This document shows, one piece after another, positions 1 through 64,000 of a stretch of DNA of 64,000 bases. The DNA is from Cellulomonas rhizosphaerae (GTDB taxonomy: Bacteria > Actinomycetota > Actinomycetes > Actinomycetales > Cellulomonadaceae). Within the stretch, counting starts at the first letter, position 1. Each line of letters opens with the position of its first letter. The notes under the pieces were generated by a model that saw only the letters and a program-made list of their open reading frames with translations, was not told the origin of the DNA and did not search any database. The stretch covers positions 1 to 64,000 of the forward strand of contig NZ_QWKP01000219.1 in assembly GCF_003470205.1 (NCBI RefSeq), in the 5' to 3' direction. The translations under genes were made by a program, and so were the position numbers.

Positions 1-401
1 AGGTCCGGCGTGATGAGGCCCGCGCCGCCCGCCGACGCGAGGTCGCGGGCGTAGGCCTCGACGCCGTAGCGCAGCACGAGGTTCCAGTACGTCATCACGA
101 GCACGGGTGCGCCCCGGCCGGAGATCTGCTCGACCGCGGCGATCGTGTCGCGCACGCGCGTGCCACCCCGCAGCGCCGCGTCCGCAGCGCGCTGGATGAT
201 CGGCCCGTCCATGACGGGGTCGCTGTAGGGCATGCCGAGCTCGACGACGTCCACGCCGGCGTCGATCATCGTGCGGACGGCCGTGATCGAGCCGGGGACG
301 CTCGGGTAGCCGACCGGCAGGTAGCCGATCAGCGCCGCGCGGCCCTGGGCCTTGAGGCCGTCGAGGTGCGCACCGACCTGCGATGCGACGCCCACCGTCA
401 T
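1..401 (-). CDS. trpA: Tryptophan synthase alpha chain, 3' end outside window
   Basis: TrpA cleaves indole-3-glycerol phosphate to indole, which is channelled to TrpB, the last step of tryptophan synthesis. Only the first ~133 codons are in the window. The protein begins [15 protein letters not shown] and shows the family signature [14 protein letters not shown], in which Glu54 and Asp65 match the two catalytic acids of TrpA. The ATG at 401 overlaps the trpB stop by 4 bases (ATGA), so the two are translationally coupled. It is the last visible gene of trpC-trpB-trpA. Confidence 0.97.
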
Positions 402-1681
402 AGTTGCTCTCCCTCGTCGGCCTTCACCACGGGCTCGTCCTCGATGAGGTCGAACCACGCGGCGGCGGTCGCCACGTCCTTGTCCCCGCGTCCCGACAGG
501 TTGACCAGGATGACGGGCTCGTCCGACCACTCCCGTGCCTCGCGGCCCAGCTGGATCGCACCGGCCAGCGCGTGAGCGGACTCGATCGCCGGGATGATGC
601 CTTCCGTGCGGCACAGGATGCGGAACGCCTCCATGGCCTCGTCGTCGCCGACGGGCCGGTACTCGGCGCGCCCGATGTCGTGCAGCCAGGCGTGCTCGGG
701 GCCCACGCTCGGGTAGTCCAGGCCGGCCGAGACCGAGTGGCTGGGCAGCGTCTGCCCGTCCTCGTCCTGCAGCAGGTAGGACCGCGAGCCGTGCAGCACG
801 CCGGGCTCGCCGCCCGAGAACCGTGCGGCGTGCTTGCCCGACGAGATGCCGTGGCCGCCCGCCTCGAAGCCGAACAGGCGCACGGCCGGGTCGTCGAGGA
901 ACGCGTTGAAGATGCCCATCGCGTTCGACCCGCCGCCGACGCACGCCACGACCGCGTCCGGGAGCCGGCCGATCTCGGTGGCGAGCTGCGCGCGCGCCTC
1001 CTCGCCGATGATCTTGTGGAAGTCGCGCACCATCTCGGGGAACGGGTGCGGACCCGTGACCGTGCCGAGCAGGTAGTGCGTGGTCTCGACGTTGGCGACC
1101 CAGTCGCGCAGCGCCTCGTTGATCGCGTCCTTGAGCGTGCGGGTGCCGACCGTGACGGGCACGACCGTGGCGCCGAGGAGCTCCATGCGGGCGACGTTGA
1201 GCGCCTGCCGCTGCGTGTCCTCCTCGCCCATGTACACGACGCACTCGAGGTCCATGAGCGCGGCCGCGGTCGCCGTGGCGACGCCGTGCTGGCCGGCGCC
1301 GGTCTCGGCGATCAGGCGCGTCTTGCCCATGCGCTTGACCAGCAGCGCCTGGCCCAGCACGTTGTTGATCTTGTGCGAGCCCGTGTGGTTGAGGTCCTCG
1401 CGCTTGAGGAACACGCGCACGCCCTCCCCGACGTGCGCGGCGAACCGCGGCACCTCGGTCAGCGGGCTCGGCCGGCCCGTGTACGTGCGGTGCAGGCGGG
1501 CGAGCTCGGCGCCGAACGCCGGGTCGGTCTGCGCCCTGTGGTACGCCGTGTCGAGCTCGTCGAGCGCGGCGATCAGCGCCTCGGGCACGAACCGCCCGCC
1601 GAAGTCGCCGAAGTACGGGCCGGTGTGCGTGGCGAGCGGGCCGGTCGAGCGCTCGGGCTCCACCTCGGGGCGTCCAGTCAC
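398..1681 (-). CDS. trpB: Tryptophan synthase beta chain
   Basis: TrpB condenses indole with L-serine to tryptophan using PLP. The 427-residue product has the normal length. The PLP lysine is K104 in [10 protein letters not shown], and the phosphate-binding GGGSNAMG lies near residue 250. The frame is open further upstream inside trpC, but homology starts at VTGRPEVE. The GTG at 1681 overlaps the trpC stop by 4 bases (GTGA), which fixes the start. It forms the alpha2-beta2 complex with TrpA from the next gene. Confidence 0.97.
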
Positions 1682-2490
1682 TGCCGCACCGCCCGCAGGG
1701 ACGGGTGCGCGCCGGCGGCGACGAGGTCCGCGACGGACTCGCGGGGCGCGTCGTCCGTCACGAGCGCCTCGCCGACGAGCACGGTGTCCGCGCCTGCGCG
1801 GGCGTAGTCCATGACGTCGTGCGGGCCGCGGACACCCGACTCGGCGATCTTGACGATGTCCGACGGGATCGAGGGGGCGACCCGCGAGAACGTGGTGCGG
1901 TCCACCTCGAGCGACTTGAGGTTGCGCGCGTTGACGCCGATCACCCGGGCGCCGGCGTCGACTGCCCGGGCGACCTCCTCGGTGTCGTGCACCTCGACGA
2001 GCGCGGTCATGCCGAGCGAGTGGACGCGCTCGACGAGCGACTCCAGCACGGTCTGCTCGAGCGCCGCGACGATGAGCAGGCAGAGGTCGGCGCCGTGCGC
2101 CCGCGCCTCCCACACCTGGTAGGGCGTGACGACGAAGTCCTTGCGCAGGACCGGGATGTCGACCTTGGCGCGCACGGCGTCCAGGTCGGCCAGCGAGCCG
2201 TGGAACCGGCGCTGCTCGGTGAGCACGGAGATGGCGGTCGCGCCGCCCTTCTCGTACTCGGCGGCGAGCGCGGCCGGGTCGGCGATCTTCGCCAGCGCAC
2301 CCTTGCTCGGGCTCGACCGCTTGACCTCGGCGATCACCGTGACCGCGTCCTCGACGCGGAGCCGGTTGATGCACTCGATGGCCGAGGGCCGCTTGAGCGC
2401 GGCCGCCTTCAGCACGTCGAGCGACGTGGTCGCTTGCCTTGCTGCCAGGTCCTCACGGACACCGGCGACGATGTCGTCCAGCACGGTCAT
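1678..2490 (-). CDS. trpC: Indole-3-glycerol-phosphate synthase
   Basis: TrpC closes the indole ring, converting CdRP to indole-3-glycerol phosphate. The 270-residue TIM barrel carries [13 protein letters not shown] at residues 52-64, containing the conserved Glu and Lys of the active site, and IAESGVRG in the C-terminal half. The ATG at 2490 is preceded by GGTGAGG about five bases upstream. It heads trpC-trpB-trpA. A -10 hexamer TACGAT lies 70 bases upstream, and a mini-ORF sits in the resulting leader. trpD, trpF and trpG are not in the window. Confidence 0.96.
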
Positions 2491-2527
2491 CGAGGCCTCA
2501 CCCCTTCCCCCGGGTCACGTCTCCCGC

Positions 2528-2554
2528 TCAGCCGACGACCGGGGCGGGATCCAT
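2528..2554 (-). CDS. Possible leader mini-ORF upstream of trpC
   Basis: An 8-codon ORF (MDPAPVVG) starts at ATG 2554, only five bases after a -10-like TACGAT (2560-2565), so it could be the leaderless 5' end of the trpCBA transcript. Its stop falls inside the loop of a possible stem, TCCCGC/GCGGGA (2544-2549 with 2522-2527). It has no Trp codons, so it is not a classical trp attenuator peptide. It may be only a chance ORF in the leader. Confidence 0.35.
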   Translation of the reverse strand: MDPAPVVG

Positions 2555-2559
2555 CGGCC

Positions 2560-2565
2560 ATCGTA
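2560..2565 (-). promoter_or_regulatory. -10 element for trpCBA
   Basis: TACGAT on the minus strand matches the actinobacterial TANNNT -10 consensus. It would start transcription near 2553, giving trpC a leader of about 60 bases. I see no good -35 box. Confidence 0.45.
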
Positions 2566-2617
2566 CGGGGGCGCGCGCGTGACCCCGACCACAGGCCGAA
2601 ACGTGGGACCGAGGTCC

Positions 2618-3085
2618 TCAGGGCGCCAGCCAGGGGCCGAGTGCCGGGATGTTCCTGGCGACCCAGAACGCGAGCACGAGGCCGAGGAAGACGTTGATCC
2701 AGAGCGCGGGGATCACCCGTTGGCGCGGCGTGCCGCGCCAGCTGCGCACGGTCCACGCGACCCAGAAGGCCAGCAGGACCGGGACGACGAGCACCAGCAG
2801 CGGGTTCATTCCCCAGGCGCCGACGACGTCGAGGTGGGTCAGGTCGTGGAGGGCGCGCAGCGAGCCGCAGCCCGGGCAGTACATGCCCGTGAGGAACAGG
2901 AACGGGCACGTCGGGTAGTGCCCCGGCTGGTTCGGGTCGACCTTCGCGAGGACGACGAGGGCTCCCCCGGCCGTCAGCGCGACGGCGGCGGGGCCGACGA
3001 GAGCGGCCGCGCCGCGACGCCTCGGCGGGCCGGACGAGGGCGTGGTGCCGACCGCGAGCTGCCCGGTCGACACCACGTCACTCAT
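2618..3085 (-). CDS. DUF2752 membrane protein in trp cluster
   Basis: This 155-residue protein has a disordered N-terminus (about 1-28), a membrane segment at ~29-46, then the DUF2752 signature: CPFLFLTGMYCPGCGSLRALHDL, with its Cys-Pro-x-Cys-Gly core and a nearby His. Two more membrane segments follow. The family's role is unknown. It lies between a CD225-like gene and trpC, the usual place for small membrane proteins in actinobacterial trp clusters. It starts 22 bases after the CD225-like gene stops, so the two are probably co-transcribed. Confidence 0.8.
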   Translation of the reverse strand: MSDVVSTGQLAVGTTPSSGPPRRRGAAALVGPAAVALTAGGALVVLAKVDPNQPGHYPTCPFLFLTGMYCPGCGSLRALHDLTHLDVVGAWGMNPLLVLVVPVLLAFWVAWTVRSWRGTPRQRVIPALWINVFLGLVLAFWVARNIPALGPWLAP

Positions 3086-3106
3086 CGGGGCTCAGGAGCT
3101 CGGAGC

Positions 3107-3598
3107 TCAGTAGTTCGAGTTCTCGGAGAACCCGCCCGCGATGCCGGCGATGAACGCGATGACGATGAAGACGCCACCGACGATCGCGCTCCACATCGCG
3201 AACTGCTTCGCCTTGTTCGACGAGCTGGCAGCGCCCGCGTAGTCGCCCTGCGCGAACTTCGAGTTCACCTGCGACGAGAACACGATCGACGCGATGCCGA
3301 GCGGGAGGCAGCACAGGACCGTCGTGAGGATCGCCCACACGAGGTAGTTCGGCGGCGGCGTCGGGCCGTAGCCGCCCTGGTACGGCGGGGCCGCCGGGTA
3401 CTGCGGCCCACCCGGGTACTGCGGCGTCCCGGGGTACTGCGGGGCGCCGTACTGGGGCGCCTGGGGAGCACCGTAGCCCGGTGCGCCGTACTGCGGCGCG
3501 GCCGGCGGCTCCGGGCTGGGGTCGGCCTTGCGGAACGGGTCTTCGGGGTTCTGCGGCTGCTCGCCGTAGGGGTTCTGGGGCTCGTTCGGCGTCGACAT
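3107..3598 (-). CDS. CD225/dispanin-like membrane protein
   Basis: The 163-residue protein has a Pro/Gln/Tyr-rich N-terminal half with repeated QYGAP/QYPG units (residues ~33-75). Two membrane helices follow: NYLVWAILTTVLCCLPLGIA and AMWSAIVGGVFIVIAFIAGI, separated by a short polar stretch (NSKFAQGDYAGA). The double-Cys first helix, the acidic/Ala link and the second helix resemble the CD225 (dispanin) domain. Its function here is unknown. ATG 3598 is preceded by a strong AGGAGG. It may be co-transcribed with the trp genes. Confidence 0.75.
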   Translation of the reverse strand: MSTPNEPQNPYGEQPQNPEDPFRKADPSPEPPAAPQYGAPGYGAPQAPQYGAPQYPGTPQYPGGPQYPAAPPYQGGYGPTPPPNYLVWAILTTVLCCLPLGIASIVFSSQVNSKFAQGDYAGAASSSNKAKQFAMWSAIVGGVFIVIAFIAGIAGGFSENSNY

Positions 3599-3726
3599 CG
3601 GTCCTCCTGGATCGCGGTGCGGCCACCCGGTACCTGGCCGGGTGGTCGTCGTGGGAACGGCGGTGTTACCTCGGTCGTGCGGTCCTGCGGGTGGCGCCCG
3701 TCCGTCCGGCCCGGGCACCCAGCGGG

Positions 3727-4032
3727 TCAGTGCCCGCCGTGCTCCTTCTGGCGCGCGAGCGTCGCCGCGCCGCCCTGGCCGTAGCCCATCGACTTCAGCA
3801 CCCAACCGGCGACGAGCCCGGCGAGGCAGATGCCGATACCGACCCAGAAGAGCCAGACGACGGCGAACGCGACGGCGAGGCCGGCGATCGTGCCGCCGGC
3901 GACGATCACCCAGGAGGTGACCCACGCGGCGAGCGTCTTGCCGTGGTTCGTCGGCGCCGCGGTGGGCGGCAGGTGCACGGCCTCGGTCGTGGTCGCGTGC
4001 TGCGCGCGGTGCGCAAGGGTGTTGTCAGCCAT
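3727..4032 (-). CDS. HGxxPAAW-family small membrane protein
   Basis: The 101-residue protein contains NHGKTLAAWVT (residues ~49-59), the hallmark of small trp-linked actinobacterial proteins of the HGxxPAAW type (the Pro is replaced here). Two transmembrane segments follow (about 58-78 and 82-96), then a polar tail ending EHGGH. Its function is unknown. The start at 4032 is preceded by GAAGGG, and a TAGGGT -10 lies about 35 bases upstream, so the gene probably also has its own promoter within the trp region. Confidence 0.8.
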   Translation of the reverse strand: MADNTLAHRAQHATTTEAVHLPPTAAPTNHGKTLAAWVTSWVIVAGGTIAGLAVAFAVVWLFWVGIGICLAGLVAGWVLKSMGYGQGGAATLARQKEHGGH

Positions 4033-4065
4033 CAGGTGGTGCCCTTCGTGCGAAGTTCGGCCTTC

Positions 4066-4071
4066 ACCCTA
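4066..4071 (-). promoter_or_regulatory. -10 element upstream of the HGxxPAAW gene
   Basis: TAGGGT on the minus strand lies 33 bases before ATG 4032. It would give a leader of about 27 bases containing the GAAGGG ribosome site. It allows the small membrane genes and trpCBA to be expressed apart from hisI-trpE. Confidence 0.45.
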
Positions 4072-4099
4072 GCCGACCGCGGGGCGGCGGACCCGCACG

Positions 4100-4702
4100 T
4101 CACGACGGGTCGTCGCCGCGGGAAAGCGCGTCCCACGCGGTGCGCTCGTCCTCGACCTCGGGTCGGGCCTGCGTGGTGCCCGCGGTGGTCCCTTCGTGGC
4201 GACGGGACGGCCCGGCCCACGAGCGCGAGGCGCGTGCGAGCCAGAGCGCCACGAGCACGACGACCGCGCCGACCCCCACCGCGAGGTAGGGCCACACGGA
4301 GACGGTCACGGGCGAGCGGTCCTCACCCACGCTCGTCGCGTCGACCACCTGCTGGTGCAGGCCCGAGCCCCACGGGTCGCCGATCGCCTGGAGCGCGGCG
4401 GCCACGACCAGGACGCCGGCACCCGCGACGACCGCGAGGACGACCCAGCGCGCGACCCTACCGACCAGCGCGATCGCCGCGGCGCAGGCCAGCAGCACGA
4501 GTGCGGCCGCCGGGACGGCGGGAGCCACGTCCGCGCCGCTCGCGGTGACCACGACGCTCGGGTCGAGCGCGGTGGCCGCCGTCGTGGTGAACCACGTGGG
4601 CAGCGAGACGAGGCCAGTCAGGGCGGCGAGCAGGAGCAGGACGCCGGCGGCCCGGCCTCTGCCTGAGGCTCGGCGCTTCGGGGCCGCTGCGGGCTCGCTC
4701 AC
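4100..4702 (-). CDS. Trp biosynthesis-associated membrane protein (TIGR02234-like)
   Basis: This is a 200-residue protein with four predicted membrane helices (about 17-37, 63-83, 85-105 and 133-156) and a charged tail. The LPTWFTT stretch in the first loop and the position directly after trpE match the actinobacterial Trp-operon membrane family. Its exact role is not established. Its ATG at 4702 overlaps the trpE stop by 4 bases, showing translational coupling. Confidence 0.85.
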   Translation of the reverse strand: MSEPAAAPKRRASGRGRAAGVLLLLAALTGLVSLPTWFTTTAATALDPSVVVTASGADVAPAVPAAALVLLACAAAIALVGRVARWVVLAVVAGAGVLVVAAALQAIGDPWGSGLHQQVVDATSVGEDRSPVTVSVWPYLAVGVGAVVVLVALWLARASRSWAGPSRRHEGTTAGTTQARPEVEDERTAWDALSRGDDPS

Positions 4703-6261
4703 GCGCCCGCCCGGCGCAGGCGCGAGGCGATCTGCACCGCGCGGACCGCGGCCGCGGCCTTGTTCCGCGACTCCTCGTACTCCAGGGCGGGGACCGAGTC
4801 GGCGACGATGCCGCCGCCGGCCTGCACGCTCGCGCGGCCGTCGCGGATCAGGGCCGTGCGGATCGCGATGGCCATGTCCATGTCACCGGCGAAGTCGAAG
4901 TAGCCGACCGTTCCGCCGTAGATGCCGCGGCGCGCGGGCTCGACCTCGTCGATCAGGGCGATCGCGCGCGGCTTGGGTGCCCCGGACAGAGTGCCTGCCG
5001 GGAACGTCGCGGTGAGCGTCTGCAGTGCCGTGGCGCCCGGACGCAGGCGCCCGACGACGGTCGACGTGATGTGCATGATGTGCGAGTAGCGGCTGATGGC
5101 CATGAAGTCGACCACCTCGACGCTGCTCGGCTCGCACACCTTGACCAGGTCGTTGCGCGACAGGTCGACGAGCATGATGTGCTCCGCGCGCTCCTTGGGA
5201 TCGGCGAGGACCTCGTCGGCCAGGGCGCGGTCCTCCTCCGGGGTCGCTCCGCGCGGGCGCGAGCCGGCGATCGGGAACGTCGTGACGTGCCCGTCGCTCA
5301 CCTTGACGAGCGTCTCCGGCGACGAGCCGACCACGGCGAAGTCACGGCCGTCCGGGTCCTGCAGCTGCACGTAGTACATGTACGGGCTCGGGTTGATCGT
5401 GCGCAGCACGCGGTAGACGTCGAGCGGGTCCGCCGGGCAGTCGAGGTCGAGGCGCTGGGAGATGACGACCTGGAACACCTCGCCGTCGCGGATCGCCTCC
5501 TTGCCGAACCGGACCTGCTGCTCGAACTCGTCGCGGGTCGAGCGGAACCGCAGCGCCGGCTCGGCCTCGTCGACCAGGACGGCGACGCCCGGGTCCGTGG
5601 GGCGCACGAGCGTGGCCTGCATCGCGTCGAGGCGGCCGACGGCGTCGGCCCGGGCCTCGTCGACGTGCGCGTCGGTGCCGTCGAAGTTGATCGCGTTGGC
5701 GATCAGCCACACCGAGCCGTCGTGGTGGTCGACGACGGCCAGGTCGGTCGCGAGCAGCAGGGTCAGCTCGGGGACGTCGAGCTCCTCGGGCGCCTTCTTG
5801 GGCAGCGTCGGCTCCCAGTGGTGCACCACGTCCCAGCCGAGCGCACCCACCAGGCCGCCGGTGAGCGGGGGCAGGCCGGGCAGCGCGGGGGTGCGCAGCA
5901 CGTCGAGCGTCTCGGCGAGCACGTCGAGGACGTCGCCCTCGGCCGGGACGCCCACGGGCACGTCGCCCGACCAGGCGGCCTGACCGTCGCGCACGCTGAG
6001 CGTGGCGCGCGACCGGACGCCGACGAACGAGTACCGGCCCCACGTGCCGTCGCTCTCGGCGGACTCGAGGATGAACGTGCCCGGGCGGCCCGCGCACAGC
6101 GTGCGGTAAAGCCCGACGGGCGTGGTGTCGTCGGCCAGCAGCCGGCGCACGACAGGGATGACGCGGCGGTCGCGGGCCAGCTCGCGGAACCCGTCGACGG
6201 ACGGCCAGGTGCCGCCCCAGGTGACCTCGACGTGCGGGGTCTGCTGGGTGGGCGCGGTCAT
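4699..6261 (-). CDS. trpE: Anthranilate synthase component I
   Basis: TrpE makes anthranilate from chorismate, with ammonia supplied by TrpG (absent here). The 520-residue protein has the N-terminal regulatory half and a C-terminal chorismate-binding half with [26 protein letters not shown] and [19 protein letters not shown]-type feedback residues appear as [10 protein letters not shown] near residues 64-73. The ATG at 6261 overlaps the hisI stop by 4 bases, so no attenuator can lie directly before it. Control must act upstream of hisI or at the enzyme. Confidence 0.96.
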
Positions 6262-6656
6262 GCCTGTCCTCCGGTGGTGGTGTCGTCTCGATGGCCGACG
6301 ACGGCGGCGAGGCCACCGCCCGCTTCGAAGCAGGTGTGGGCGCCCGTGTGGCAGGCGGCGCCGATCTGGTCGACCTCGACCAGGAGCGCGTCGCCGTCGC
6401 AGTCGATGCTGACCGACTTCACGTACTGACGGTGGCCCGAGGTGTCGCCCTTGCGCCAGTACTCCTGGCGCGAGCGGCTCCAGAACGTCACGCGCCCGGA
6501 GGTCAGCGTGCGCCGCAGCGCCTCGTCGTCCATCCAGCCGAGCATGAGCACCTCGCGCGAGTCGTGCTGCTGCACGACGGCGGCGACGAGGCCGTGCTCG
6601 TCGCGCTTGAGACGCGCGGCGACGGCGGGGTCCAGTGGGGTGTCGAGCTCAGGCAC
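6258..6656 (-). CDS. hisI: Phosphoribosyl-AMP cyclohydrolase
   Basis: HisI opens the adenine ring of PR-AMP in histidine synthesis. The 132-residue product has [17 protein letters not shown] and, at the C-terminal side, the metal-binding [11 protein letters not shown]. It is the stand-alone cyclohydrolase, without the HisE domain. The GTG start at 6656 follows CAGGAT (6663-6668) by six bases, indicating a leaderless transcript that continues into trpE. Confidence 0.95.
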
Positions 6657-6662
6657 GTGCCG

Positions 6663-6668
6663 ATCCTG
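6663..6668 (-). promoter_or_regulatory. -10 element for leaderless hisI-trpE
   Basis: CAGGAT lies exactly six bases before the hisI GTG. This is the spacing expected if transcription starts at the first base of the start codon. Confidence 0.5.
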
Positions 6669-6710
6669 CCACGCGCGCGCGTGCGCCCGGGGCGAGGTCC
6701 GCGCCCGGCC

Positions 6711-8516
6711 TCAGCGCGTCTGCGAGACCCACGCGCGGTGCATCGCCGCGTAGACCCCGTCGAGGGCGACCAGCTCGTGGTGGTGACCGTGCTCGACCAC
6801 GACGCCGTCCTCGACCACGACGACCGCGTCGGCGGCCTCGGCGGTCGACAGGCGGTGGGCGATCGTCAACGTGCTGCGGCCCTGGGTCAGCGACGCGAGC
6901 GCGCGGGCGATCCGCACCTCGGTCGCCGGGTCGACCGCGGAGGTCGCCTCGTCGAGCAGCAGCAGGTCCGGCGACGCGAGGTGTGCGCGGACGAGGGCGA
7001 CCAGCTGCCGCTCTCCTGCCGAGAGCGACTCGCCGCGCTGGCCGACCGGGGTGTCCAGCCCGGCGGCGAGCTCGTCGACCCAGGTGTCGAGGCCCAGCGC
7101 GTCGACGGCCTCGCGGACGCGAAGCTCTTCGTCGTTCTCGCCCTCACTGCCGTCGCGCAGCCCGTAGGCCATGTTCTGCGCGAGCGTGCCGTCGAACAGG
7201 AAGCCCTCCTGCGGCACGAGCACGACCCGCTCGCGCAGGGTCGCGAGCTCGACGTCACGCAGGTCCGCGCCGTCGAGCAGCACCGCGCCCGCGGACGGGT
7301 CCATGAACCGCGCGACGAGCCGCGCGATCGTCGTCTTGCCGGAGCCGGTCGCGCCGACGACCGCGACCGACGAGCCGGCCGGGACGCTCAGGTGCACGTC
7401 CTGCAGCACGGGCGGGCCGTCGGGGTAGGAGAAGTCGACGCCGACGAGCTCGACGCGCGCGGGCCCGCGCGGCGAGGGCACGCCGTCCTTGCCGGGGTCG
7501 ACCACGGTCACGGGCGTCTCGATGACGCCGAGCACGCGCCGCCAGCCCGCGATCGCGTTCTGCAGCTCGTTGAGCACCTCGGTGGCCATCTGCACCGGGC
7601 CGGTGAAGAGCTGGACGAGGAACAGGAACGCGAGCAGCTGGCCCGCGGTCACCTCGCCCGTGACGCCGAGGTGCGTGCCGACCACGACGACCACCGCGAG
7701 CACGAGGTTCGCGACCAGCACGCCCGACGCGAACACGGTCGCGACCAGGTTCTGCGCCCGGACCATCGCGCGGCGCGTGCCGCCGATCGAGGCGTCGATC
7801 TTGCGCTGCGTGCGGTCCGCGACGCCGTACGCGCGGATCGTCTCGGCGCCGACGACGGCCTCCGACACCGCACCGAGCATCGCGCCGTACCGCTCGCGCA
7901 CGGCGGTGTACCGGGTGTTGACCCGCTTCTGCAGCGGCTGCAGCACCACGACGAGCGGCACGAAGCACAGCCACACCAGGAGCGTGAGCTGCCACGAGTA
8001 GAACGCCATCAGGACCGTCGCGACCAGGATCTGCAGGCCCGAGACGAGCAGCATGATGCCGCCCCACTGGACGAACAGGGAGATCGTGTCGACGTCCGAG
8101 GTGACCCGGGAGACGAGGGAGCCGCGCCGCTCGGTGTTCTGCGTGAGGACCGACAGGTCGTGCACGTGCCGGAACGCCCGCGTGCGCAGCGCGAGCAGTC
8201 CGGCCTCGCTCGAGCGGAACAGGCGCACGTTGACGTAGGCCGAGCACACCGCTCCGACGAGCAGCACGGCCGTCGCCGCGACGGCCAGCCACACGACGCG
8301 CTCCACCTGCGGGCCCTCGGGCGCGAGGATGCCGGTGTCGACGGTCTGCTGCACGGCGATGGGCACCACGATCCGACCGACGGCCGCGACGACGGCCAGC
8401 AGAACCGTGATGACGAGGCCGTCGAGCAGCTGAGGCGAGACCTGCGTGCCGCGGCGCAGGGTCGCGAACACGCCGAGCGTGCTCGCGGGAGCCATGCGGT
8501 GGTCGGTGTCGCTCAT
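6711..8516 (-). CDS. ABC exporter half-transporter with catalytic Walker B
   Basis: This is a 601-residue type IV ABC half-exporter. It has a six-helix membrane domain (residues ~30-320) and a nucleotide-binding domain with Walker A GATGSGKTT, signature LSAGERQ, Walker B LLLDEATSAVD and IAHRLST. The Walker B Glu is intact but the signature departs from LSGGQ. It overlaps the 624-residue partner gene by 4 bases, so the two very likely form a heterodimer. The substrate cannot be told from sequence; such pairs export lipids, peptides or drugs. Confidence 0.93.
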   Translation of the reverse strand: MSDTDHRMAPASTLGVFATLRRGTQVSPQLLDGLVITVLLAVVAAVGRIVVPIAVQQTVDTGILAPEGPQVERVVWLAVAATAVLLVGAVCSAYVNVRLFRSSEAGLLALRTRAFRHVHDLSVLTQNTERRGSLVSRVTSDVDTISLFVQWGGIMLLVSGLQILVATVLMAFYSWQLTLLVWLCFVPLVVVLQPLQKRVNTRYTAVRERYGAMLGAVSEAVVGAETIRAYGVADRTQRKIDASIGGTRRAMVRAQNLVATVFASGVLVANLVLAVVVVVGTHLGVTGEVTAGQLLAFLFLVQLFTGPVQMATEVLNELQNAIAGWRRVLGVIETPVTVVDPGKDGVPSPRGPARVELVGVDFSYPDGPPVLQDVHLSVPAGSSVAVVGATGSGKTTIARLVARFMDPSAGAVLLDGADLRDVELATLRERVVLVPQEGFLFDGTLAQNMAYGLRDGSEGENDEELRVREAVDALGLDTWVDELAAGLDTPVGQRGESLSAGERQLVALVRAHLASPDLLLLDEATSAVDPATEVRIARALASLTQGRSTLTIAHRLSTAEAADAVVVVEDGVVVEHGHHHELVALDGVYAAMHRAWVSQTR

Positions 8517-10387
8517 CGGGCCACCTCGATCTCGAGGACGTCCTCGTCGGCCGCCTCGCTGCGCCGACGCTCGGTCTCCTGCTCGTAGGCCGTGGCCAGC
8601 TCGCGGTACCCGGGGTCGCGCGCGAGCAGCTCCGTGTGCGTCCCGCGGTCCACCACGCGCCCGCCCTCGACGTGCACCACCTCGTCCGCCAGCAGCACCG
8701 AGGACATGCGGTAGGCGACGAGCAGCACGGTGGGCGAACCCGAGGCGCCGCGCAGACCCGTGAGGATCGCCTGCTCGATGCGCGGGTCGACCGCCGACGT
8801 CGCGTCGTCGAGCACGAGCACCTTGGGGCGCCGCACGAGCGCGCGGGCGAGCGCGAGCCGCTGCCGCTGGCCCCCGGAGAGGTTGGCACCCCGCTCGCCG
8901 AGCGGCGAGTCGAGGCCGTCCGGCAGTGCGTGGACGACGTCGTCGACGCGCGCGAGGCGCAGCGCGTCCCAGACCTCGTCGTCGCTCGCGGCGCCGGGGT
9001 CGCCGGGGTCAGCGAGGGCGACGTTGCCGCGGACCGTGTCCTCGAAGACGAACGCCTGCTGGGCGACGAACGCGACGTTGGCGCTGAGGTCCGCCGGGAC
9101 GACGTCGCGCAGGTCGAGCCCGTCCACCCGCACCGCTCCGGCGCTCGGGTCGGCCAGCCGCGCGACGAGGCCGACGAGGCTCGTCTTTCCCGCGCCGGTC
9201 GAGCCGACGATCGCGACCGTCCTGCCGGCGGCGATGTCGAGGTGGACGTCGCGCACCAGGTCGAGGTCGCCCTGGGGGGTCGCGACCGTGCGGGTCACGC
9301 CGTCCAGCTCGACACGTGCGCCCGAGGCCGCCGGCCGCCACGGCTGGTCGCCCGGCGGCAGGTCGGCACGCGCGTCGAGCACCCGGGACACCCGGGCGTA
9401 GCCGACCAGCGCGCGCGGCATCTCCCCCAGCACCCAGCCGAAGGCCCGGACCGGGAACGCGAGGAGGGTGAGCAGGTACGCCGCGGCGACGACGTCCCCG
9501 GTGTCGATGTCGCCGTGCAGCACGCGGGACGTCCCGACGACCAGGACGGCGAGGGTCCCGATGCTCGGCAGCAGGTCGATGACCGGGTCGAAGAACGCCC
9601 GCACGGTGCCGACACGCACGTTGGCCGCCGCGAGCTCGGCCGCCTTCGCGGTGAACCGCTCCTCCTCGCGCGCCTCGGTGCCGAGAGACTTGACCAGCAC
9701 CGCGGCCTCGAAGCTCTCGTGCGCGACGTCGGCGACCTCGGCGCGCAGCTGCTGCGCGCGCGTGATGGCCGGGGACATGTGCTTCTGGAAGACCACGTTG
9801 GCGACGAGGGTGAGCGGCAGCGCGGCCAGGGCGGCGATCGCCAGGTAGACGTCGGTGCGGAACAGCTGGACGGCCGCGACCAGGATCATCGCGAGCACGC
9901 CGAGCGCGAACGGCAGCGGGTTGAACACCGAGGTCGACGCCTCGACGTCCGATCCGGCGTTGGACAGCAGCTGGCCCGCGGGGTGACGGCGGTGCCACGA
10001 GAGCGGCAGGCGCAGGTACTGCCGGGTGACCGCGAGCCGGTGGTCCTCCTGCAGGAGGGCGAAGCCGAGGCCCGCGAAGACCCGGCGCAGCGCGACCGAG
10101 ACGGCCAGCGTGACGGCCACGGCGACCACGATGAGGCCCGCGAGCCAGATCCGGTCGCGCGCCGCCTCGTCGCCGTCGAGGGCCGGGACGACGACCTCGT
10201 CGGTCGCCCAGCCGAGCACCCGGCTGACGGCCACGGTCGCCACACCGAACACCGCGGAGATGCTGATCGCGGCGGTGTAGACCCACGGGTGCGCACGCAG
10301 CGCCCGGCCGACGAGGCGCGCGCCACGGGCCGCCGAGGACCCCTGCAACGTGGCAGGTCGGCGGGATGACGGGGCGCTGGAGGGCAC
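8513..10387 (-). CDS. ABC exporter half-transporter with degenerate Walker B
   Basis: The 624-residue partner of the downstream half-exporter has a membrane domain at ~40-340, then Walker A GSTGAGKTS, a canonical LSGGQRQ and Walker B VLVLDDATSAVD. Asp replaces the catalytic Glu after Walker B, and the switch motif reads LLVAYRMS, so the usual switch His is missing. These are marks of the degenerate nucleotide site in heterodimeric exporters. GTG 10387 is preceded by AGAAGGAA. It is the first gene of the pair. Confidence 0.93.
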   Translation of the reverse strand: MPSSAPSSRRPATLQGSSAARGARLVGRALRAHPWVYTAAISISAVFGVATVAVSRVLGWATDEVVVPALDGDEAARDRIWLAGLIVVAVAVTLAVSVALRRVFAGLGFALLQEDHRLAVTRQYLRLPLSWHRRHPAGQLLSNAGSDVEASTSVFNPLPFALGVLAMILVAAVQLFRTDVYLAIAALAALPLTLVANVVFQKHMSPAITRAQQLRAEVADVAHESFEAAVLVKSLGTEAREEERFTAKAAELAAANVRVGTVRAFFDPVIDLLPSIGTLAVLVVGTSRVLHGDIDTGDVVAAAYLLTLLAFPVRAFGWVLGEMPRALVGYARVSRVLDARADLPPGDQPWRPAASGARVELDGVTRTVATPQGDLDLVRDVHLDIAAGRTVAIVGSTGAGKTSLVGLVARLADPSAGAVRVDGLDLRDVVPADLSANVAFVAQQAFVFEDTVRGNVALADPGDPGAASDDEVWDALRLARVDDVVHALPDGLDSPLGERGANLSGGQRQRLALARALVRRPKVLVLDDATSAVDPRIEQAILTGLRGASGSPTVLLVAYRMSSVLLADEVVHVEGGRVVDRGTHTELLARDPGYRELATAYEQETERRRSEAADEDVLEIEVAR

Positions 10388-10471
10388 GACGATTCCTTCT
10401 GTCCTACGGGTTCCTGGGAAGTCCCCATGGTCTCACGCGCCACCGACACGCAGCCGTGCGAGCATGCGGGG

Positions 10472-11119
10472 ATGACCTGGCACCAGATCCTGCGCGAACG
10501 CCTCGCCGACGTCCTGCTCGAGGCCGCGCCCGATGCGCCGACACTCTGCGAGGGGTGGGAGGCGCGCCACGTCGCGGCGCACGTCGTGCTGCGGGAGTCC
10601 TCGCTCGTCGTCGGCGCCGGCCTCGTCGTCCCCGGCATGTCCGGACGCGCCGACCGCGCCATCGACACCCTGGCCGACACGGCACGGACCGAGGGCGCCT
10701 ACCGCGACCTCGTCGCGCGCGTGGCCGACCAGCCCGCGCGCTGGCACCCGATGTCCTGGGCCGGTGAGGCCGCCAACGTGGTCGAGCTCTTCGTGCACGC
10801 GGAGGACGTGCGCCGCGGCGCGGGTCCGGTGCCGGCGCCCGACATCGACCCCGAGCTCGTCGAGGTGCTGTGGGGACAGACCGTCCGGGCGAGCGGGCTG
10901 CAGCTGCGCAAGGCCCCCGTCGGGGTCGTGCTCGTGCGCGACGACGGGATCCGGCACCTGGCCCGCAAGCCGCGCGGGGTGCACGGGACCGTGGTGGTGC
11001 GCGGCGCGGTGCCCGAGATCGTGCTGTGGGCGCTCGGCCGGGGCGCGGCTGCCGACGTGCGGCTCGAGGGCGACGCCGTGGACGTCGCGCTGCTCAGCGC
11101 GCGACTGCCCGTGGTGTGA
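10472..11119 (+). CDS. TIGR03085-type metal-binding protein (DinB-like fold)
   Basis: This 215-residue protein begins [11 protein letters not shown]. Its [18 protein letters not shown] segment resembles the maleylpyruvate isomerase/DinB-like helical bundle that binds metal through His residues, and [10 protein letters not shown] supplies a further His. This arrangement matches the actinobacterial TIGR03085 family, whose function is unknown. The frame is open further upstream, but homology begins at ATG 10472. It converges on hisF with three bases between the stops. Confidence 0.8.
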
Positions 11120-11122
11120 GCG

Positions 11123-11893
11123 TCAGCGGACGGTGATGCCCGACTCGCGCAGCGCGTCCTTGACGTCGGCCACCGTGAGGGTGCCGAAGTGGAAGACGCT
11201 CGCTGCCAGGACGGCGTCCGCGCCGGCGCGCGCGGCCTCGACGAAGTGCGCCGGGGTGCCGGCGCCACCGCTCGCGATGAGCGGGACGGCGACCTCGGCA
11301 CGCACGTCGCGCAGCATCTGCAGGTCGAAGCCGTCCTTGGTGCCGTCGGCGTCCATCGAGTTGAGCAGGATCTCGCCGGCGCCGAGCCGTGCGGCGCGCG
11401 CGGCCCACTCGACCGCGTCGATCCCGGTGCCCTGGCGTCCACCGTGCGTCGTGACCTCGTAGCCCGAGTCCGTGCGCGTCTCCCCCGTGACCCGCCGCGC
11501 GTCGACCGACAGCACGAGCACCTGGCTGCCGAACCGCTGGGCGATCTCCTCGATGAGATCCGGGCGGGCGATCGCCGCGGTGTTCACACCGACCTTGTCC
11601 GCACCCGCGCGCAGCAGCAGGTCCACGTCGTCGGCGGTCCGCACTCCCCCGCCCACCGTGAGCGGGACGAAGACCTCCTCGGCCGTGCGGCGCACGACGT
11701 CGTAGGTCGTCGCGCGGTTGCCCGACGAGGCCGACACGTCGAGGAACGTGAGCTCGTCGGCCCCCTCCGCGTCGTAGCGGTGCGCGAGCTCGACGGGGTC
11801 GCCCGCGTCGCGCAGGTTCTCGAAGTTGACGCCCTTGACGACGCGCCCGGCGTCGACGTCGAGGCACGGGATGACACGCAGTGCGAGGGTCAC
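11123..11893 (-). CDS. hisF: Imidazole glycerol phosphate synthase subunit HisF
   Basis: HisF is the cyclase subunit that makes IGP and AICAR from PRFAR using ammonia from HisH. The 256-residue barrel has [12 protein letters not shown] (catalytic Asp) near the start and VLSVDARRV holding the second Asp. GTG 11893 overlaps the FKBP stop by 4 bases (GTGA), which picks this start within a longer open frame. hisH and hisA are not in the window. Confidence 0.96.
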
Positions 11894-12768
11894 GAGTCCG
11901 CTCCCTGAGGGGTTCCGGTGGCGAGGATGTCGATGACGAAGACGACCGTCTGCCCCTCGAGCGCCTTGCTCTCGGTCGCGCCGAGCGCGTACGTCGGGGG
12001 CACGACGAGCATGACCTGGCTGCCGGCCGGCTGGTCGACCAGGCCCTCGGCCCACGTCGGCACGTCCTGCAGGGAGAAGGAGACGGGGACGCCCTGCGTC
12101 CAGGTCGAGTCGAACGCCTCGCCGGTCTTCCAGGAGAACCCGGTGTACTGGACGGTGATCGTGTCCGTCGCCGTGACCTGCTTGCCCGCGCCCCGGATCA
12201 GCGCGCGCGTGACCAGGTCTGTCGGCGGGTCCTCGCCGGTCGCCTTGATCGAGGGAGCGCCGTTCGGGGCGAGCGTGACCTTCGGCAGGTTTTTCTGCGG
12301 AGGAACCGGCTCGCCCTCGGCGCGGACCGGCAGGACGTCGACGACGGTCACGGTGGGGTCCGACGACGCGCCCTGGTCGGTGCCCGGGCTGACCTGCAGC
12401 ATCCGGGCGCCGGCCTTCTGGCCCGCGACCGTGCGGTAGAGGTCCTTCCCGAGGTCTGCTTCGGTGAGGAACCGCGCAACGGGGTTGGTCGTGTAGCTCT
12501 CCTTGACCAGGGACGCGTCGGTGGCGTCCTCGATCCAGTAGTTGAGCAGGACCGGCTTCTCGTCGACGACCTGCGCGCCGGTACCGGGCCAGATCTGCGT
12601 CCGATGGGTCGAGCTGACCGACAACGGCGTGAGGTACGTGATCGTCGGCGCCTCGCCCGGGCTCCCGGAGACCGTGACGTCGGGCGGCAGCTCCGGCTCG
12701 TCGGTGCAGCCCGCGAGGACGAGGATGCCGGCCAGCGCGAGCGCGATGGCGCCCTGCAGTCGTCGCAC
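11890..12768 (-). CDS. Lipoprotein FKBP-type peptidyl-prolyl isomerase
   Basis: The 292-residue product has a lipoprotein signal peptide with lipobox LAGC (Cys21). The C-terminal half (about 195-285) is an FKBP domain: [39 protein letters not shown] and PPTYALG. The N-terminal half (~45-165) looks like a degenerate second FKBP module. It probably folds secreted proteins at the outer membrane face. It lies downstream of pafA, as in many actinobacteria, and overlaps hisF by 4 bases. AGGAGAGGG precedes GTG 12768. Confidence 0.9.
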
Positions 12769-12915
12769 GTCGTCCCTCTCCTGCCGTCCATGCCACTGCC
12801 CGTCGATGCTCGGGCGGGCTCCGTCCGCCGGACACTGTACGACGAAGCGCTGGGGCGGTTGCTCAGGGTCCGACGCGGTCCGCCTTCGTTCACGGCCGGC
12901 AGAGCTGATGCCAGG

Positions 12916-14277
12916 TCACATCGACTCGATGAGCCGATCCACGCGGTCGTCGACGCTCCGGAACGGGTCCTTGCACAGCACGGTCCGCTGCGCCTGGTCG
13001 TTGAGCTTGAGGTGCACCCAGTCGACCGTGTAGTCGCGGCGCGCCTCCTGGGCCGCCCGCACGAAGTCGCCGCGCAGCTTCGCGCGGGTGGTCTGCGGGG
13101 GCACCGCGGTCGCCTCGAAGATCTCGAGGTCCGTGGTGAGCCGCTCCACGAGGCCCTTCGCCGCGAGCAGGTTGTAGAGCCCCTCGGTGCGCGAGATGTC
13201 GTGGTACGCCAGGTCGAGACGCTGGACCCGGACGTCGCCGAGCTCGAGGTCGTGCTTCGCGCGGTAGCGCTCGATGAGGCGGTACTTGATCACCCAGTCG
13301 AGCTCGCGGTCGACGAGCGACAGGTTGTCGGTCGACAGCGCGAGCAGCCCGCGCTCCCACAGGTCGAGGACCTGCTTCGTCTCGGGCGTCGGGCCGCCGT
13401 GCGCGTCGACGAAGTCGACGACCCGGCCGAGGTACTCCTCCTGGAGCTCGATCGCGGTCGCCGTGCGCCCGTTCGCCATCGTGACCGGGTGCTTGCCGGT
13501 CATGTCGTGGCTGATCTCGCGGATCGCGCGGATCGGGTTCTCCAGGGTCATGTCCCGCATGGGCACGCCGGCCTCGATCATGCGCAGGAGCAGGTCGGTC
13601 GCGCCGACCTTGAGCATCGTGGTCGGCTCGGCCATCGAGGAGTCGCCGACGATCACGTGCAGGCGGCGGTAGTGCTCGGCATCGGCGTGCGGCTCGTCGC
13701 GCGTGTTGATGATGGGCCGGGAGCGGGTGGTCGCGCTCGAGACGGCCTCCCAGATGTGGTCCGCGCGCTGCGAGAGGCAGTACACCGCGCCGCGTGGCGT
13801 GGTCAGCACCTTGCCCGCACCCGTCAGGATCTGCCGCGTGATGAGGAACGGCACGAGCACGTCCGAGAGGCGCGTGAAATCGCCCTGGCGGCGCACGAGG
13901 TAGTTCTCGTGGCAGCCGTAGGAGTTGCCCGCGGAGTCGGTGTTGTTCTTGAACAGGTGGATCTTGCCGGGCAGCCCCTCGTGCTCGAGGCGCTGCTGAG
14001 CGTCGGCCACGAGGCCCTCGAGGATCCGCTCGCCCGCGCGGTCGTGCGTGATGAGCTGCCGCACGTCGTCGCACTCCGCGGTCGCGTACTCGGGGTGCGA
14101 GCCGACGTCGAGGTACAACCGCGACCCGTTGCGCAGGAACACGTTCGACGAGCGCCCCCACGCCACGACCTTGCGGAACAGGTAGCGCGCGACCTCGTCG
14201 GCCGAGAGCCCGCGCCCGTCCTGGGCCGCGCACGTCACGCCGTACTCGGTCTCGAGCCCGAAGATCCGCTTGTCCAT
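12916..14277 (-). CDS. pafA: Pup-protein ligase PafA
   Basis: PafA joins the C-terminal Glu of Pup to substrate lysines, marking them for the proteasome. The 453-residue protein starts [14 protein letters not shown], with the ATP/Mg-binding Glu and the catalytic Asp region ([13 protein letters not shown]). [18 protein letters not shown] is characteristic of the PafA/Dop fold. It is paralogous to dop in this cluster. It is the last pup-pathway gene, 72 bases after prcA. The pafB/pafC regulators often found beyond pafA are not seen here. Confidence 0.97.
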
Positions 14278-14349
14278 GTCCTGCGCCCCGCTTCCCTCGT
14301 CGCCCTGCCGGTCGCCCTGCGATCATCAGCCGTCCGTCGGCACGTCCGG

Positions 14350-15048
14350 TCAGGCCTGCAGCAGGTCCTCCAGCAGCGGACCCGACAGGCGGCGGAACGT
14401 GCGCCGCGGGCGGGTCCGGTCGAGCACCGCGACCTCGAGCTGTGACGCGGGGATCTCGCGCTGCGCGCCGCCGTCGTCGGCCGGGGTGCCGAGCGCCCGC
14501 GTCGCCAGCGCGAGCACCGCCGGCAGGGTCATCTCCGCCGTCCAGCCCGCGCTCACCACGCTGTCGAGCCGCTCGGCCTGGCCGCCCATGACGACCCAGC
14601 CGTGCTCGTCGGTCACCGAGCCGTCGTACGCGAGCCGGTAGATCTGGTCGCCCTCGGGCGCGTGCCCGACCTCGGCGACGACGATCTCCACCTCGAGCGG
14701 CTTGGACTCGGTGGTGAACACCGTGCCGAGCGTCTGCGCGTAGGCGTTGGCGAGCCCGCGCGCGGTCACGTCGACCCGGTCGTAGGAGTAGCCCCGCAGG
14801 TCGGCGTAGCGCACGCCCGCGACCCGCAGGTTCTCGAACTCGTTGTACTTGCCGACGGCCGCGAACGCGATGCGGTCATAGATCTCGGAGACCTTGTGCA
14901 GCGCGCGCGACGCGTTCTCGGTCGCGAACGCGATGCCGTCGTCGTACTGCAGGACGACCACGGACCGGCCCCGGGCGATGCCCTTGCGGGCGTAGTCGGC
15001 CCGGTCCTTCATGAGCTGCTCGGGCGAGACGTAGAACGGCATGCTCAT
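14350..15048 (-). CDS. prcA: Proteasome subunit alpha
   Basis: The 232-residue alpha subunit forms the outer rings and gate of the 20S particle. It begins [20 protein letters not shown] with the alpha N-terminal helix, followed by [20 protein letters not shown]. It lacks a catalytic Thr, as expected for alpha. ATG 15048 overlaps the prcB stop by 4 bases, which fixes the start in a longer open frame and suggests balanced subunit synthesis. Confidence 0.96.
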
Positions 15049-15884
15049 CGGGCACCCCCGCGGTCGGCGTGGGTGGCTCGGCGCACCTCGTCGGAGGCTG
15101 CGGCCACGGCGGCGAGCTCGTCGTCGGGCACGCGCAGGTAGCCCGCCTCGGTCACGGTGGCCACGACGGGCCAGATGCGCCGGGTGCTGTCGGGCCCGCC
15201 GGTCGCCGAGTCGTCGTCGGCCGCGTCGACGAGGGCCTCGACGGCCACCCGCACCGCGTCGGCGGGACCGAGACCCGGCCGCCACAGCTTCTTGAGCGAC
15301 CCGCGCGCGAACACCGAGCCGGAGCCGACCGCGTGGTGGTCGTGCTCCTCGTAGCGTCCGCCGGTGATGTCGTAGGAGAAGATCCGGCCCACGCGGCGGT
15401 CGAGATCGAAGCCGCCGAACAGCGGCACGACCGCGAGGCCCTGCATCGCGAGGCCGAGGTTGCCGCGGATCATCGTCGCGAGCCGGTTGGCCTTGCCGTC
15501 GAGCGAGAGCAGGCTGCCCTCGATCTTCTCGTAGTGCTCGAGCTCGAGCTGGAACAGCCGCACCAGCTCGACGGCGAGACCCGCCGTGCCGGCGATGCCG
15601 ACCGCGGAGTACTCGTCGGCCGGGAAGACCTTCTCGATCTCGCGGCTCGCGATCATCGAGCCCATCGTGGCGCGGCGGTCGCCGGCCATGACGATCCCGC
15701 CGTCGAACGCCAGCGAGACGATCGTCGTGCCGTGCGGCGCCGTCACGTCACCGATCGGCAGCGGCCGGTTGCCCGGCAGCAGCGACGGCGCGTGGGCCGC
15801 GAGGAAGTCGACGAACGACGAGGAACCGGGCGTGGTGAAGGCCAGCGGGAGCCGCCCCGAAGCACTTAGATCAGCGTGCGTCAT
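15045..15884 (-). CDS. prcB: Proteasome subunit beta
   Basis: The 279-residue beta subunit is the proteolytic ring of the proteasome. A propeptide of ~52 residues ends in HG before the mature N-terminus [11 protein letters not shown], making Thr53 the catalytic nucleophile after self-cleavage. The conserved GDRRATMG and [16 protein letters not shown] segments follow. It sits six bases after pup and overlaps prcA, an operon order seen across actinobacteria. Confidence 0.97.
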
Positions 15885-15890
15885 CGGCGC

Positions 15891-16082
15891 TCACTGACCG
15901 CCCTTCTGGACGAAGCCGCGCACGAACTGCTCGGCGTTGGACTCCAGCACGTCGTCGATCTCGTCGAGGAGCGCGTCGACCTCGGCGTCGCGGGCCTGGG
16001 CCGCCGGCGCGACCGGAGCAGCGGCGTCGTCCCCGGGCTCCTCGTCGTCCCGACGCGAGTGCACACGTTCCTGACCAGCCAT
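15891..16082 (-). CDS. pup: Prokaryotic ubiquitin-like protein Pup
   Basis: The 63-residue disordered modifier ends in GGQ, so Dop must deamidate the terminal Gln to Glu before ligation by PafA. The helical Arc-binding region EVDALLDEIDDVLESNAEQF and the tail VRGFVQKGGQ are typical. AGGAGG (16088-16093) is placed five bases before ATG 16082; a GTG directly before it is a less likely start. It lies between dop and prcB. Confidence 0.97.
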   Translation of the reverse strand: MAGQERVHSRRDDEEPGDDAAAPVAPAAQARDAEVDALLDEIDDVLESNAEQFVRGFVQKGGQ

Positions 16083-16121
16083 CACGACCTCCTGATGTCG
16101 CCCACGGACCTGCAGGTCACC

Positions 16122-16127
16122 ACCCTA
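16122..16127 (-). promoter_or_regulatory. -10 element upstream of pup
   Basis: TAGGGT on the minus strand would give a leader of about 33 bases carrying the AGGAGG site. It lies between dop and pup, so pup-prcB-prcA may be transcribed separately from dop. No clear -35 is visible. Confidence 0.45.
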
Positions 16128-16181
16128 GGCCTATCTGGTGACAGTCCCGCGTCACGTGCCCGCGAGGCGGACAACCGACCG

Positions 16182-17789
16182 TCAGGCGCCGAGCGCCTCG
16201 AGGAGCGTCGCCGCATCCGGGCTCGCCGCGAGCAGGGCTCCGACGTGCGCGTGCGTCCCGCGCAGGGGGTCGCGCATCGGCACGCGCTGCAGCGTCGCGG
16301 CACCGGGCACGTCGAAGACGACCGAGTCCCACGAGGCGGCCGAGATCTCGGACCCGTACCGCGCGACGGCCTCGCCGCGGAAGTACGCGCGCGTGTCCCG
16401 GGGCGGGTGCACGACGGCCTCGGCGACCTCCTCGGGCGTGACGAGCAGCTCGACCGCACCGGCTGCCACGAGCCGGTGGTAGAGCCCACGCTCGGGCCGC
16501 AGGTCCGACCACTGCAGGTCGACGGCCGCCAGGCGCGGGTGGTCCCACGCGAGGTGGTCGCGCCGCCGCATGCCCTCGAGCAGCCGCAGCTTGGCCAGCC
16601 ACTCGACCTCGCGCGCGCACGACGCGGGGTCCGACGCGAGCCGGTCGAGCAGCGACTCCCAGCGGTCGAGCACGTCGGTCGTCTGCGCGTCGAGCTCGTC
16701 GCCGACGTGCGCCAGCGCGGACCGCACGGCGTCGAGGTACGCGTGCTGGATCTCGAGCGCGGTCAGGAACCGCCCGTCGGCGAGCTCGAGCCGGGTCGTG
16801 AGCGTGAGGTCGTGGCTGACCTGCCGCGTCGCCTGCACGGGATCGCGCAGCGTGAGCCGGTCGATGGCACCGAGAGCTCCGCCCGCGCCGCCCTCGGCGA
16901 CCGCACGCTCGATGAGCCAGAGCACCAGGGACGCCGTGCCGAGCCGCAGGTAGGTCGCGACCTCGAGCATCGTGGCGTCGCCGACGATCACGTGCAGGCG
17001 GCGCCAGCGTGCGGGGTCGGCGTGCGGCTCGTCGCGCGTGTTGACCAGCGGCCGGCGCAGCGTGGTCTCCAGGCCGATCTCCGCCTCGACGTAGTCGGCT
17101 CGCTGCGAGAGCTGGAACCCGGCGTGCTCGCCGCGCTGCCCGATGCCGACCCGCCCCGCACCCGTGAAGACCTGGCGCGTGACGAAGAACGGGATGATGC
17201 GCGCCGCGAGGTCGCCGAACGGCACGGCACGGTCGACGAGGTAGTTCTCGTGCGTGCCGTACGTGGCGCCCTTGCCGTCGACGTTGTTCTTGTACAGCGT
17301 CACGTCCGGCAGCGCGGGGTTCGACATGAGCGTGCGCACCGACGCGAGCATGACCTGCTCCCCCGCCCGGTCCCAGCGCACCGCGTCGAGCGGGTTGGTG
17401 ACCTCCGGCGAGGAGTACTCGGGGTGCGCGTGGTCCACGTAGAGCCGGGCGCCGTTGGTGAGGATCACGTTGGCCGCGCCCGGGTCCTCGTACTCCTCGA
17501 CCGCGGGACGCTCGAGCTCCTGCGGCCCGTCGCCCGACGGCGCCGGCCTCTCGGGGTCGTCGGTCAGCAGCGACGGGTGCGCCGACGCGCGCTGCAGGTG
17601 GAACCCCCGCGCGTCGTGCAGCGGGTCCTCGTCGTCGTAGTCCCAGCGCGCCTTGGCGCGGGCACCCTCGCGCGCGGCGGCGTGCACGGCGACCACGTGG
17701 CTCGACAGCAGCATCGGGTTCGCCATGGGCCGCCCGGGCTGGAGGATGCCGTACTCGGTCTCGATCCCCATCACACGGCGCACGGTCAC
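16182..17789 (-). CDS. dop: Depupylase/Pup deamidase Dop
   Basis: Dop deamidates Pup-Gln to Pup-Glu and removes Pup from substrates. The 535-residue protein opens with MTVRRVMGIETEYGILQPG and has LYVDHAHPEYSSPE and YKNNVDGKGATYGTHENYL, shared with PafA. It has the longer N-terminal loop that separates Dop from PafA. GTG 17789 follows TAGGGT (17796-17801) by six bases, the leaderless arrangement. A terminator hairpin separates it from arc. Confidence 0.96.
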   Translation of the reverse strand: MTVRRVMGIETEYGILQPGRPMANPMLLSSHVVAVHAAAREGARAKARWDYDDEDPLHDARGFHLQRASAHPSLLTDDPERPAPSGDGPQELERPAVEEYEDPGAANVILTNGARLYVDHAHPEYSSPEVTNPLDAVRWDRAGEQVMLASVRTLMSNPALPDVTLYKNNVDGKGATYGTHENYLVDRAVPFGDLAARIIPFFVTRQVFTGAGRVGIGQRGEHAGFQLSQRADYVEAEIGLETTLRRPLVNTRDEPHADPARWRRLHVIVGDATMLEVATYLRLGTASLVLWLIERAVAEGGAGGALGAIDRLTLRDPVQATRQVSHDLTLTTRLELADGRFLTALEIQHAYLDAVRSALAHVGDELDAQTTDVLDRWESLLDRLASDPASCAREVEWLAKLRLLEGMRRRDHLAWDHPRLAAVDLQWSDLRPERGLYHRLVAAGAVELLVTPEEVAEAVVHPPRDTRAYFRGEAVARYGSEISAASWDSVVFDVPGAATLQRVPMRDPLRGTHAHVGALLAASPDAATLLEALGA

Positions 17790-17795
17790 GGGTTC

Positions 17796-17801
17796 ACCCT
17801 A
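17796..17801 (-). promoter_or_regulatory. -10 element for leaderless dop
   Basis: TAGGGT lies six bases upstream of the dop GTG start, so the mRNA probably begins at the start codon. It lies just downstream of the arc terminator. Confidence 0.6.
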
Positions 17802-17820
17802 GGCCGCGCCGCCGACGCGA

Positions 17821-17854
17821 CGAACGGGCGTCCCGCACTCGGGACGCCCGTTCG
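17821..17854 (-). terminator. Strong hairpin between arc and dop
   Basis: A perfect 15-bp stem, CGAACGGGCGTCCCG paired with CGGGACGCCCGTTCG, has a CACT loop. It begins 10 bases after the arc stop. There is no T-tract, which is usual for high-GC actinobacteria. It should end arc transcripts before the dop promoter. Confidence 0.75.
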
Positions 17855-17863
17855 CCGGTGGAG

Positions 17864-19495
17864 TCAGAGGTACTGCCCGGTGCTCGTCACGTTCTCGATC
17901 GTGCGCGAGCCCTCCGTGCCCTTCTTGCCCTGGACGATCGTGCGGATGAACACGATGCGCTCCCCCTTCTTGCCGGAGATGCGCGCCCAGTCGTCGGGGT
18001 TGGTGGTGTTGGGCAGGTCCTCGTTCTCCTTGAACTCGTCCACGCACGCGGTCAGCAGGTGGTCGACGCGGATGCCGCGCTGGCCGGTGGCGAGCAGGTC
18101 CTTGATCGCGGACTTCTTGGCCCGGTCGACGACGTTCTGGATCATGGCGCCCGAGTTGAAGTCCTTGAAGTACAGGACCTCCTTGTCGCCGCTCGCGTAG
18201 GTGACCTCGAGGAAGCGGTTCTCCTCGCTCTCGGTGTACATCCGCTCGACGACGCGCGTGACCATCGCCTCGACCGCCGCGACGGCCGAGCCGCCGTTCT
18301 CCGCGATGTCGTCGCCGTGGATCGGCAGGTCTGCCGTGAGGTACTTGCCGAAGATCTCGCGCGCGCCCTCGGCGTCCGGGCGCTCGATCTTGATCTTCAC
18401 GTCCAGGCGGCCCGGGCGCAGGATGGCCGGGTCGATCATGTCCTCGCGGTTCGAGGCGCCGATGACGATGACGTTCTCGAGCCGCTCCACGCCGTCGATC
18501 TCAGCGAGCAGCTGCGGCACGATCGTCGTCTCGACGTCGCTCGAGACGCCCGTGCCGCGCGTGCGGAACAGCGACTCCATCTCGTCGAAGAACACCACGA
18601 CGGGGTGGCCCTGCGACGCCTTCTCGCGCGCCCGGGCAAAGATCAGCCGGATGTGGCGCTCGGTCTCGCCGACGTACTTGTTGAGGAGCTCGGGACCCTT
18701 GACGTTGAGGAAGAAGCTGCGCACGTCGGCCGCCTCCTCGCCGCGGGCCGCGGCCGCGGTGGCCGCGAGCGAGTGCGCGACGGCCTTCGCGATGAGCGTC
18801 TTGCCGCACCCGGGAGGGCCGTAGAGCAGCACGCCCTTGGGCGGCTTGAGCCCGTGCTCGCGGAACAGCTCGGGGTGCAGGAACGGCAGCTCGACCGCGT
18901 CGCGGATCGCCTCGATCTGCGGTCCCAGGCCACCGATGTCCTCGTACTGGATGTCCGGGACCTCTTCGAGCACCAGGTCCTCGACCTCGGCGCGCGGGAT
19001 GACCTCGAAGACGAACCCGCTGCGCGAGTCGATCGTCAGGGCGTCGCCCACGCGGACGCCGCGGTCGTGCACCTGCCCGGCGAAGCGGACGACCCGCTCC
19101 TCGTCCCCGCGCCCGACGACGAGCGCGCGGTCCTGGTCGAGCATCTCCTTGACGGTGACGATCTCGCCGACCTTCTCGTACCCGCCGGCCTCGACGACCG
19201 TGAGGGCCTCGTTGAGCATGACCTCCTGGCCGGGCCGCAGCCGCGCGACGTCGAGCGTCGGGCTCGCGCCGACGTGCATCTTGCGGCCCGCGGAGACGAT
19301 GTCGACTGAGCCGTCGTCGCGCGAGGCGAGGAAGGTCGCGTAGGTCCCCGGCGGCTTGGCGAGGTCGTCGACCTGGCGCTTGAGCTCGACGATCTGCTCA
19401 CGTGCGGCGAGGAGCGCGTCGCTGAGACGTTCGTTCTTGGCAGCGAGCACCGCGAGCTCGCGGTGCAGCTCTCGTCCGGGCGTGGATTCGGTCAT
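17864..19495 (-). CDS. arc: Proteasomal ATPase Arc/Mpa
   Basis: Arc is the hexameric AAA unfoldase that binds pupylated proteins and feeds them to PrcAB. The 543-residue protein has an N-terminal coiled coil (~5-55), double OB domains and an AAA domain with [16 protein letters not shown] and arginine-finger region LRPGRLD. The C-terminus GQYL carries the penultimate Tyr used for docking on the 20S ring. ATG 19495 is preceded by GGAGG; an in-frame start 42 bases upstream lacks this support. Confidence 0.95.
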
Positions 19496-19554
19496 GGATG
19501 GCCTCCGTCCCGTCGAGGCGGCTGTCACGGCCGCCAAGGTCTAGCAGGTCTTGC

Positions 19555-19560
19555 ACCCTA
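19555..19560 (-). promoter_or_regulatory. -10 element for arc
   Basis: TAGGGT on the minus strand would start transcription near 19548, leaving a ~53-base leader with GGAGG before ATG 19495. Together with the downstream hairpin this makes arc a probable single-gene unit. Confidence 0.45.
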
Positions 19561-19616
19561 ACCATGCAAGTCAAACATGGGACCTGTGCCACACGGGTTT
19601 GTGTCCGGACCGTGAC

Positions 19617-20672
19617 TCAGAGCTCGGGACGGGCCTCGATGTCGCGACGGACCTTGCGGATCTTCTTGTCGGAGACCTCGCGCTCGCCGAGCGCCTCGGA
19701 GGTCCACAGCTCGGCGTCGTCCGCGGGGGCGCCGTCGGGGGCCACCGGGTAGGCGCCCTTGGCGGGACGACGACGGCGCAGCGGCGCGTCGACCCCGTCA
19801 GCGAGCCGGCGGGTGGTGAGCAGGAAGCCGGTGTGGCCGATCATCCGGTGCTCGGGGCGCACGGCCAGGCCCTCGAGGTGCCAGCCGCGCACCATCGACT
19901 CCCACGCCTGCGGCTCGGTGTAGCGGCCGTCGGCACGCACGTCCTCGGCCAGGCGGGACAGCTGCGTGGTGGTCGCGACGTAGCAGATCAGCACGCCGCC
20001 GGGCGCGAGCGCACCCGCGACGACGTCCACGTTCTCCCACGGCGCGAGCATGTCGAGCACGACGCGGTCCACCGTGCCGGGCTCCGCGACGGTCGGCAGC
20101 ACGTCGGCGAGGTCGCCGATCGACAGCTCCCAGGCCGGGTGCGCACCGCCGAAGAAGTCCTCGACGTTGCCGCGCGCGATCGCCGCAAAGTCCTCGCGCC
20201 GCTCGATCGAGTGCACCGACCCGCCGTCGCCGACGGCCCGCAGCAGCGACATCGTCAGCGCGCCGGACCCGACGCCCGCCTCGATGACCCGGGCGCCCGG
20301 GTAGATGTCGGCCATCGTGACGATCTGGCCGGCGTCCTTGGGGTAGACCACGGCGGCTCCGCGCGGCATGGACAGCACGTAGTCCGCGAGCAGCGGCCGC
20401 AGCGCGAGGTACTCGATCCCGCCGGAGTTGCGCACGACCGTGCCCTCGGGCTGCCCGATGAGGTCGTCGTGGCGGAAGTAGCCGCGGTGGGTGTGGAACG
20501 AGTCGCCCTCGGCCAGGGTGATGGTGTTCAGCCGGCCGCGCGGGTCCGTCAGCTGCACGCGGTCGCCCACGCGCAGGAGCCCGCGGCGGCGGGCGGCACC
20601 CGTGGGCCCGTGGGGCACGGTGGGGCCGTCGGGCGCAGGCTCGGTGGCGGTGGGCGTCTCGTCGTGGGTCAC
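19617..20672 (-). CDS. trmI: tRNA (adenine-58-N1)-methyltransferase TrmI
   Basis: TrmI methylates A58 in the T-loop of tRNA. The 351-residue protein has an N-terminal beta domain (RVGDRVQLTDPRGR) and a Rossmann methyltransferase with SAM motif IEAGVGSGALTMSLL and catalytic-site VVLDMLAPWENV. The C-terminal ~70 residues are a basic tail. It is commonly found upstream of arc in actinobacteria. GTG 20672 follows TAGACT (20681-20686) by eight bases, consistent with a leaderless mRNA. Confidence 0.93.
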   Translation of the reverse strand: MTHDETPTATEPAPDGPTVPHGPTGAARRRGLLRVGDRVQLTDPRGRLNTITLAEGDSFHTHRGYFRHDDLIGQPEGTVVRNSGGIEYLALRPLLADYVLSMPRGAAVVYPKDAGQIVTMADIYPGARVIEAGVGSGALTMSLLRAVGDGGSVHSIERREDFAAIARGNVEDFFGGAHPAWELSIGDLADVLPTVAEPGTVDRVVLDMLAPWENVDVVAGALAPGGVLICYVATTTQLSRLAEDVRADGRYTEPQAWESMVRGWHLEGLAVRPEHRMIGHTGFLLTTRRLADGVDAPLRRRRPAKGAYPVAPDGAPADDAELWTSEALGEREVSDKKIRKVRRDIEARPEL

Positions 20673-20721
20673 GGGCGACGAGTCTAGGCGGCGGGCGACC
20701 GGGCCGGGTCCCCGCCGGGCG

Positions 20722-21855
20722 TCACGTGCGGATCGCCGCGATGACGTCGGCCGCGCGGATCAGCCCGACGACGCGCCCGTCGACCATCGCCGCGACGACG
20801 GGCGACGTCCGGGTCGCCTCGCTGAGCGCGGCGATCAGCGGGCCGCCGGCGAGCGAGCCGTCGACGACCGCGCCGAACGGCAGCGTCACCGCGACCGAGG
20901 TCACCGGCGTGCTGCCCGCCACGTCGGCCGGCACGGCTGCGGCCGCGGCGCGGTCGACGTAGGCCGCGGGCCGCCCGTCGGGCGAGAGGAGCACGACCTC
21001 GTGCGCGCCGACGGCCGCGGCCGTCGCGCCCGCGTGCGCGACCGAGTCGGTGTACGGGACGCCGACGGCCGGGCTCGCGACGGCCTGGACCGTGAGCCCG
21101 TGCACGGCGCGCTGCGTCCGTCCGCTGCGCACGGAGGCCGTCGCGCCGGCCCAGAGGAACGCCGCGATGAACACGGTCCACACCACGTTGACCAGGTCCG
21201 GCTGCGTGCCCTGCACCAGCGGCCACACCAGCGCCCACGCGAACAGCAGCACCGCGACCACGCGCCCGCTCCAGCCGGCGGCGACCGTGCCCGTGTGCCG
21301 GTTCTTCGTCACCGCCCAGACGGCGGCCTCGAGCACGCGCCCGCCGTCCAGCGGCAGGCCGGGGATGAGGTTGAACACCGCGACGAAGCCGTTCGAGATG
21401 GCGCCCGAGAACAGCAGCAGTCCGCCGATCGACCAGGGGTCCACGACCTGCGCCGCGGCGAGGAAGCCGCCCGCGAGGATGAGGTTGGCGAGCGGTCCGA
21501 CGGCCGCCACCAGCGCGCTCGTCGCCGGTGTGGGTGCCGCGCCGCCGAACGACGTGTGCCCGCCCCACAGCGTCAGGACGAACTCGTGCGGCTGCTGCCC
21601 GCGGGCCCGGGCCATCAGCCCGTGCGCGAGCTCGTGCACGAGCACCGAGCCGAACAGCAGCACGACGAACGCCAGAGCGACCAGGTAGACCGCGGGACCC
21701 GACTCCCCCGAGCGCGCCCGCACGCTCGGCGCGAACACGAGCGTCAGGACGAGCGCGGCGACGAGCCAGCTCGGCGCGAGGATGATCGGCGCGCCGACGA
21801 CGTGGCCGACCACCCAGCCCTTGGTGCGGGGCGACGACGGGCGCGGGGAGCTCAT
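20722..21855 (-). CDS. M50 site-2-type protease with CBS domains
   Basis: This 377-residue intramembrane metalloprotease has zinc motif VHELAHGLMARARG in the N-terminal third and NLIPGLPLDGGRVLEA as the third zinc-ligand region. The C-terminal ~130 residues form a CBS pair (AVASPAVGVPYTDSV ... DGRVVGLIRAADVIAAIRT). It is probably a membrane protease that cleaves transmembrane substrates. ATG 21855 follows TACGCT (21862-21867) by six bases. It is transcribed away from the RecB-like gene. Confidence 0.92.
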   Translation of the reverse strand: MSSPRPSSPRTKGWVVGHVVGAPIILAPSWLVAALVLTLVFAPSVRARSGESGPAVYLVALAFVVLLFGSVLVHELAHGLMARARGQQPHEFVLTLWGGHTSFGGAAPTPATSALVAAVGPLANLILAGGFLAAAQVVDPWSIGGLLLFSGAISNGFVAVFNLIPGLPLDGGRVLEAAVWAVTKNRHTGTVAAGWSGRVVAVLLFAWALVWPLVQGTQPDLVNVVWTVFIAAFLWAGATASVRSGRTQRAVHGLTVQAVASPAVGVPYTDSVAHAGATAAAVGAHEVVLLSPDGRPAAYVDRAAAAAVPADVAGSTPVTSVAVTLPFGAVVDGSLAGGPLIAALSEATRTSPVVAAMVDGRVVGLIRAADVIAAIRT

Positions 21856-21861
21856 CGGGCC

Positions 21862-21934
21862 AGCGTAGGTGGCGGTGCTGTGGCCGAGCGCACGGGCGGG
21901 TCGGGCGGGTCGTGTCGGCGGGCCCGCCTACTGT
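21862..21934. promoter_or_regulatory. Divergent leaderless promoters, M50 protease / RecB-like
   Basis: The 86-base gap holds TACGCT (minus, 21862-21867), six bases from ATG 21855, and TACTGT (plus, 21929-21934), seven bases from GTG 21942. Both genes appear to start translation at the mRNA 5' end. Confidence 0.55.
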
Positions 21935-21941
21935 TCGTCGT

Positions 21942-22871
21942 GTGAGCCAGCAGCAGGACGACGCCCTCGTCGCCGAGACCGCGATCGACGACGTCATCGA
22001 GGAGGCGGTCGACGACGCGATCGCCGCCCCCGTGCGCCCGCCGTCGAAGCCGGGCCTCTCGCCGTCCCGCGCCAACGACTTCCTGCAGTGCCCCCAGATG
22101 TTCCGGTTCCGCGTGATCGACCGCCTGCCCGAGCCGCCGAGCCCGGCCGCGGCCCGCGGCACGCTGGTCCACGCGGTGCTGGAGCGCCTGTTCGACCTTC
22201 CCGCCCCGGAGCGCACGCTCGACGCCGCGCACGGTCTGATCCCGAGCCAGTGGGACGAGCTGCGCGAGCGCTCGCCGCAGGTCACCGAGATGTTCCCGGA
22301 CGCGGAAGCGCTCGCCGAGTGGCTCACGAGCGCCGAGGGCCTGCTGGGGACCTACTTCACGCTTGAGGACCCCACGCGGCTCGAGCCGCGCGAGCGCGAG
22401 CTGGCGGTCTCGACCGAGCTCGAGGACGGGCCGCAGCTGCGCGGGATCGTCGACCGGGTCGACGTCGCGCCGAACGGCTGGGTCCGGGTGGTCGACTACA
22501 AGACGGGCCGCTCGCCGCGCGCCGGGTTCGAGAGCTCCGCGCTGTTCCAGATGCGGTTCTACGCCTTCGTCATCTGGCGCACGCGCGGCGTCCTGCCCCG
22601 CCGCCTGCAGCTCGAGTACCTCGGGGACGGCGTGGTCGTGCAGCACGATCCGACCGAGGCGGAGATGGTGACCTTCGAGGCGCGGATCCGCTCGATCTGG
22701 GCCGGCATCCAGGACACCGCGCGCAGCGGCGAGTGGCGCCCGCGCACGTCGAAGCTGTGCGACTGGTGCTCGTTCAAGGCGCTGTGCCCGGCGTTCGGCG
22801 GGACGCCCCCCGAGATCCCCGAGGGTGCCGTCGAGCGAGCGACGGGCGTGCAGGTGGCGCACGTCGCCTGA
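21942..22871 (+). CDS. RecB-like PD-(D/E)XK nuclease
   Basis: This 309-residue single-domain nuclease of the RecB family has LSPSRANDFLQCPQMFRFRV at residues 40-59, containing the first Cys of an iron-sulfur cluster, and the nuclease core GIVDRVDVAPNGWVRVVDYKTGR with catalytic Asp and Lys. C-terminal LCDWCSFKALCPAFGG gives the remaining three Cys. The four-Cys cage resembles AddB/Cas4-type nucleases. The acidic N-terminus is low-complexity. The GTG start is chosen from the -10 at 21929. Confidence 0.88.
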   Translation: MSQQQDDALVAETAIDDVIEEAVDDAIAAPVRPPSKPGLSPSRANDFLQCPQMFRFRVIDRLPEPPSPAAARGTLVHAVLERLFDLPAPERTLDAAHGLIPSQWDELRERSPQVTEMFPDAEALAEWLTSAEGLLGTYFTLEDPTRLEPRERELAVSTELEDGPQLRGIVDRVDVAPNGWVRVVDYKTGRSPRAGFESSALFQMRFYAFVIWRTRGVLPRRLQLEYLGDGVVVQHDPTEAEMVTFEARIRSIWAGIQDTARSGEWRPRTSKLCDWCSFKALCPAFGGTPPEIPEGAVERATGVQVAHVA

Positions 22872-22881
22872 CGCGAGGGCG

Positions 22882-23565
22882 TCAGCGCGCGGGCGACACC
22901 AGGTCCGCGCCCGCGGCGATCCGGGCGAGGCGCTCGACGCTCAGCTCCGTCAGGTCTGCGACGCGCACGAGGCCCGGCCGAGGCTCGACGGGCTGGAACA
23001 CCTCGACGCCCACGGTGCGCGCACCCGAGGCGAGCGCGGACGTGATCCCCGAGCGCGAGTCCTCGACGGCCACGCAGCGCTCGATCGGCACGCCGAGCAG
23101 CTCCGCGGCGGCCAGGTACGGCTCGGGGTCGGGCTTGGCGTTCGTCACCGTGTCGCCGCTGACGATCACGTCGAAGCAGCCCGCCACGGCCGCGAACGGC
23201 TCCGACAGCACGCGGTACGACGACGTCACGAGCGCCATGGGCACGCCCGCGGCGACCAGCGCGTCGAGCAGCTCGCGTGCACCCGGCTGCCACGGCGTCG
23301 ACGCCGCGACACCGGCGGCGACCCGAGCGTTGAGGAAGTCGACGATCTCGTCGAGCGGGAGGTCGACGCCGCGATCGGCGAGCGTCTGCGCGGCGACGGC
23401 CATCGGGTTGCCGACCAGGCCGAGCCCGTCCTCGTGGGTCCACATGCCGCCGTGCGCGGAGACCAGCGCGGTCTCGCCGGCGATCCACAGCGGCTCGGTG
23501 TTGATCAGGGTGCCGTCCATGTCCCACAGGACGGCATCGGGCAGCTCGAGGTTCGCGGGAGGCAT
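22882..23565 (-). CDS. HAD-superfamily phosphatase
   Basis: The 227-residue HAD subfamily IA protein has nucleophile motif LWDMDGTL (Asp15, Asp17), Thr/Ser motif LVTSSY, Lys in AKPDPEPY and VEDSRSG for metal binding. It probably dephosphorylates a small sugar phosphate or similar metabolite; the substrate is not evident. ATG 23565 follows TAGGAT (23572-23577) by six bases, so it is likely leaderless, and this favours ATG over the in-frame TTG one codon upstream. It converges with the RecB-like gene. Confidence 0.9.
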   Translation of the reverse strand: MPPANLELPDAVLWDMDGTLINTEPLWIAGETALVSAHGGMWTHEDGLGLVGNPMAVAAQTLADRGVDLPLDEIVDFLNARVAAGVAASTPWQPGARELLDALVAAGVPMALVTSSYRVLSEPFAAVAGCFDVIVSGDTVTNAKPDPEPYLAAAELLGVPIERCVAVEDSRSGITSALASGARTVGVEVFQPVEPRPGLVRVADLTELSVERLARIAAGADLVSPAR

Positions 23566-23571
23566 CAAGTC

Positions 23572-23647
23572 ATCCTACGAGTCGCCCGGAGCGTTCGGCT
23601 CCGACGAGTGTCGCCGCCCGTCGTCCGTCGGCGTCCCGGCCTAGGCT
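23572..23647. promoter_or_regulatory. Divergent leaderless promoters, HAD / PAC2
   Basis: The 88-base gap contains TAGGAT (minus, 23572-23577), six bases from ATG 23565, and TAGGCT (plus, 23642-23647), six bases from ATG 23654. The symmetry of spacing on both strands strongly supports leaderless starts. Confidence 0.6.
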
Positions 23648-23653
23648 GGCCCG

Positions 23654-24508
23654 ATGAGTGAGACCACCGGCGGTGACCTGCCCGCAGGCGAGACCGTGCT
23701 GCTCGCCGCCTTCGAGGGCTGGAACGACGCCGGCTCGGCGGCGACGCACGCCCTGGAGCACCTGCACGACGCGTGGGGTGCGGAGCAGGTCGACGAGCTG
23801 GACCCGGAGGAGTACCACGACTTCCAGGTCAACCGCCCGCAGGTCGGGCCCGGGCCGGACGGCACGCGGGGCATCACGTGGCCGACCACGGCGATCGCGG
23901 TGGCGACCACCCCGCGCGGACGGACCGTGGTGCTCGTGCACGGGATCGAGCCGTCGATGCGCTGGCGGCACTACTGCGACGAGGTGCTGGGCATCGCGGC
24001 GAGCCTCGGCGTCCGCACGGTCGTGACCATCGGCGCGCTCCTGGCCGACGTGCCGCACACGCGCCCCATCCCGGTCACCTCGACGAGCGAGGACGCGGAC
24101 CTGCGCACCCTGCTCGGCCTCGAGCCCAACACGTACGAGGGGCCGACGGGCATCGTCGGCGTCCTGCAGCACGAGGCCGCGAACCGCGGCATGAACGCGC
24201 TGTCGCTGTGGGCCGCGGTCCCGCACTACGTGGCCCACCCGCCGTCGCCGAAGGCGACGCTCGCGGTGCTGCGCCGCCTCGAGCAGCTGCTCGGCGAGCC
24301 CGTGCCGTTCGGCGAGCTGCCCGACGAGGCCGCCGCGTGGCAGGCCGGGGTCGACGAGCTCGCGGGCGAGGACGGCGAGATCGGCGACTACGTGCGCCAG
24401 CTCGAGGAGGCCAAGGACACCGCGGACCTCCCGGAGGCGAGCGGCGAGGCGATCGCGCAGGAGTTCGAGCGCTACCTGCGCCGCCGCGACCCGGGAACGG
24501 GCGGCTGA
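23654..24508 (+). CDS. PAC2-family protein
   Basis: This 284-residue member of the PAC2 (proteasome-assembly-chaperone-like) family has VLLAAFEGWNDAGSAATHAL at the N-terminus, VVLVHGIEPSMRW in the middle, and TIGALLADVPHTRP with TGIVGVLQHEAANRGM further on. Actinobacterial homologues are common, but their function is not settled; a link to proteasome assembly is unproven in bacteria. It converges on mshC with four bases between the genes. Confidence 0.88.
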   Translation: MSETTGGDLPAGETVLLAAFEGWNDAGSAATHALEHLHDAWGAEQVDELDPEEYHDFQVNRPQVGPGPDGTRGITWPTTAIAVATTPRGRTVVLVHGIEPSMRWRHYCDEVLGIAASLGVRTVVTIGALLADVPHTRPIPVTSTSEDADLRTLLGLEPNTYEGPTGIVGVLQHEAANRGMNALSLWAAVPHYVAHPPSPKATLAVLRRLEQLLGEPVPFGELPDEAAAWQAGVDELAGEDGEIGDYVRQLEEAKDTADLPEASGEAIAQEFERYLRRRDPGTGG

Positions 24509-24512
24509 AGGC

Positions 24513-25769
24513 TCAGATCCGGATGCCGAGCAGCGCGTCGATGAGGCGCGCGACGATGCCTGGCGCGCCCTCGACGGGCTCGGCGGTGCCCGCGAGGCTC
24601 TCGTCGGCCCAGGCGTCGACGAGCGCGAGCGCGCGCGGGGTGTCGAGGTCGTCGGCGACCGCGGCGCGCACGCCCGCGAGCAGCGCGGTCGCGTCGGGTC
24701 CGCCGTTGCCGGAGACCGCGGCGCGCCAGTGCTCGAGGCGCGCCTGTGCCGCCTCGAGGCCCGCGGAGGTCCAGTCCCAGTCGTCGCGGTAGCGGTGCGC
24801 GATGATCGCGAGCCGGATGGCCATCGGGTCGACGCCCTGCGCGAGCAGGACCGAGACGAGCACCAGGTTGCCCTGGGACTTGCTCATCTTCTCGCCCTCG
24901 AGCCCGACCATGCCGGCGTGCAGGTGCACGCGCGCGCCGTGACCCGAGTCGAGCAGCCGCGCGTGCGACGTGCTCATCTCGTGGTGCGGGAAGAGCAGGT
25001 CCGAGCCGCCGCCCTCGACGTCGAACGGCAGCCCGAGCGCGTCCCGCGCGATGACCGCGCACTCGATGTGCCAGCCCGGCCGGCCACGTCCGAGGACGCC
25101 GCCGTCCCACGCGGGCTCGCCGGCGCGCTCGCGCCGCCAGAGCAGCGGGTCCAGCGGGTCGCGCTTGCCGGGGCGCTCGGGGTCTCCCCCACGCTCGCGC
25201 GAGTACGCGAGCATGGTCGCCGCGTCCAGTCCCGCGACGGCGCCGAAGGACGGGTCGACCGAGAGGTCGGCGTAGACGTCGCCGAGCTCCTCGCCCACCT
25301 CGTCGGGCGTGGTCACGCGGTACGCGGCGCCCGACGCGAGCAGCTTCTCGACCGCGTCGACCACCGCGGGGATCGACTCGACGACCCCGCTCCACGTGCC
25401 GGGCGGGATGACGCCGAGCGCGGTCATGTCCTGCGCGTAGAGCGCCGTCTGGTCCGCCGCGAGGTCGCGCCAGTCGACGCCCGTGGCGGTCGCGCGCTCG
25501 AGCAGCGGGTCGTCGACGTCGGTGACGTTGGACGCGTAGTGCACCTCGTGCCCCGCGTCGCGCCACGCCCGGCCCAGCACGTCGAACGCGACGTACGTGG
25601 CGGCGTGGCCCATGTGGGTCGCGTCGTAGGGCGTGATGCCGCAGACGTACAGCGTCGCGACGTCGCCCTGGGCCGCGACGACGAGCTCGCCCGACGACGA
25701 GTCCCGGACCAGGACCGGCCCGCCACGGCCGGGGAGCGACGGGACATGCGGCAGGGGCCAGGTGAGCAC
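24513..25769 (-). CDS. mshC: Cysteine:GlcN-Ins ligase (mycothiol synthesis)
   Basis: MshC joins L-cysteine to glucosaminyl-inositol in mycothiol synthesis, using ATP. The 418-residue protein is like a cysteinyl-tRNA synthetase without its anticodon-binding end. It has CGITPYDATHMGHA, with zinc-ligand Cys43 and a HIGH-like motif, HIECAVIA and FPHHEMSTSHA, then the EKMSKSQGN loop. GTG 25769 follows TAGGCT (25776-25781) by six bases, so it is probably leaderless. It is evidence for an actinobacterial thiol system. Confidence 0.96.
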   Translation of the reverse strand: MLTWPLPHVPSLPGRGGPVLVRDSSSGELVVAAQGDVATLYVCGITPYDATHMGHAATYVAFDVLGRAWRDAGHEVHYASNVTDVDDPLLERATATGVDWRDLAADQTALYAQDMTALGVIPPGTWSGVVESIPAVVDAVEKLLASGAAYRVTTPDEVGEELGDVYADLSVDPSFGAVAGLDAATMLAYSRERGGDPERPGKRDPLDPLLWRRERAGEPAWDGGVLGRGRPGWHIECAVIARDALGLPFDVEGGGSDLLFPHHEMSTSHARLLDSGHGARVHLHAGMVGLEGEKMSKSQGNLVLVSVLLAQGVDPMAIRLAIIAHRYRDDWDWTSAGLEAAQARLEHWRAAVSGNGGPDATALLAGVRAAVADDLDTPRALALVDAWADESLAGTAEPVEGAPGIVARLIDALLGIRI

Positions 25770-25775
25770 GCCGGA

Positions 25776-25781
25776 AGCCTA
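25776..25781 (-). promoter_or_regulatory. -10 element for leaderless mshC
   Basis: TAGGCT lies six bases before GTG 25769, in the 48-base gap shared with the divergent CorA gene. Confidence 0.55.
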
Positions 25782-25817
25782 ACCGCGGATGACCGGCGGC
25801 ACGGCTCCCGGGGGTCC

Positions 25818-26807
25818 ATGATTCAACCCGTGGGACGAGAGACGCGTTACAGCCCCGTGGCGGGCACCTGGACCGAGGGCGACGAGGGCAGCCCGACGTG
25901 GGTCGTCGTCGACCCCGACGACCTCGTCGACGCCGCGAAGCGGTACGGCGTCAGCGACCAGGCGCTCGTGATCCTCGAGCACCACCGCCCCGGCGCGCAC
26001 CCCGAGCGCGGCCCCCGCCCGCTGCGCGGTCACGTCGACCGCTCGGCCGACGGCGAGCTCGTCCTGTCGGTACCGACGCTCTCGTACGTCGAGGAGACGC
26101 GCGACGTGCTCACGGGGTCGCTCACGTGCATCGTCCGCAAGGACGTGGTGATCACCGCCGAGCTCGGCCAGTCGCGGATCCTGCCGCACGCGCTCGACAA
26201 GCTCACGAGCGGCGTCCCGGTGCCCGACGACGGCGTGCACGAGGTCCTCGCCGCGATCATGCTCACGCTGGTCGCGCAGGCGGGCGACGTCGAGGCGTCG
26301 CTCGGCGACGCGGTGGCCGACACCGAGGCCGTCGTCTTCACGTCGAACCGGACCACGGGCGACCCGCTGCAGCGCATCTACGACCTCAAGCGCGAGATCG
26401 CCGAGGCCCGGCGCGCGCTCGGCCCGATCGCGTCGGTGGTCCCGATGCTGGCCGCCGAGACGGAGCAGCAGCACAGCCGACGGCACGACGCGCGGCCGTG
26501 GCTGCGCCGCACGCAGGTGATCGCCGACCGCCTGGACCGCCACCTCGACACGCACGACGAGCTGCTCGACGCGATGCTCTCGGTCCACCTGAGCCAGGTC
26601 TCGGTCCGGCAGAACGAGGACATGCGCAAGATCTCCGCGTGGGCCGCGATCGCGGCGGTCCCGACGCTCATCGCGGGGATCTACGGCATGAACTTCCGTC
26701 ACATGCCCGAGCTCGACTGGACCTACGGCTACCCGATCGTCGTGGTCGCGATGCTCGTCATCTGCGGCGGGCTGTACGCCCGGTTCCGCAAGTCCGGCTG
26801 GCTGTAG
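25818..26807 (+). CDS. CorA-type divalent metal transporter
   Basis: This protein of about 329 residues has the CorA layout: a soluble N-terminal funnel domain, long helices (DPLQRIYDLKREIAEARRAL; RLDRHLDTHDELLDAML), and two C-terminal membrane helices with selectivity motif YGMNF in the connecting loop. It probably moves Mg2+ or Co2+. The start is ATG 25818 or GTG 25830. A CATGAT hexamer overlapping the ATG would fit a leaderless GTG, so I am unsure. It is transcribed away from mshC. Confidence 0.9.
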   Translation: MIQPVGRETRYSPVAGTWTEGDEGSPTWVVVDPDDLVDAAKRYGVSDQALVILEHHRPGAHPERGPRPLRGHVDRSADGELVLSVPTLSYVEETRDVLTGSLTCIVRKDVVITAELGQSRILPHALDKLTSGVPVPDDGVHEVLAAIMLTLVAQAGDVEASLGDAVADTEAVVFTSNRTTGDPLQRIYDLKREIAEARRALGPIASVVPMLAAETEQQHSRRHDARPWLRRTQVIADRLDRHLDTHDELLDAMLSVHLSQVSVRQNEDMRKISAWAAIAAVPTLIAGIYGMNFRHMPELDWTYGYPIVVVAMLVICGGLYARFRKSGWL

Positions 26808-26810
26808 GAC

Positions 26811-27701
26811 CTACGCCGTCGCCGAGCTCGCGTCGAGCACGCCCGTGAGCAGCAGCACCACCAGCAGCGCGGCGAGGCCCAGCCGGTACCAGACGAACGG
26901 CTTGTAGCTGAAGGTCGAGACGATCTTCAGGAACACGATGATCACGAGGTAGCCGACCGCGAACGCGACGAGTGTCGCGATGAGCGTCGCCCCGAAGCTC
27001 GGCGTGCCGGCCTTGCCGAACTGGTCGACGCTCTTGGCGAGCTGGAAGAGCCCCGACCCGAACACGGCCGGGATCGCGAGCAGGAACGAGTACCGCGCGG
27101 CCGCCTCGCGGGTGTAGCCCATGAGCAGCCCACCCGTGATCGTGCCGCCGGACCGCGACACGCCGGGCACGAGCGCGAGCGCCTGCCAGAACCCGAACTG
27201 CACCGCGTCGCGCCCGGTCAGCTCGGTCAGCGCGCGCTTCTTGGTCCCCACCCGGTCCGCCCAGCCCAGCACGAGGCCGAACCCGGCCAGGGTCAGCGCG
27301 ACGAGCCACAGGTTGCGGAACGTGCTCTCGATCTGGTCCTGGAACGCGAGCCCGAGCACGATGATCGGCAGCGAGCCGAGCGCGATGAACCAGGCCATCA
27401 GCGCGTCGTGGTCCGGCTTCTCGCCGCGCGGCATCCCGGCGCGCGCGCGCCAGTCGGTGCCGTAGCCGCCGCGCAGCGCGTGCCACCACGCGCCGACGAT
27501 CCGCACGATGTCGCGGCGGAAGTAGAGCAGCACCGCGGTCTCGGTGCCGAGCTGGGTGATCGCGGTGAACGCCGCGCCCGGGTCGGAACCCATGAGGTCG
27601 CCCACGACGCGCAGGTGCGCGCTCGAGGAGACCGGGAGGAACTCGGTAAGTCCCTGCACCAGTCCGAGGAGGATCGCTTCGCCTGCACCCATGCCTGTCA
27701 C
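26811..27701 (-). CDS. uppP: Undecaprenyl-diphosphatase UppP
   Basis: UppP recycles the cell-wall carrier lipid by dephosphorylating undecaprenyl pyrophosphate. The ~296-residue polytopic protein has [18 protein letters not shown] near the N-terminus (catalytic Glu) and PGVSRSGGT in the middle, the two active-site motifs. There are about seven or eight membrane segments. GTG 27701 lies eight bases after TAGTGT; alternatives are GTG 27713, which overlaps the hexamer, and ATG 27692. It converges with the CorA gene, leaving three bases. Confidence 0.94.
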
Positions 27702-27709
27702 GAGCCGCC

Positions 27710-27765
27710 ACACTAGTCCGACGCGCGGCCGGGTCCGGGGAGGCGGGCCACCGCCCGTCTAGGGT
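27710..27765. promoter_or_regulatory. Divergent -10 elements, uppP / aldo-keto reductase
   Basis: TAGTGT (minus, 27710-27715) and TAGGGT (plus, 27760-27765) each lie eight bases from the chosen start codons (GTG 27701, ATG 27774). Confidence 0.5.
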
Positions 27766-27773
27766 TGCCGATC

Positions 27774-28736
27774 ATGGAACAGCGCCACCTCGGACGCACC
27801 GGCCTGCGCGTGTCGCGGCTGGGGCTGGGAACCATGACCTGGAGCCGGGACACCGACGAGCACGAGGCCACCGAGCAGCTGCGCGACTTCGTCGACGCGG
27901 GCGGCACGCTCGTCGACACGTCCGCGTCCTACGCCGACGGCGGCGCCGAGGAGCTGCTGGGCTCGCTGCTCGGGGACGTCGTCGCCCGGGACGAGCTCGT
28001 GCTGTGCACGAAGGCGGGCGTGCGTCGCACCGCCACGGGCGCGGTGGTCGACGGCTCGCGCGGCGCGCTGCTCGCGTCGCTCGACGGCTCGCTGCGCCGG
28101 CTCGGCACCGACCACGTGGACCTGTTCCTCGTCCAGACCCCGGACCCTCGCACGCCGCTCGAGGAGACCGCCTCGGCGCTGCGCCTCGCGGTCAGCAGCG
28201 GGCGCGCCCGGTACGTGGGCCTGGCCAACCACGCGGGCTGGCAGGTCGCGCGCGCCGCGAGCCTGCTCGAGCACGATCCGGGCCTCGCGGCCGTCCAGGC
28301 CGAGTACTCGCTCCTGCAGCGCGGCATCGAGCGCGAGGTGCTGCTGGCCGCGCAAGCCCTCGGCACGGGAGTCCTCGCGTGGTCGCCGCTCGGCCGCGGC
28401 GTGCTGACCGGCAAGTACCGCCGGACGATCCCGGCCGACTCCCGTGCGGCGTCGCCGCACCTGGCCGGCTTCGTCGAGCCCTACCTCGCGCACGCCGGCG
28501 CCGCGGTCGTCGAGGCCGTGGCGACGGCCGCGGCGGGTCTCGACCGCGCGCCGCTCGAGGTCGCGCTCGCGTGGCTCGCCGGCCGGCCCGGCATCGCGTC
28601 GGCGATCGTCGGGGCCCGGACGGCGGACCAGCTGCGCGGGTCGCTCGCGGCGGTTGACCTCGAGCTGCCCCGCGAGCTGCGTCACGCGCTCGACGAGGTC
28701 AGCGCCCCCGAGCTCGGCTACCCCGAGAGGTTCTGA
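27774..28736 (+). CDS. Aldo/keto reductase-like protein, catalytic His replaced
   Basis: This 320-residue TIM barrel of the aldo/keto reductase family has the catalytic Asp/Tyr pair in VDTSASYADGGAEELLG and Lys in LVLCTKAGVRR, with C-terminal NADP-binding VGARTADQLRGSL. At the position of the usual catalytic His (normally xxHxPD) the sequence reads DLFLVQTPDP, so Gln replaces His. That could alter or weaken reductase activity. ATG 27774 is chosen over an in-frame TTG that falls inside the -10. Confidence 0.9.
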   Translation: MEQRHLGRTGLRVSRLGLGTMTWSRDTDEHEATEQLRDFVDAGGTLVDTSASYADGGAEELLGSLLGDVVARDELVLCTKAGVRRTATGAVVDGSRGALLASLDGSLRRLGTDHVDLFLVQTPDPRTPLEETASALRLAVSSGRARYVGLANHAGWQVARAASLLEHDPGLAAVQAEYSLLQRGIEREVLLAAQALGTGVLAWSPLGRGVLTGKYRRTIPADSRAASPHLAGFVEPYLAHAGAAVVEAVATAAAGLDRAPLEVALAWLAGRPGIASAIVGARTADQLRGSLAAVDLELPRELRHALDEVSAPELGYPERF

Positions 28737-28755
28737 GCCCGGCCTGCCAGCCCGG

Positions 28756-29064
28756 TCAGGACGTGCGGGCCTCGCCCGCGAGGTCCTCGACGTCGGCGCC
28801 GTCCTCGAAGGCCTCGTCGCCGTCGGCGCCCCACTCGTCGTCCTCGTCGTCCTCGTCGTCGTCCTCCTCGGCGAGGTAGAACGGCAGGGCCTCGCCGTGG
28901 GCGGTGCCCAGGGCCTCGTCGTAGACCTCGAACGCGTCCGCGAGGACGTCGTAGGCGTCGTCGACTGCGGGGTCGTCGTCTCCGTGCTTGCCGGCGACGG
29001 CGTTGTAGTGGGCCTCGAGGGAAGCGATCAGGCGGTCCAGCGCGGCACGCGGGTCGACGGTCAT
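28756..29064 (-). CDS. Small acidic protein of unknown function
   Basis: The 102-residue acidic protein begins MTVDPRAALDRLIASLEAHY and has a central run of Asp/Glu (YLAEEDDDEDDEDDE). It resembles short Micrococcales proteins sometimes labelled 'primosomal protein' without experimental basis. The predicted helical N-terminal half could mediate dimerization. ATG 29064 follows TACCGT (29071-29076) by six bases, which supports this start over longer frames. Confidence 0.7.
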   Translation of the reverse strand: MTVDPRAALDRLIASLEAHYNAVAGKHGDDDPAVDDAYDVLADAFEVYDEALGTAHGEALPFYLAEEDDDEDDEDDEWGADGDEAFEDGADVEDLAGEARTS

Positions 29065-29141
29065 GCCATGACGGTAGCGCCGAGCGAGGCACAATGGCAG
29101 CGCGATAGGTCGAACGGCGCCGGCGACGGAACGGGGTGACG

Positions 29142-29387
29142 ATGGCAATCGGTCAGACGGGGACGAAGCGCAAGGACTGGGTGGCGGTCGGGGGGCAGTA
29201 CGAGTACCGCGTGCTCACGATCCCGCGCTCGACCAGCAGGGGTGATGCGAGCCGCATGCTCACCGAGCACGCGGAGTACGGACGCTGGGAGCTCGCCCGC
29301 TCGGTGATCTACGTGGGGGGCGAGCGGAAGGTGTGGCTGCGCCGCAAGACCCTGCGGGTGCGCAGCACGCTGCAGGAGACGACCTAG
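29142..29387 (+). CDS. DUF5703-family protein
   Basis: This 81-residue protein has core YEYRVLTIPRSTSRGDASRM followed by LTEHAEYGRWELAR and the basic tail VWLRRKTLRVRST, matching the small actinobacterial DUF5703 family. Its function is unknown. ATG 29142 is preceded by GGGGTG. Its TAG stop lies in the palindrome CTAG that also supplies the stop of the convergent M20 peptidase gene, so the genes overlap by four bases. Confidence 0.8.
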   Translation: MAIGQTGTKRKDWVAVGGQYEYRVLTIPRSTSRGDASRMLTEHAEYGRWELARSVIYVGGERKVWLRRKTLRVRSTLQETT

Positions 29388-30730
29388 CAGGTCCCGAGCA
29401 GGCGGTCCAGGACCCGCGTGCCGAACTTGAGGGCGTCGGTGGGCACGCGCTCGTCGACGCCGTGGAACATGCCCGAGAAGTCGAGGTCGGGCGTGAGCCG
29501 CAGCGGGGCGAACCCGTAGCCGGTGATGCCCAGGCGCGAGAGCGACTTGTTGTCCGTGCCGCCGGACAGCGTGTAGGGCAGGACGGTCGCGCCCGGGTCC
29601 TCCGCGTGCAGGGCGTCGACCATCGCGTCGACCAGCGCGCCGGTCGTCGGCGCCTCGAGCGCGACGTCGTGGTGGATCCGCTCGATGCTCACGTGCGGGC
29701 CGGCGAGCTCGGTGATGGTGCGGACGAACTCGTCCTCGTGCCCGGGCAGGAATCGGCCGTCGATCGTGCCCTCGGCGTGGCCGGGGATGACGTTGGCCTT
29801 GTAGCCGGCCGTGAGCTGGCTGGGGTTGGACGTGTGCCGCAGGGTCGCGCCGACGAACCGGGACGCCGGGCCGAGCGCGGCGACGAGCCGGTCGATGCCC
29901 TCAGGATCCTCCTCGTCGAACGGCAGGCCCGTGAGCTGGGCGACGCCCTCGAGCAGCGCGCGCACGGTCGGCGTGAGCTGCAACGGCCACGGGTGCCGAC
30001 CGATGCGGGCGACCGCCTCGGCCAGGTGGGTCACCGCGTTGTCGGGGTTGACCTGGCTGCCGTGCCCCGCACGCCCGCCCGAGGCCAGCCGCAGCCACGA
30101 CAGGCCCTTCTCGGCGGTCTGCAGCAGGTACGCGCGCTGCCCGTCGACCTCGACGGAGAAGCCGCCGACCTCGCTGATCGCCTCGCTCGCGCCCTCGAAC
30201 AGCTCGGGGCGGTTGTCCACCGCCCAGCGGGCGCCCCACGTGCCGCCGGCCTCCTCGTCGGCGAACATCGCGACCACGACGTCCCGCGCCGGGCGGCGGC
30301 CCTCGCGGGCCATCTGCCGCACGACGGACAGGATCATCGCGTCCATGTCCTTCATGTCCACCGCACCGCGGCCCCAGATGAGCCCGTCGCGCTCCTCGGC
30401 GCCGAACGGGTCCACGCTCCAGTCGTCGGCGCGCGCGGGCACGACGTCGAGGTGGCCGTGCAGCACGAGCGCGGGGCGCGACGAGTCCACGCCCGGGAGC
30501 CGCACCACGACGTTGGCCCGGCCCGGCGAGCTCTCGAACAGCTCGGGGTCGAGGCCCACCTCGGTGAGCAGGCCCATCACGTGCTCGGCCGACGCGCGCT
30601 CCCCCGGTCCCTCGTTGTCGCCGTAGTTCGACGTGTCGAACCGGATGAGGTCGCGGCAGATGTCGACGACCTCGTCGGCGGCGGTGGGGCCGGTCGAGGG
30701 CGTCACGGGTGCAGGCGTCGCAGCGGGCAT
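29384..30730 (-). CDS. M20-family metallopeptidase
   Basis: The 448-residue M20 protein has the metal-ligand motifs LHGHLDVVPA, WGRGAVDMKDMDAM and MFADEEAGGTWGA, and a lid/dimerization domain in the middle (about 200-320). The likely substrate is a dipeptide or N-acyl amino acid; relatives are annotated dipeptidase or acetylornithine deacetylase-like. ATG 30730 follows TAGCGT (30738-30743) by seven bases, so it is probably leaderless. Confidence 0.92.
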   Translation of the reverse strand: MPAATPAPVTPSTGPTAADEVVDICRDLIRFDTSNYGDNEGPGERASAEHVMGLLTEVGLDPELFESSPGRANVVVRLPGVDSSRPALVLHGHLDVVPARADDWSVDPFGAEERDGLIWGRGAVDMKDMDAMILSVVRQMAREGRRPARDVVVAMFADEEAGGTWGARWAVDNRPELFEGASEAISEVGGFSVEVDGQRAYLLQTAEKGLSWLRLASGGRAGHGSQVNPDNAVTHLAEAVARIGRHPWPLQLTPTVRALLEGVAQLTGLPFDEEDPEGIDRLVAALGPASRFVGATLRHTSNPSQLTAGYKANVIPGHAEGTIDGRFLPGHEDEFVRTITELAGPHVSIERIHHDVALEAPTTGALVDAMVDALHAEDPGATVLPYTLSGGTDNKSLSRLGITGYGFAPLRLTPDLDFSGMFHGVDERVPTDALKFGTRVLDRLLGTC

Positions 30731-30812
30731 GCGGCCCACGCTACCGGGCGTGGCGCGGGCGTCCGTGGGGCGCCGGACCCGTCTCACGACGTGGGCCCGG
30801 CACCCCCTCGCG

Positions 30813-32879
30813 TCAGACGCCGGCGGCGGTCAGCCCCCGGCGCACGAGCAGCGGGGCGATCTCGGGGTCCCGTCCGCGCAGGTCACGGAACGCGGCCATC
30901 GGGTCGACGGACCCGCCGCGGGACAGCAGCTTGGCGCGGAACGCGTCGCCGTTCTCGCGCCGCAGGCCGCCGTTCTCCTCGAACCAGGTCACGGTGTCCG
31001 CGTCGAGCACCTCGGACCAGATGTACGAGTAGTACCCGGCCGAGTAGCCGCCGCCGAACACGTGGTTGAAGTACGTCGAGCGGTAGCGGGGCGGGACCGG
31101 GGCGAAGGCGACCCCGGCGGCCTCGAGCGCGGCCGCCTCGAACGGCTCCACGTGCTCGGGGTCGGTCGGCACGTCGTCGGGAGCGAGCCGGTACCAGGCC
31201 TGGTCGAGCAGCGCGGCCGACAGGTACTCGGTCGTCGCGAAGCCCTCGCCGTCCTGGCGCGCCTCGAGCAGCGTCGCGACCCACTCCGCCGGCATCGGGT
31301 TGCCGGTCTCGTGGTGCACCGCGTACGCGGCCAGGATCCGCGGCTCCCAGGCCCACATCTCGTTGACCTGGGAGGGGTACTCGACGAAGTCGCGCGGCAC
31401 CTCGGTGCCGGACTGCGAGGGGTAGCGCACGGCCGAGAACAGGCCGTGCAGCGCGTGCCCGAACTCGTGGAACATCGTGATGACCTCGTCCCACGCCAGC
31501 AGCGTCGGCTCGCCCGCGGGCGGCTTGGGGATGTTGAGGTTGTTGACGACCACGGGCTGCTCGTCGAGCAGCGTGGACTGGTCGACGAGGTTGTTCATCC
31601 AGGCGCCCCCGCGCTTGGACTCGCGCGTCCAGTAGTCGGCGAGGAAGAGTCCGAGGCCGCTGCCGTCCGCGTCGAAGACCTCGAAGACGCGCACGTCGGG
31701 GTGGTAGCCGACGAGGTCGTCACGCTCGGCGAACGTCAGCCCGTAGAGCTCGGTGGCGGCGCGGAACACCCCGTCGGCCATGACGCGCTCGAGCTCGAGG
31801 TAGGGCCGCAGGACCGAGTCGTCGAGCGAGCGACGCTCGGAGCGGACACGCTCGGCGTAGTAGGCCCAGTCCCAGGGCTCGAGGTCGGCGCCCGGGACGT
31901 CGCGTTCGAGCGCCTCCGCGAGGTCGCGCGCCTCGACGCGTGCGTTCTCGACGGCTGCCGGCGCGAGCCGCTCGAGGATCTCCGCCACGGCCTCGGCGGA
32001 CCTGGCGGTCGCGTCCGACGCGACGAACGCCGCGTGGTGCTCGAAGCCGAGCAGCTGCGCCCGCTCGGCGCGCAGTCGGGCGAGCGAGAGCAGCGTGGCC
32101 CGGGTGTCGTGCTCGCCGCCGATGCCGCGGCGCGCGGAGGCCCGGAACACGCGCTGGCGCAGCGACCGGTCGCGGGCCATCGACAGCGCGTTCTGCTGGG
32201 TGGGCAGCGCGAGCTCGACGAGCCACGCGCCCTCGTGCCCGCGGTCCGTGGCCGCCTGGGCTGCTGCCGCACGGGCGTCGTCGGGGAACCCGTCGAGCTG
32301 CTCCTCGTCCGTGACCAGCACGGCCGCGGCGTTCTGGGCGGCCAACAGGTCGCGGCCGAACGTGGTCTCGAGCGAGGTGATCTCGGCGTTGAGGGCACGC
32401 AGGCGCTCCTGCGACGGCTCGTCGAGGCCGACGCCCGAGCGGACGAACGCGGTGTGCGTGCGGTGCAGCAGCCACGCCGTGTCCGGCTCGAGGTCGAGGT
32501 CCGCGTCGTGCAGTGCCTCCACGCGGGCGAACAGGCGCGCGTCGAGGTAGATCGCGTCCATGTGCGCGGCGAGCAGGGGCGCGATCTCCTGCTCGACGGC
32601 CTCGAGGCCCGGCGTCGAGTCGGCGCTCGACTGGTTGAAGAACGCGGTCAGCGACCGGTGCAGCAGGCGGCCCGCGCGCTCGAGCGCGACGAGCGTGTTG
32701 TCGACCGTCGCGGGCTCGGGGTCGGACGCGATGGCGTCCACCTGAGCGCGGTGCTCGGCCATGCCGGCGAGGATCGCGGGGCGGTAGTGCTCCTCACGGA
32801 TCCGACGGTAGTCGGGCAGTCCGTAAGGCAGCGAGGAGGGGGTGGCGAACGGGTTGTCGGCGTCGAGCGCTGCAGTCAT
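30813..32879 (-). CDS. M3-family oligopeptidase (Dcp-like)
   Basis: The 688-residue zinc peptidase has active-site MFHEFGHALHGLF (HExxH) and a downstream Glu in YPSQVNEMWAWEP. FNHVFGGGYSAGYYSYIWSE near the C-terminus is the substrate-binding Tyr/Gly region typical of peptidyl-dipeptidase Dcp. It cleaves short peptides in the cytoplasm. I take ATG 32879 (MTAALDADNPF); upstream in-frame ATGs exist at 32888 and 32891. Confidence 0.92.
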   Translation of the reverse strand: MTAALDADNPFATPSSLPYGLPDYRRIREEHYRPAILAGMAEHRAQVDAIASDPEPATVDNTLVALERAGRLLHRSLTAFFNQSSADSTPGLEAVEQEIAPLLAAHMDAIYLDARLFARVEALHDADLDLEPDTAWLLHRTHTAFVRSGVGLDEPSQERLRALNAEITSLETTFGRDLLAAQNAAAVLVTDEEQLDGFPDDARAAAAQAATDRGHEGAWLVELALPTQQNALSMARDRSLRQRVFRASARRGIGGEHDTRATLLSLARLRAERAQLLGFEHHAAFVASDATARSAEAVAEILERLAPAAVENARVEARDLAEALERDVPGADLEPWDWAYYAERVRSERRSLDDSVLRPYLELERVMADGVFRAATELYGLTFAERDDLVGYHPDVRVFEVFDADGSGLGLFLADYWTRESKRGGAWMNNLVDQSTLLDEQPVVVNNLNIPKPPAGEPTLLAWDEVITMFHEFGHALHGLFSAVRYPSQSGTEVPRDFVEYPSQVNEMWAWEPRILAAYAVHHETGNPMPAEWVATLLEARQDGEGFATTEYLSAALLDQAWYRLAPDDVPTDPEHVEPFEAAALEAAGVAFAPVPPRYRSTYFNHVFGGGYSAGYYSYIWSEVLDADTVTWFEENGGLRRENGDAFRAKLLSRGGSVDPMAAFRDLRGRDPEIAPLLVRRGLTAAGV

Positions 32880-32917
32880 GCGGGCCATCATCACCCATCG
32901 GCCTGCGCTCCGCCGGG

Positions 32918-33937
32918 TCAGGAGTGCGCCGCCAGGAACGCGTCCTCGGCGGCGTAGTCGAAGAAGTCGCCGTCGCCCTCCATCCGGGCGAAGCCGGGGA
33001 AGCGCTGCCGCCAGTCCGCGCCCGCCGCGACGTCGACGAGCCACTCGACGGCCGCCGCGACCGTGTCCCCGTACCCGCCGGGCGCGACGTACCCCAGCAG
33101 CTCGTGGGCCCGCGCCATGTCGAGCACGAGCGGGGTGGGCACGGCCCACGGCGTGCTCCCGATGCCCCCGACCGGCTCGCCGGGCAGCCGGACGATGCGG
33201 GACGTCGTGCCCATGACGCCGTCGACCAGGGTCGCGATCTCGGCGACCGTGGGCGCGTCCGGATCCACCGCGTTGAGCACGCGGTGCCCCGGCGTCGCCG
33301 CGGCGAGTCGGACGAGCTCGCCGAGCACCGCGGTCGACGTGGGGTGGAACCGGCTCTCGCCGTCGTAGGCCAGGAGCCGCACGTCGCGGCCGTCGAGGGC
33401 ACGCTTGACGAAGACCCACTCGCGCGGCTGGATGCAGCCCGGGCCGTGGATCGCGCCCGGCCGCAGGATCGTCGTCGGGACGTTGGACGCGGCCCACGCC
33501 TGCTCGAGCGCGACCTTGCCGGTCGCGTAGGAGTCGCGCCCGGGGGCGACCGTGGCCTGGTCCTCGCCGATCGGCACCGGGAACGTGCCGAAGGTCTCCG
33601 ACTCGAAGCCGTCACCCTGGTCGTCGACGTACACGGCGGCGCTCGAGACGACGATCGCCGAGCCGATGTCTGCGGAGTGCGCGAGCAGGGCGGAGGCGTC
33701 CCGGTCGTCGTACGCCACGACGTCGACGACGACGTCCACGCCGCCGCGCACGGCCGCGGCGAGCGACTCGGCGTCATGACGATCACCGACGACCGGCTCC
33801 GCACCCCAGGCCCGCACGCCCTCGACCGAGCGGGTCCCGCGCGTCAGCACGCGCACGTCCCAGCCGTCCGCGACGAGCGCGGGCACAGCCGCTCGGCCGA
33901 TCTGTCCGCTGCCACCGATCACGAGCGCCGTCGCCAT
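32918..33937 (-). CDS. NAD-dependent epimerase/dehydratase-family protein
   Basis: This 339-residue extended short-chain dehydrogenase has N-terminal VIGGSGQIGRAAVPAL for the dinucleotide, IVVSSAAVYVDDQG for the catalytic Ser region, and the Tyr/Lys pair in YATGKVALE. The sugar-nucleotide or other substrate is not evident. TACGGT (33945-33950) lies seven bases before ATG 33937, so it is likely leaderless. Confidence 0.88.
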   Translation of the reverse strand: MATALVIGGSGQIGRAAVPALVADGWDVRVLTRGTRSVEGVRAWGAEPVVGDRHDAESLAAAVRGGVDVVVDVVAYDDRDASALLAHSADIGSAIVVSSAAVYVDDQGDGFESETFGTFPVPIGEDQATVAPGRDSYATGKVALEQAWAASNVPTTILRPGAIHGPGCIQPREWVFVKRALDGRDVRLLAYDGESRFHPTSTAVLGELVRLAAATPGHRVLNAVDPDAPTVAEIATLVDGVMGTTSRIVRLPGEPVGGIGSTPWAVPTPLVLDMARAHELLGYVAPGGYGDTVAAAVEWLVDVAAGADWRQRFPGFARMEGDGDFFDYAAEDAFLAAHS

Positions 33938-33995
33938 GCTCCCGACCGTAGGGGCCCTTGCGCCCGTGCGCGAGCACTTCTGCTCGCGGCAGACC

Positions 33996-35111
33996 TCAGG
34001 CCAGGACCGCTGCCGGGGAGGTGAACGGGTAGCCGTGCGCGCGAGCGACGGCATCGTTGGTCAGCGCGCCCGCATGCGTCGTGAGCCCGCCGGCGAGCGC
34101 CGGGTCGGCCGCGAGTGCCGCACGCCATCCCTGGTCCGCGAGCGCGGACAGGTAGGGCAGCGTCACGTTGGTCAGCGCGTGCGTCGAGGTGACCGGCACG
34201 GCGCCGGGCATGTTCGCGACGCAGTAGAACAGCGCGTCGTGGACCCGGAACGTCGGCTCGTCGTGCGTGGTGGGGCGGGTGGACTCGAAGCAGCCGCCCT
34301 GGTCGACCGCGACGTCGACGAGCACCGACCCGGGCCGCATGCGCGCGACGAGCTCGTCGGTCACGAGCTTGGGTGCCTTCGCGCCGGGCACGAGCACCGC
34401 GCCGATGACCACGTCGGCGTCGGCGACCTCGCGGGCGAGGGTCCAGGCGTTGGAGGCCAAGGTCCGGACGCGGCCCCCGAACTCGGCGTCGACCTCGCGC
34501 AGGCGGGGCATCGACAGGTCGAGCATCGTCACGTCGGCCCGCATGCCCACCGCGATCTCGGCGGCGTGCCGCCCGACGACGCCCGCACCGAGCACCACGA
34601 CGCGCGCGGCGTCGACCCCGGGCACTCCCCCGAGCAGCAGGCCCGCGCCGCCCTCGTTGCGCATGAGGTGGTAGGCGGCGACCTGCGTGGACAGCCGCCC
34701 GGCGACCTCGCTCATGGGTGCGAGCAGCGGGAGCGAACCGTCGGCGGCGCGGACGGTCTCGTACGCGATGCCGGTGGTCCCCGCGGCCAGCAGAGCGTCC
34801 GTCGTCGGGCGATCGGCGGCGAGGTGCAGGTAGGTGAACAGCACCTGCCCGTCGCGCAGCAGGCTGTGCTCGGGTCCGACGGGCTCCTTGACCTTGCAGA
34901 CGATGTCGGCGGCCCAGGCCTCCTGCGCGCTCGCGACGATCCGCGCGCCGGCCGCCACGTACTCCTCGTCGCCGATCGCCGAGCCGACGCCCGCACCGCT
35001 CTCGACGAGCACCTCGTGGCCCGCGAGCGCCAGGTGGTGGGCACCTGCCGGGGTGAGCGCGACGCGGTACTCGCGGTTCTTGGTCTCCCGGGGGATGCCG
35101 ATGCTCGTCAT
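33996..35111 (-). CDS. ald: Alanine dehydrogenase
   Basis: Ald interconverts L-alanine and pyruvate plus ammonia with NAD. The 371-residue protein starts MTSIGIPRETKNREYRVALT, has CKVKEPVGPEH with the catalytic Lys, LFTYLHLAADRP with catalytic His, and the Rossmann motif VVVLGAGVVGRHAAEIAVG. VDVAVDQGGCFESTRPTTH is characteristic. The frame stays open for kilobases upstream only as a GC-rich antisense artefact; homology and ATG 35111 fix the start. Confidence 0.95.
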   Translation of the reverse strand: MTSIGIPRETKNREYRVALTPAGAHHLALAGHEVLVESGAGVGSAIGDEEYVAAGARIVASAQEAWAADIVCKVKEPVGPEHSLLRDGQVLFTYLHLAADRPTTDALLAAGTTGIAYETVRAADGSLPLLAPMSEVAGRLSTQVAAYHLMRNEGGAGLLLGGVPGVDAARVVVLGAGVVGRHAAEIAVGMRADVTMLDLSMPRLREVDAEFGGRVRTLASNAWTLAREVADADVVIGAVLVPGAKAPKLVTDELVARMRPGSVLVDVAVDQGGCFESTRPTTHDEPTFRVHDALFYCVANMPGAVPVTSTHALTNVTLPYLSALADQGWRAALAADPALAGGLTTHAGALTNDAVARAHGYPFTSPAAVLA

Positions 35112-35162
35112 CCGCCCAGCATCGCCGGTTTCCCCGTCTCGCGCCCGGGCTGCTGCGGCGGG

Positions 35163-35957
35163 ATGATCGACGCGACGAGGGGGGTCGTCGTGGGGGTCTA
35201 CCGCAAGTCGCGCCCGGGTGCGCCTGCTGGGTTCTTCGCGTGCGAGGCGGCCGGGCTCCGCTGGCTCGACGACGCGGGCGGGGCGCCGGTCGTGGAGGTT
35301 CTGGGCGTCGACGACGACCACCTGGACCTCGTCAGGCTCGAGCCCGTCGCGGCGACGCGCGAGGCGGCCCGAGCTTTCGGGGCCGCCCTCGCCGCGACGC
35401 ACGCCGCTGGCGCGCCCGCGTTCGGCGCCGGCCCGCCGGGATGGGCTGGTGACGGGTTCTTCGGCCCGCTCGACTCGCCCCAGACGATGCCGGCCGGGCA
35501 CTTCGCGCGGTGGGGCCCGTTTCTGGCGGCCTGTCGCCTCGCCCCGCTCGACTGCGACCTGCGCCAGGCGGGTATCTCGATGCCCGGCCTGGCGATCCTC
35601 GGCGAGCGCCTGCGCGGTGGCGCGCTGGACGACGACGAGCCGCCCGCCCGGCTGCACGGTGACCTGTGGTCGGGGAACGTGGTGTGGACGGCTGGAGGTG
35701 CCACCCTCATCGACCCCGCCGCGCACGGGGGGCACCGCGAGAGCGACCTCGCGATGCTCGCGCTGTTCGGGCTCCCCCACCTCGACGACGTCTTCGAGGC
35801 GTACGACGAGATCGCGCCGCTCAGGCGCGGGTGGCGCCATCGGGTCGCCCTGCACCAGGTGTACCCGGTCGGCGTGCACGCCCTGCTCTTCGGCGGCGCC
35901 TACCTGCACGAGCTGGCGGACGTGATCGACCGTGCGGTCCAGGAAATCGCGCGTTGA
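35163..35957 (+). CDS. Fructosamine kinase-like protein
   Basis: This 264-residue kinase-like protein has RLHGDLWSGNVVW (catalytic-loop Asp and Asn) and LIDPAAHGGHRESDLAML (metal-binding Asp), the pair that defines fructosamine-3-kinases. It probably phosphorylates glycated amines for repair or catabolism. The start is uncertain: ATG 35163 lacks a clear ribosome site, and GTG codons shortly downstream (VVVGVYRK) are possible. It diverges from ald across 51 bases. Confidence 0.87.
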   Translation: MIDATRGVVVGVYRKSRPGAPAGFFACEAAGLRWLDDAGGAPVVEVLGVDDDHLDLVRLEPVAATREAARAFGAALAATHAAGAPAFGAGPPGWAGDGFFGPLDSPQTMPAGHFARWGPFLAACRLAPLDCDLRQAGISMPGLAILGERLRGGALDDDEPPARLHGDLWSGNVVWTAGGATLIDPAAHGGHRESDLAMLALFGLPHLDDVFEAYDEIAPLRRGWRHRVALHQVYPVGVHALLFGGAYLHELADVIDRAVQEIAR

Positions 35958-35988
35958 TCGGATCGTCTTTCGCCTGATTGTCGACATC

Positions 35989-36017
35989 TTGCGGGCTCCT
36001 GTCGGGATATGTACCGT
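35989..36017 (+). promoter_or_regulatory. Promoter for the GH87-like glucanase
   Basis: TTGCGG (35989-35994) and TACCGT (36012-36017) are separated by 17 bases, predicting a start near 36024 and a ~90-base leader. An 8-base palindrome TGTCGACA (35979-35986) abuts the -35 and could be an operator. An in-frame ATG at 36009 lies on the -10, so it is not the start codon. Confidence 0.55.
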
Positions 36018-36113
36018 TTGACCGCACCCCGGGCTCGCGCCGCGCGCCCGGCCCTCACTCGCCGGGCGGCCAACGACGGTCGCGCCGGCACGTCGGACAG
36101 AGAGGTCCGCATC

Positions 36114-38984
36114 GTGAGCCGTCACGCCCCCGCACCACCCCCCGCCCCTGGCACCCGGCCGCTGCGCGTCGTCGCGGCGGGAGTCGCCGTCGCCGCACTC
36201 GTCGCGAGCACGCTCGTCGCCGTGGGTTCCGGCGCCACCACCGCGGCGGCCGCCGCGCCGCTGACCCTGTCCCCCGTCGGCATCCCCGGGCGGGGCGCCA
36301 CCGTGCCCTTCGTCGAGCAGGAGGCGGAGGACGCCGTCACCAACGGCACGCTCATCGGCCCGAACAGGCTCTACGGGTCGCTGCCCTCGGAGGCGTCGGG
36401 CCGACGAGCCGTCACGCTCGACGCCGTGGGCGAGTACGTCGAGTTCACGCTCACCAAGCCGGCCAACGCCGTCGACTTCCGCTACTCGCTGCCGGACAAC
36501 GCCGCGGGGACCGGTCGCGACGCGACGGCCGCCGTGCTCGTCAACGGCACCAAGGTCAAGGACCTGCCGGTCACCTCGCGGTACGGCTGGTACTACGGCG
36601 GGTACCCGTTCAACAACAACCCGGGCGACACCTTTCCGCACCACTTCTACGACGAGACCCGGATGATGTTCGGCTCGACGCTCGCTGCGGGCACCAAGGT
36701 GCGCTTCCAGGTCTCGTCGACCGCCCAGTCCCCCACCTTCACCGTGGACCTCGCTGACTTCGAGCTCGTCGGAGCCCCCATCGGGCAGCCGGCCGGCTCG
36801 CTCAACGTCGTCACGGACTTCGGCGCCGACCCCTCCGGCTCGGCGGACGCGACGCAGGCGATCCAGAACGCGGTCAACGCGGGCTCGGCCCAGGGCAGGA
36901 CGGTCTACGTGCCGCCCGGCCGGTTCAAGGTGACGAGCCACATCATCGTCGACAAGGTCACGCTGACCGGTGCCGGGCAGTGGTACACCGAGCTGACCGG
37001 CGCGGGCGTGGGCATCTACGGCAAGTACGTCGGCCAGGGTGGCCCGAGCACCAACGTCACCGTGAGCAACCTCGCGGTGCTCGGCGAGGTCAAGGAGCGC
37101 AACGACAACGACCAGGTCAACGCGTTCGGCGGCGCGATGAGCAACTCGACCATCGACTCGGTCTGGATGCAGCACACCAAGGTCGGCGCGTGGATGGACG
37201 GCCCCATGGACCGGCTGACCATCAAGAACAGCCGGATCCTCGACCAGACGGCCGACGGCATCAACTTCCACCTGGGCGTGACCAACTCGGTCGCGACCAA
37301 CAACTTCATCCGGAACACGGGCGACGACGGCATCGCGCAGTGGGCCGAGACGGCCGAGCACGACAACTCGTACACGTTCAACACCGTGATCCTGCCGATC
37401 CTGGCCAACAACATCGCGATCTACGGCGGCACCAACATCACCGTGAGCGACAACGTCGTGGCCGACACGATCAGCAACGGCGGCGGCATCCACATCGCCA
37501 ACCGCTACCCGGGCGTGCAGGGCGCCGCGGCGATCGGCGGCACGATCACCGTCGCCCGCGACACGTTCATCCGCGCCGGCAACTCCGACTACAACTGGCA
37601 GTTCGGCGTCGGCGCACTCTGGTTCTCGGCGCTCAACGAGCCGATGAACGCGACGATCAACGTGACCGACGCGAACATCCTCGACAGCTCCTACGCCGCG
37701 ATCATGTTCATCGAGGGGTCGACCAAGACGGTCAACTTCAAGAACGTGAACATCGACGGTGCCGGGACGTTCGCGATCCAGGCGCAGGCGGCGTTCGTCG
37801 CCAACTTCGAGAACGTCGTCGCGAAGAACGTCGGCTACAGCAACCCGCTGTACAGCTGCCAGGGCTCGGTCAACACGGGCATCAACCTCGTCGGCAGCGG
37901 CAACTCCGGGTTCTTCCCGGCCACGCCGTACTGCGGCCCGTGGCCCACGCCGGTCTACTCCGGCGGCACGACGAACCCGACGAGCCCGCCGGTCACGACC
38001 CCGCCGACGACGCCCACGCCGACTCCCACGGTCACCCCCACCCAGCCGCCCGCGTGCAACGCCGGCACGGGTGACCTGGCGCGGGGCAAGACCGCGACGT
38101 CGACGAGCACCAACCAGTCGTACGGTCCTGGCAACGCCGTGGACGGCAACGCATCGAGCTACTGGGAGAGCGCCAACAGCGCGTTCCCGCAGTCGGTGAC
38201 CGTGGACCTGTGCGCGGCAACCGCCGTCCAGCGGGTCGAGCTCGCGCTGCCGCCGTCGTGGGGTCAGCGCAACCAGACGCTGTCGGTGCTCGGCTCGGCC
38301 GACGGCTCGTCGTGGAGCACGCTCGCCGTGTCCAAGTCGTACTCGTTCGACCCGGCGAGTGGGAACCGCGTCAGCGTCCCGGTCAGCGGCAACGCGCGGT
38401 ACGTGCGCGTCACGGTCACCGCCAACTCCGGCTGGCCCGCCGCGCAGGTCTCGTCGTTCGAGGTCTACGGGACCGGCACCACGCCGACGCCCACGCCGAC
38501 CCCGACCCCGACCCCGACGCCCACGCCCACGCCCACGCCCACCGTCACGCCGACGACCCCGCCGACCACCGTGAACCTCGCGGCGGGCAAGCAGGTCAGC
38601 GGCGCGTACGCGGACGTGTACGGGCCGGGCAACGTGGTGGACGGCAACGCGAACAGCTACTGGGAGAGCCCGAACAACGCGTTCCCCCAGAACCTGACGG
38701 TCGACCTCGGCTCGTCGCAGACCGTGGGCCGCGTGGTCCTCAAGCTGCCGCCCGCGGCCGCCTGGGCCACGCGCACGCAGACCTTGTCCGTGCTGGGCAG
38801 CACCGACAACGCGACCTGGAGCACGCTCAAGGCGTCTGCCGGGTACGTGTTCAACCCGTCGTCGGGCAACACCGTGACGATCACCGTGACGCCCTCGGCG
38901 AAGCGCTACGTGCGGCTGACGTTCACGGGCAACACGGGCTGGCCGGCGGGCCAGCTCTCGGAGTACGAGGTGTACTCCGGCTGA
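36114..38984 (+). CDS. Secreted GH87-like alpha-1,3-glucanase with three binding modules
   Basis: The 956-residue product has: a signal peptide (1-~48); a CBM6/35-like module (~64-219); a right-handed beta-helix (~231-600); a Thr/Pro-rich linker; an F5/8C (discoidin) module (~648-786); a PT-repeat linker; and a second discoidin module (~818-955). In the helix, TADGIN (D381) and NTGDDGI (D404, D405) have the 23/24-residue spacing I recall for the three catalytic Asp of GH87 alpha-1,3-glucanases, which cleave fungal-wall or mutan glucan. GTG 36114 has AGAGAGG eight bases upstream. Confidence 0.82.
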   Translation: MSRHAPAPPPAPGTRPLRVVAAGVAVAALVASTLVAVGSGATTAAAAAPLTLSPVGIPGRGATVPFVEQEAEDAVTNGTLIGPNRLYGSLPSEASGRRAVTLDAVGEYVEFTLTKPANAVDFRYSLPDNAAGTGRDATAAVLVNGTKVKDLPVTSRYGWYYGGYPFNNNPGDTFPHHFYDETRMMFGSTLAAGTKVRFQVSSTAQSPTFTVDLADFELVGAPIGQPAGSLNVVTDFGADPSGSADATQAIQNAVNAGSAQGRTVYVPPGRFKVTSHIIVDKVTLTGAGQWYTELTGAGVGIYGKYVGQGGPSTNVTVSNLAVLGEVKERNDNDQVNAFGGAMSNSTIDSVWMQHTKVGAWMDGPMDRLTIKNSRILDQTADGINFHLGVTNSVATNNFIRNTGDDGIAQWAETAEHDNSYTFNTVILPILANNIAIYGGTNITVSDNVVADTISNGGGIHIANRYPGVQGAAAIGGTITVARDTFIRAGNSDYNWQFGVGALWFSALNEPMNATINVTDANILDSSYAAIMFIEGSTKTVNFKNVNIDGAGTFAIQAQAAFVANFENVVAKNVGYSNPLYSCQGSVNTGINLVGSGNSGFFPATPYCGPWPTPVYSGGTTNPTSPPVTTPPTTPTPTPTVTPTQPPACNAGTGDLARGKTATSTSTNQSYGPGNAVDGNASSYWESANSAFPQSVTVDLCAATAVQRVELALPPSWGQRNQTLSVLGSADGSSWSTLAVSKSYSFDPASGNRVSVPVSGNARYVRVTVTANSGWPAAQVSSFEVYGTGTTPTPTPTPTPTPTPTPTPTPTVTPTTPPTTVNLAAGKQVSGAYADVYGPGNVVDGNANSYWESPNNAFPQNLTVDLGSSQTVGRVVLKLPPAAAWATRTQTLSVLGSTDNATWSTLKASAGYVFNPSSGNTVTITVTPSAKRYVRLTFTGNTGWPAGQLSEYEVYSG

Positions 38985-38990
38985 CCTGAG

Positions 38991-39038
38991 ACGCACGGCA
39001 GGGCCGCCCCCGACTTCGGGGGCGGCCCTGCTGTGCGT
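38991..39038. terminator. Bidirectional terminator between convergent genes
   Basis: A 15-bp perfect stem (38998-39012 with 39017-39031, loop ACTT) is extended by one G-U pair and ACGCAC/GTGCGT to about 22 bp. It lies between the glucanase stop (38984) and the thioester-protein stop (39045) and can serve both strands. Confidence 0.85.
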
Positions 39039-39044
39039 GCGGTG

Positions 39045-41201
39045 TCAGATCTCGGCGTGACGTCCACGGCGGCGGACGACGACCATCCCGAGGCCCGCGA
39101 GGCTGACGAGCGAGCCGAGGGCGACGAGGGTGCCCGCCTCGGAGCCGGTCTGCGCGAGGCCGTCGGCCGAGGCCTGGGCCCGCGTGCCCGTCGCGACGGT
39201 TGCGGCGGTCGGGACGGTCGGGACCTTGACGCTGACCGCGCCGGACGACGAGCCGAGGTTGGTCGGGTCGGTCGGGGTGACCGGGTCGACGACCGGCGCG
39301 ACGACCGGGTTGTCCGTCTCGTCGTCGACCGGGGCGACGACCGGGTCAGTGGGCTCGACCGGGTCGGTGGGCTCGGTCGGGTCAGTCGGGCCTTCGGGCT
39401 CACCGGGCTCTCCCGGCTCCTCCGGCGTGATGTCGGCGAGGGAGATGCCGATCCAGTCCCACGCGGTCGACGGGCGGTCGAGCTCACCGAGGCCGATCAG
39501 CCAGTGCTGCCCGAACTCCTGGGTCCACTCGCCGGTCTCCTCGTCATAGTGGCCCGGGAGGTTGTTCGTGCTGTCCTCGCCCGTGAAGTAGTGCGGGCTG
39601 CCCTTCGCGGTGCCCTCGGCCGAGCCCCACAGCTGGAAGGCGGGGAGCGTGGCGGGGTCCATGCCGGCCGGGACGCGGACGTAGACCTTCTGGCCGGGCG
39701 TGACCTCGGTGACGACCTTGCCCTGAGCGTCGACCAGCACCACGCCGGCCGGGATCGCGGCACCGTCAGCGGTGCGCAGCTCGACGTGCACCTTGCCGGT
39801 GCCCGCGACGAGCGTCACGGTGAAGCCGTAGTCGGTCGACCCGTCCTCGTTGGCCACGTAGCCGTGCGAGACGAAGCCAGGCTGCGGCATGACGTTGTTG
39901 CTGGTCAGCGCCTTTTCGATGAGCCACGCCGCGGTGCTCATCGTGGCGAGCCGGTCGCTCGTGTAGTTGTACTCGGCCCAGTTGCGCGTGCCGTCGTACG
40001 TGTCCCAGTCGACGTCGTCCGTGATCTCCTGGCGGTTGAACTGGTCCTTGGCCTTCTGGCTCAGGGTCACGTGGCCGGTCGCGTCGACGTCGAAGAACAG
40101 GCCCATGACGTCGTGTCCGGTGGAGAAGTACCAGACCGCGAACTGGGTCGCCTCGTAGGCGGTGTAGTCGAGGAACCGCGCACGGTACTCGTCCATCATC
40201 GCGAGGTAGTCCGCGTAGTCCGCGTCGGTCCGGTCGCCCTGAGGCTCGATCTCGGCGAGCCACTCGGGGAACGCGACCGTGACGCCGGCCTTGTCGAGCA
40301 CCGACTGCGCGTCCCGCCCTCGCGCCGACATGTCGGTCCCGCCCTTGTACCCGTTGACCAGGACGCTCTGCTGCGCGTTCGTGTCGGACCAGTGCATGCC
40401 GTCCTCGTCGATCGAGGCGTTCGGCGTGAAGATCGGGTTGCCCTCGTCATCCTGGTGCGATCCACCCCAGACGTGGTACCAGGAGTTGGCGATGTCGCGG
40501 TCGTAGACCATGTGCGTCGTGCCGTCGGCGTCGACGATCGTGTGGTGAAGGATGTGCAGCTGTGGGCTTCCGTTCCATCCCGACCAGTCGCGCCCGGACG
40601 TTGTGTCACCGCGGTCCATGAAGTACCAGTAGTCGCAGCCGAAGCCGTCCTCGCCACCGTCGTGCCAGTGCTCGGTCGGGGTCGCCGACGTGGCGGCCGA
40701 GGCGCCGAGGGTCTGGGTAGCGGAGAGCGCCGCACGTGCAGCAGGGGCGGCCTCCTCGGCGGCGGGCTCGGCCTCGTCCGCGGCAGGCTCGGTGGCGTCC
40801 ACGACGGGCTCGGTCGCCTCGGCGGCCTCGTCCTCCGCCGCTGTCGCAGGCTCCTCCTCGACGGGGGCGACTTCGTCCGCCACCTCGTCCGCGACCTCGT
40901 CGGCCGGCTCGTCGGCGACGACCTCCTCGACGACATCCTCCGCGGCAGGCGCCTCGGGCTCAGGGGCGACGACGGGGTCCACCGGAGCGGCGTCCTCGAC
41001 CGGCGTCTCGTCGGCCGGTGCGCTCTCGTCGGAGGGCGTGCTGTCGGCCGACGAGTCCGCGGCGTCGGTCTCGTCGGAGGACTCGACCGAGCTGAGCTCG
41101 ACGCCGTCGGCCTCCGGCTCGGCGGCGAGTGCGGCTCCCCCGCCGGCGACCATGAGCGCGGTCGAGACGGCGGTGGTGGTGAGGATGCGGCGGGCGATCA
41201 T
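39045..41201 (-). CDS. Sortase-type anchored surface protein with probable thioester domain
   Basis: The 718-residue protein has: a signal peptide (1-~27); an acidic Asp/Glu/Ala/Pro-rich segment (~28-155); a folded region (~176-600); a Pro/Thr/Asp-rich stalk; sorting motif LAQTG (682-686); a hydrophobic span; and RRRGRH. The folded region contains the only cysteine, Cys189 (GFGCDYW), and TQFAVW (Gln353), the Cys-Gln pair and TQxxxW motif of internal-thioester adhesins. Covalent attachment to host or substrate surfaces is inferred. AAGGAG sits eight bases before ATG 41201. Confidence 0.78.
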   Translation of the reverse strand: MIARRILTTTAVSTALMVAGGGAALAAEPEADGVELSSVESSDETDAADSSADSTPSDESAPADETPVEDAAPVDPVVAPEPEAPAAEDVVEEVVADEPADEVADEVADEVAPVEEEPATAAEDEAAEATEPVVDATEPAADEAEPAAEEAAPAARAALSATQTLGASAATSATPTEHWHDGGEDGFGCDYWYFMDRGDTTSGRDWSGWNGSPQLHILHHTIVDADGTTHMVYDRDIANSWYHVWGGSHQDDEGNPIFTPNASIDEDGMHWSDTNAQQSVLVNGYKGGTDMSARGRDAQSVLDKAGVTVAFPEWLAEIEPQGDRTDADYADYLAMMDEYRARFLDYTAYEATQFAVWYFSTGHDVMGLFFDVDATGHVTLSQKAKDQFNRQEITDDVDWDTYDGTRNWAEYNYTSDRLATMSTAAWLIEKALTSNNVMPQPGFVSHGYVANEDGSTDYGFTVTLVAGTGKVHVELRTADGAAIPAGVVLVDAQGKVVTEVTPGQKVYVRVPAGMDPATLPAFQLWGSAEGTAKGSPHYFTGEDSTNNLPGHYDEETGEWTQEFGQHWLIGLGELDRPSTAWDWIGISLADITPEEPGEPGEPEGPTDPTEPTDPVEPTDPVVAPVDDETDNPVVAPVVDPVTPTDPTNLGSSSGAVSVKVPTVPTAATVATGTRAQASADGLAQTGSEAGTLVALGSLVSLAGLGMVVVRRRGRHAEI

Positions 41202-41246
41202 GGGTTCGGCTCCTTGTGGGTTCCTGTGGTGTTCCCTGATGACTCA

Positions 41247-41274
41247 AAGGTATTTCAGCTGTCACCGCCCACAA
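41247..41274 (-). promoter_or_regulatory. Promoter for the thioester-type surface protein
   Basis: On the minus strand TTGTGG (41269-41274) and TACCTT (41247-41252) are separated by 16 bases, giving a start near 41240 and a ~39-base leader with AAGGAG (41210-41215). Confidence 0.5.
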
Positions 41275-41318
41275 TGGGTCGTTCGTCCCGACTTTTCCGA
41301 GCACGGCAGACTGACGCC

Positions 41319-41936
41319 GTGCCCGTGATCCCGACGACCCCCGACGCGCTCGTCGACCGGATCGTCGACCTGGTCGTCGCGCGACCCGGCCGGGTCCGGC
41401 TGGTGGTCGACGGCGCACCGGCGACCGAGCCGGACCGCCTCGCCGACGCTCTCGTCGACCCACTGCGGGCCGCCGGTCGCGCCGCGCTGCGTGTCCCGGC
41501 CGCGGGCTTCTGGCGGCCCGCGTCGATCCGGCTCGAGCACGGCCACCAGGACGCGCTCGCCTACCTCGAGGACTGGCTCGACGAGGGCGCGCTCGCCCGC
41601 GAGGTGCTCACACCGCTCGCCGACGGCGGGACCGGCCGGTTCCTGCCGAGCCTGTGGGACCCCGTGCGGGACCGCGCGACACGGGCCGCGTACGAGCAGG
41701 CGCCCGAGGCCGCCGTGCTCGTCGTCGACGGCTCGATGCTCCTGGGCCGCGGCCTCCCCTTCGACCTCGCCGTCCACCTCACCGTCCGGCCCGCGACGCT
41801 GGCGCGGCGGACTCCCCCGCAGGACGCCTGGACGCTCGAGGCCTTCGAGCTCTACGAGGCCCGGGCTGACCCGACGGGCGTCGCGGACCTCGTCGTCCGG
41901 GTCGACGACCCCCGCCACCCCGCGGTCGCCATCTGA
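41319..41936 (+). CDS. Uridine kinase-like P-loop-fold protein
   Basis: This 205-residue protein resembles actinobacterial 'uridine kinase' paralogues: VDRIVDLVVARPGRVRLVVDGAPATEPDRLADAL at the N-terminus, then GFWRPASIRLEHGHQD and VLVVDGSMLLGRGLPF. The Walker A Gly-Lys-Ser/Thr is absent (DGAPATE instead), so ATP binding and kinase activity are doubtful. The GTG start at 41319 follows CAGACT (41307-41312) by six bases. It is divergent from the surface protein gene. Confidence 0.72.
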   Translation: MPVIPTTPDALVDRIVDLVVARPGRVRLVVDGAPATEPDRLADALVDPLRAAGRAALRVPAAGFWRPASIRLEHGHQDALAYLEDWLDEGALAREVLTPLADGGTGRFLPSLWDPVRDRATRAAYEQAPEAAVLVVDGSMLLGRGLPFDLAVHLTVRPATLARRTPPQDAWTLEAFELYEARADPTGVADLVVRVDDPRHPAVAI

Positions 41937-41968
41937 GCCCTGTCACCTCCGTCAGGCAGAGTGAGGGG

Positions 41969-43336
41969 ATGGATCCCGAGCGGCTGGCCGACGCGTCGCG
42001 CCCGCGCAGCCGCGCGACGGTGCTGCACGCCGACGCCGACTCGTTCTTCGCCGCCGTCGAGCAGCGCGACAAGCCCTCGCTGCGGGGCAGACCGGTGCTC
42101 GTCGGCGGCACCGGGCCGCGGGGCGTCGTCTCGACCGCGTCGTACGAGGCCCGACGCGCGGGGGCGCACTCGGCGATGGCGATGGGCCGCGCACGCCGGC
42201 TCGTGCCCGCCGCTGCCGTGCTGTTCCCCCGGTTCGAGGCCTACGGCGCCTACTCGCGGATGATCATGGCCGAGCTGGCGACGCTGTCCGAGCTGGTCGA
42301 GCCCGTGAGCATCGACGAGGCGTTCGTCGACCTCGAGGCGGGTCCGTACGCCGAGGACCCCGCGACCGCGGCGGCGGACGTGCGTGCGCGCATCCGCGAA
42401 CGCACCGGTCTGGCGGTCTCGATCGGGCTGGGGCGGACCAAGCTCATCGCCAAGCTCGCCTCGGACGCGGGCAAGCCCGACGGCCTTCTCGTCGTGGACC
42501 CGGCCGACGAGGACGCGTTCCTCCTCCCGCTGCCCGCCCGTGCGGTGCCCGGCATCGGACCCGCCACGATGGCCGCGCTCGAGCGGCTCGACGTGCGCAC
42601 GGTCGGCGACCTGCGCCGCCAGCCTCTCGACGTGCTGACCATGACGATCGGCGAGTCCTCGGGGACCAACCTGTTCCGCCTGGCGCGCGGCATCGACGAG
42701 CGGCCCGTCGCCATCTCGGGCGAGCGCAAGTCCGTCGGCTCGGAGCGCACGTTCGCGGAGGACATCTTCGGTACCGAGACGGTCGCCGCGGCCATCGACT
42801 CGGTGGCGGACGAGGCGCTGCGCCGGCTGCACGCCCACGGCGGTGGTGCGCGCACCGTCGTCGCCAAGGTGCGATTCGCCGACTTCACCACGGTGACGCG
42901 CTCGGTGACGCTCCCCCAGCCCAGCGCCGAGCCCGCCGAGCTCCGCGCGGCCGCACAGCAGGCCGCGCGCGCCGCGGGCATCACGAGCTCGGTGCGGCTG
43001 CTCGGCGTCTCGTTCCACAACCTCTCGACGCACGCCCAGCTCACGCTCGCCTGGGACGAGGACCAGGTCGGTGCGCCCGTCGTCGTCCCGGTGCCCGACG
43101 TCCCGGCCGGTCCGAGGCTCCTCGACGAGGCCAACGGGCGGCCAGGGCTCGACGTCGAACACCCCGTCCTCGGGCGCGGCTGGCTCGTGCACGTGCGCGC
43201 CCGCGAGGCCACCGTCCGGTTCGAGACCGTCGACTCGCCACCCGCACGGTCGCAGGTGGTCGACCTCGACGCCGAGCCGCTGACGCTCGTCGCGCCGCTG
43301 GTCGCGGAGATGACCGCGACCGACCGAACCGACTAG
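41969..43336 (+). CDS. dinB: DNA polymerase IV (Y family)
   Basis: This 455-residue translesion polymerase has VLHADADSFFAAVEQRD (catalytic Asp), VSTASYEARRAG, and PVSIDEAFVD with the second catalytic Asp/Glu pair. Helix-hairpin-helix ARAVPGIGPATMAALERL and the little-finger domain follow; the C-terminal ~90 residues are a variable tail. It copies damaged DNA with low fidelity. CAGAGT lies six bases before ATG 41969, with GAGGGG between them, so either a leaderless or a Shine-Dalgarno start is possible. Confidence 0.94.
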   Translation: MDPERLADASRPRSRATVLHADADSFFAAVEQRDKPSLRGRPVLVGGTGPRGVVSTASYEARRAGAHSAMAMGRARRLVPAAAVLFPRFEAYGAYSRMIMAELATLSELVEPVSIDEAFVDLEAGPYAEDPATAAADVRARIRERTGLAVSIGLGRTKLIAKLASDAGKPDGLLVVDPADEDAFLLPLPARAVPGIGPATMAALERLDVRTVGDLRRQPLDVLTMTIGESSGTNLFRLARGIDERPVAISGERKSVGSERTFAEDIFGTETVAAAIDSVADEALRRLHAHGGGARTVVAKVRFADFTTVTRSVTLPQPSAEPAELRAAAQQAARAAGITSSVRLLGVSFHNLSTHAQLTLAWDEDQVGAPVVVPVPDVPAGPRLLDEANGRPGLDVEHPVLGRGWLVHVRAREATVRFETVDSPPARSQVVDLDAEPLTLVAPLVAEMTATDRTD

Positions 43337-43395
43337 CGGCTGCGCTGATCAACGGCTGAGCCCATCAACGGCTGCGCTGATCAACGGCTTTGCCG
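43337..43395. repeat. 16-base tandem repeat between dinB and chaB
   Basis: The motif ATCAACGGCT starts at 43349, 43365 and 43381, a 16-base period. The 21-mer CGGCTGCGCTGATCAACGGCT occurs twice exactly, at 43337-43357 and 43369-43389. The last copy contains the 3' end and stop codon of the chaB-like gene, so the array looks like duplications of its tail. Confidence 0.85.
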
Positions 43396-43791
43396 CTTGT
43401 TCTCCGCGTCGATCGCCTCGACCAGCTCCGCCTTCGTCATGCGCGAACGACCGTTGATGTCGAGCTCGCGCGCCAGGTCGACCAGGTGCTGCTTCGTCGC
43501 GTTCGCGTTGACGCCGCCGGCGGTCGGAGCCGTCGAGCCGTACCCCTCCTCGGCCCGCCGGTCGGACGGGCCGGGCTCGTCCTTGGGGCGCCAGCTGTCG
43601 CCGACCTTCTCGTGCGTGTGCTTGAGCGCCGCGAACGCGACGCGGTGCGCGGCCTCCTCGTCGCCGTCGTACTGCTCGATGGCCGCGTCGTAGGCGTGCG
43701 CGAACGTGCGCTGCGCCTTGGCGTCCGAGCGCTGCAGGGTCGCCGGGATCTCGTCCTGCTTCGCTGCGCCGCTGCGCTTCGTCTTGGGCAT
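43381..43791 (-). CDS. ChaB-family protein with Rho-N/SAP-like C-terminus
   Basis: The 136-residue protein has an N-terminal ChaB domain (LQRSDAKAQRTFAHAYDAAI, EEAAHRVAFAALKHTHEKVG) and a C-terminal helix-extended-helix (KQHLVDLARELDINGRSRM, TKAELVEAIDAENKR) like the Rho N-terminal/SAP fold that binds nucleic acid. ChaB is a poorly understood cation-transport regulator. ATG 43791 is preceded by GAGGGG. Its last codons lie in a tandem repeat. Confidence 0.85.
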   Translation of the reverse strand: MPKTKRSGAAKQDEIPATLQRSDAKAQRTFAHAYDAAIEQYDGDEEAAHRVAFAALKHTHEKVGDSWRPKDEPGPSDRRAEEGYGSTAPTAGGVNANATKQHLVDLARELDINGRSRMTKAELVEAIDAENKRQSR

Positions 43792-43861
43792 AGGCCCCTC
43801 CCTCGTCGCCTCGATCGTCACGCGCCGACGCGTCCCCCGCACCCGCTGCCATACTCGCGGC

Positions 43862-44497
43862 GTGACCGTGCCCCATGCGCTGGCCTCCTTCGCGCTGGTC
43901 GCCGCCCTGATGACGATCGTGCCCGGCCTCGACACGGCCTATGTCCTGCGGACGGCGATCAGCCGGCGCCGGGGCCACGCGCACGCGGCGGCGCTCGGCA
44001 TCACCGCAGGCTGCCTCGCCTGGGGTGTCGCCGCAGCGGTCGGGGCGTCGGCGCTGCTCACCGCCTCGGAGGTCGCCTTCCGCGCGCTGACGCTCGCCGG
44101 TGCCGCCTACCTGGTGCTGCTGGGCGCGCAGATGATCCGCGCGAGCCTCCGCCCGCACCCGGAGGTCGCCCTCGACGGTGAGCCGCCGACCGGCTCGTCG
44201 GCCTGGCGGACGTTCGCGGCAGGGCTGGGCACCAACCTGCTCAGCCCGAAGATCGGCGTGTTCTACCTCGCCACGATCCCGCTGTTCATCCCCGACGGCG
44301 TCCCGCCGCCGGCGATGGGCGTCGCGCTGGCCGTGGTGCACAACGTCATCGGGATCGCGTGGTTCACGCTCATCGTCGTCGCGACGGGCTGGGCGGGCAG
44401 CTGGCTACGACGGCCGCGGATCGCGCGCGTCACGGATCGCGTCACGGGTGGGGCGCTCGTGCTCGTCGGCGTCCGCCTGGCGGCCGGCGCGCGCTGA
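43862..44497 (+). CDS. LysE-family exporter
   Basis: The 211-residue LysE/RhtB-type membrane exporter has six predicted helices. PGLDTAYVLRTAISRRRGHAHAAALGITAG is the N-terminal signature (usually PGP) and FAAGLGTNLLSPKIGVFY the central one. It probably exports amino acids or related metabolites. GTG 43862 follows CATACT (43850-43855) by six bases. Its 3' end overlaps the convergent DUF2809 gene by 93 bases. Confidence 0.9.
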   Translation: MTVPHALASFALVAALMTIVPGLDTAYVLRTAISRRRGHAHAAALGITAGCLAWGVAAAVGASALLTASEVAFRALTLAGAAYLVLLGAQMIRASLRPHPEVALDGEPPTGSSAWRTFAAGLGTNLLSPKIGVFYLATIPLFIPDGVPPPAMGVALAVVHNVIGIAWFTLIVVATGWAGSWLRRPRIARVTDRVTGGALVLVGVRLAAGAR

Positions 44498-44848
44498 GGT
44501 CACGGCGTCGAGCCCGACGACGAGCGTTGCGCCGACCGCGTACGAGACGAGGTCGCCCGCGGCGAACGTGGTGCCGAGAACCAGGTGCAGCACCGGGACG
44601 GCGTCGACCGCGGCTGCCGGCCACCCGGTCACCTGAGCCAGCTCGACGAGCACGCACCACCCCAAAGCTGCCGCACCGGCCACCCACCCACGTGCGCGGG
44701 GCGCGCACACCAGGACCAGGATCACGGCCATCGCCGCGTACAGCGCGTCGCCGGCCGCGTCGAGCCCGGCCCGCCACGCCGCCAGCCCGGCGACGAGCAC
44801 GACGAGGGCCGCTGCGCCGAGGCGCCACCGAGAACGCGCTCGAGCCAT
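44405..44848 (-). CDS. DUF2809 membrane protein
   Basis: This 147-residue protein has four predicted helices and matches small DUF2809 proteins: GDALYAAMAVILVLVCAPRA, GWCVLVELAQVTGWPAAAVD and LVLGTTFAAGDLVSYAVG. Its function is unknown. The last ~31 codons overlap the lysE-type gene on the other strand. TACGGT (44855-44860) is six bases before ATG 44848. Confidence 0.83.
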   Translation of the reverse strand: MARARSRWRLGAAALVVLVAGLAAWRAGLDAAGDALYAAMAVILVLVCAPRARGWVAGAAALGWCVLVELAQVTGWPAAAVDAVPVLHLVLGTTFAAGDLVSYAVGATLVVGLDAVTSARAGRQADADEHERPTRDAIRDARDPRPS

Positions 44849-44912
44849 GCCCGGACCGTAGACGTGCTGGTCAGGGCAGATGGTGGAGCCGACGTGAGGG
44901 TTGCGTGCCGCC

Positions 44913-46694
44913 TCAGTGGACCGCGACGGTCGCCACGATCTGGAAGTGGTCGGACGGCGCCCGGCGGGTGTCCATGTGCCGCACCCGGTAGGTCAGCACC
45001 TCGGACTGGCGATCGACGATGACGTGGTCGAAGTGGTGGCCGCTGCGCCGGCCCGCCGCGAAGCCGTGGAACGAGGCGAACTCCGCGCCGACCCGCTTGG
45101 CAGCCACGAGCTCGGCGCTGACAAGGCCGTTGCGAGCCAGCACGTCGATCGGCGTCACCGCGGCGCGGTTGGGGTAGGTGTTGAGGTCCCCGACCAGGAT
45201 CACGGGCGAATCTGTCGTGTTGCGGGCCGCGATCTCGCGCGCCAACCGCTGGGTCTGCTGGACTCGGATGCGCTGCACCTTCTGTGACGTCGACGATGCC
45301 GTGTCGAGGTGGGCGAGCAGGTGCGCGTTGGCGACGAAGACCTTGCGTCCCGTCTTCGTCTCCCGCACGAGCGCCCAGGTGACCCACTTCTTGGGGCCTT
45401 TGTCGGCGAGTTGCTTGCGGCCGCAGTCCACGACCGTGAACCGCGACCTCTTGTAGAGGATCGGCTGGCTCGCGGTTGTGCACGGCTTCTTCGAGCCGGC
45501 GTGGCGGGCGAGCGCCAGGTGCGCCTTGGCCGCGACGCGCAGCACGGGCCGCTTGCCGTCGGTCTTGTTCCACGGCGTCTCCTGCAGCCCCACGAGATCG
45601 AGCCCGCGCAGCTGCTTCGCGGCGGCGGCGTACCGCTTCTCCCAGCTGCGGTGCCCGGCGTCGGTCTCGCTCGGCTTGAGCAGGTTGTACGACGAGACCT
45701 GGGCGGTGAACGACGTCGCGCGCTTGGTCGAGCCAGGGAGCAGCGTGGAGGCGACGGTCTTGGACGACGTGTGCCGCAGTCCGTACCGGTTCGCGACGAC
45801 CTTGACGTAGAACACGGGCCGCAGCTGGGCCTTGCTCGGCTTGAGTCCCTCGATCATCGCGGACGGCTTGGTGGTCGTCGTCGTCCAGGACGGCTTCGCG
45901 CCGGGCTTGCGCAGGAGCTGGACCGTGTAGCCCGTCGCGTTGGTCGCGGCGGGCCACGCGACGCGCAGGGACGACGACGACATTGGCTCGGCGAACACGC
46001 GCCCGGGCTTGCCCAGCTTCTTGAGCGGGGTCTTGAGCGTCGTGTCTACCGTCGCGGCGGTCAGGCCCTTGCGCAGCGGCGTGACCTTGACGTAGTACCG
46101 GCGCCCGTCGCGGACCTTCACCGACAGGCTGGTGTCCGTGACGGTCTTCTCCTGCACGTTCTCGGTGAAGTCCGGGTCGGTGGCGACGAACGCGACGTAC
46201 TGCTCGGCCCGGGCCGCGGGTGACCACTGCACCGTGAACCCGCTCGTGCTGACCTTGGTCGCCCGCGGCTCGCCCGGCTTGCCCGGTGCCTGCCACGGCG
46301 TGTGCACCGAGACGACCGAGGTCGGCAGGCTCACGTTCTGGTCGGCGACCGCGCTCACGCGCGCATAGTACGTCGAGTCCTCGTCGATGCCCGGCCCGTG
46401 CACGGACATCGACGTCTCGCGCGTAGGGCCCCACCGCCAGACCACGTGCGCGAACCCGGGGTCCGCGGCGACCTCGACCCGGTAGCCCGTCGCCCTCGGC
46501 ACCGCGGCCCAGGCGAGGTCGAACGTGTGGTGGCTGACCGCGCCGGCGCCGATCGTCGCGGGCGTGGCGAGCGCCGGACCGGCCGACGAGCTCGCGACCG
46601 CGACCGTGCCCATCACCCCGAGGGCCACCACCGTCGCCACCAGCCTCCGCCCGAGGCGGCCGACGCGCGAGCGCGCGGGGGGCTGGTGCGGCAT
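44913..46694 (-). CDS. Secreted Fn3/endonuclease-exonuclease-phosphatase protein
   Basis: The 593-residue secreted protein has a signal peptide (1-~43), three Fn3-like modules (~45-133, ~137-222, ~228-320) and a C-terminal EEP domain (~330-593). EEP motifs include LVGLQETPW (metal-ligand Glu), ANAHLLAH, LVGDLNTYPNRA, FDHVIVD and SDHFQIVATV (general-base His). It probably cleaves extracellular nucleic acid or a phosphodiester. A GAGG site precedes ATG 46694 and a structured leader lies upstream. Confidence 0.9.
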   Translation of the reverse strand: MPHQPPARSRVGRLGRRLVATVVALGVMGTVAVASSSAGPALATPATIGAGAVSHHTFDLAWAAVPRATGYRVEVAADPGFAHVVWRWGPTRETSMSVHGPGIDEDSTYYARVSAVADQNVSLPTSVVSVHTPWQAPGKPGEPRATKVSTSGFTVQWSPAARAEQYVAFVATDPDFTENVQEKTVTDTSLSVKVRDGRRYYVKVTPLRKGLTAATVDTTLKTPLKKLGKPGRVFAEPMSSSSLRVAWPAATNATGYTVQLLRKPGAKPSWTTTTTKPSAMIEGLKPSKAQLRPVFYVKVVANRYGLRHTSSKTVASTLLPGSTKRATSFTAQVSSYNLLKPSETDAGHRSWEKRYAAAAKQLRGLDLVGLQETPWNKTDGKRPVLRVAAKAHLALARHAGSKKPCTTASQPILYKRSRFTVVDCGRKQLADKGPKKWVTWALVRETKTGRKVFVANAHLLAHLDTASSTSQKVQRIRVQQTQRLAREIAARNTTDSPVILVGDLNTYPNRAAVTPIDVLARNGLVSAELVAAKRVGAEFASFHGFAAGRRSGHHFDHVIVDRQSEVLTYRVRHMDTRRAPSDHFQIVATVAVH

Positions 46695-46807
46695 GGTCGG
46701 TTACCTCGGGTGGCGTCGGCGGTCGGCGTCGCCCAGCGACCAGTCCTCCCGGGGTCGTGGCGTCCGGAGGGACCAGCCCGTTGCGGGGCTTGCGGACGTG
46801 CAGCGTA
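46695..46807 (-). promoter_or_regulatory. Structured leader and -10 for the secreted EEP gene
   Basis: A -10 TACGCT (46802-46807, minus) predicts a leader of about 100 bases. It can form AGCCC/GGGCT (46775-46790), GTCGC/GCGAC (46728-46740) and an imperfect larger stem between them. I cannot match it to a known riboswitch. The rest of the gap to 46973 holds only the plus-strand promoter of the next gene. Confidence 0.35.
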
Positions 46808-46973
46808 AACATGACCCCCCACCTGCTCGTCGCACGTCAGCCGCCGTGTCGCCGATCGGCCCGATCACCTGCGCACGAGCGCGCCCCCGGCGTGTCGCGC
46901 GTGCGTGCGGCATGTCCGACCCTGGGTCTAGGTTCTGGTGCGACCCGTTCCGCTGATCTTCCGGAGGACCCCG

Positions 46974-47594
46974 ATGGCGACGATCGTCTCCAGCCTGTTC
47001 ATCTCGCTCGACGGCGTCGTCGAGATCGACCCGGCCTGGCACTTCCCGTACTTCGACGCCACCATGGGCGCCGCCGTGGGCGAGGACTACGAGGGCGTCG
47101 ACGTCATGCTGCTCGGGCGCGTCACGTACGACAGCTTCGCGGGCGCCTGGCCCGAGCGCGAGGCCGCGGGCGGTGAGGACGCCACCTTCGCCGCCCAGCT
47201 CGGCGACACCCGCAAGGTTGTCGCGACCCGCGGCACGCAGGACCTCGGCTGGCGCAGCGTCGAGCGGGTCGAGGGTGACCTCGTCGAGGCCGTCACCGCG
47301 CTCAAGGAGCAGCCGGGGATCGGCAAGATCCTCGTGGCCGGTTCCGTCTCGATCGTCCGGCAGCTGCTCGCCGCCGGGCTGATCGACGAGCTGCGCCTGC
47401 TCGTGCACCCGGTCGCGGCACGCAAGGGCGAGAGGCTCTTCGACGAGGGCGAGCCGATCTACCCCCTGCAGCTGCTGCGCTCCGACGTGTTCCCGACCGG
47501 CGTCGTCCGGCTGATCTACGCACCCGCGGCCCTGCCGGCGGCCAAGGACTACGAGGACGTCACCGACAAGGTGCCCGGCGCGGGCACCGACTGA
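46974..47594 (+). CDS. Dihydrofolate-reductase-family (RibD C-terminal-like) protein
   Basis: The 206-residue protein has the RibD-C/DHFR-like fold: SSLFISLDGVVEIDPAWHF, VDVMLLGRVTYDSFAGAWP, ILVAGSVSIVRQLLAAGLIDEL and RLLVHPVAARKGERLF. It probably uses NADPH on a pteridine- or riboflavin-like substrate. GGAGG (46962-46966) is seven bases upstream of ATG 46974, and TAGGTT (46929-46934) is a likely -10. It converges on jetC. Confidence 0.9.
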   Translation: MATIVSSLFISLDGVVEIDPAWHFPYFDATMGAAVGEDYEGVDVMLLGRVTYDSFAGAWPEREAAGGEDATFAAQLGDTRKVVATRGTQDLGWRSVERVEGDLVEAVTALKEQPGIGKILVAGSVSIVRQLLAAGLIDELRLLVHPVAARKGERLFDEGEPIYPLQLLRSDVFPTGVVRLIYAPAALPAAKDYEDVTDKVPGAGTD

Positions 47595-47609
47595 GCAGCC
47601 GAGGTCCGC

Positions 47610-50600
47610 TCAGGGCGCCGCCGCAACCCCCGCGACGGGCTTGGTCCGGGACAGGCCGGCGGCGTCCTTGAGGACCACGTACTTCACGTCGACGTGCGGC
47701 TCGAGCGCCCCGAACTTGTCGTTCGGCGCACCGATCACGAGCTGGAAGCCCAGCCCGCGCCAGGCACCGACGGCCCGGCCCGTGAACCGCGCGTCGGCCT
47801 TGATCAGCGCCTCGTCGAGGAACACCGGCGCGTAGCGCGGGCGCTCTGCCCCGGCGTCGCCGAGCTGGTAGCGCAGGGCCGCGCCGACGATGAACGCGAC
47901 GAGCTCCTGCGACTCGCCGCCGGACTTCTCGCCGATGTGGTCGTAGAGCGCCACGTGGCGGCCGTCGAGGTCGACCTTCTCCGCACTGAGCCGCACGTGC
48001 CGGCGCACGTCGACCAGGTCGGCGTAGTCGGGCGCAGTGCGGCGGATGCGGTCGATGACCCTCGCCATCCGGACGTAGCGGCGCTCACGCTCGGCGTCGG
48101 TCGCCTCGGTGGACAGCAGCTCGCGCAGGTCGCGCAGCTCCTTGCGGAACCGCGCCACCACGGTGGACTGCGTGTCGCGTGCGTCGATCCGCAGGCGGTG
48201 GTCGTCGTCGGCGAACGGCAGGTCCGCGAGGATCTCGTTGACCGGGCCGATCCGCTCCTTGATCTCGCGCACGGACCGGCTCAGCGCACTGTGCAGATCG
48301 GTGAGGTCGTTGCCCGAGAGCCGGAGCAGGCTCTTGCGCCACTCGGCCTCCAGGTCGTGCAGGCCGTTGGACTCGAGCTCGGTCAGGACCCGCTCGAAGT
48401 CCGCGTAGGAGGCGTCCGGGTCGGTGCCCAGGTTCGGGTCCGGCCAGCGCTCGACGAACGTCTCGAACGTGCGCCGCAGGGCCTCGCGCGCCGAGCCGAT
48501 CACCTGCTGCGCGGCGTTCCGGTCGGTCGTGAGCACGTCCCCCGCACGGGCCAGGACGGCGTCGACGCGCGCCAGCACGTCGGCAGGGGTGTCCGCGCTG
48601 CGCGGCTCGGTCTCGCCGAGGAGCCCGTCGAGATAGGCGCGCTGGGCGTCCCCGACGGTGGCCTCCGCGTCGTCGACGGCCCGCTGCGCGACGTCCACGT
48701 CATCGGTCGTCGCCGACCAGGCCGCGTCCAGGCGGACGGCCTCGTCCTTCGTCCGGCCGAGGTCCTGCGTGAGCCGGTCGACCGTGGCCTCGAGCTCGCG
48801 CGCGCGCTGCTGCAGGCGCGTGACCTCGGGGTTGCCCGCCGTGACGTCGTCGATGACCTGCTCCCAGCGGGCCACCTCGGCCTCGACGGACGCGACGTCG
48901 ACGTCGGCCCAGGCGACGTCGAGCAGCGCCTCGTACGCGCGCCGCTCGGCGTCGTTCCGGTCGAGGCCGGCCTCCGCCCCGAGCACGCGCTGCTCGGCGA
49001 GCGCGCGACGCTCCTGCGCCCGGGCGATCTGCTGGTCCACGTGCGCGAGCCGCCGCGAGTTGGTGAAGCCGAGCACGTTCGCGCGGCCCTGCCCGCCGTG
49101 GGCGCCCTGGGTGCCCTCGGAGACCTGCCCCGAGCGGCTGAGCGCCTTGGAGTGCTGCGAGAGCTCGCCGGGTGTGTCGACGCAGACGTAGGCGAACCGC
49201 CGGGCGAGCTCGCTGCGGAGCCAGCCGGCGAACGGCCCGCCGCGGAAGTCGAGGCGGCCGGGCAGCGTGCGTGCATCGAGGCCGACGTCCTCGCGCAGCC
49301 CCGTCGGCACACCCTCGAACCGGATCCGGCGCGCGGTCGGGACCGCATCGATCGCCTTGCGGAACGCGCCGAGGTGCGCCACGTCGATGAGGATCAGCGT
49401 CGCGAAGCCGCCGAGCGCGAGGTTGAACGCGTCGCGCCACGGCTCGTGCTCGGTGCGGACCTCGATCAGCTCGGCGACGAACGGCAGGTCGTCGGGCGTC
49501 AGGCCGGCGGCCTCCGCCAGGGCGGCCCTCGCGGCGTGCAGGTCACCGGGGATGTTGTCCCGGCGCCGTACGACCGCCGCGCGCTCGGCGCTGAAGGCGG
49601 CCAGGTCCGCGCCCGCCTCCTTCTTCTCGGACATGGCGTCGAACAGCGCCTGGCGGGCGCTCGCCTTCGCGTCCGGGTCCTGCAGCGCGGTGCGCGCCCG
49701 GCCGACGAGCGCCGTGAGGTCCGCCTCGTGGCGCACCTGAGCGCCGTCGAGGGCGCCGAGGAGGTCGTCGAGGCGGGCCCGCGCGCGGCGGGCCTCGTCC
49801 AGCCGGGACCGCACGCCGCTCACCTCGCGCTGGGCGCGCGCGAGACGGTCACCGCCCGACGACCACAGCGTCTCCTTGACCCCGTCGAGGTCGGACTTCG
49901 CCGCCTCGATCCGGGCCGTCGTCTCCGCCGTGAGGCGCTGCGCCTGCTGGTGGCGTCGCTGCTGGTCGCCCTCGACCGCGCGCAGCAGGCCCAGGCGGCG
50001 CTCGTGCCGCCACAGCGCCGCCGGCGACGCCGCGTCGTCGAACGTGCCGATCTGGTCGATGACCCGCAGCCGGTCAGCCGCCTCGGTGATCGCCGCCCTG
50101 CTCTCGCGGATCGGCTCGAGCGCCTTGACCTGCTGGCGCGCGGTGATCATCTGCTCGCGGGTCCCCGTGAGCTTGTCGAACTGCTCGACGACGGCGTCGG
50201 CCGTCGCGAAGGTGTCCGGCTCCTCGAGCACCATCGACTTGTACAGCGCGTCGACCGTGGTGATCTGCTGCCCTGCCTGGATCCGGCCGAGCAGCGCGAC
50301 GGCCTTGCTGCCGTCACCCGAGGCGCCGATGCCGAGCGTCGAGTACAGCCGCGCGGTGAAGTCGCGGTCGGTGTCGAACGGCGTGAGCCCGGCGGCGGCG
50401 ATCGCCGCGCGGCCGAACCGGTGCCCGGCGGCGGCCTCGAGCTCGCGCAGGTCGAACGCGCCGTCGGTCGTCGCCCGCACCGCGACCACATCGTCCAGCG
50501 TCCGGGCGGCCGACGGGACGTACCAGGCGCGCACGCCCGTGAACGACGTCCCGGACTGGTCGACCCAGGTCATCGCGATCGCCGACCACGTGTCCTCGCC

Positions 50601-50957
50601 GTCGCCCCGCAGCACCCGCTGCCGGGTGCCGTCCTCGGTGCGCGACTCGTCGAGCTTGCCGCGCGCGTAGGACAGGATGTTGCGCTGGTCCTTGCCGCGC
50701 GGGCGCCCGACGACTCCTCCGTTCGAGGCGCCGTTGAACGGCGTCGTGTGCGGCATGAGCAGCGCGATGTACGCGTCCATGAGCGTGGACTTGCCCGAGC
50801 CCGAGCCGCCCGAGAGCAAGGTCGCGGTCGAGGCGAGCCGCACGCGGTGGTGCTGGTGGTAGCCGCCCCAGTTGACGAGCTGGAGCTCGCTGGCGATCCA
50901 CTGCTGCCCGGTCGAGGTGGACGGGACCAGCCCGAAGAGGGTGTCGACCATAGTCAT
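47610..50957 (-). CDS. jetC: JetC/MksB SMC-like ATPase of a Wadjet-type condensin
   Basis: The 1115-residue SMC-like ATPase has N-terminal [20 protein letters not shown] with Walker [10 protein letters not shown] (50-58), then two long coiled-coil arms around a hinge (~480-600). The C-terminal signature SGGESQEL begins at 1012 and Walker B APVFLDEA at 1043. This is the motor of JetABC/MksFEB complexes that extrude DNA loops. Its start overlaps jetB by 4 bases. The usual jetD (DUF3322/DUF2220 nuclease) is not next to it: a convergent DHFR-like gene lies 15 bases beyond. Confidence 0.9.
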
Positions 50958-51622
50958 CGGGCGACCTCCTGCTCTGTGCTGTTCTGCTCGCTCAGCCACT
51001 CGCGGAGCTCGCCGAGTCGCTCGTTGCTCAGCACGATCTCGACCAGCGGCGTCACGCGGTAGCGCCCCTCGGACTCCTCCTCGACGAGGCCCTCCTTGGC
51101 GAGCCGCGTCACCGCGGCCCGGATCTCCCGCTGGGTGCCCGCGACGTTCGTGTCGTCCGGGTCGAAGTACGTCAGCGCCGTGCGCTCGAGGTCCTCGACG
51201 TCGACGCGGACCGACATCTCGCCCGCGCCATGCTCGCGCTGGTAGACCGTGCGCAGGTGGACCAGCACGAGCGTCTCCGCGCGCGAGTACGCCTCGTCGC
51301 GCAGCAGCACCGGGACGTCGAGCTCGGCCGAGCGCACCTGCTTCTTGTACGCCACGCCGCGCTCGTGGTCGACGACCAGGTGCACGAACAGGTCGTGCAG
51401 CCGGGACTCGATCACGTGCTGGTTCTCCAGCAGCGTCCGCCACTGCGCCCGGTTGCGGTCCGCGAGCAGGAAGCGGCGCTGCAGCAGCCGGACGAGCACG
51501 CGCCGGACCTCCGCGTCGAGCGTGCCGGAGTCGCCGGCAAACAGCTCGGCGGGGTTCTCCTCCATCGGGACGGGGTCGACGAACCCGGTCTCGGGGTCGA
51601 GCACGCCAGTGGTCTCAGTCAT
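50954..51622 (-). CDS. jetB: JetB/MksE (DUF4194) condensin subunit
   Basis: The 222-residue DUF4194 protein has winged-helix features ([39 protein letters not shown]) and is the MukE-like kite subunit. The frame has two ATGs, 51628 and 51622. I take 51622 because AAGGA is then eight bases upstream; at 51628 it would be two. The ribosome site and both ATGs lie in a 16-base tandem repeat that also contains the end of jetA. It is coupled to jetC by ATGA. Confidence 0.88.
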
Positions 51623-51668
51623 CGTCATGGTCCTTCATCGCCGTGGTCCTTCATCGCCGTGGTCCTTC
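51621..51668. repeat. Three 16-base tandem repeats at the jetA-jetB junction
   Basis: On the minus strand, GAAGGACCACGGCGAT is repeated exactly at 51653-51668 and 51637-51652, and a third copy with changes (GAAGGACCATGACGAT) lies at 51621-51636. The array supplies the last codons of jetA, its stop and the jetB ribosome site and start. As 16 is not a multiple of three, each copy of jetA is read in a different frame. Confidence 0.9.
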
Positions 51669-53128
51669 GTCGTGAGGGTGGTGACGCCGCCGAACGCGAA
51701 CCTGCGGCGCGACCCGTCGGGGCGGACCGCGTCGACGAACGCGAGCTCGCCCGTCTCGGTCATGCCACGGCTGTCGGCGAGCTCGAGCAGGCCGAGCAGG
51801 TCCACCGGTCGGCGCAGGCCCGGGGGTGCCGCGTTGAACACCGCGGCGACGTCGATCTCGTCCGACCCGACGACGGAGCCCCGCAGGAGCTCGGCCAGGT
51901 CGGCGTAGTGGGGCCCGCCCCACGCGCGCGCCTCGTCGTGCGAGACGTCGACGTCGGCGGAGTCGTCCCAGTCGGTCAGCGGGGCCGGCTGGCGCGGCGG
52001 GCGCAGGTCGCCGGCCGTCTGGCGCAGGTGGTCGACCTCCGCGACGGGTAGCCGGCGCAGTGGCTCGACCGCCTGGCCCCGACGCGCGTCGGGCATCCAG
52101 GTCTGCAGCCCCGTCATCACGTCGCGCAGGAGCTCGTCGACCTGGCGGTCGCGCAGCGGGTCGTGGTTGCGAACCTGCGCGGTGATCACGTAGGACGCCT
52201 CGCGCTGCGCGGTGAAGACGAGGTCGAGGCCCTGCTCGATGCGGCGGCCGATCTCCCGCAGCTCGGTGCGCTGCGTGGCAGGCAGGCGCTGGGTGAACCG
52301 GTGCCGCAGCACGGCGTCGAGCTGCGTGGCGAGCTCGTCGAGCCGCTGCGGGTCGCCGATCAGGCGCAACGCCCCCGCGAACGCGCGTCCCTCGGACGTC
52401 GACTCCATGACGTGCTCGGCGCGCTCGAGGTACTCGCGCAGCACGTCGCCCGTGGGTCGTTCGTCCTGGCGCAGCGCCGTGACCACGTCGCGCTGCATCG
52501 CCTTGATCGACTCGGCGACGCGCGCGAAGTCGGCGGGCAGCTCGCGCGCGAGGTGGAGGACGTTCTCCGCCTCCTCGAGCAGCTGCTCGTCGTCGACCTC
52601 CTCGACCGTGCCGGTCCGCTGAATCCGCGCGAGCTCCTCCTGCAGCCGCCTGATCTCGGCGTCGAGCCGCGCCATGCGCACGAGCGCGTCCGGGTCGGCG
52701 TCCTGCGCGAGGCGCTCGACGGCGTCCAGCATCGTCCGTACCCGCGACCCGGAGACGCGCGCCCGGGCTCCGCCGGCTCGCCCGGCGATCTCCAGGGCGC
52801 CGACGGCGTGGGCCGAGAGCCGGTAGACCTCGACGTCGTCGTCGAGCACCTGACGCACGAGCCATCCGGCATCGGCCCACTGCCGGCACAGCTCGCGCGC
52901 CGAGCCGCTCGGGAGCGAGTCGTCGTAGCCCGCTGCGCGCAGCTGCTCGAGCGCGTCACCGATCTCGGTGTGCGCGTCGGCGACGGGCACGGTGGGACGC
53001 TCGGCGGTGAACGTGACGGACAGCAGGGACACGACGAGGGGCGCGTGCCGCTTGTGGAGCAGGTCCAACATCGGGTTCTGGAACGCCCGGAGGGCGCCGG
53101 CGTACGCCGCTTCGGCACGAGTGATCAT
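51635..53128 (-). CDS. jetA: JetA/MksF (DUF3375) condensin subunit
   Basis: This 497-residue DUF3375 protein is the kleisin-like MukF/MksF subunit. It has an N-terminal winged helix (FQNPMLDLLHKRHAPLVVSL), helical middle segments (AEIRRLQEELARIQ; LREYLERAEHVMEST) and a C-terminal winged-helix region. It bridges the JetC heads. TACGCT (53137-53142) lies eight bases before ATG 53128. The final [11 protein letters not shown] is encoded by the tandem repeat. Order jetA-jetB-jetC is as in type I Wadjet, minus jetD. Confidence 0.9.
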   Translation of the reverse strand: MITRAEAAYAGALRAFQNPMLDLLHKRHAPLVVSLLSVTFTAERPTVPVADAHTEIGDALEQLRAAGYDDSLPSGSARELCRQWADAGWLVRQVLDDDVEVYRLSAHAVGALEIAGRAGGARARVSGSRVRTMLDAVERLAQDADPDALVRMARLDAEIRRLQEELARIQRTGTVEEVDDEQLLEEAENVLHLARELPADFARVAESIKAMQRDVVTALRQDERPTGDVLREYLERAEHVMESTSEGRAFAGALRLIGDPQRLDELATQLDAVLRHRFTQRLPATQRTELREIGRRIEQGLDLVFTAQREASYVITAQVRNHDPLRDRQVDELLRDVMTGLQTWMPDARRGQAVEPLRRLPVAEVDHLRQTAGDLRPPRQPAPLTDWDDSADVDVSHDEARAWGGPHYADLAELLRGSVVGSDEIDVAAVFNAAPPGLRRPVDLLGLLELADSRGMTETGELAFVDAVRPDGSRRRFAFGGVTTLTTKDHGDEGPRR

Positions 53129-53172
53129 CGCCGGACAGCGTAGGTGGGTCAGGCGCTGCTTCCGTGCAGCGC

Positions 53173-53198
53173 CACCCCCGCCAGGAGCTGCGGGGGTG
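53173..53198 (-). terminator. Hairpin downstream of the small acidic gene
   Basis: CACCCCCGC pairs with GCGGGGGTG over nine bases with an eight-base loop. It begins three bases after the stop of the 49-residue gene and lies upstream of the jetA -10, insulating jetA. Confidence 0.6.
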
Positions 53199-53200
53199 CG

Positions 53201-53350
53201 TCAGGCGTCGTCGGCGCCTTCGGCGGGGTCGCTCGAGTGCTCGCGGGTGTCGGTCGACCCGGGCTCGCCAGCTGCTGCGGCACCCTCCGCGGGGGCCTCG
53301 GCGTGCACGCGGTCGTCCTCGGCGGGGGTCGAGGTCTGCTCTGAGGTCAT
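53201..53350 (-). CDS. Small acidic protein, 49 residues, not recognised
   Basis: This short ORF begins MTSEQTSTPAEDDRVHAEAP and ends DPAEGADDA. It is rich in Ala, Glu, Asp, Ser and Thr and is probably disordered. The evidence that it is real: AAGGAG seven bases before ATG 53350, a terminator-like hairpin just after its stop, and no other gene in this 394-base interval. I do not recognise a family. Confidence 0.6.
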   Translation of the reverse strand: MTSEQTSTPAEDDRVHAEAPAEGAAAAGEPGSTDTREHSSDPAEGADDA

Positions 53351-53522
53351 GGTGGGTCTCCTTCGTCGGATCGGCTCCTTCGATGATGCGCCTCGACGAA
53401 CCGATCGGCACCCCCACCAGCCCGAACGTCCCTGGTGGAAGGCCCGGGTCCCTTGCTAGCGTCCGGCTCGCCGGTCCGCACGGGACGGCGTCACCGCCCA
53501 GCCACGACGACGAGGACGAGCC

Positions 53523-54896
53523 ATGAGCACCGGTGGGAAGAAGCACGGCTGGTCGTTGCACGGCAACGGCCGCACGATCGGCGTCGGCGAGGTCGTCGCG
53601 CCCCACGAGCGGCTCAGCTGGCCGCGGACCATCGGCATCGGCATGCAGCACGTCGTGGCGATGTTCGGCGCGACGTTCCTGGTCCCGCTGCTGACGGGCT
53701 TCTCCCCCGCCACGACGCTCTTCTTCTCGGCCGTCGGCACCGCGCTCTTCCTGCTCGTCACGCGCAACCAGCTGCCGAGCTACCTGGGTTCGTCGTTCGC
53801 GTTCATCGCGCCGATCGCCGCGGCGACCGCGTCGGGCGGCCAGTCGGCGGCGCTCGGCGGGATCGTCGTGGTGGGTCTGCTGCTGGCCGTGGTGGGCGTC
53901 GTCGTGCACGTCGCCGGAGCGGGCTGGATCAACGCGCTCATGCCCCCGGTCGTCACGGGCACGATCGTCGCGCTGATCGGGCTGAACCTCGCGCCGACCG
54001 CGTGGGGCACCTGCCAGCAGTCGGTCGTCGACGGCGCGATCGTCGAGTCCTGCACGAGCGGGTTCCGCGCGGCGCCGGTCACCGCGCTGGTCACGCTGCT
54101 GTCGATCATCCTGTGCACCGTGCTCTTCCGGGGAATCCTCGGGCGGCTGTCCATCCTCGTCGGCGTCCTGGTCGGCTACGGCGTGGCCGCGCTGCGCGGC
54201 GAGGTCAGCTTCGCGGCCGTGCGCAAGGCCGACTGGGTCGGATTCCCCCACTTCGTCACCCCGAGCTTCGACGTCTCGCTCCTCGGCCTGTTCGTCCCCG
54301 TCGTGCTGGTCCTCATCGCCGAGAACATCGGGCACGTGAAGTCCGTCGCGGCGATGACGGGCCGCGACCTCGACCCCCTGGCCGGGCGTGCCCTGCTGTC
54401 CGACGGGATCGCCACCACCCTGGCCGGCCTCGGCGGTGGCTCGGGCACGACCACGTACGCGGAGAACATCGGCGTCATGGCCGCCACCAAGGTCTACTCG
54501 ACCGCGGCCTACTGGGTCGCGGCCGCGACGGCGCTGGTGCTGTCGCTGTCGCCGAAGTTCGGCGAGGTCGTCGCCTCCATCCCTGCGGGAGTGCTCGGCG
54601 GCGCGACCACGGTGCTCTACGGGATGATCGGCATCCTCGGCGCCCGGATCTGGGTGCAGAACAAGGTCGACTTCTCCGACCCGAAGAACCTGACGACCGC
54701 CGCCGTCGCGCTCGTCGTCGGCATCGCGAACTTCACCTGGAAGCCCGGCGACCTGGTCTTCGAGGGCATCGCGCTCGGGACCGCGGCCGCGCTGGTGATC
54801 TACCACCTCATGCGCGTGCTCGAGGACTGGCGTGGCACCGGTCAGGAGCCTGCCTCACCCTCGTCGGTCCCCGACGTCCGCGCACCGCAGCCGTAG
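53523..54896 (+). CDS. Uracil/xanthine permease (NCS2)
   Basis: This 457-residue NCS2 transporter (UraA-like) has about 14 membrane segments. QHVVAMFGATFLVPLLTGF in the N-terminal segment, VPVVLVLIAENIGHVKSVAAMTGRDL with the substrate-binding Glu, and GLGGGSGTTTYAENIGVMAATKVYS are family hallmarks. It probably imports uracil by proton symport; xanthine is possible. TAGCGT (53457-53462) is a likely -10 and GAGGACGAG precedes ATG 53523. Confidence 0.92.
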   Translation: MSTGGKKHGWSLHGNGRTIGVGEVVAPHERLSWPRTIGIGMQHVVAMFGATFLVPLLTGFSPATTLFFSAVGTALFLLVTRNQLPSYLGSSFAFIAPIAAATASGGQSAALGGIVVVGLLLAVVGVVVHVAGAGWINALMPPVVTGTIVALIGLNLAPTAWGTCQQSVVDGAIVESCTSGFRAAPVTALVTLLSIILCTVLFRGILGRLSILVGVLVGYGVAALRGEVSFAAVRKADWVGFPHFVTPSFDVSLLGLFVPVVLVLIAENIGHVKSVAAMTGRDLDPLAGRALLSDGIATTLAGLGGGSGTTTYAENIGVMAATKVYSTAAYWVAAATALVLSLSPKFGEVVASIPAGVLGGATTVLYGMIGILGARIWVQNKVDFSDPKNLTTAAVALVVGIANFTWKPGDLVFEGIALGTAAALVIYHLMRVLEDWRGTGQEPASPSSVPDVRAPQP

Positions 54897-54932
54897 GCAG
54901 CTCGGACGCGAGCGACGGGCGAGGGGAGCAGG

Positions 54933-57245
54933 TCAGTCGTGCAGCAGCACCCAGGAGCGCACGTAGGACGTCGTGACCCGCTCGCGCGGGTAGGGCGTGA
55001 CCTCGTCGAAGAACACGAACTCGCCCTCGCCCGAGTTCTTCCATCGGAGCGTGACGGTCTTCCACCCCGTCCTCGAGGACGTCGTCTTCACGGCCATGAC
55101 CTTCTCGCCGACCTGCACGTTGAACGTGCCGCACGCCGGGCACGTGCGCACCTGCAACCGGATCCCCGTCGAACCGGAGTGGAAGACGTTCGCGCTCCAG
55201 TACCCCCCGGACCCGTGCCGGACGCCGTTCTTGAGCGCGACGACCTTGACACCGCCGACGGTCGAGACCTTGTCGGCGTCCATCGGCTTCGACGTCGGCC
55301 CGGCGGCGACGCTCGTGCAGCGCTCCTTCGACCAGCTGCTGACGTTGCCGACAGCGTCGCGGGCCCGCACGCGGAAGCACGCCTCCTCGCCCGCCCGCAG
55401 CGTGCGTGTCACGGACGTCTTCGTCGTGCGTGCAGCGACCGTCGTCCGCAGTCCGCGTGGGCCGTCGACCGGCGCGACCCGCACCTGCACGTCGTACGAC
55501 GTCACGCCGCGATCGTCCGTGCCGGCGTACGTGAAGGTGATCTTCGCCTTGCCGCTGCTCGGCACGGGCAGCCAGCGCGGCGCAGCGGTCCGGGTGATCC
55601 GCGGTGCGGCGGCGTCGGTGCCCATGCAGCGCTCCGTGGACCACGCCGAGACGTGCTCGAGCCCGTCGCGCGCGCGGACCGCGAGGCACAGGCGCTGGCC
55701 GTCGCTGATGGACACAGCGGTCGTCGTGCTCGTCGTCCCCTGGAAAGCGGTGCGGTAGACCCACGCGCCGTAGGCGGCGGCCCCCTTGGCCTTGACCCGG
55801 TACCGCACGTCGTAGCTGAGGACGCCGCTCGGGTCGTCGGCTGCGTACGTCAGCGTGCCGACCGCCTTGCCCTTGACCACGCGGACCACCGACGGAGCGC
55901 TCACCTTGGTGAACCGCGGCGCTGACGTGTCGGTGCGCGAGCACACCGACTCCGACCACGACGTGTAGTTGCCGTTGGCGTCGTGGGCCCTGGCGGTGAA
56001 GCAGGTCGTGACGCCGTCCGCGGCGCGGGCGGTCAGGGTCGTCGTCGGCCTGCTCGCCGCCCAGGCCCCGAACGGTCGTCCGAACGGCGCCTGCCGGTAG
56101 GTCATCTCGATGACCGCTCCGCCGCTGGCACGGAAGGAGCCTGTCGTGTAGTCATACACGCCCGACGACCTGGCCGTGACCGTCGTGCCGCTCGTCACCG
56201 ACCCCTGCTCGAGCGCGAGGTAGGGCTGGGAGGGAGGCGCCGTCTCGCCGTTCGTCGTGGCCGCGACCGGGGCACCCCGCAGGTCGACGAGGCGCACGCG
56301 CCCGTCACTTCCGACGTAGGCCACGCTCTGGGCTGCGTCGTCGAGATCAGGGCGGGCGTTCATGGCCGGGCCGTAGCGCGTGACTCGCTGCTCACCTGCC
56401 AGCTCGACGACGGTGAGGGTCGGGCTGTCCGTGTCGCGGCCGATCCCGACGGCGACGTCTCGGCCGAGGTCGACGGTGTCGGCGTCGAACTCCCAGCGCA
56501 GACCGAACGAGGAGTAGATCCCGGGGACGTCCAGGATGAAGGGCAGCGTCGCCGACCCGGTGAGCGTCCAGCGCCCCCGGGGCGCGTAGAACGTGTACCC
56601 GGTCGGCACGCCACGTCTGCTCACGACGGCGTGGCTCGCGAGGTCGATCTCCACCACGGAGGCGGGCGCCACCTCGAGCGCCCAGAGAGTCCCACCGTCG
56701 ATCGACACGCCTCGGTCCGCGGGCGCCTCGTAGCTCCACGACGAGGCGGTCCGCACGTCCTCGATCCGCCACGTGACGCGCGCGGTCCCGGCAGGTTGGG
56801 CGGGCAGCAGCACGTACCGGCCACCGCGGCCCAGCACGGACCCCGACGGGACCGAGCGCGCGTGCCAGACGCCGAGCTCGTCCTTCCACACCACAGAGTC
56901 CGCAGCCGCGTCGTCGTCGGCGACGAGCAGCACCTCGGAGTCCGACTGCAGCAGTCGACCGACGAGCGGCGAGCCGTCGACGAGGACGGGGCTCCAGCTC
57001 GCGCCGGCCACTCCGCGCGGCGCGGCGACGATGCCGGCGAGCGACTCGCCGTACACGGCGTCGTCGGTCAGCCCGGCGCGGATCAGAGCGAGGTTCGACG
57101 AGGGTGCGACGATCGCGCCCGACCCGCTCCCGAGGTCGCCCGGCGCAGCCGATGCAGGCGGCGCGATGGCCATCGTCACGGTCACTGCGCTCACCGCCAC
57201 CCACGCCCAGGTACGCCGGATCGAGTGCGTGCGGGCGAGCTTCAT
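54933..57245 (-). CDS. Large secreted protein with three Cys-paired Fn3-like modules
   Basis: The 770-residue protein has: a signal peptide (1-~33); an unrecognised ~310-residue region of beta character (~35-345); three related modules (~350-436, 442-540, 546-643), each with a Cys pair exactly 20 residues apart (C415/C435, C520/C540, C623/C643) and an ARDxxxNxSxWSxxxC-like ending; and a final domain with CPAC (702-705). I do not know its function. AGGGGA precedes ATG 57245; an in-frame upstream ATG lacks a site. A weak -10 TACGTT lies at 57286-57291. Confidence 0.75.
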   Translation of the reverse strand: MKLARTHSIRRTWAWVAVSAVTVTMAIAPPASAAPGDLGSGSGAIVAPSSNLALIRAGLTDDAVYGESLAGIVAAPRGVAGASWSPVLVDGSPLVGRLLQSDSEVLLVADDDAAADSVVWKDELGVWHARSVPSGSVLGRGGRYVLLPAQPAGTARVTWRIEDVRTASSWSYEAPADRGVSIDGGTLWALEVAPASVVEIDLASHAVVSRRGVPTGYTFYAPRGRWTLTGSATLPFILDVPGIYSSFGLRWEFDADTVDLGRDVAVGIGRDTDSPTLTVVELAGEQRVTRYGPAMNARPDLDDAAQSVAYVGSDGRVRLVDLRGAPVAATTNGETAPPSQPYLALEQGSVTSGTTVTARSSGVYDYTTGSFRASGGAVIEMTYRQAPFGRPFGAWAASRPTTTLTARAADGVTTCFTARAHDANGNYTSWSESVCSRTDTSAPRFTKVSAPSVVRVVKGKAVGTLTYAADDPSGVLSYDVRYRVKAKGAAAYGAWVYRTAFQGTTSTTTAVSISDGQRLCLAVRARDGLEHVSAWSTERCMGTDAAAPRITRTAAPRWLPVPSSGKAKITFTYAGTDDRGVTSYDVQVRVAPVDGPRGLRTTVAARTTKTSVTRTLRAGEEACFRVRARDAVGNVSSWSKERCTSVAAGPTSKPMDADKVSTVGGVKVVALKNGVRHGSGGYWSANVFHSGSTGIRLQVRTCPACGTFNVQVGEKVMAVKTTSSRTGWKTVTLRWKNSGEGEFVFFDEVTPYPRERVTTSYVRSWVLLHD

Positions 57246-57340
57246 GTGTCCCCTGTCAACAGCTCTGGTCAGATGTGCCGAGGGCAACGTATCGGCGAGG
57301 CGAACCGCGCGGAAGGGGCCGAACGTGTGAGGCCGACTCG

Positions 57341-58090
57341 TCAGTCCGAGCCGGCGCCGGCGAGCCGGTAGACCGACACGTGCGACCGTGAGTCCGCGGT
57401 GAACTTCGAGCCGTCCCAGTCGGCCGTGCGCGACTCCAGCACGAACCCTGCGAGCTGCCCCATGAGGTCGAGCTCGGCGGGCCAGATGTACCGGTGCGGG
57501 CTCCGGCCCAGTGAGGCCGCCGTGCCCTCGCCGAACCGGAAGTGGTGCGAGACCACCTGCTGGTTCAGGACGTCATACGTGTCGAGGCCGATGTAGCCGG
57601 GCTCGTCGTGCCACACCGTGGCGCCCCTGCCCGGCGGGAGCGAGCGCAGCTCGGGCACCCACAGCTCGATGACGAACCGGCCGCCGGGCCTCAGGTGCCG
57701 GGCGGCGTTGCGGAAGCACGCGACCTGCTCGGCCTGCGTGAGCAGGTTGGAGATGGTGTTGAAGACGAGGTAGACGAGCGCGAATTCCCCCGGCGCCCGG
57801 ACGCGCGCCATGTCGCCGACGACGACCGGGATCGTGGCCTCGTCGGCCTTGGTCCGCAGGCGCTCGAGCATGGGCTCGGACAGCTCGATGCCGGCGACGC
57901 TCACCCCCGCCTCGGACAGCGGCACCGCCACGCGTCCGGTGCCGATCGCGAGCTCGAGCGCCCGACCGCCAGCGGCGAGCTCGACCAGGCGGTCGACGGT
58001 CGGGCCGAGGACCTCGGGCGCGAACATGCCGGTGCCCGGGGTGTCGTACTGGGCGGCGATGTCGGCGCCCCAGATCTCTGGCTGGTTCAT
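57341..58090 (-). CDS. SAM-dependent methyltransferase
   Basis: This 249-residue class I methyltransferase has SAM motif I ALELAIGTGRVAVPLSEAG (residues ~43-61), then GIELSEPMLERLRTKA and VVVGDMARVRAPGEFALVYL. The substrate is unknown. ATG 58090 starts MNQPEIWGADIAAQYD; a weak AGGA precedes it. It lies divergent from the alditol-oxidase-like gene across 106 bases, in which I see only a plus-strand GAAGAT -10-like hexamer near 58185. Confidence 0.88.
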   Translation of the reverse strand: MNQPEIWGADIAAQYDTPGTGMFAPEVLGPTVDRLVELAAGGRALELAIGTGRVAVPLSEAGVSVAGIELSEPMLERLRTKADEATIPVVVGDMARVRAPGEFALVYLVFNTISNLLTQAEQVACFRNAARHLRPGGRFVIELWVPELRSLPPGRGATVWHDEPGYIGLDTYDVLNQQVVSHHFRFGEGTAASLGRSPHRYIWPAELDLMGQLAGFVLESRTADWDGSKFTADSRSHVSVYRLAGAGSD

Positions 58091-58196
58091 GGGAGTCGAT
58101 CCTGCGGCCCGGACGCGCCGTCGTGCACGCGCTTTCCTGGGCGCCCGATCCCGCTCGCATTGGCGCGAGCGTCGGCCAGTCGGGAAGATCGGAGCC

Positions 58197-59459
58197 GTGA
58201 GCAGCACGAAGACCTGGGCCGGGACGTACACCTTCACCGCGCCCCGGCTGGTCGAGGCGCAGTCGATCGACGATGTCCGCGAGCCCGTCGCGGCCGGCGG
58301 CCGCGTCCGAGCGCTGGGCACGCGGCACTCGTTCAACGACCTGGCCGACACCCGGGGCACGCTCGTGACGGTCACGGACATCCCGGCCGACCCCGTGCTC
58401 GACGAGGGTGCCCGCACGGTCACGGTCGGGGCCGGGACGCGGTACGGGGTTCTCGCCACCTGGCTCCAGGACCGCGGCTGGGCGCTGCACAACCTCGGCT
58501 CGCTCCCGCACATCTCGATCGGCGGCGCGATCGCGACCGGGACGCACGGCTCGGGGCACGGCAACGGCGTGCTCTCGACCGCTGTCCGCGCCGTGACCTA
58601 CGTCGACGCGGCCGGAGGGCTGACGACGGTCACGCGGGGCGATGCCGAGTTCGACGGGCTCGTCGTCGGGCTGGGCGCGTACGGGATCGTCGTGCGCGTG
58701 ACCCTCGACGTCCAGCCCACGTTCGACGTGCGGCAGGACGTCTTCCACGGCCTGCCGTGGGACGCCCTGCTGGACGATCTCGACGCCCTCACCGGCGCCG
58801 CGTACAGCGTCAGCGTCTTCACGACCTGGGACGAGCCGACGCTCGACCAGACCTGGCGCAAGACCCGGCTCGACGACGGCGCACCGGTGCCCGATCGCTG
58901 GTACGGCGTGGCGGCCGCCACCGGGTCCGAGGGGCGGATCGTCGCCGGCAGCGAGGACAACCTCACGACGCAGGGCGGCGTCCCGGGTCCGTGGTCGCAG
59001 CGGCTGCCGCACTTCCGGCTCGACTCGACGCCGAGCAACGGCGACGAGATCCAGACCGAGTACTTCGTCGACCGCCGCGTGGCAGCCGACGCGCTCCGGG
59101 CCCTGCGAACGCGCGCGCCGCGGATCGCGCGCGTCCTGCTCGTCAGCGAGCTGCGCACGGCGGCCGCCGACGGCCTGTGGCTGAGCCCCGCGTACGAGCG
59201 CGACGTCCTGGCCATCCACTTCACGTGGCAGAACCGTCCCGACGCCGTCCGCGCGCTGCTGCCCGAGATCGAGGCGACCCTCGCGCCATTCGACGCGCGT
59301 CCGCACTGGGGCAAGTTCCACGGGATGTCTCCGCAGGCCGTCGCCCGCGTGACGCCGCGGCTCGACGACGCCCGCGCCCTGTTCGAGCGGCTGGACCCCG
59401 AGGGCGTGTTCAGCGGGCCGCACCTGGAGCGGCTCGGCCTGCGGGACCGCCGTGCCTGA
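58197..59459 (+). CDS. Alditol oxidase-like flavoprotein
   Basis: This 420-residue FAD oxidase is of the vanillyl-alcohol oxidase fold. ALGTRHSFNDLADT holds His44 at the place of covalent flavin attachment in alditol oxidase. GSLPHISIGGAIATGTHGSGHGNG binds the FAD pyrophosphate and PHWGKFHGM near the C-terminus is characteristic of AldO/xylitol oxidase. It likely oxidizes a sugar alcohol, producing H2O2. GTG 58197 is chosen by alignment. It overlaps the YchJ-like gene by eight bases. Confidence 0.9.
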   Translation: MSSTKTWAGTYTFTAPRLVEAQSIDDVREPVAAGGRVRALGTRHSFNDLADTRGTLVTVTDIPADPVLDEGARTVTVGAGTRYGVLATWLQDRGWALHNLGSLPHISIGGAIATGTHGSGHGNGVLSTAVRAVTYVDAAGGLTTVTRGDAEFDGLVVGLGAYGIVVRVTLDVQPTFDVRQDVFHGLPWDALLDDLDALTGAAYSVSVFTTWDEPTLDQTWRKTRLDDGAPVPDRWYGVAAATGSEGRIVAGSEDNLTTQGGVPGPWSQRLPHFRLDSTPSNGDEIQTEYFVDRRVAADALRALRTRAPRIARVLLVSELRTAAADGLWLSPAYERDVLAIHFTWQNRPDAVRALLPEIEATLAPFDARPHWGKFHGMSPQAVARVTPRLDDARALFERLDPEGVFSGPHLERLGLRDRRA

Positions 59460-59853
59460 CGATCTCCCGGGCGACGACGAGGCGTGCCCGTGCGGCCTCG
59501 GAGTGTTCGGCACGTGCTGCCGACCGGCGCTCGACGGTCGGCGCCCGGCACCCACCGCCGAGGCACTCATGCGCTCGCGCTACACCGCCTTCGCGGTCGG
59601 CGACGCGGCGTACCTGCTGCGCACCTGGCACCCGGCCACCCGGCCCCGCACGCTCACGCTCGAGCCCGACCTGCGCTGGCGGCGGCTCGTCGTGCTCGAC
59701 GTCGTGGCGGGCGGCCCGTGGGACGACGCGGGCGAGGTGGAGTTCGTCGCGCACCACGAGGCCGACGGCGCGCGCGGGCTGCTGCACGAGCGCAGCCGGT
59801 TCGTCCGCGAGCGCGGGTGGCTGTACGTGGACGGGTCGACGCCGGCGAGCTGA
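59452..59853 (+). CDS. YchJ-family SEC-C motif protein
   Basis: The 133-residue YchJ-like protein has an N-terminal zinc-binding SEC-C-like motif, ACPCGLGVFGTCC, followed by ALMRSRYTAFAVGDAAYLLRTWHP, the YchJ core. Its function is unknown. GTG 59452 lies within the end of the oxidase gene, showing probable co-translation. ATGs further in would remove the Cys motif, so the GTG is right. Confidence 0.9.
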   Translation: MPDDLPGDDEACPCGLGVFGTCCRPALDGRRPAPTAEALMRSRYTAFAVGDAAYLLRTWHPATRPRTLTLEPDLRWRRLVVLDVVAGGPWDDAGEVEFVAHHEADGARGLLHERSRFVRERGWLYVDGSTPAS

Positions 59854-59901
59854 CGCCGCAGGTCAGGACGTTCGCCCCAGACGTGCGGGATGCGCACCGC
59901 T

Positions 59902-59907
59902 AGGGTC
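59902..59907 (+). promoter_or_regulatory. -10 element before a 30-residue membrane peptide
   Basis: TAGGGT on the plus strand has no larger gene downstream on that strand before 61805. It supports transcription of the short ORF at 59966. Confidence 0.4.
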
Positions 59908-59965
59908 GGCGGGACCGCGGCCTCCCGACGCGTTGACCTGACCACGTGGCTGGAAGGACGACACG

Positions 59966-60058
59966 TTGAGCTCGTTCGCCACGTTGCTGATGGCCGCGCT
60001 GAGCACCTGCGCGGGTCCCCTGGGCCTCATCGGCCTCTGGCTGGTCACCGCCGTCTGA
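59966..60058 (+). CDS. Possible 30-residue membrane peptide
   Basis: A TTG-initiated ORF encodes a mostly hydrophobic peptide (start SSFATLLMAALSTCAGPLGL, then a second apolar run ending TAV), long enough for one membrane pass. GGAAGGACG lies a few bases upstream and TAGGGT about 60 bases upstream. It overlaps the 3' end of the convergent wall-anchored gene by 14 bases. I know no homologue; the call rests on signals and composition alone. Confidence 0.4.
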   Translation: MSSFATLLMAALSTCAGPLGLIGLWLVTAV

Positions 60059-61556
60059 CGGACCGAGCGCTGGCGGTCGCGCCGTCGGGGGACGCCGCAA
60101 GCCGCCGGCGTGACGCGAGCACCCCGATGCCCGCGAGCAGGAGCAGGAGTGTACCGACGGCCAAGGAGGTCGCGTCACCGCCCGTCGCCGAGAGCTCGCC
60201 CGGTGCGGGTCCGGCCGTGGAACCCGGGGCAGGTTGCCGCGGCGGGCTCGTCGGGCCGGGAGCCGCAGGTGCAGGCGTCGCGGTGGTCGTCGGTGTGACG
60301 GCGGGCGAGCTGGTCGGCGTCCAGGAGGGTGACGGCGAACCGGTCGGCGCGACCGTCGGCGTCGTCGTCGGCGTCGTCGTCGGCGTCGTCGGCGTCGGCT
60401 CGCCCACGGCGGGCTCGACCACGACCGATCCGGTGGCGCTGGCCGAGACGGCCTCCTGCGTCACGTCGGCGCGCCCGTCCACGCGGAACTGCGTGCTGAA
60501 GACCGCCGCCGCTGCACGCACGAGCCCCGGCGCAGGGACGGTCACCGTGCAGGTCAGGAGAGCGGAGTCGGCACCCGGCGCGAGGTCGTCGAGGGCTCCC
60601 CCGGCGCAGCCTGATCCCGACCACGACAGGCCGCCGACGACGACGTCTCCGGTGTTGGTCACGCGCAGCGTCCATGTGACGTCGGCGCCGGCACGGACCG
60701 GGTCGGGCGACCCGGCCACGCTGAGCGCGATCGCCGGGGAGAACGGCACGACCTCGACCGTCGGCGAGGCCGTGGTCCTGACGACGTCTCCCGTTCCCGG
60801 GACCGTGGCCGAGAACGTCACGGCGTCGGTGACCGGTCCTCGGGCGGGGGCGACGGTCGTGCACGTCACCTCGGCGGTCGACGCGCCGGCCGGGAACGGC
60901 CCGGGTTCGTCGTGTCCCGGGCACAGCGTCGACTCCCACCCCGGCCCGACGAGCCTTGCGCCACCGGTGTTCTCGAGGCGCGTGGTCCACACGATCTGCT
61001 CCCCCGGGCGCACGGTCGACGGCTCGCCGTGCACCGATCCGGTGATCGACGTGGACAGCACGGGGACGTGCCCGACGAGTGGGACGACGAGCGTCTGGCC
61101 GATCTCCGGGACGTCGGCGCGGAACGTCGTGGCGTTGGTCACCTCCCCGAAGGCGGGCGCGGTGACCGCGCAGGTGCCGGTCGGCGTCTCCTCCCCCGGT
61201 GCGAAGGGGCCCGCATAGGCCGCATCGCCGCACACGTCGCTCGACCAGCCGATGTTCGTCAGGGCGGTGGTCGAGACCTCGGCGTTCTTGCCCGACATGT
61301 ACCAGGTGACGGTGCCGCCGGGCTCGACCGGGTTCGGGTAGCCGTAGTACGTCGTGTAGAAGTCGCGCACGACGTCGTCGTCGGCGCCCTGTGCCGGGAC
61401 GGCGAGCCCGCACAGGCAGGCCCCGACAGCAGCCGCGAGCACGAGCGCTCGGCACCGTCTCCCGGCGGCTCCCTGCGGGGCTCGCTCCCCCTGCGTCTTC
61501 GTCGTCTCGCCCCCAGACCCGGCTGACTGCCGGCCGAGATCGTCCGTCGGACACAC
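60045..61556 (-). CDS. Wall-anchored protein with repeated beta-sandwich modules
   Basis: The ~503-residue secreted protein has a signal peptide ending near VPAQGA (about residues 36-58), then three DUF11/CARDB-like modules (~60-165, ~166-270, ~271-375) with repeated VTWxxxxxNTG-like strands and paired Cys. A long Pro/Thr/Ser stalk follows, then sorting-type motif LSATGG (from 455), a hydrophobic span and Arg-rich tail. This is a class E-like sortase signal, so display on the wall is likely. The start is uncertain (GTG 61556 taken). Confidence 0.75.
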   Translation of the reverse strand: MCPTDDLGRQSAGSGGETTKTQGERAPQGAAGRRCRALVLAAAVGACLCGLAVPAQGADDDVVRDFYTTYYGYPNPVEPGGTVTWYMSGKNAEVSTTALTNIGWSSDVCGDAAYAGPFAPGEETPTGTCAVTAPAFGEVTNATTFRADVPEIGQTLVVPLVGHVPVLSTSITGSVHGEPSTVRPGEQIVWTTRLENTGGARLVGPGWESTLCPGHDEPGPFPAGASTAEVTCTTVAPARGPVTDAVTFSATVPGTGDVVRTTASPTVEVVPFSPAIALSVAGSPDPVRAGADVTWTLRVTNTGDVVVGGLSWSGSGCAGGALDDLAPGADSALLTCTVTVPAPGLVRAAAAVFSTQFRVDGRADVTQEAVSASATGSVVVEPAVGEPTPTTPTTTPTTTPTVAPTGSPSPSWTPTSSPAVTPTTTATPAPAAPGPTSPPRQPAPGSTAGPAPGELSATGGDATSLAVGTLLLLLAGIGVLASRRRLAASPDGATASARSVRRR

Positions 61557-61804
61557 CGTGCACCGCCAACGTACGACCAGACGCGTCGTCACGGAACAGC
61601 GGGCGTTATCGCACCTGAGCGCCGACGAGCGACGCAGCCCCGCCGAATCCACCCGGACGCACACACCCCACGCTGGTCGCACCACGCTCTTCGGGGGCGC
61701 CGAGGAGACCTTCGTCCCACGAGGACGGCGCCGGCCGGGGGTGTGATGAACAGCCACGGTCGCCCAGACGTCGAGGTCGGGCGGCACGGCTCCTGGAGGA
61801 AGCC
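61557..61804. other. Intergenic region between wall-anchored gene and TasA-like operon
   Basis: This 248-base gap contains a minus-strand TACGTT (61568-61573) suitable as -10 for the wall-anchored gene and GGAGGA (61795-61800) as ribosome site for the TasA-like gene. It is very GC-rich with possible stems, but I cannot match a known riboswitch or a clear plus-strand promoter. Confidence 0.4.
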
Positions 61805-62332
61805 ATGGACGCCCGCAGGTACACGAAGATCGCCGCGATCCCCGCCGGACTTCTCGTCGCCGGGTTGATGATCGGCCAGGCATCCCACGCCGCCTTCACG
61901 GCGCAGACCAGCACGGGTGCGAACTCGTTCACGTCCGGCAGCGTCGCCCTGACCAACAGCAAGGTGGGCACCGACGTCTTCACGGTCACGGGCATCGTCC
62001 CCGGCGCCACCGGTACGAAGACCGTCGACGTCACCTACACCGGCAACCTCGCGGTCGTCGTCAAGATGTACGCGAAGGACGGCGACACCACCGGCGCGCT
62101 CGCGCAGGCGCTGCAGATCACCGTCAAGACCGACGGTTCGCCGATCTTCGCCGGGACCCTCGCCGAGCTCTCGGCACTCACCGCCTGGTCGCAGGGCGTC
62201 GGCGGCTGGGCCCCGACGTCGACCGCCACCAAGCCGTACGAGATCTCGTGGTCGCTGCCTGCGTCGGCAGGCAACACGGTCCAGGGGCAGACCACGGCGC
62301 TCAAGTTCGCCTGGGAAGCGCAGACCAGCTGA
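61805..62332 (+). CDS. TasA/camelysin-like secreted protein with SipW-type signal
   Basis: The 175-residue protein begins MDARRYTKIAAIPAGLLVAG. Its hydrophobic core runs into SHAAFTAQTSTGANSF (27-42), the pattern of SipW-dependent signal peptides, in which an AAF-type start of the mature chain follows the cleavage site. The mature part is a beta-rich domain of ~145 residues ending FAWEAQTS, comparable to TasA/CalY fibre proteins. It is followed 31 bases later by the SipW-type peptidase gene, so the protease and substrate form an operon. GGAGGA precedes the ATG. Confidence 0.8.
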   Translation: MDARRYTKIAAIPAGLLVAGLMIGQASHAAFTAQTSTGANSFTSGSVALTNSKVGTDVFTVTGIVPGATGTKTVDVTYTGNLAVVVKMYAKDGDTTGALAQALQITVKTDGSPIFAGTLAELSALTAWSQGVGGWAPTSTATKPYEISWSLPASAGNTVQGQTTALKFAWEAQTS

Positions 62333-62363
62333 TCCGGACCCACACCACGAGCGGGAGGCTGAC

Positions 62364-63716
62364 GTGCGCGAGCACCACCAGGCGTCGAGCGACGGCTGGC
62401 CGACCACCGTCCGCGTGACCCTCGCGCGGACGGTGCTCGCCACGCTCGCCGGGCTCGCGGTGTGGCCGCTGCTGCTCGCTCTGCTCGGCCTCAACGTCGC
62501 CGCGATCGCGTCCGGCTCGATGTCGCCCGGCATCCGCGTCGGCGACGTCGTCGCGTCCTCTCCCGTGGCGTTCGACGAGGTGCGGGCCGGCCAGATCGTC
62601 ACCGTGCACAACCCGGCCGCCGAGGGTCACCTCCTGACCCACCGCGTGCACGCCGTCCGGGCCGACGGGTCGCTTCTCACCAAGGGGGACGCGAACGCCG
62701 ACGTCGACTCCACGCCCGTTCCCGTCGGGTCTGCGTGGCTGGGTCGGCTCCGCGTCCCGTGGGTGGGCTTCCCGAAGGTGTGGCTCGACGACGGCAGCTG
62801 GGTCGCGCTCGGTGCCGCGGCCGCGGCGCTGGCGCTGCTGGCCCGATGCGCCTCCGACCGGCCGCTCGCACGGCCGGACGAGCGCGGCCGCCTGCGACTC
62901 TCGCCGGCGACGGCCGGTCTCGTGGCCCTCGCGGTGGTCGCCGCACCGCTGAGCGCGGCCCGGAGCGACGCCGCGTTCGCCGCGACGACGAGTACCGGTG
63001 CGAGCAGCTGGACCGTGGCCGGCTCGGCACTCGGCCCCTACGGTGACGCGGTCCTCGCCGACTCGCCGTTCCTGTTCTTCCGGATGGACGAGCAGTCGGG
63101 CGACGTCGTCGTCGACTCCTCGGGCAACGGCCACACGAGCGGCTACCGCGGTTCCCCGACCCGGGACGTCGCGGGCGCGCTCCCCGGGCAGACGACGGTG
63201 AACTCCGCGACGCTCTTCGGCGGCGTGTCCGCGATCGCATCGAGCCGGGTCTACCCGAACACCACCGACTTCACGTTCGAGGCCTTCGTGAAGTCCCGGA
63301 GCTGGGCGGACAACGATGGCACGTCCACGATCGCCGAGCTGCGGACGGCGACGGGCTTCCGCGACCGGATCTTCGTCCAGTACGGAAGCCTGTACTACCA
63401 GGCCGACGAGGCCTCAGCTCCCCTGCACCTGCAGTGGAACATCCCGGGCGACGCGACGTGGCACTACCTCGCGGTCTCGATGTCCGGGGCCTCGGTGACG
63501 ATCCGGATGGACACCTCCGTCTGGCGCGGCACGGTCCCGGGCCGCGACACGGTGACCGCCGCTCGGTTCGTCATCGGCACCCACCTGCAGCCCTACGACG
63601 ATCCCGGCGCGCTGGGCGTCGAGAGCTACAAGGGAGTCATGGACGAGGTCGCCCTCTACACCTACGCACTGACCGAGGCGCAGATGGCGGCCCACCACGC
63701 CGCGTCGCGCGCCTGA
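62364..63716 (+). CDS. SipW-type signal peptidase fused to LamG-like domain
   Basis: The 450-residue fusion has a membrane segment (~26-48) and signal peptidase I core with ASGSMSPGIRVGDVV (Ser52), THRVHAV (His93, the ER/SipW-type base in place of Lys) and KGDANADVD (Asp109). A second segment (~145-160) is followed by a third (~180-198) that leads into SDAAFAATTSTGASSW (201-216), nearly the same as the processing site of the preceding gene. A LamG/concanavalin-like domain (~222-445) follows. GGGAGG lies five bases before GTG 62364. Self-cleavage releasing the LamG domain is inferred. Confidence 0.85.
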   Translation: MREHHQASSDGWPTTVRVTLARTVLATLAGLAVWPLLLALLGLNVAAIASGSMSPGIRVGDVVASSPVAFDEVRAGQIVTVHNPAAEGHLLTHRVHAVRADGSLLTKGDANADVDSTPVPVGSAWLGRLRVPWVGFPKVWLDDGSWVALGAAAAALALLARCASDRPLARPDERGRLRLSPATAGLVALAVVAAPLSAARSDAAFAATTSTGASSWTVAGSALGPYGDAVLADSPFLFFRMDEQSGDVVVDSSGNGHTSGYRGSPTRDVAGALPGQTTVNSATLFGGVSAIASSRVYPNTTDFTFEAFVKSRSWADNDGTSTIAELRTATGFRDRIFVQYGSLYYQADEASAPLHLQWNIPGDATWHYLAVSMSGASVTIRMDTSVWRGTVPGRDTVTAARFVIGTHLQPYDDPGALGVESYKGVMDEVALYTYALTEAQMAAHHAASRA

Positions 63717-63723
63717 CGGTCCC

Positions 63724-63770
63724 CCTCGGCCTCTGCCAACGCGCCGCTGCTCTCGAGCGGCGTGCCGAGG
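63724..63770 (+). terminator. Hairpin after the signal peptidase fusion gene
   Basis: The outer stem CCTCGGC (63724-63730) pairs with GCCGAGG (63764-63770), and the inner stem CGCCGCT (63742-63748) pairs with AGCGGCG (63756-63762). It starts seven bases after the stop and lies before the next gene's promoter. Confidence 0.6.
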
Positions 63771-63806
63771 TTCGGCGAGAGCCACCGAGCGGGCATGATG
63801 CGCGCC

Positions 63807-64000
63807 ATGCATGAAGGTGAAGCCACGATCCCCCGCCGCACCGTCGTCGGGTACGCGCTGGGATCCGTCGGCACGGGCGGGTTCGGGACGCTCCCCGGGC
63901 TCGTGCTCGCCTACTACCTGACCGACACCCTCGGCGTCGCCGCCGGCGTGGCAGGGCTCGTCGTGACCGTGCCGAAGATCTGGGACGTGATCATCGACCC
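63807..64000 (+). CDS. MFS transporter (GPH/MelB-like), 5' end only
   Basis: The first ~64 codons are present: MHEGEATIPRRTVVGYALGS, then GFGTLPGLVLAYYLTDTLG and VVTVPKIWDVIID, the N-terminal signature of glycoside-pentoside-hexuronide (MelB-type) cation symporters, with the Asp after the second helix. The substrate cannot be told. CATGAT (63794-63799) lies seven bases before ATG 63807, a leaderless-like arrangement. The gene runs off the window. Confidence 0.75.
   Translation, partial: MHEGEATIPRRTVVGYALGSVGTGGFGTLPGLVLAYYLTDTLGVAAGVAGLVVTVPKIWDVIID

What the first reader, a model, noticed from the sequence alone, without database searches (positions are those of the whole stretch)
62364..63716. 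Signal peptidase fused to its own SipW-type substrate and a LamG domain
The sequence shows an intact SipW/ER-type signal peptidase core (Ser52, His93, Asp109), a third hydrophobic segment and SDAAFAATTSTGASSW, then a ~225-residue LamG-like domain. The segment from the third helix onward looks exactly like a SipW-dependent signal peptide placed inside the protein. This suggests the enzyme cuts itself (or a neighbour copy) to release the LamG domain outside the cell. SipW-type peptidases cleaving TasA-type substrates are known; a single-chain protease-substrate is, to my knowledge, not well described.
Basis: partly seen in the sequence, partly recalled or inferred. Interest (0 to 1): 0.85.

Follow-up and report, generated by a model that had tools for sequence, protein, structure and literature searches.

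The report
Signal peptidase carrying its own substrate
A bacterial enzyme that normally clips export tags off other proteins here carries its own clippable tag and a sticky surface domain in the same chain, so it very likely cuts itself to release that domain, and relatives in the phylum carry different cargo on the same platform.

Summary
The 450-residue ORF 62364-63716 of a Cellulomonas-type genome has an intact ER/SipW-type signal peptidase (S52, H93, D109, D115), a third helix, a SipW-type cut site (SDA|AF, P1 = A203) and a LamG domain. It starts 31 nt after a stand-alone SipW substrate gene. It is not a one-off: I collected 31 members from sampled genomes of the phylum, 28 with cargo (Pfam: LamG 14, ice-binding-like 7, Ig-like 2, unassigned 5) and 3 that end 17-20 residues after the site. 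In the 26 aligned, catalytic residues and P1 Ala are invariant, P3 is small, and P2' is aromatic in 25. A profile trained only on neighbouring stand-alone signal peptides finds the internal site (window 11.4 bits; 17 of 26). In 7 of 30 other genomes the fusion is the only SipW-type peptidase found; all 7 have a neighbouring substrate. Both AlphaFold2 models show TM3 followed by a strand at 199-202, as expected of a bound c-region. Self-processing is the best explanation; cleavage itself, and cis versus neighbour-copy cutting, are untested. The searched open-access library listed no description of this architecture. New variant of a known kind; interest 0.72.

The parts
61805..62332 (+). Upstream stand-alone SipW-dependent substrate (175 aa; signal ...SHA|AFTAQTSTGANSF)
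   Evidence: TIGR04088 20.3 bits, cut-off 19; own-genome search 23.6 bits
62353..62358 (+). Shine-Dalgarno-like GGGAGG, 5 nt before the GTG start; the gap to the upstream stop is 31 nt (operon)
   Evidence: Sequence; operon is an inference
62364..63716 (+). Whole fusion gene: SipW-type peptidase + internal SipW-type signal peptide + LamG cargo, 450 aa
   Evidence: relatives
62397..62483 (+). TM1 (residues 12-40)
   Evidence: AlphaFold2 model, hydropathy
62490..62756 (+). Catalytic domain (residues 43-131) with S52, H93, D109, D115
   Evidence: TIGR02228 residues 44-140; profile match to human SEC11C, E 5e-16; residues invariant in 26 of 26
62799..62852 (+). TM2 (residues 146-163)
62853..62903 (+). 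Arg-rich loop / n-region (residues 164-180), predicted cytoplasmic
   Evidence: Loop net charge +2; side of the membrane inferred from the positive-inside rule
62904..62954 (+). TM3 = h-region of the internal signal peptide (residues 181-197)
   Evidence: Helix in both models
62958..62972 (+). c-region, residues 199-203 (A-R-S-D-A); predicted cut after A203, before A204-F205
   Evidence: Strand 199-202 in both models; P1 Ala 26 of 26, P2' aromatic 25 of 26
62973..63713 (+). Predicted released cargo, residues 204-450 (247 aa); LamG jelly-roll from about residue 237
   Evidence: Laminin_G_3, residues 292-440, 34.4 bits; LamG-like jelly-rolls among Foldseek hits

Best explanation
The gene encodes a self-processing secretion unit. 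The N-terminal part is an ER/SipW-type signal peptidase held by TM1 and TM2 with its Ser-His-Asp site outside the cell. The chain re-enters the cytoplasm after TM2, carries an Arg-rich n-region, crosses again as TM3 and ends in a SipW-type c-region (R-S-D-A|A-F). The same enzyme, in cis or through a neighbouring copy, cuts after A203 and releases residues 204-450 with the LamG domain, probably as an adhesive or accessory partner of the TasA-like protein made by the gene directly upstream, which the enzyme also processes in trans. Shown here by computation: domains, conservation of the catalytic and cut-site residues, gene order, recurrence with different cargo. Inferred: topology, the cut, who cuts, and the role of the cargo.
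For: Intact ER-type active site: S52, H93, D109, D115 in 26 of 26, related to SEC11C at E 5e-16. Cut site: P1 Ala 26 of 26, P3 A/S/T/V 26 of 26, P2' aromatic 25 of 26; a P2' aromatic is poorly cut by E. coli LepB, and TasA has Phe there (PMC10269814, abstract and introduction). A profile of 22 stand-alone signal peptides hits the internal junction in 17 of 26 at iE < 0.05, 15 of 26 above the best of 1040 shuffles; the best of 39 unfused peptidases scores 0.6 bits. A stand-alone substrate gene lies upstream on the same strand, within 1.6 kb, in 24 of 26 fusions. In 7 of 30 other fusion genomes the fusion is the only TIGR02228 match at E <= 1e-5, so it must be active there if the neighbouring substrate is to be cut. 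Both AlphaFold2 models place a helix at 181-196/197 then a strand at 199-202; Sec11A binds c-region P4-P2 as a strand, with a 5-residue c-region in the high-confidence models of that paper (PMC13385932, passages). The window has no in-frame ATG/GTG/TTG 22-63 codons before the junction, so the LamG domain has no evident separate precursor.
Against: No cleavage data exist. TIGR04088 does not call the internal signal; 9 of 26 junctions gave no hit to the custom profile, and one fusion (L108) also had a weak hit outside the junction, iE 0.028. Members were recognised partly by the A-x-aromatic motif, so conservation at P1 and P2' is biased upward. The loop before TM3, which should be cytoplasmic, is net negative in 8 of 26, and the stretch at the start of TM3 is neutral in 3 of 26. 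Confidence after the cut site is low in the full model (203-212 below 50) and moderate in the short one (blocks of 61 and 53); without coordinates I could not measure whether strand 199-202 lies in the active-site groove. This genome has two other TIGR02228 peptidases above cut-off, so cutting in trans is possible here. Three members have no cargo, so release of a domain cannot be the only function.
Confidence: 0.72

Rival explanations
1. The internal site is cut, but by another SipW-type peptidase in trans; the fused enzyme serves only the upstream substrate.
For: The window's genome has two further TIGR02228 matches above cut-off, one next to its own TIGR04088 substrate. 20 of 30 other fusion genomes have at least one further TIGR02228 match above cut-off.
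Against: In 7 of 30 fusion genomes the fusion is the only match at E <= 1e-5 (in one of them, G669, itself below the cut-off), and in 3 more the only other match is partial and well below cut-off; the junction motif is present in these too. The genomes are 87-100% complete, so a missed gene is possible. Tethering should give the fused enzyme a high local substrate concentration (inference).
Confidence: 0.12
2. The site is not cut: TM3 anchors the LamG domain and the protein is a membrane-tethered adhesin with a peptidase base.
For: TM3 is a plausible anchor (hydropathy); no cleavage data.
Against: An anchor needs no Ala at P1, small P3 and aromatic P2', yet these hold in 26, 26 and 25 of 26 while the loop before TM3 varies from 17 to 95 residues (P1 and P2' partly by selection). 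The same motif ends the signal peptides of stand-alone substrates.
Confidence: 0.1
3. The fusion is a gene-prediction or assembly artefact, or two genes run together.
For: High G+C makes long chance frames common; one relative, G429 (L112), has a run of N in the linker and its frame cannot be followed.
Against: One uninterrupted frame with the same order in 28 genomes, including single-contig ones; no internal start that would separate the parts in the window.
Confidence: 0.02

Closest known systems
Bacillus subtilis SipW with TapA and TasA (tapA-sipW-tasA)
   Same: ER-type peptidase, operon with a TasA-type substrate, Phe at P2' of TasA (PMC4238804 passages; PMC10269814 introduction)
   Different: In B. 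subtilis the substrates are separate proteins; here one substrate is part of the enzyme chain. The Bacillus equivalog model NF046067 scores 37.4 against a cut-off of 190.
SEC11A/SEC11C of the eukaryotic signal peptidase complex
   Same: Catalytic domain and Ser/His/Asp residues align (SEC11C, E 5e-16); best Foldseek match of the N-terminal model is SEC11A 7p2p, E 3.9e-3
   Different: No cargo and no third helix with a cut site (general knowledge); works in a complex.
SpsB-peptide tethering (4WVJ; Ting et al. 2016, PMC4704075, abstract and passages)
   Same: An active signal peptidase cuts a tethered substrate, and the product stays bound as a strand
   Different: Man-made chemical tether on the MBP carrier; P-type Ser-Lys enzyme.
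LexA and lambda CI self-cleavage
   Same: Same superfamily, cleavage segment in the same chain (PMC12984324 passages)
   Different: Soluble Ser-Lys proteins; no membrane, secretion or signal peptide (general knowledge).
Self-cleavage of P-type signal peptidases (recalled, not read here)
   Same: A signal peptidase cuts its own chain
   Different: As recalled, those cuts lie in the enzyme and inactivate it; here the cut lies after a complete signal peptide and would free a cargo domain.

Membership tests
ER/SipW-type type I signal peptidase (TIGR02228) | Model score above curated cut-off | tested here: met
   54.5 against 51.85 bits
ER/SipW-type type I signal peptidase (TIGR02228) | Ser and His (not Lys) plus Asp in the active site | tested here: met
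   S52, H93, D109, D115 invariant in 26 of 26; aligned to SEC11C
ER/SipW-type type I signal peptidase (TIGR02228) | TM1, external catalytic domain, TM2 | tested here: inconclusive
   Helices predicted; side of the membrane only inferred
ER/SipW-type type I signal peptidase (TIGR02228) | Peptidase activity | not testable with these tools
   No assay available
Bacillus SipW equivalog (NF046067) | Score above cut-off | tested here: not met
   37.4 against 190 bits; works like SipW but is not that equivalog
SipW-dependent-type signal peptide (TIGR04088) | Model score above cut-off | tested here: not met
   No hit at E <= 1 on the fusion
SipW-dependent-type signal peptide (TIGR04088) | Similarity to stand-alone SipW signal peptides of the same operons | tested here: met
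SipW-dependent-type signal peptide (TIGR04088) | P1 Ala, small P3, aromatic P2', basic n-region | tested here: met
   A203, S201, F205; net charge +2 in the 12 residues around the start of TM3
SipW-dependent-type signal peptide (TIGR04088) | Position at the N-terminus | tested here: not met
   Internal, residues 181-203
LamG / Laminin_G_3 (PF13385) | Score above gathering cut-off | tested here: met
   34.4 against 27.6 bits

The most novel reading that the evidence does not exclude
A family of self-processing secretion units: a SipW-type peptidase with a built-in signal peptide used as a cut-and-release platform on which cargo is swapped in evolution (LamG, ice-binding-like, Ig-like, others). 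After the cut, the tethered c-region may stay in the active-site groove, as a tethered product did in SpsB, so that the built-in substrate also gates or limits the enzyme. The three members whose chain ends 17-20 residues after the cut site would then keep only this gating role, or release a short peptide.
Probability: 0.25. Interest if true: 0.87.

Novelty: new variant of a known kind. Interest (0 to 1): 0.72.

Why it matters
If it cuts itself, this would be a natural single-chain signal peptidase and substrate. It would give a tethered system in which cis cutting, product release and P2' specificity of ER-type enzymes can be measured, it ties one cargo molecule to one enzyme molecule, and it suggests how matrix or adhesin operons gain new surface domains by exchanging cargo. 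It would also mean that actinobacterial genes likely to be named only 'signal peptidase' (inference; annotations were not checked) are secreted surface proteins as well.

Tried and rejected
Profile queries to the genome search (alignment A2) failed three times with a machine error; single-protein queries were used instead, so the census is a lower bound. TIGR04088 as a test for the internal signal failed, hence the home-made profile. Internal-start idea (separate LamG precursor) rejected for the window: no in-frame start 22-63 codons before the junction; not tabulated for all relatives. Long LamG proteins of the family search were read as possible donors of a ready-made signal-LamG unit: in 9 of 9 loci read, the frame stays open at least 500 codons upstream of the match, to the edge of the fetched stretch, so the match is not behind a signal peptide. 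L096, L103, L104 and L105 were fetched as possible fusions; no fusion junction was found in them. L112 (G429) was set aside because of a run of N in the linker. The plasmid collection gave one partial match only. Promoter and terminator scan: none found in 61500-64000. Foldseek hits of the full model to botulinum neurotoxin binding domains reflect the jelly-roll lectin fold shared with LamG and are no sign of a toxin. The model outputs give no coordinates, so docking of residues 199-202 could not be measured.

Full report
OBSERVATION. The ORF 62364-63716 (+) is a 450-residue protein with a GTG start, a GGGAGG ribosome-binding-like site at 62353-62358 and a gap of 31 nt to the stop of the gene before it. 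TIGR02228 scores 54.5 bits (cut-off 51.85) over residues 44-140 and Laminin_G_3 34.4 bits (cut-off 27.6) over 292-440. The gene upstream, 61805-62332, is a SipW-dependent substrate by TIGR04088 (20.3 bits, cut-off 19) with SHA|AFTAQTSTGANSF.

RELATIVES. One named relative, Cellulomonas sp. Leaf334, has the same order at 61% identity; its contig has the same length as that of G062, listed as 'same genus'. I then searched sampled whole genomes: 221 of the family, 149 of the order, 246 of the class and 246 of the phylum; the samples overlap, and only loci returned or fetched were read. New members found: 11 (family, window included), 6 (order), 9 (class), 5 (phylum): 31 genomes. These are lower bounds. 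Reading rule: peptidase motif, then a hydrophobic segment, then A-x-(aromatic or Met); fusions without such a motif would have been missed, so the counts at P1 and P2' below carry that bias, those at the catalytic residues and P3 do not.

CARGO. Pfam assigns the cargo of 23 of the 31: Laminin_G_3 in 14 (window; L007/L086, L008/L087, L101, L106, L108, L109, L110, L111, L113, L114, L115, L116, L117), Ice_binding PF11999 in 7 (L012/L089, L013/L090, L014/L091, L017/L092, L018/L093, L094, L095), Big_7 in 2 (L102, L107); 5 have cargo without a Pfam match (L097, L098, L119, L121, L126); 3 end 17-20 residues after the cut site (L088, L099, L100). By eye L098 carries a TasA-like domain after the site.

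JUNCTION. In the alignment of 26 (A4) 15 columns are invariant, among them S52, H93, D109, D115 and A203. P3 is A 15, S 7, T 2, V 2; P2' is F 22, W 2, Y 1, M 1. The loop between TM2 and TM3 varies from 17 to 95 residues; its net charge is negative in 8 of 26, but the 12 residues around the start of TM3 are net positive in 23 of 26 and neutral in 3. An independent test: a profile from 22 stand-alone signal peptides found upstream, with no fusion junction in it, hits the junction in 17 of 26 fusions at iE < 0.05; 15 of 26 exceed the best of 1040 block-shuffled sequences (7.7 bits); the window scores 11.4 bits. In 39 unfused peptidases (of 45 chosen, 6 gave no ORF) five hits appear, all at 0.6 bits or less and in TM1 or TM2. 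Against: nine of 26 junctions gave no hit, and L108 also had a weak hit elsewhere (iE 0.028). Of the 5 phylum-level members, not used in building the profile, 2 hit at E < 0.05, one of them above the shuffle maximum.

OPERON. A stand-alone SipW-type substrate lies upstream on the same strand within 1.6 kb in 24 of 26 (22; L100 and L101). Exceptions are L093, where none was found, and L098, where it lies about 4 kb away on the other strand. In the 5 phylum-level loci it is upstream in 3 and downstream in 1; in L126 none was found, but its contig ends about 0.2 kb upstream.

WHO CUTS. In the window's genome there are two other TIGR02228 matches above cut-off, one beside the only other TIGR04088 substrate above cut-off, so trans cutting cannot be excluded there. 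In the 30 other genomes, 20 have at least one further match above cut-off; 7 (G231, G486, G522, G627, G664, G669, G717; completeness 89-100%) have the fusion as the only match at E <= 1e-5 (G669's own match, 47.8 bits, is below the cut-off); and 3 (G280, G396, G763) have besides it only a partial match of 27-32 bits. In these 7 the fused enzyme is the only SipW-type peptidase found, and all 7 have a neighbouring stand-alone substrate. General P-type peptidases are poor candidates: E. coli LepB cuts sites with an aromatic P2' badly (PMC10269814, abstract and introduction).

STRUCTURE. AlphaFold2 on the full protein (25 sequences; pLDDT 77.2, pTM 0.55) and on residues 1-224 (26 sequences; pLDDT 84.7, pTM 0.78) both give TM1, catalytic domain, TM2, TM3 (181-196/197) and a strand at 199-202, that is P5-P2. 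This is what a bound c-region looks like: in Sec11A the h-region is helical and c-region P4-P2 is strand-like, with five residues before the cut in the high-confidence models (PMC13385932, passages), and in SpsB a tethered substrate is cut and kept as a parallel strand (PMC4704075, abstract and passages). I had no coordinates, so the partner of strand 199-202 is not known; confidence falls after it (ten-residue mean 85 up to residue 200, then 61 and 53). Foldseek matches the N-terminal model best to SEC11A (7p2p, E 3.9e-3, none below 0.001), and the full model to LamG-like jelly-rolls such as neurexin.

EVOLUTION. A tree of 26 fused and 39 unfused peptidase domains puts the 26 fused ones together with 11 unfused on one side of a 99/92 branch, 28 unfused on the other. 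LamG as a label is clustered (6 changes; shuffled mean 11.2), yet well-supported branches force at least 4 changes. So the cargo was gained, lost or exchanged more than once. The window's nearest kin are L086, L087 and the cargo-less L088 (98/99). The unfused rows were best hits of the same searches, not an even sample.

MECHANISM. Best reading: a self-processing SipW-type peptidase that releases the LamG domain and also serves the substrate upstream. Shown by computation: parts, conservation, gene order, genomes with no second enzyme found. Inferred: topology, the cut, cis or neighbour copy, role of the cargo. In Bacillus, SipW serves TasA and TapA, which are separate proteins, and has a second role in surface-adhered biofilms (PMC4238804, passages); by analogy the fused cargo may be an accessory or adhesive partner of the upstream TasA-like protein.

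IN PRINT. Searches of the held open-access library: signal peptidase with LamG and SipW (0 papers); SipW, signal peptidase, fused (16, all listed); at least two of SipW-dependent, signal peptide, actinobacteria (1,207, 15 listed); at least three of signal peptidase, laminin G, fusion, self-cleavage (44, 10 listed); at least two of signal peptidase, self-cleavage, SipS (93, 12 listed); signal peptidase with LamG (5); with ice-binding and DUF3494 (0); SipW, bifunctional, biofilm (48, 8 listed); TasA, SipW, homologs, archaea (8); SipW with actinobacteri- (17, 15 listed). No title or abstract start that I saw describes this architecture. Beyond listings I read only the parts of papers cited above, and passages of PMC12445088 and PMC4049620 that added nothing. 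Subscription papers and database notes were not searched.

Noticed in passing
60045-61883 (-): Divergent gene for a 612-aa protein with weak DUF11/DUF7507 repeat matches and a sorting-signal-like C-terminus (LSATG, helix, RRR), next to the SipW operon.
   Followed up: no
L002 (G000:C82), 580-2097: A second SipW-type system in the same genome: a TIGR04088 substrate directly followed by an unfused TIGR02228 peptidase.
   Followed up: partly
L088, L099, L100: Peptidases that keep TM3 and the A-F/W cut site but end 17-20 residues later; what the site is for there is unexplained.
   Followed up: partly
L097, L100, L106, L116: A second stand-alone SipW-type substrate lies downstream of the fusion as well as upstream.
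   Followed up: no
L112 (G429), 161-1767: Peptidase and signal-LamG parts lie in different frames across a run of N in a TEP-type repeat linker; assembly gap, frame unknown.
   Followed up: partly
L050, L055: Unfused peptidases with an extra C-terminal domain of about 80-90 residues without cut site, by eye; nature unknown.
   Followed up: no
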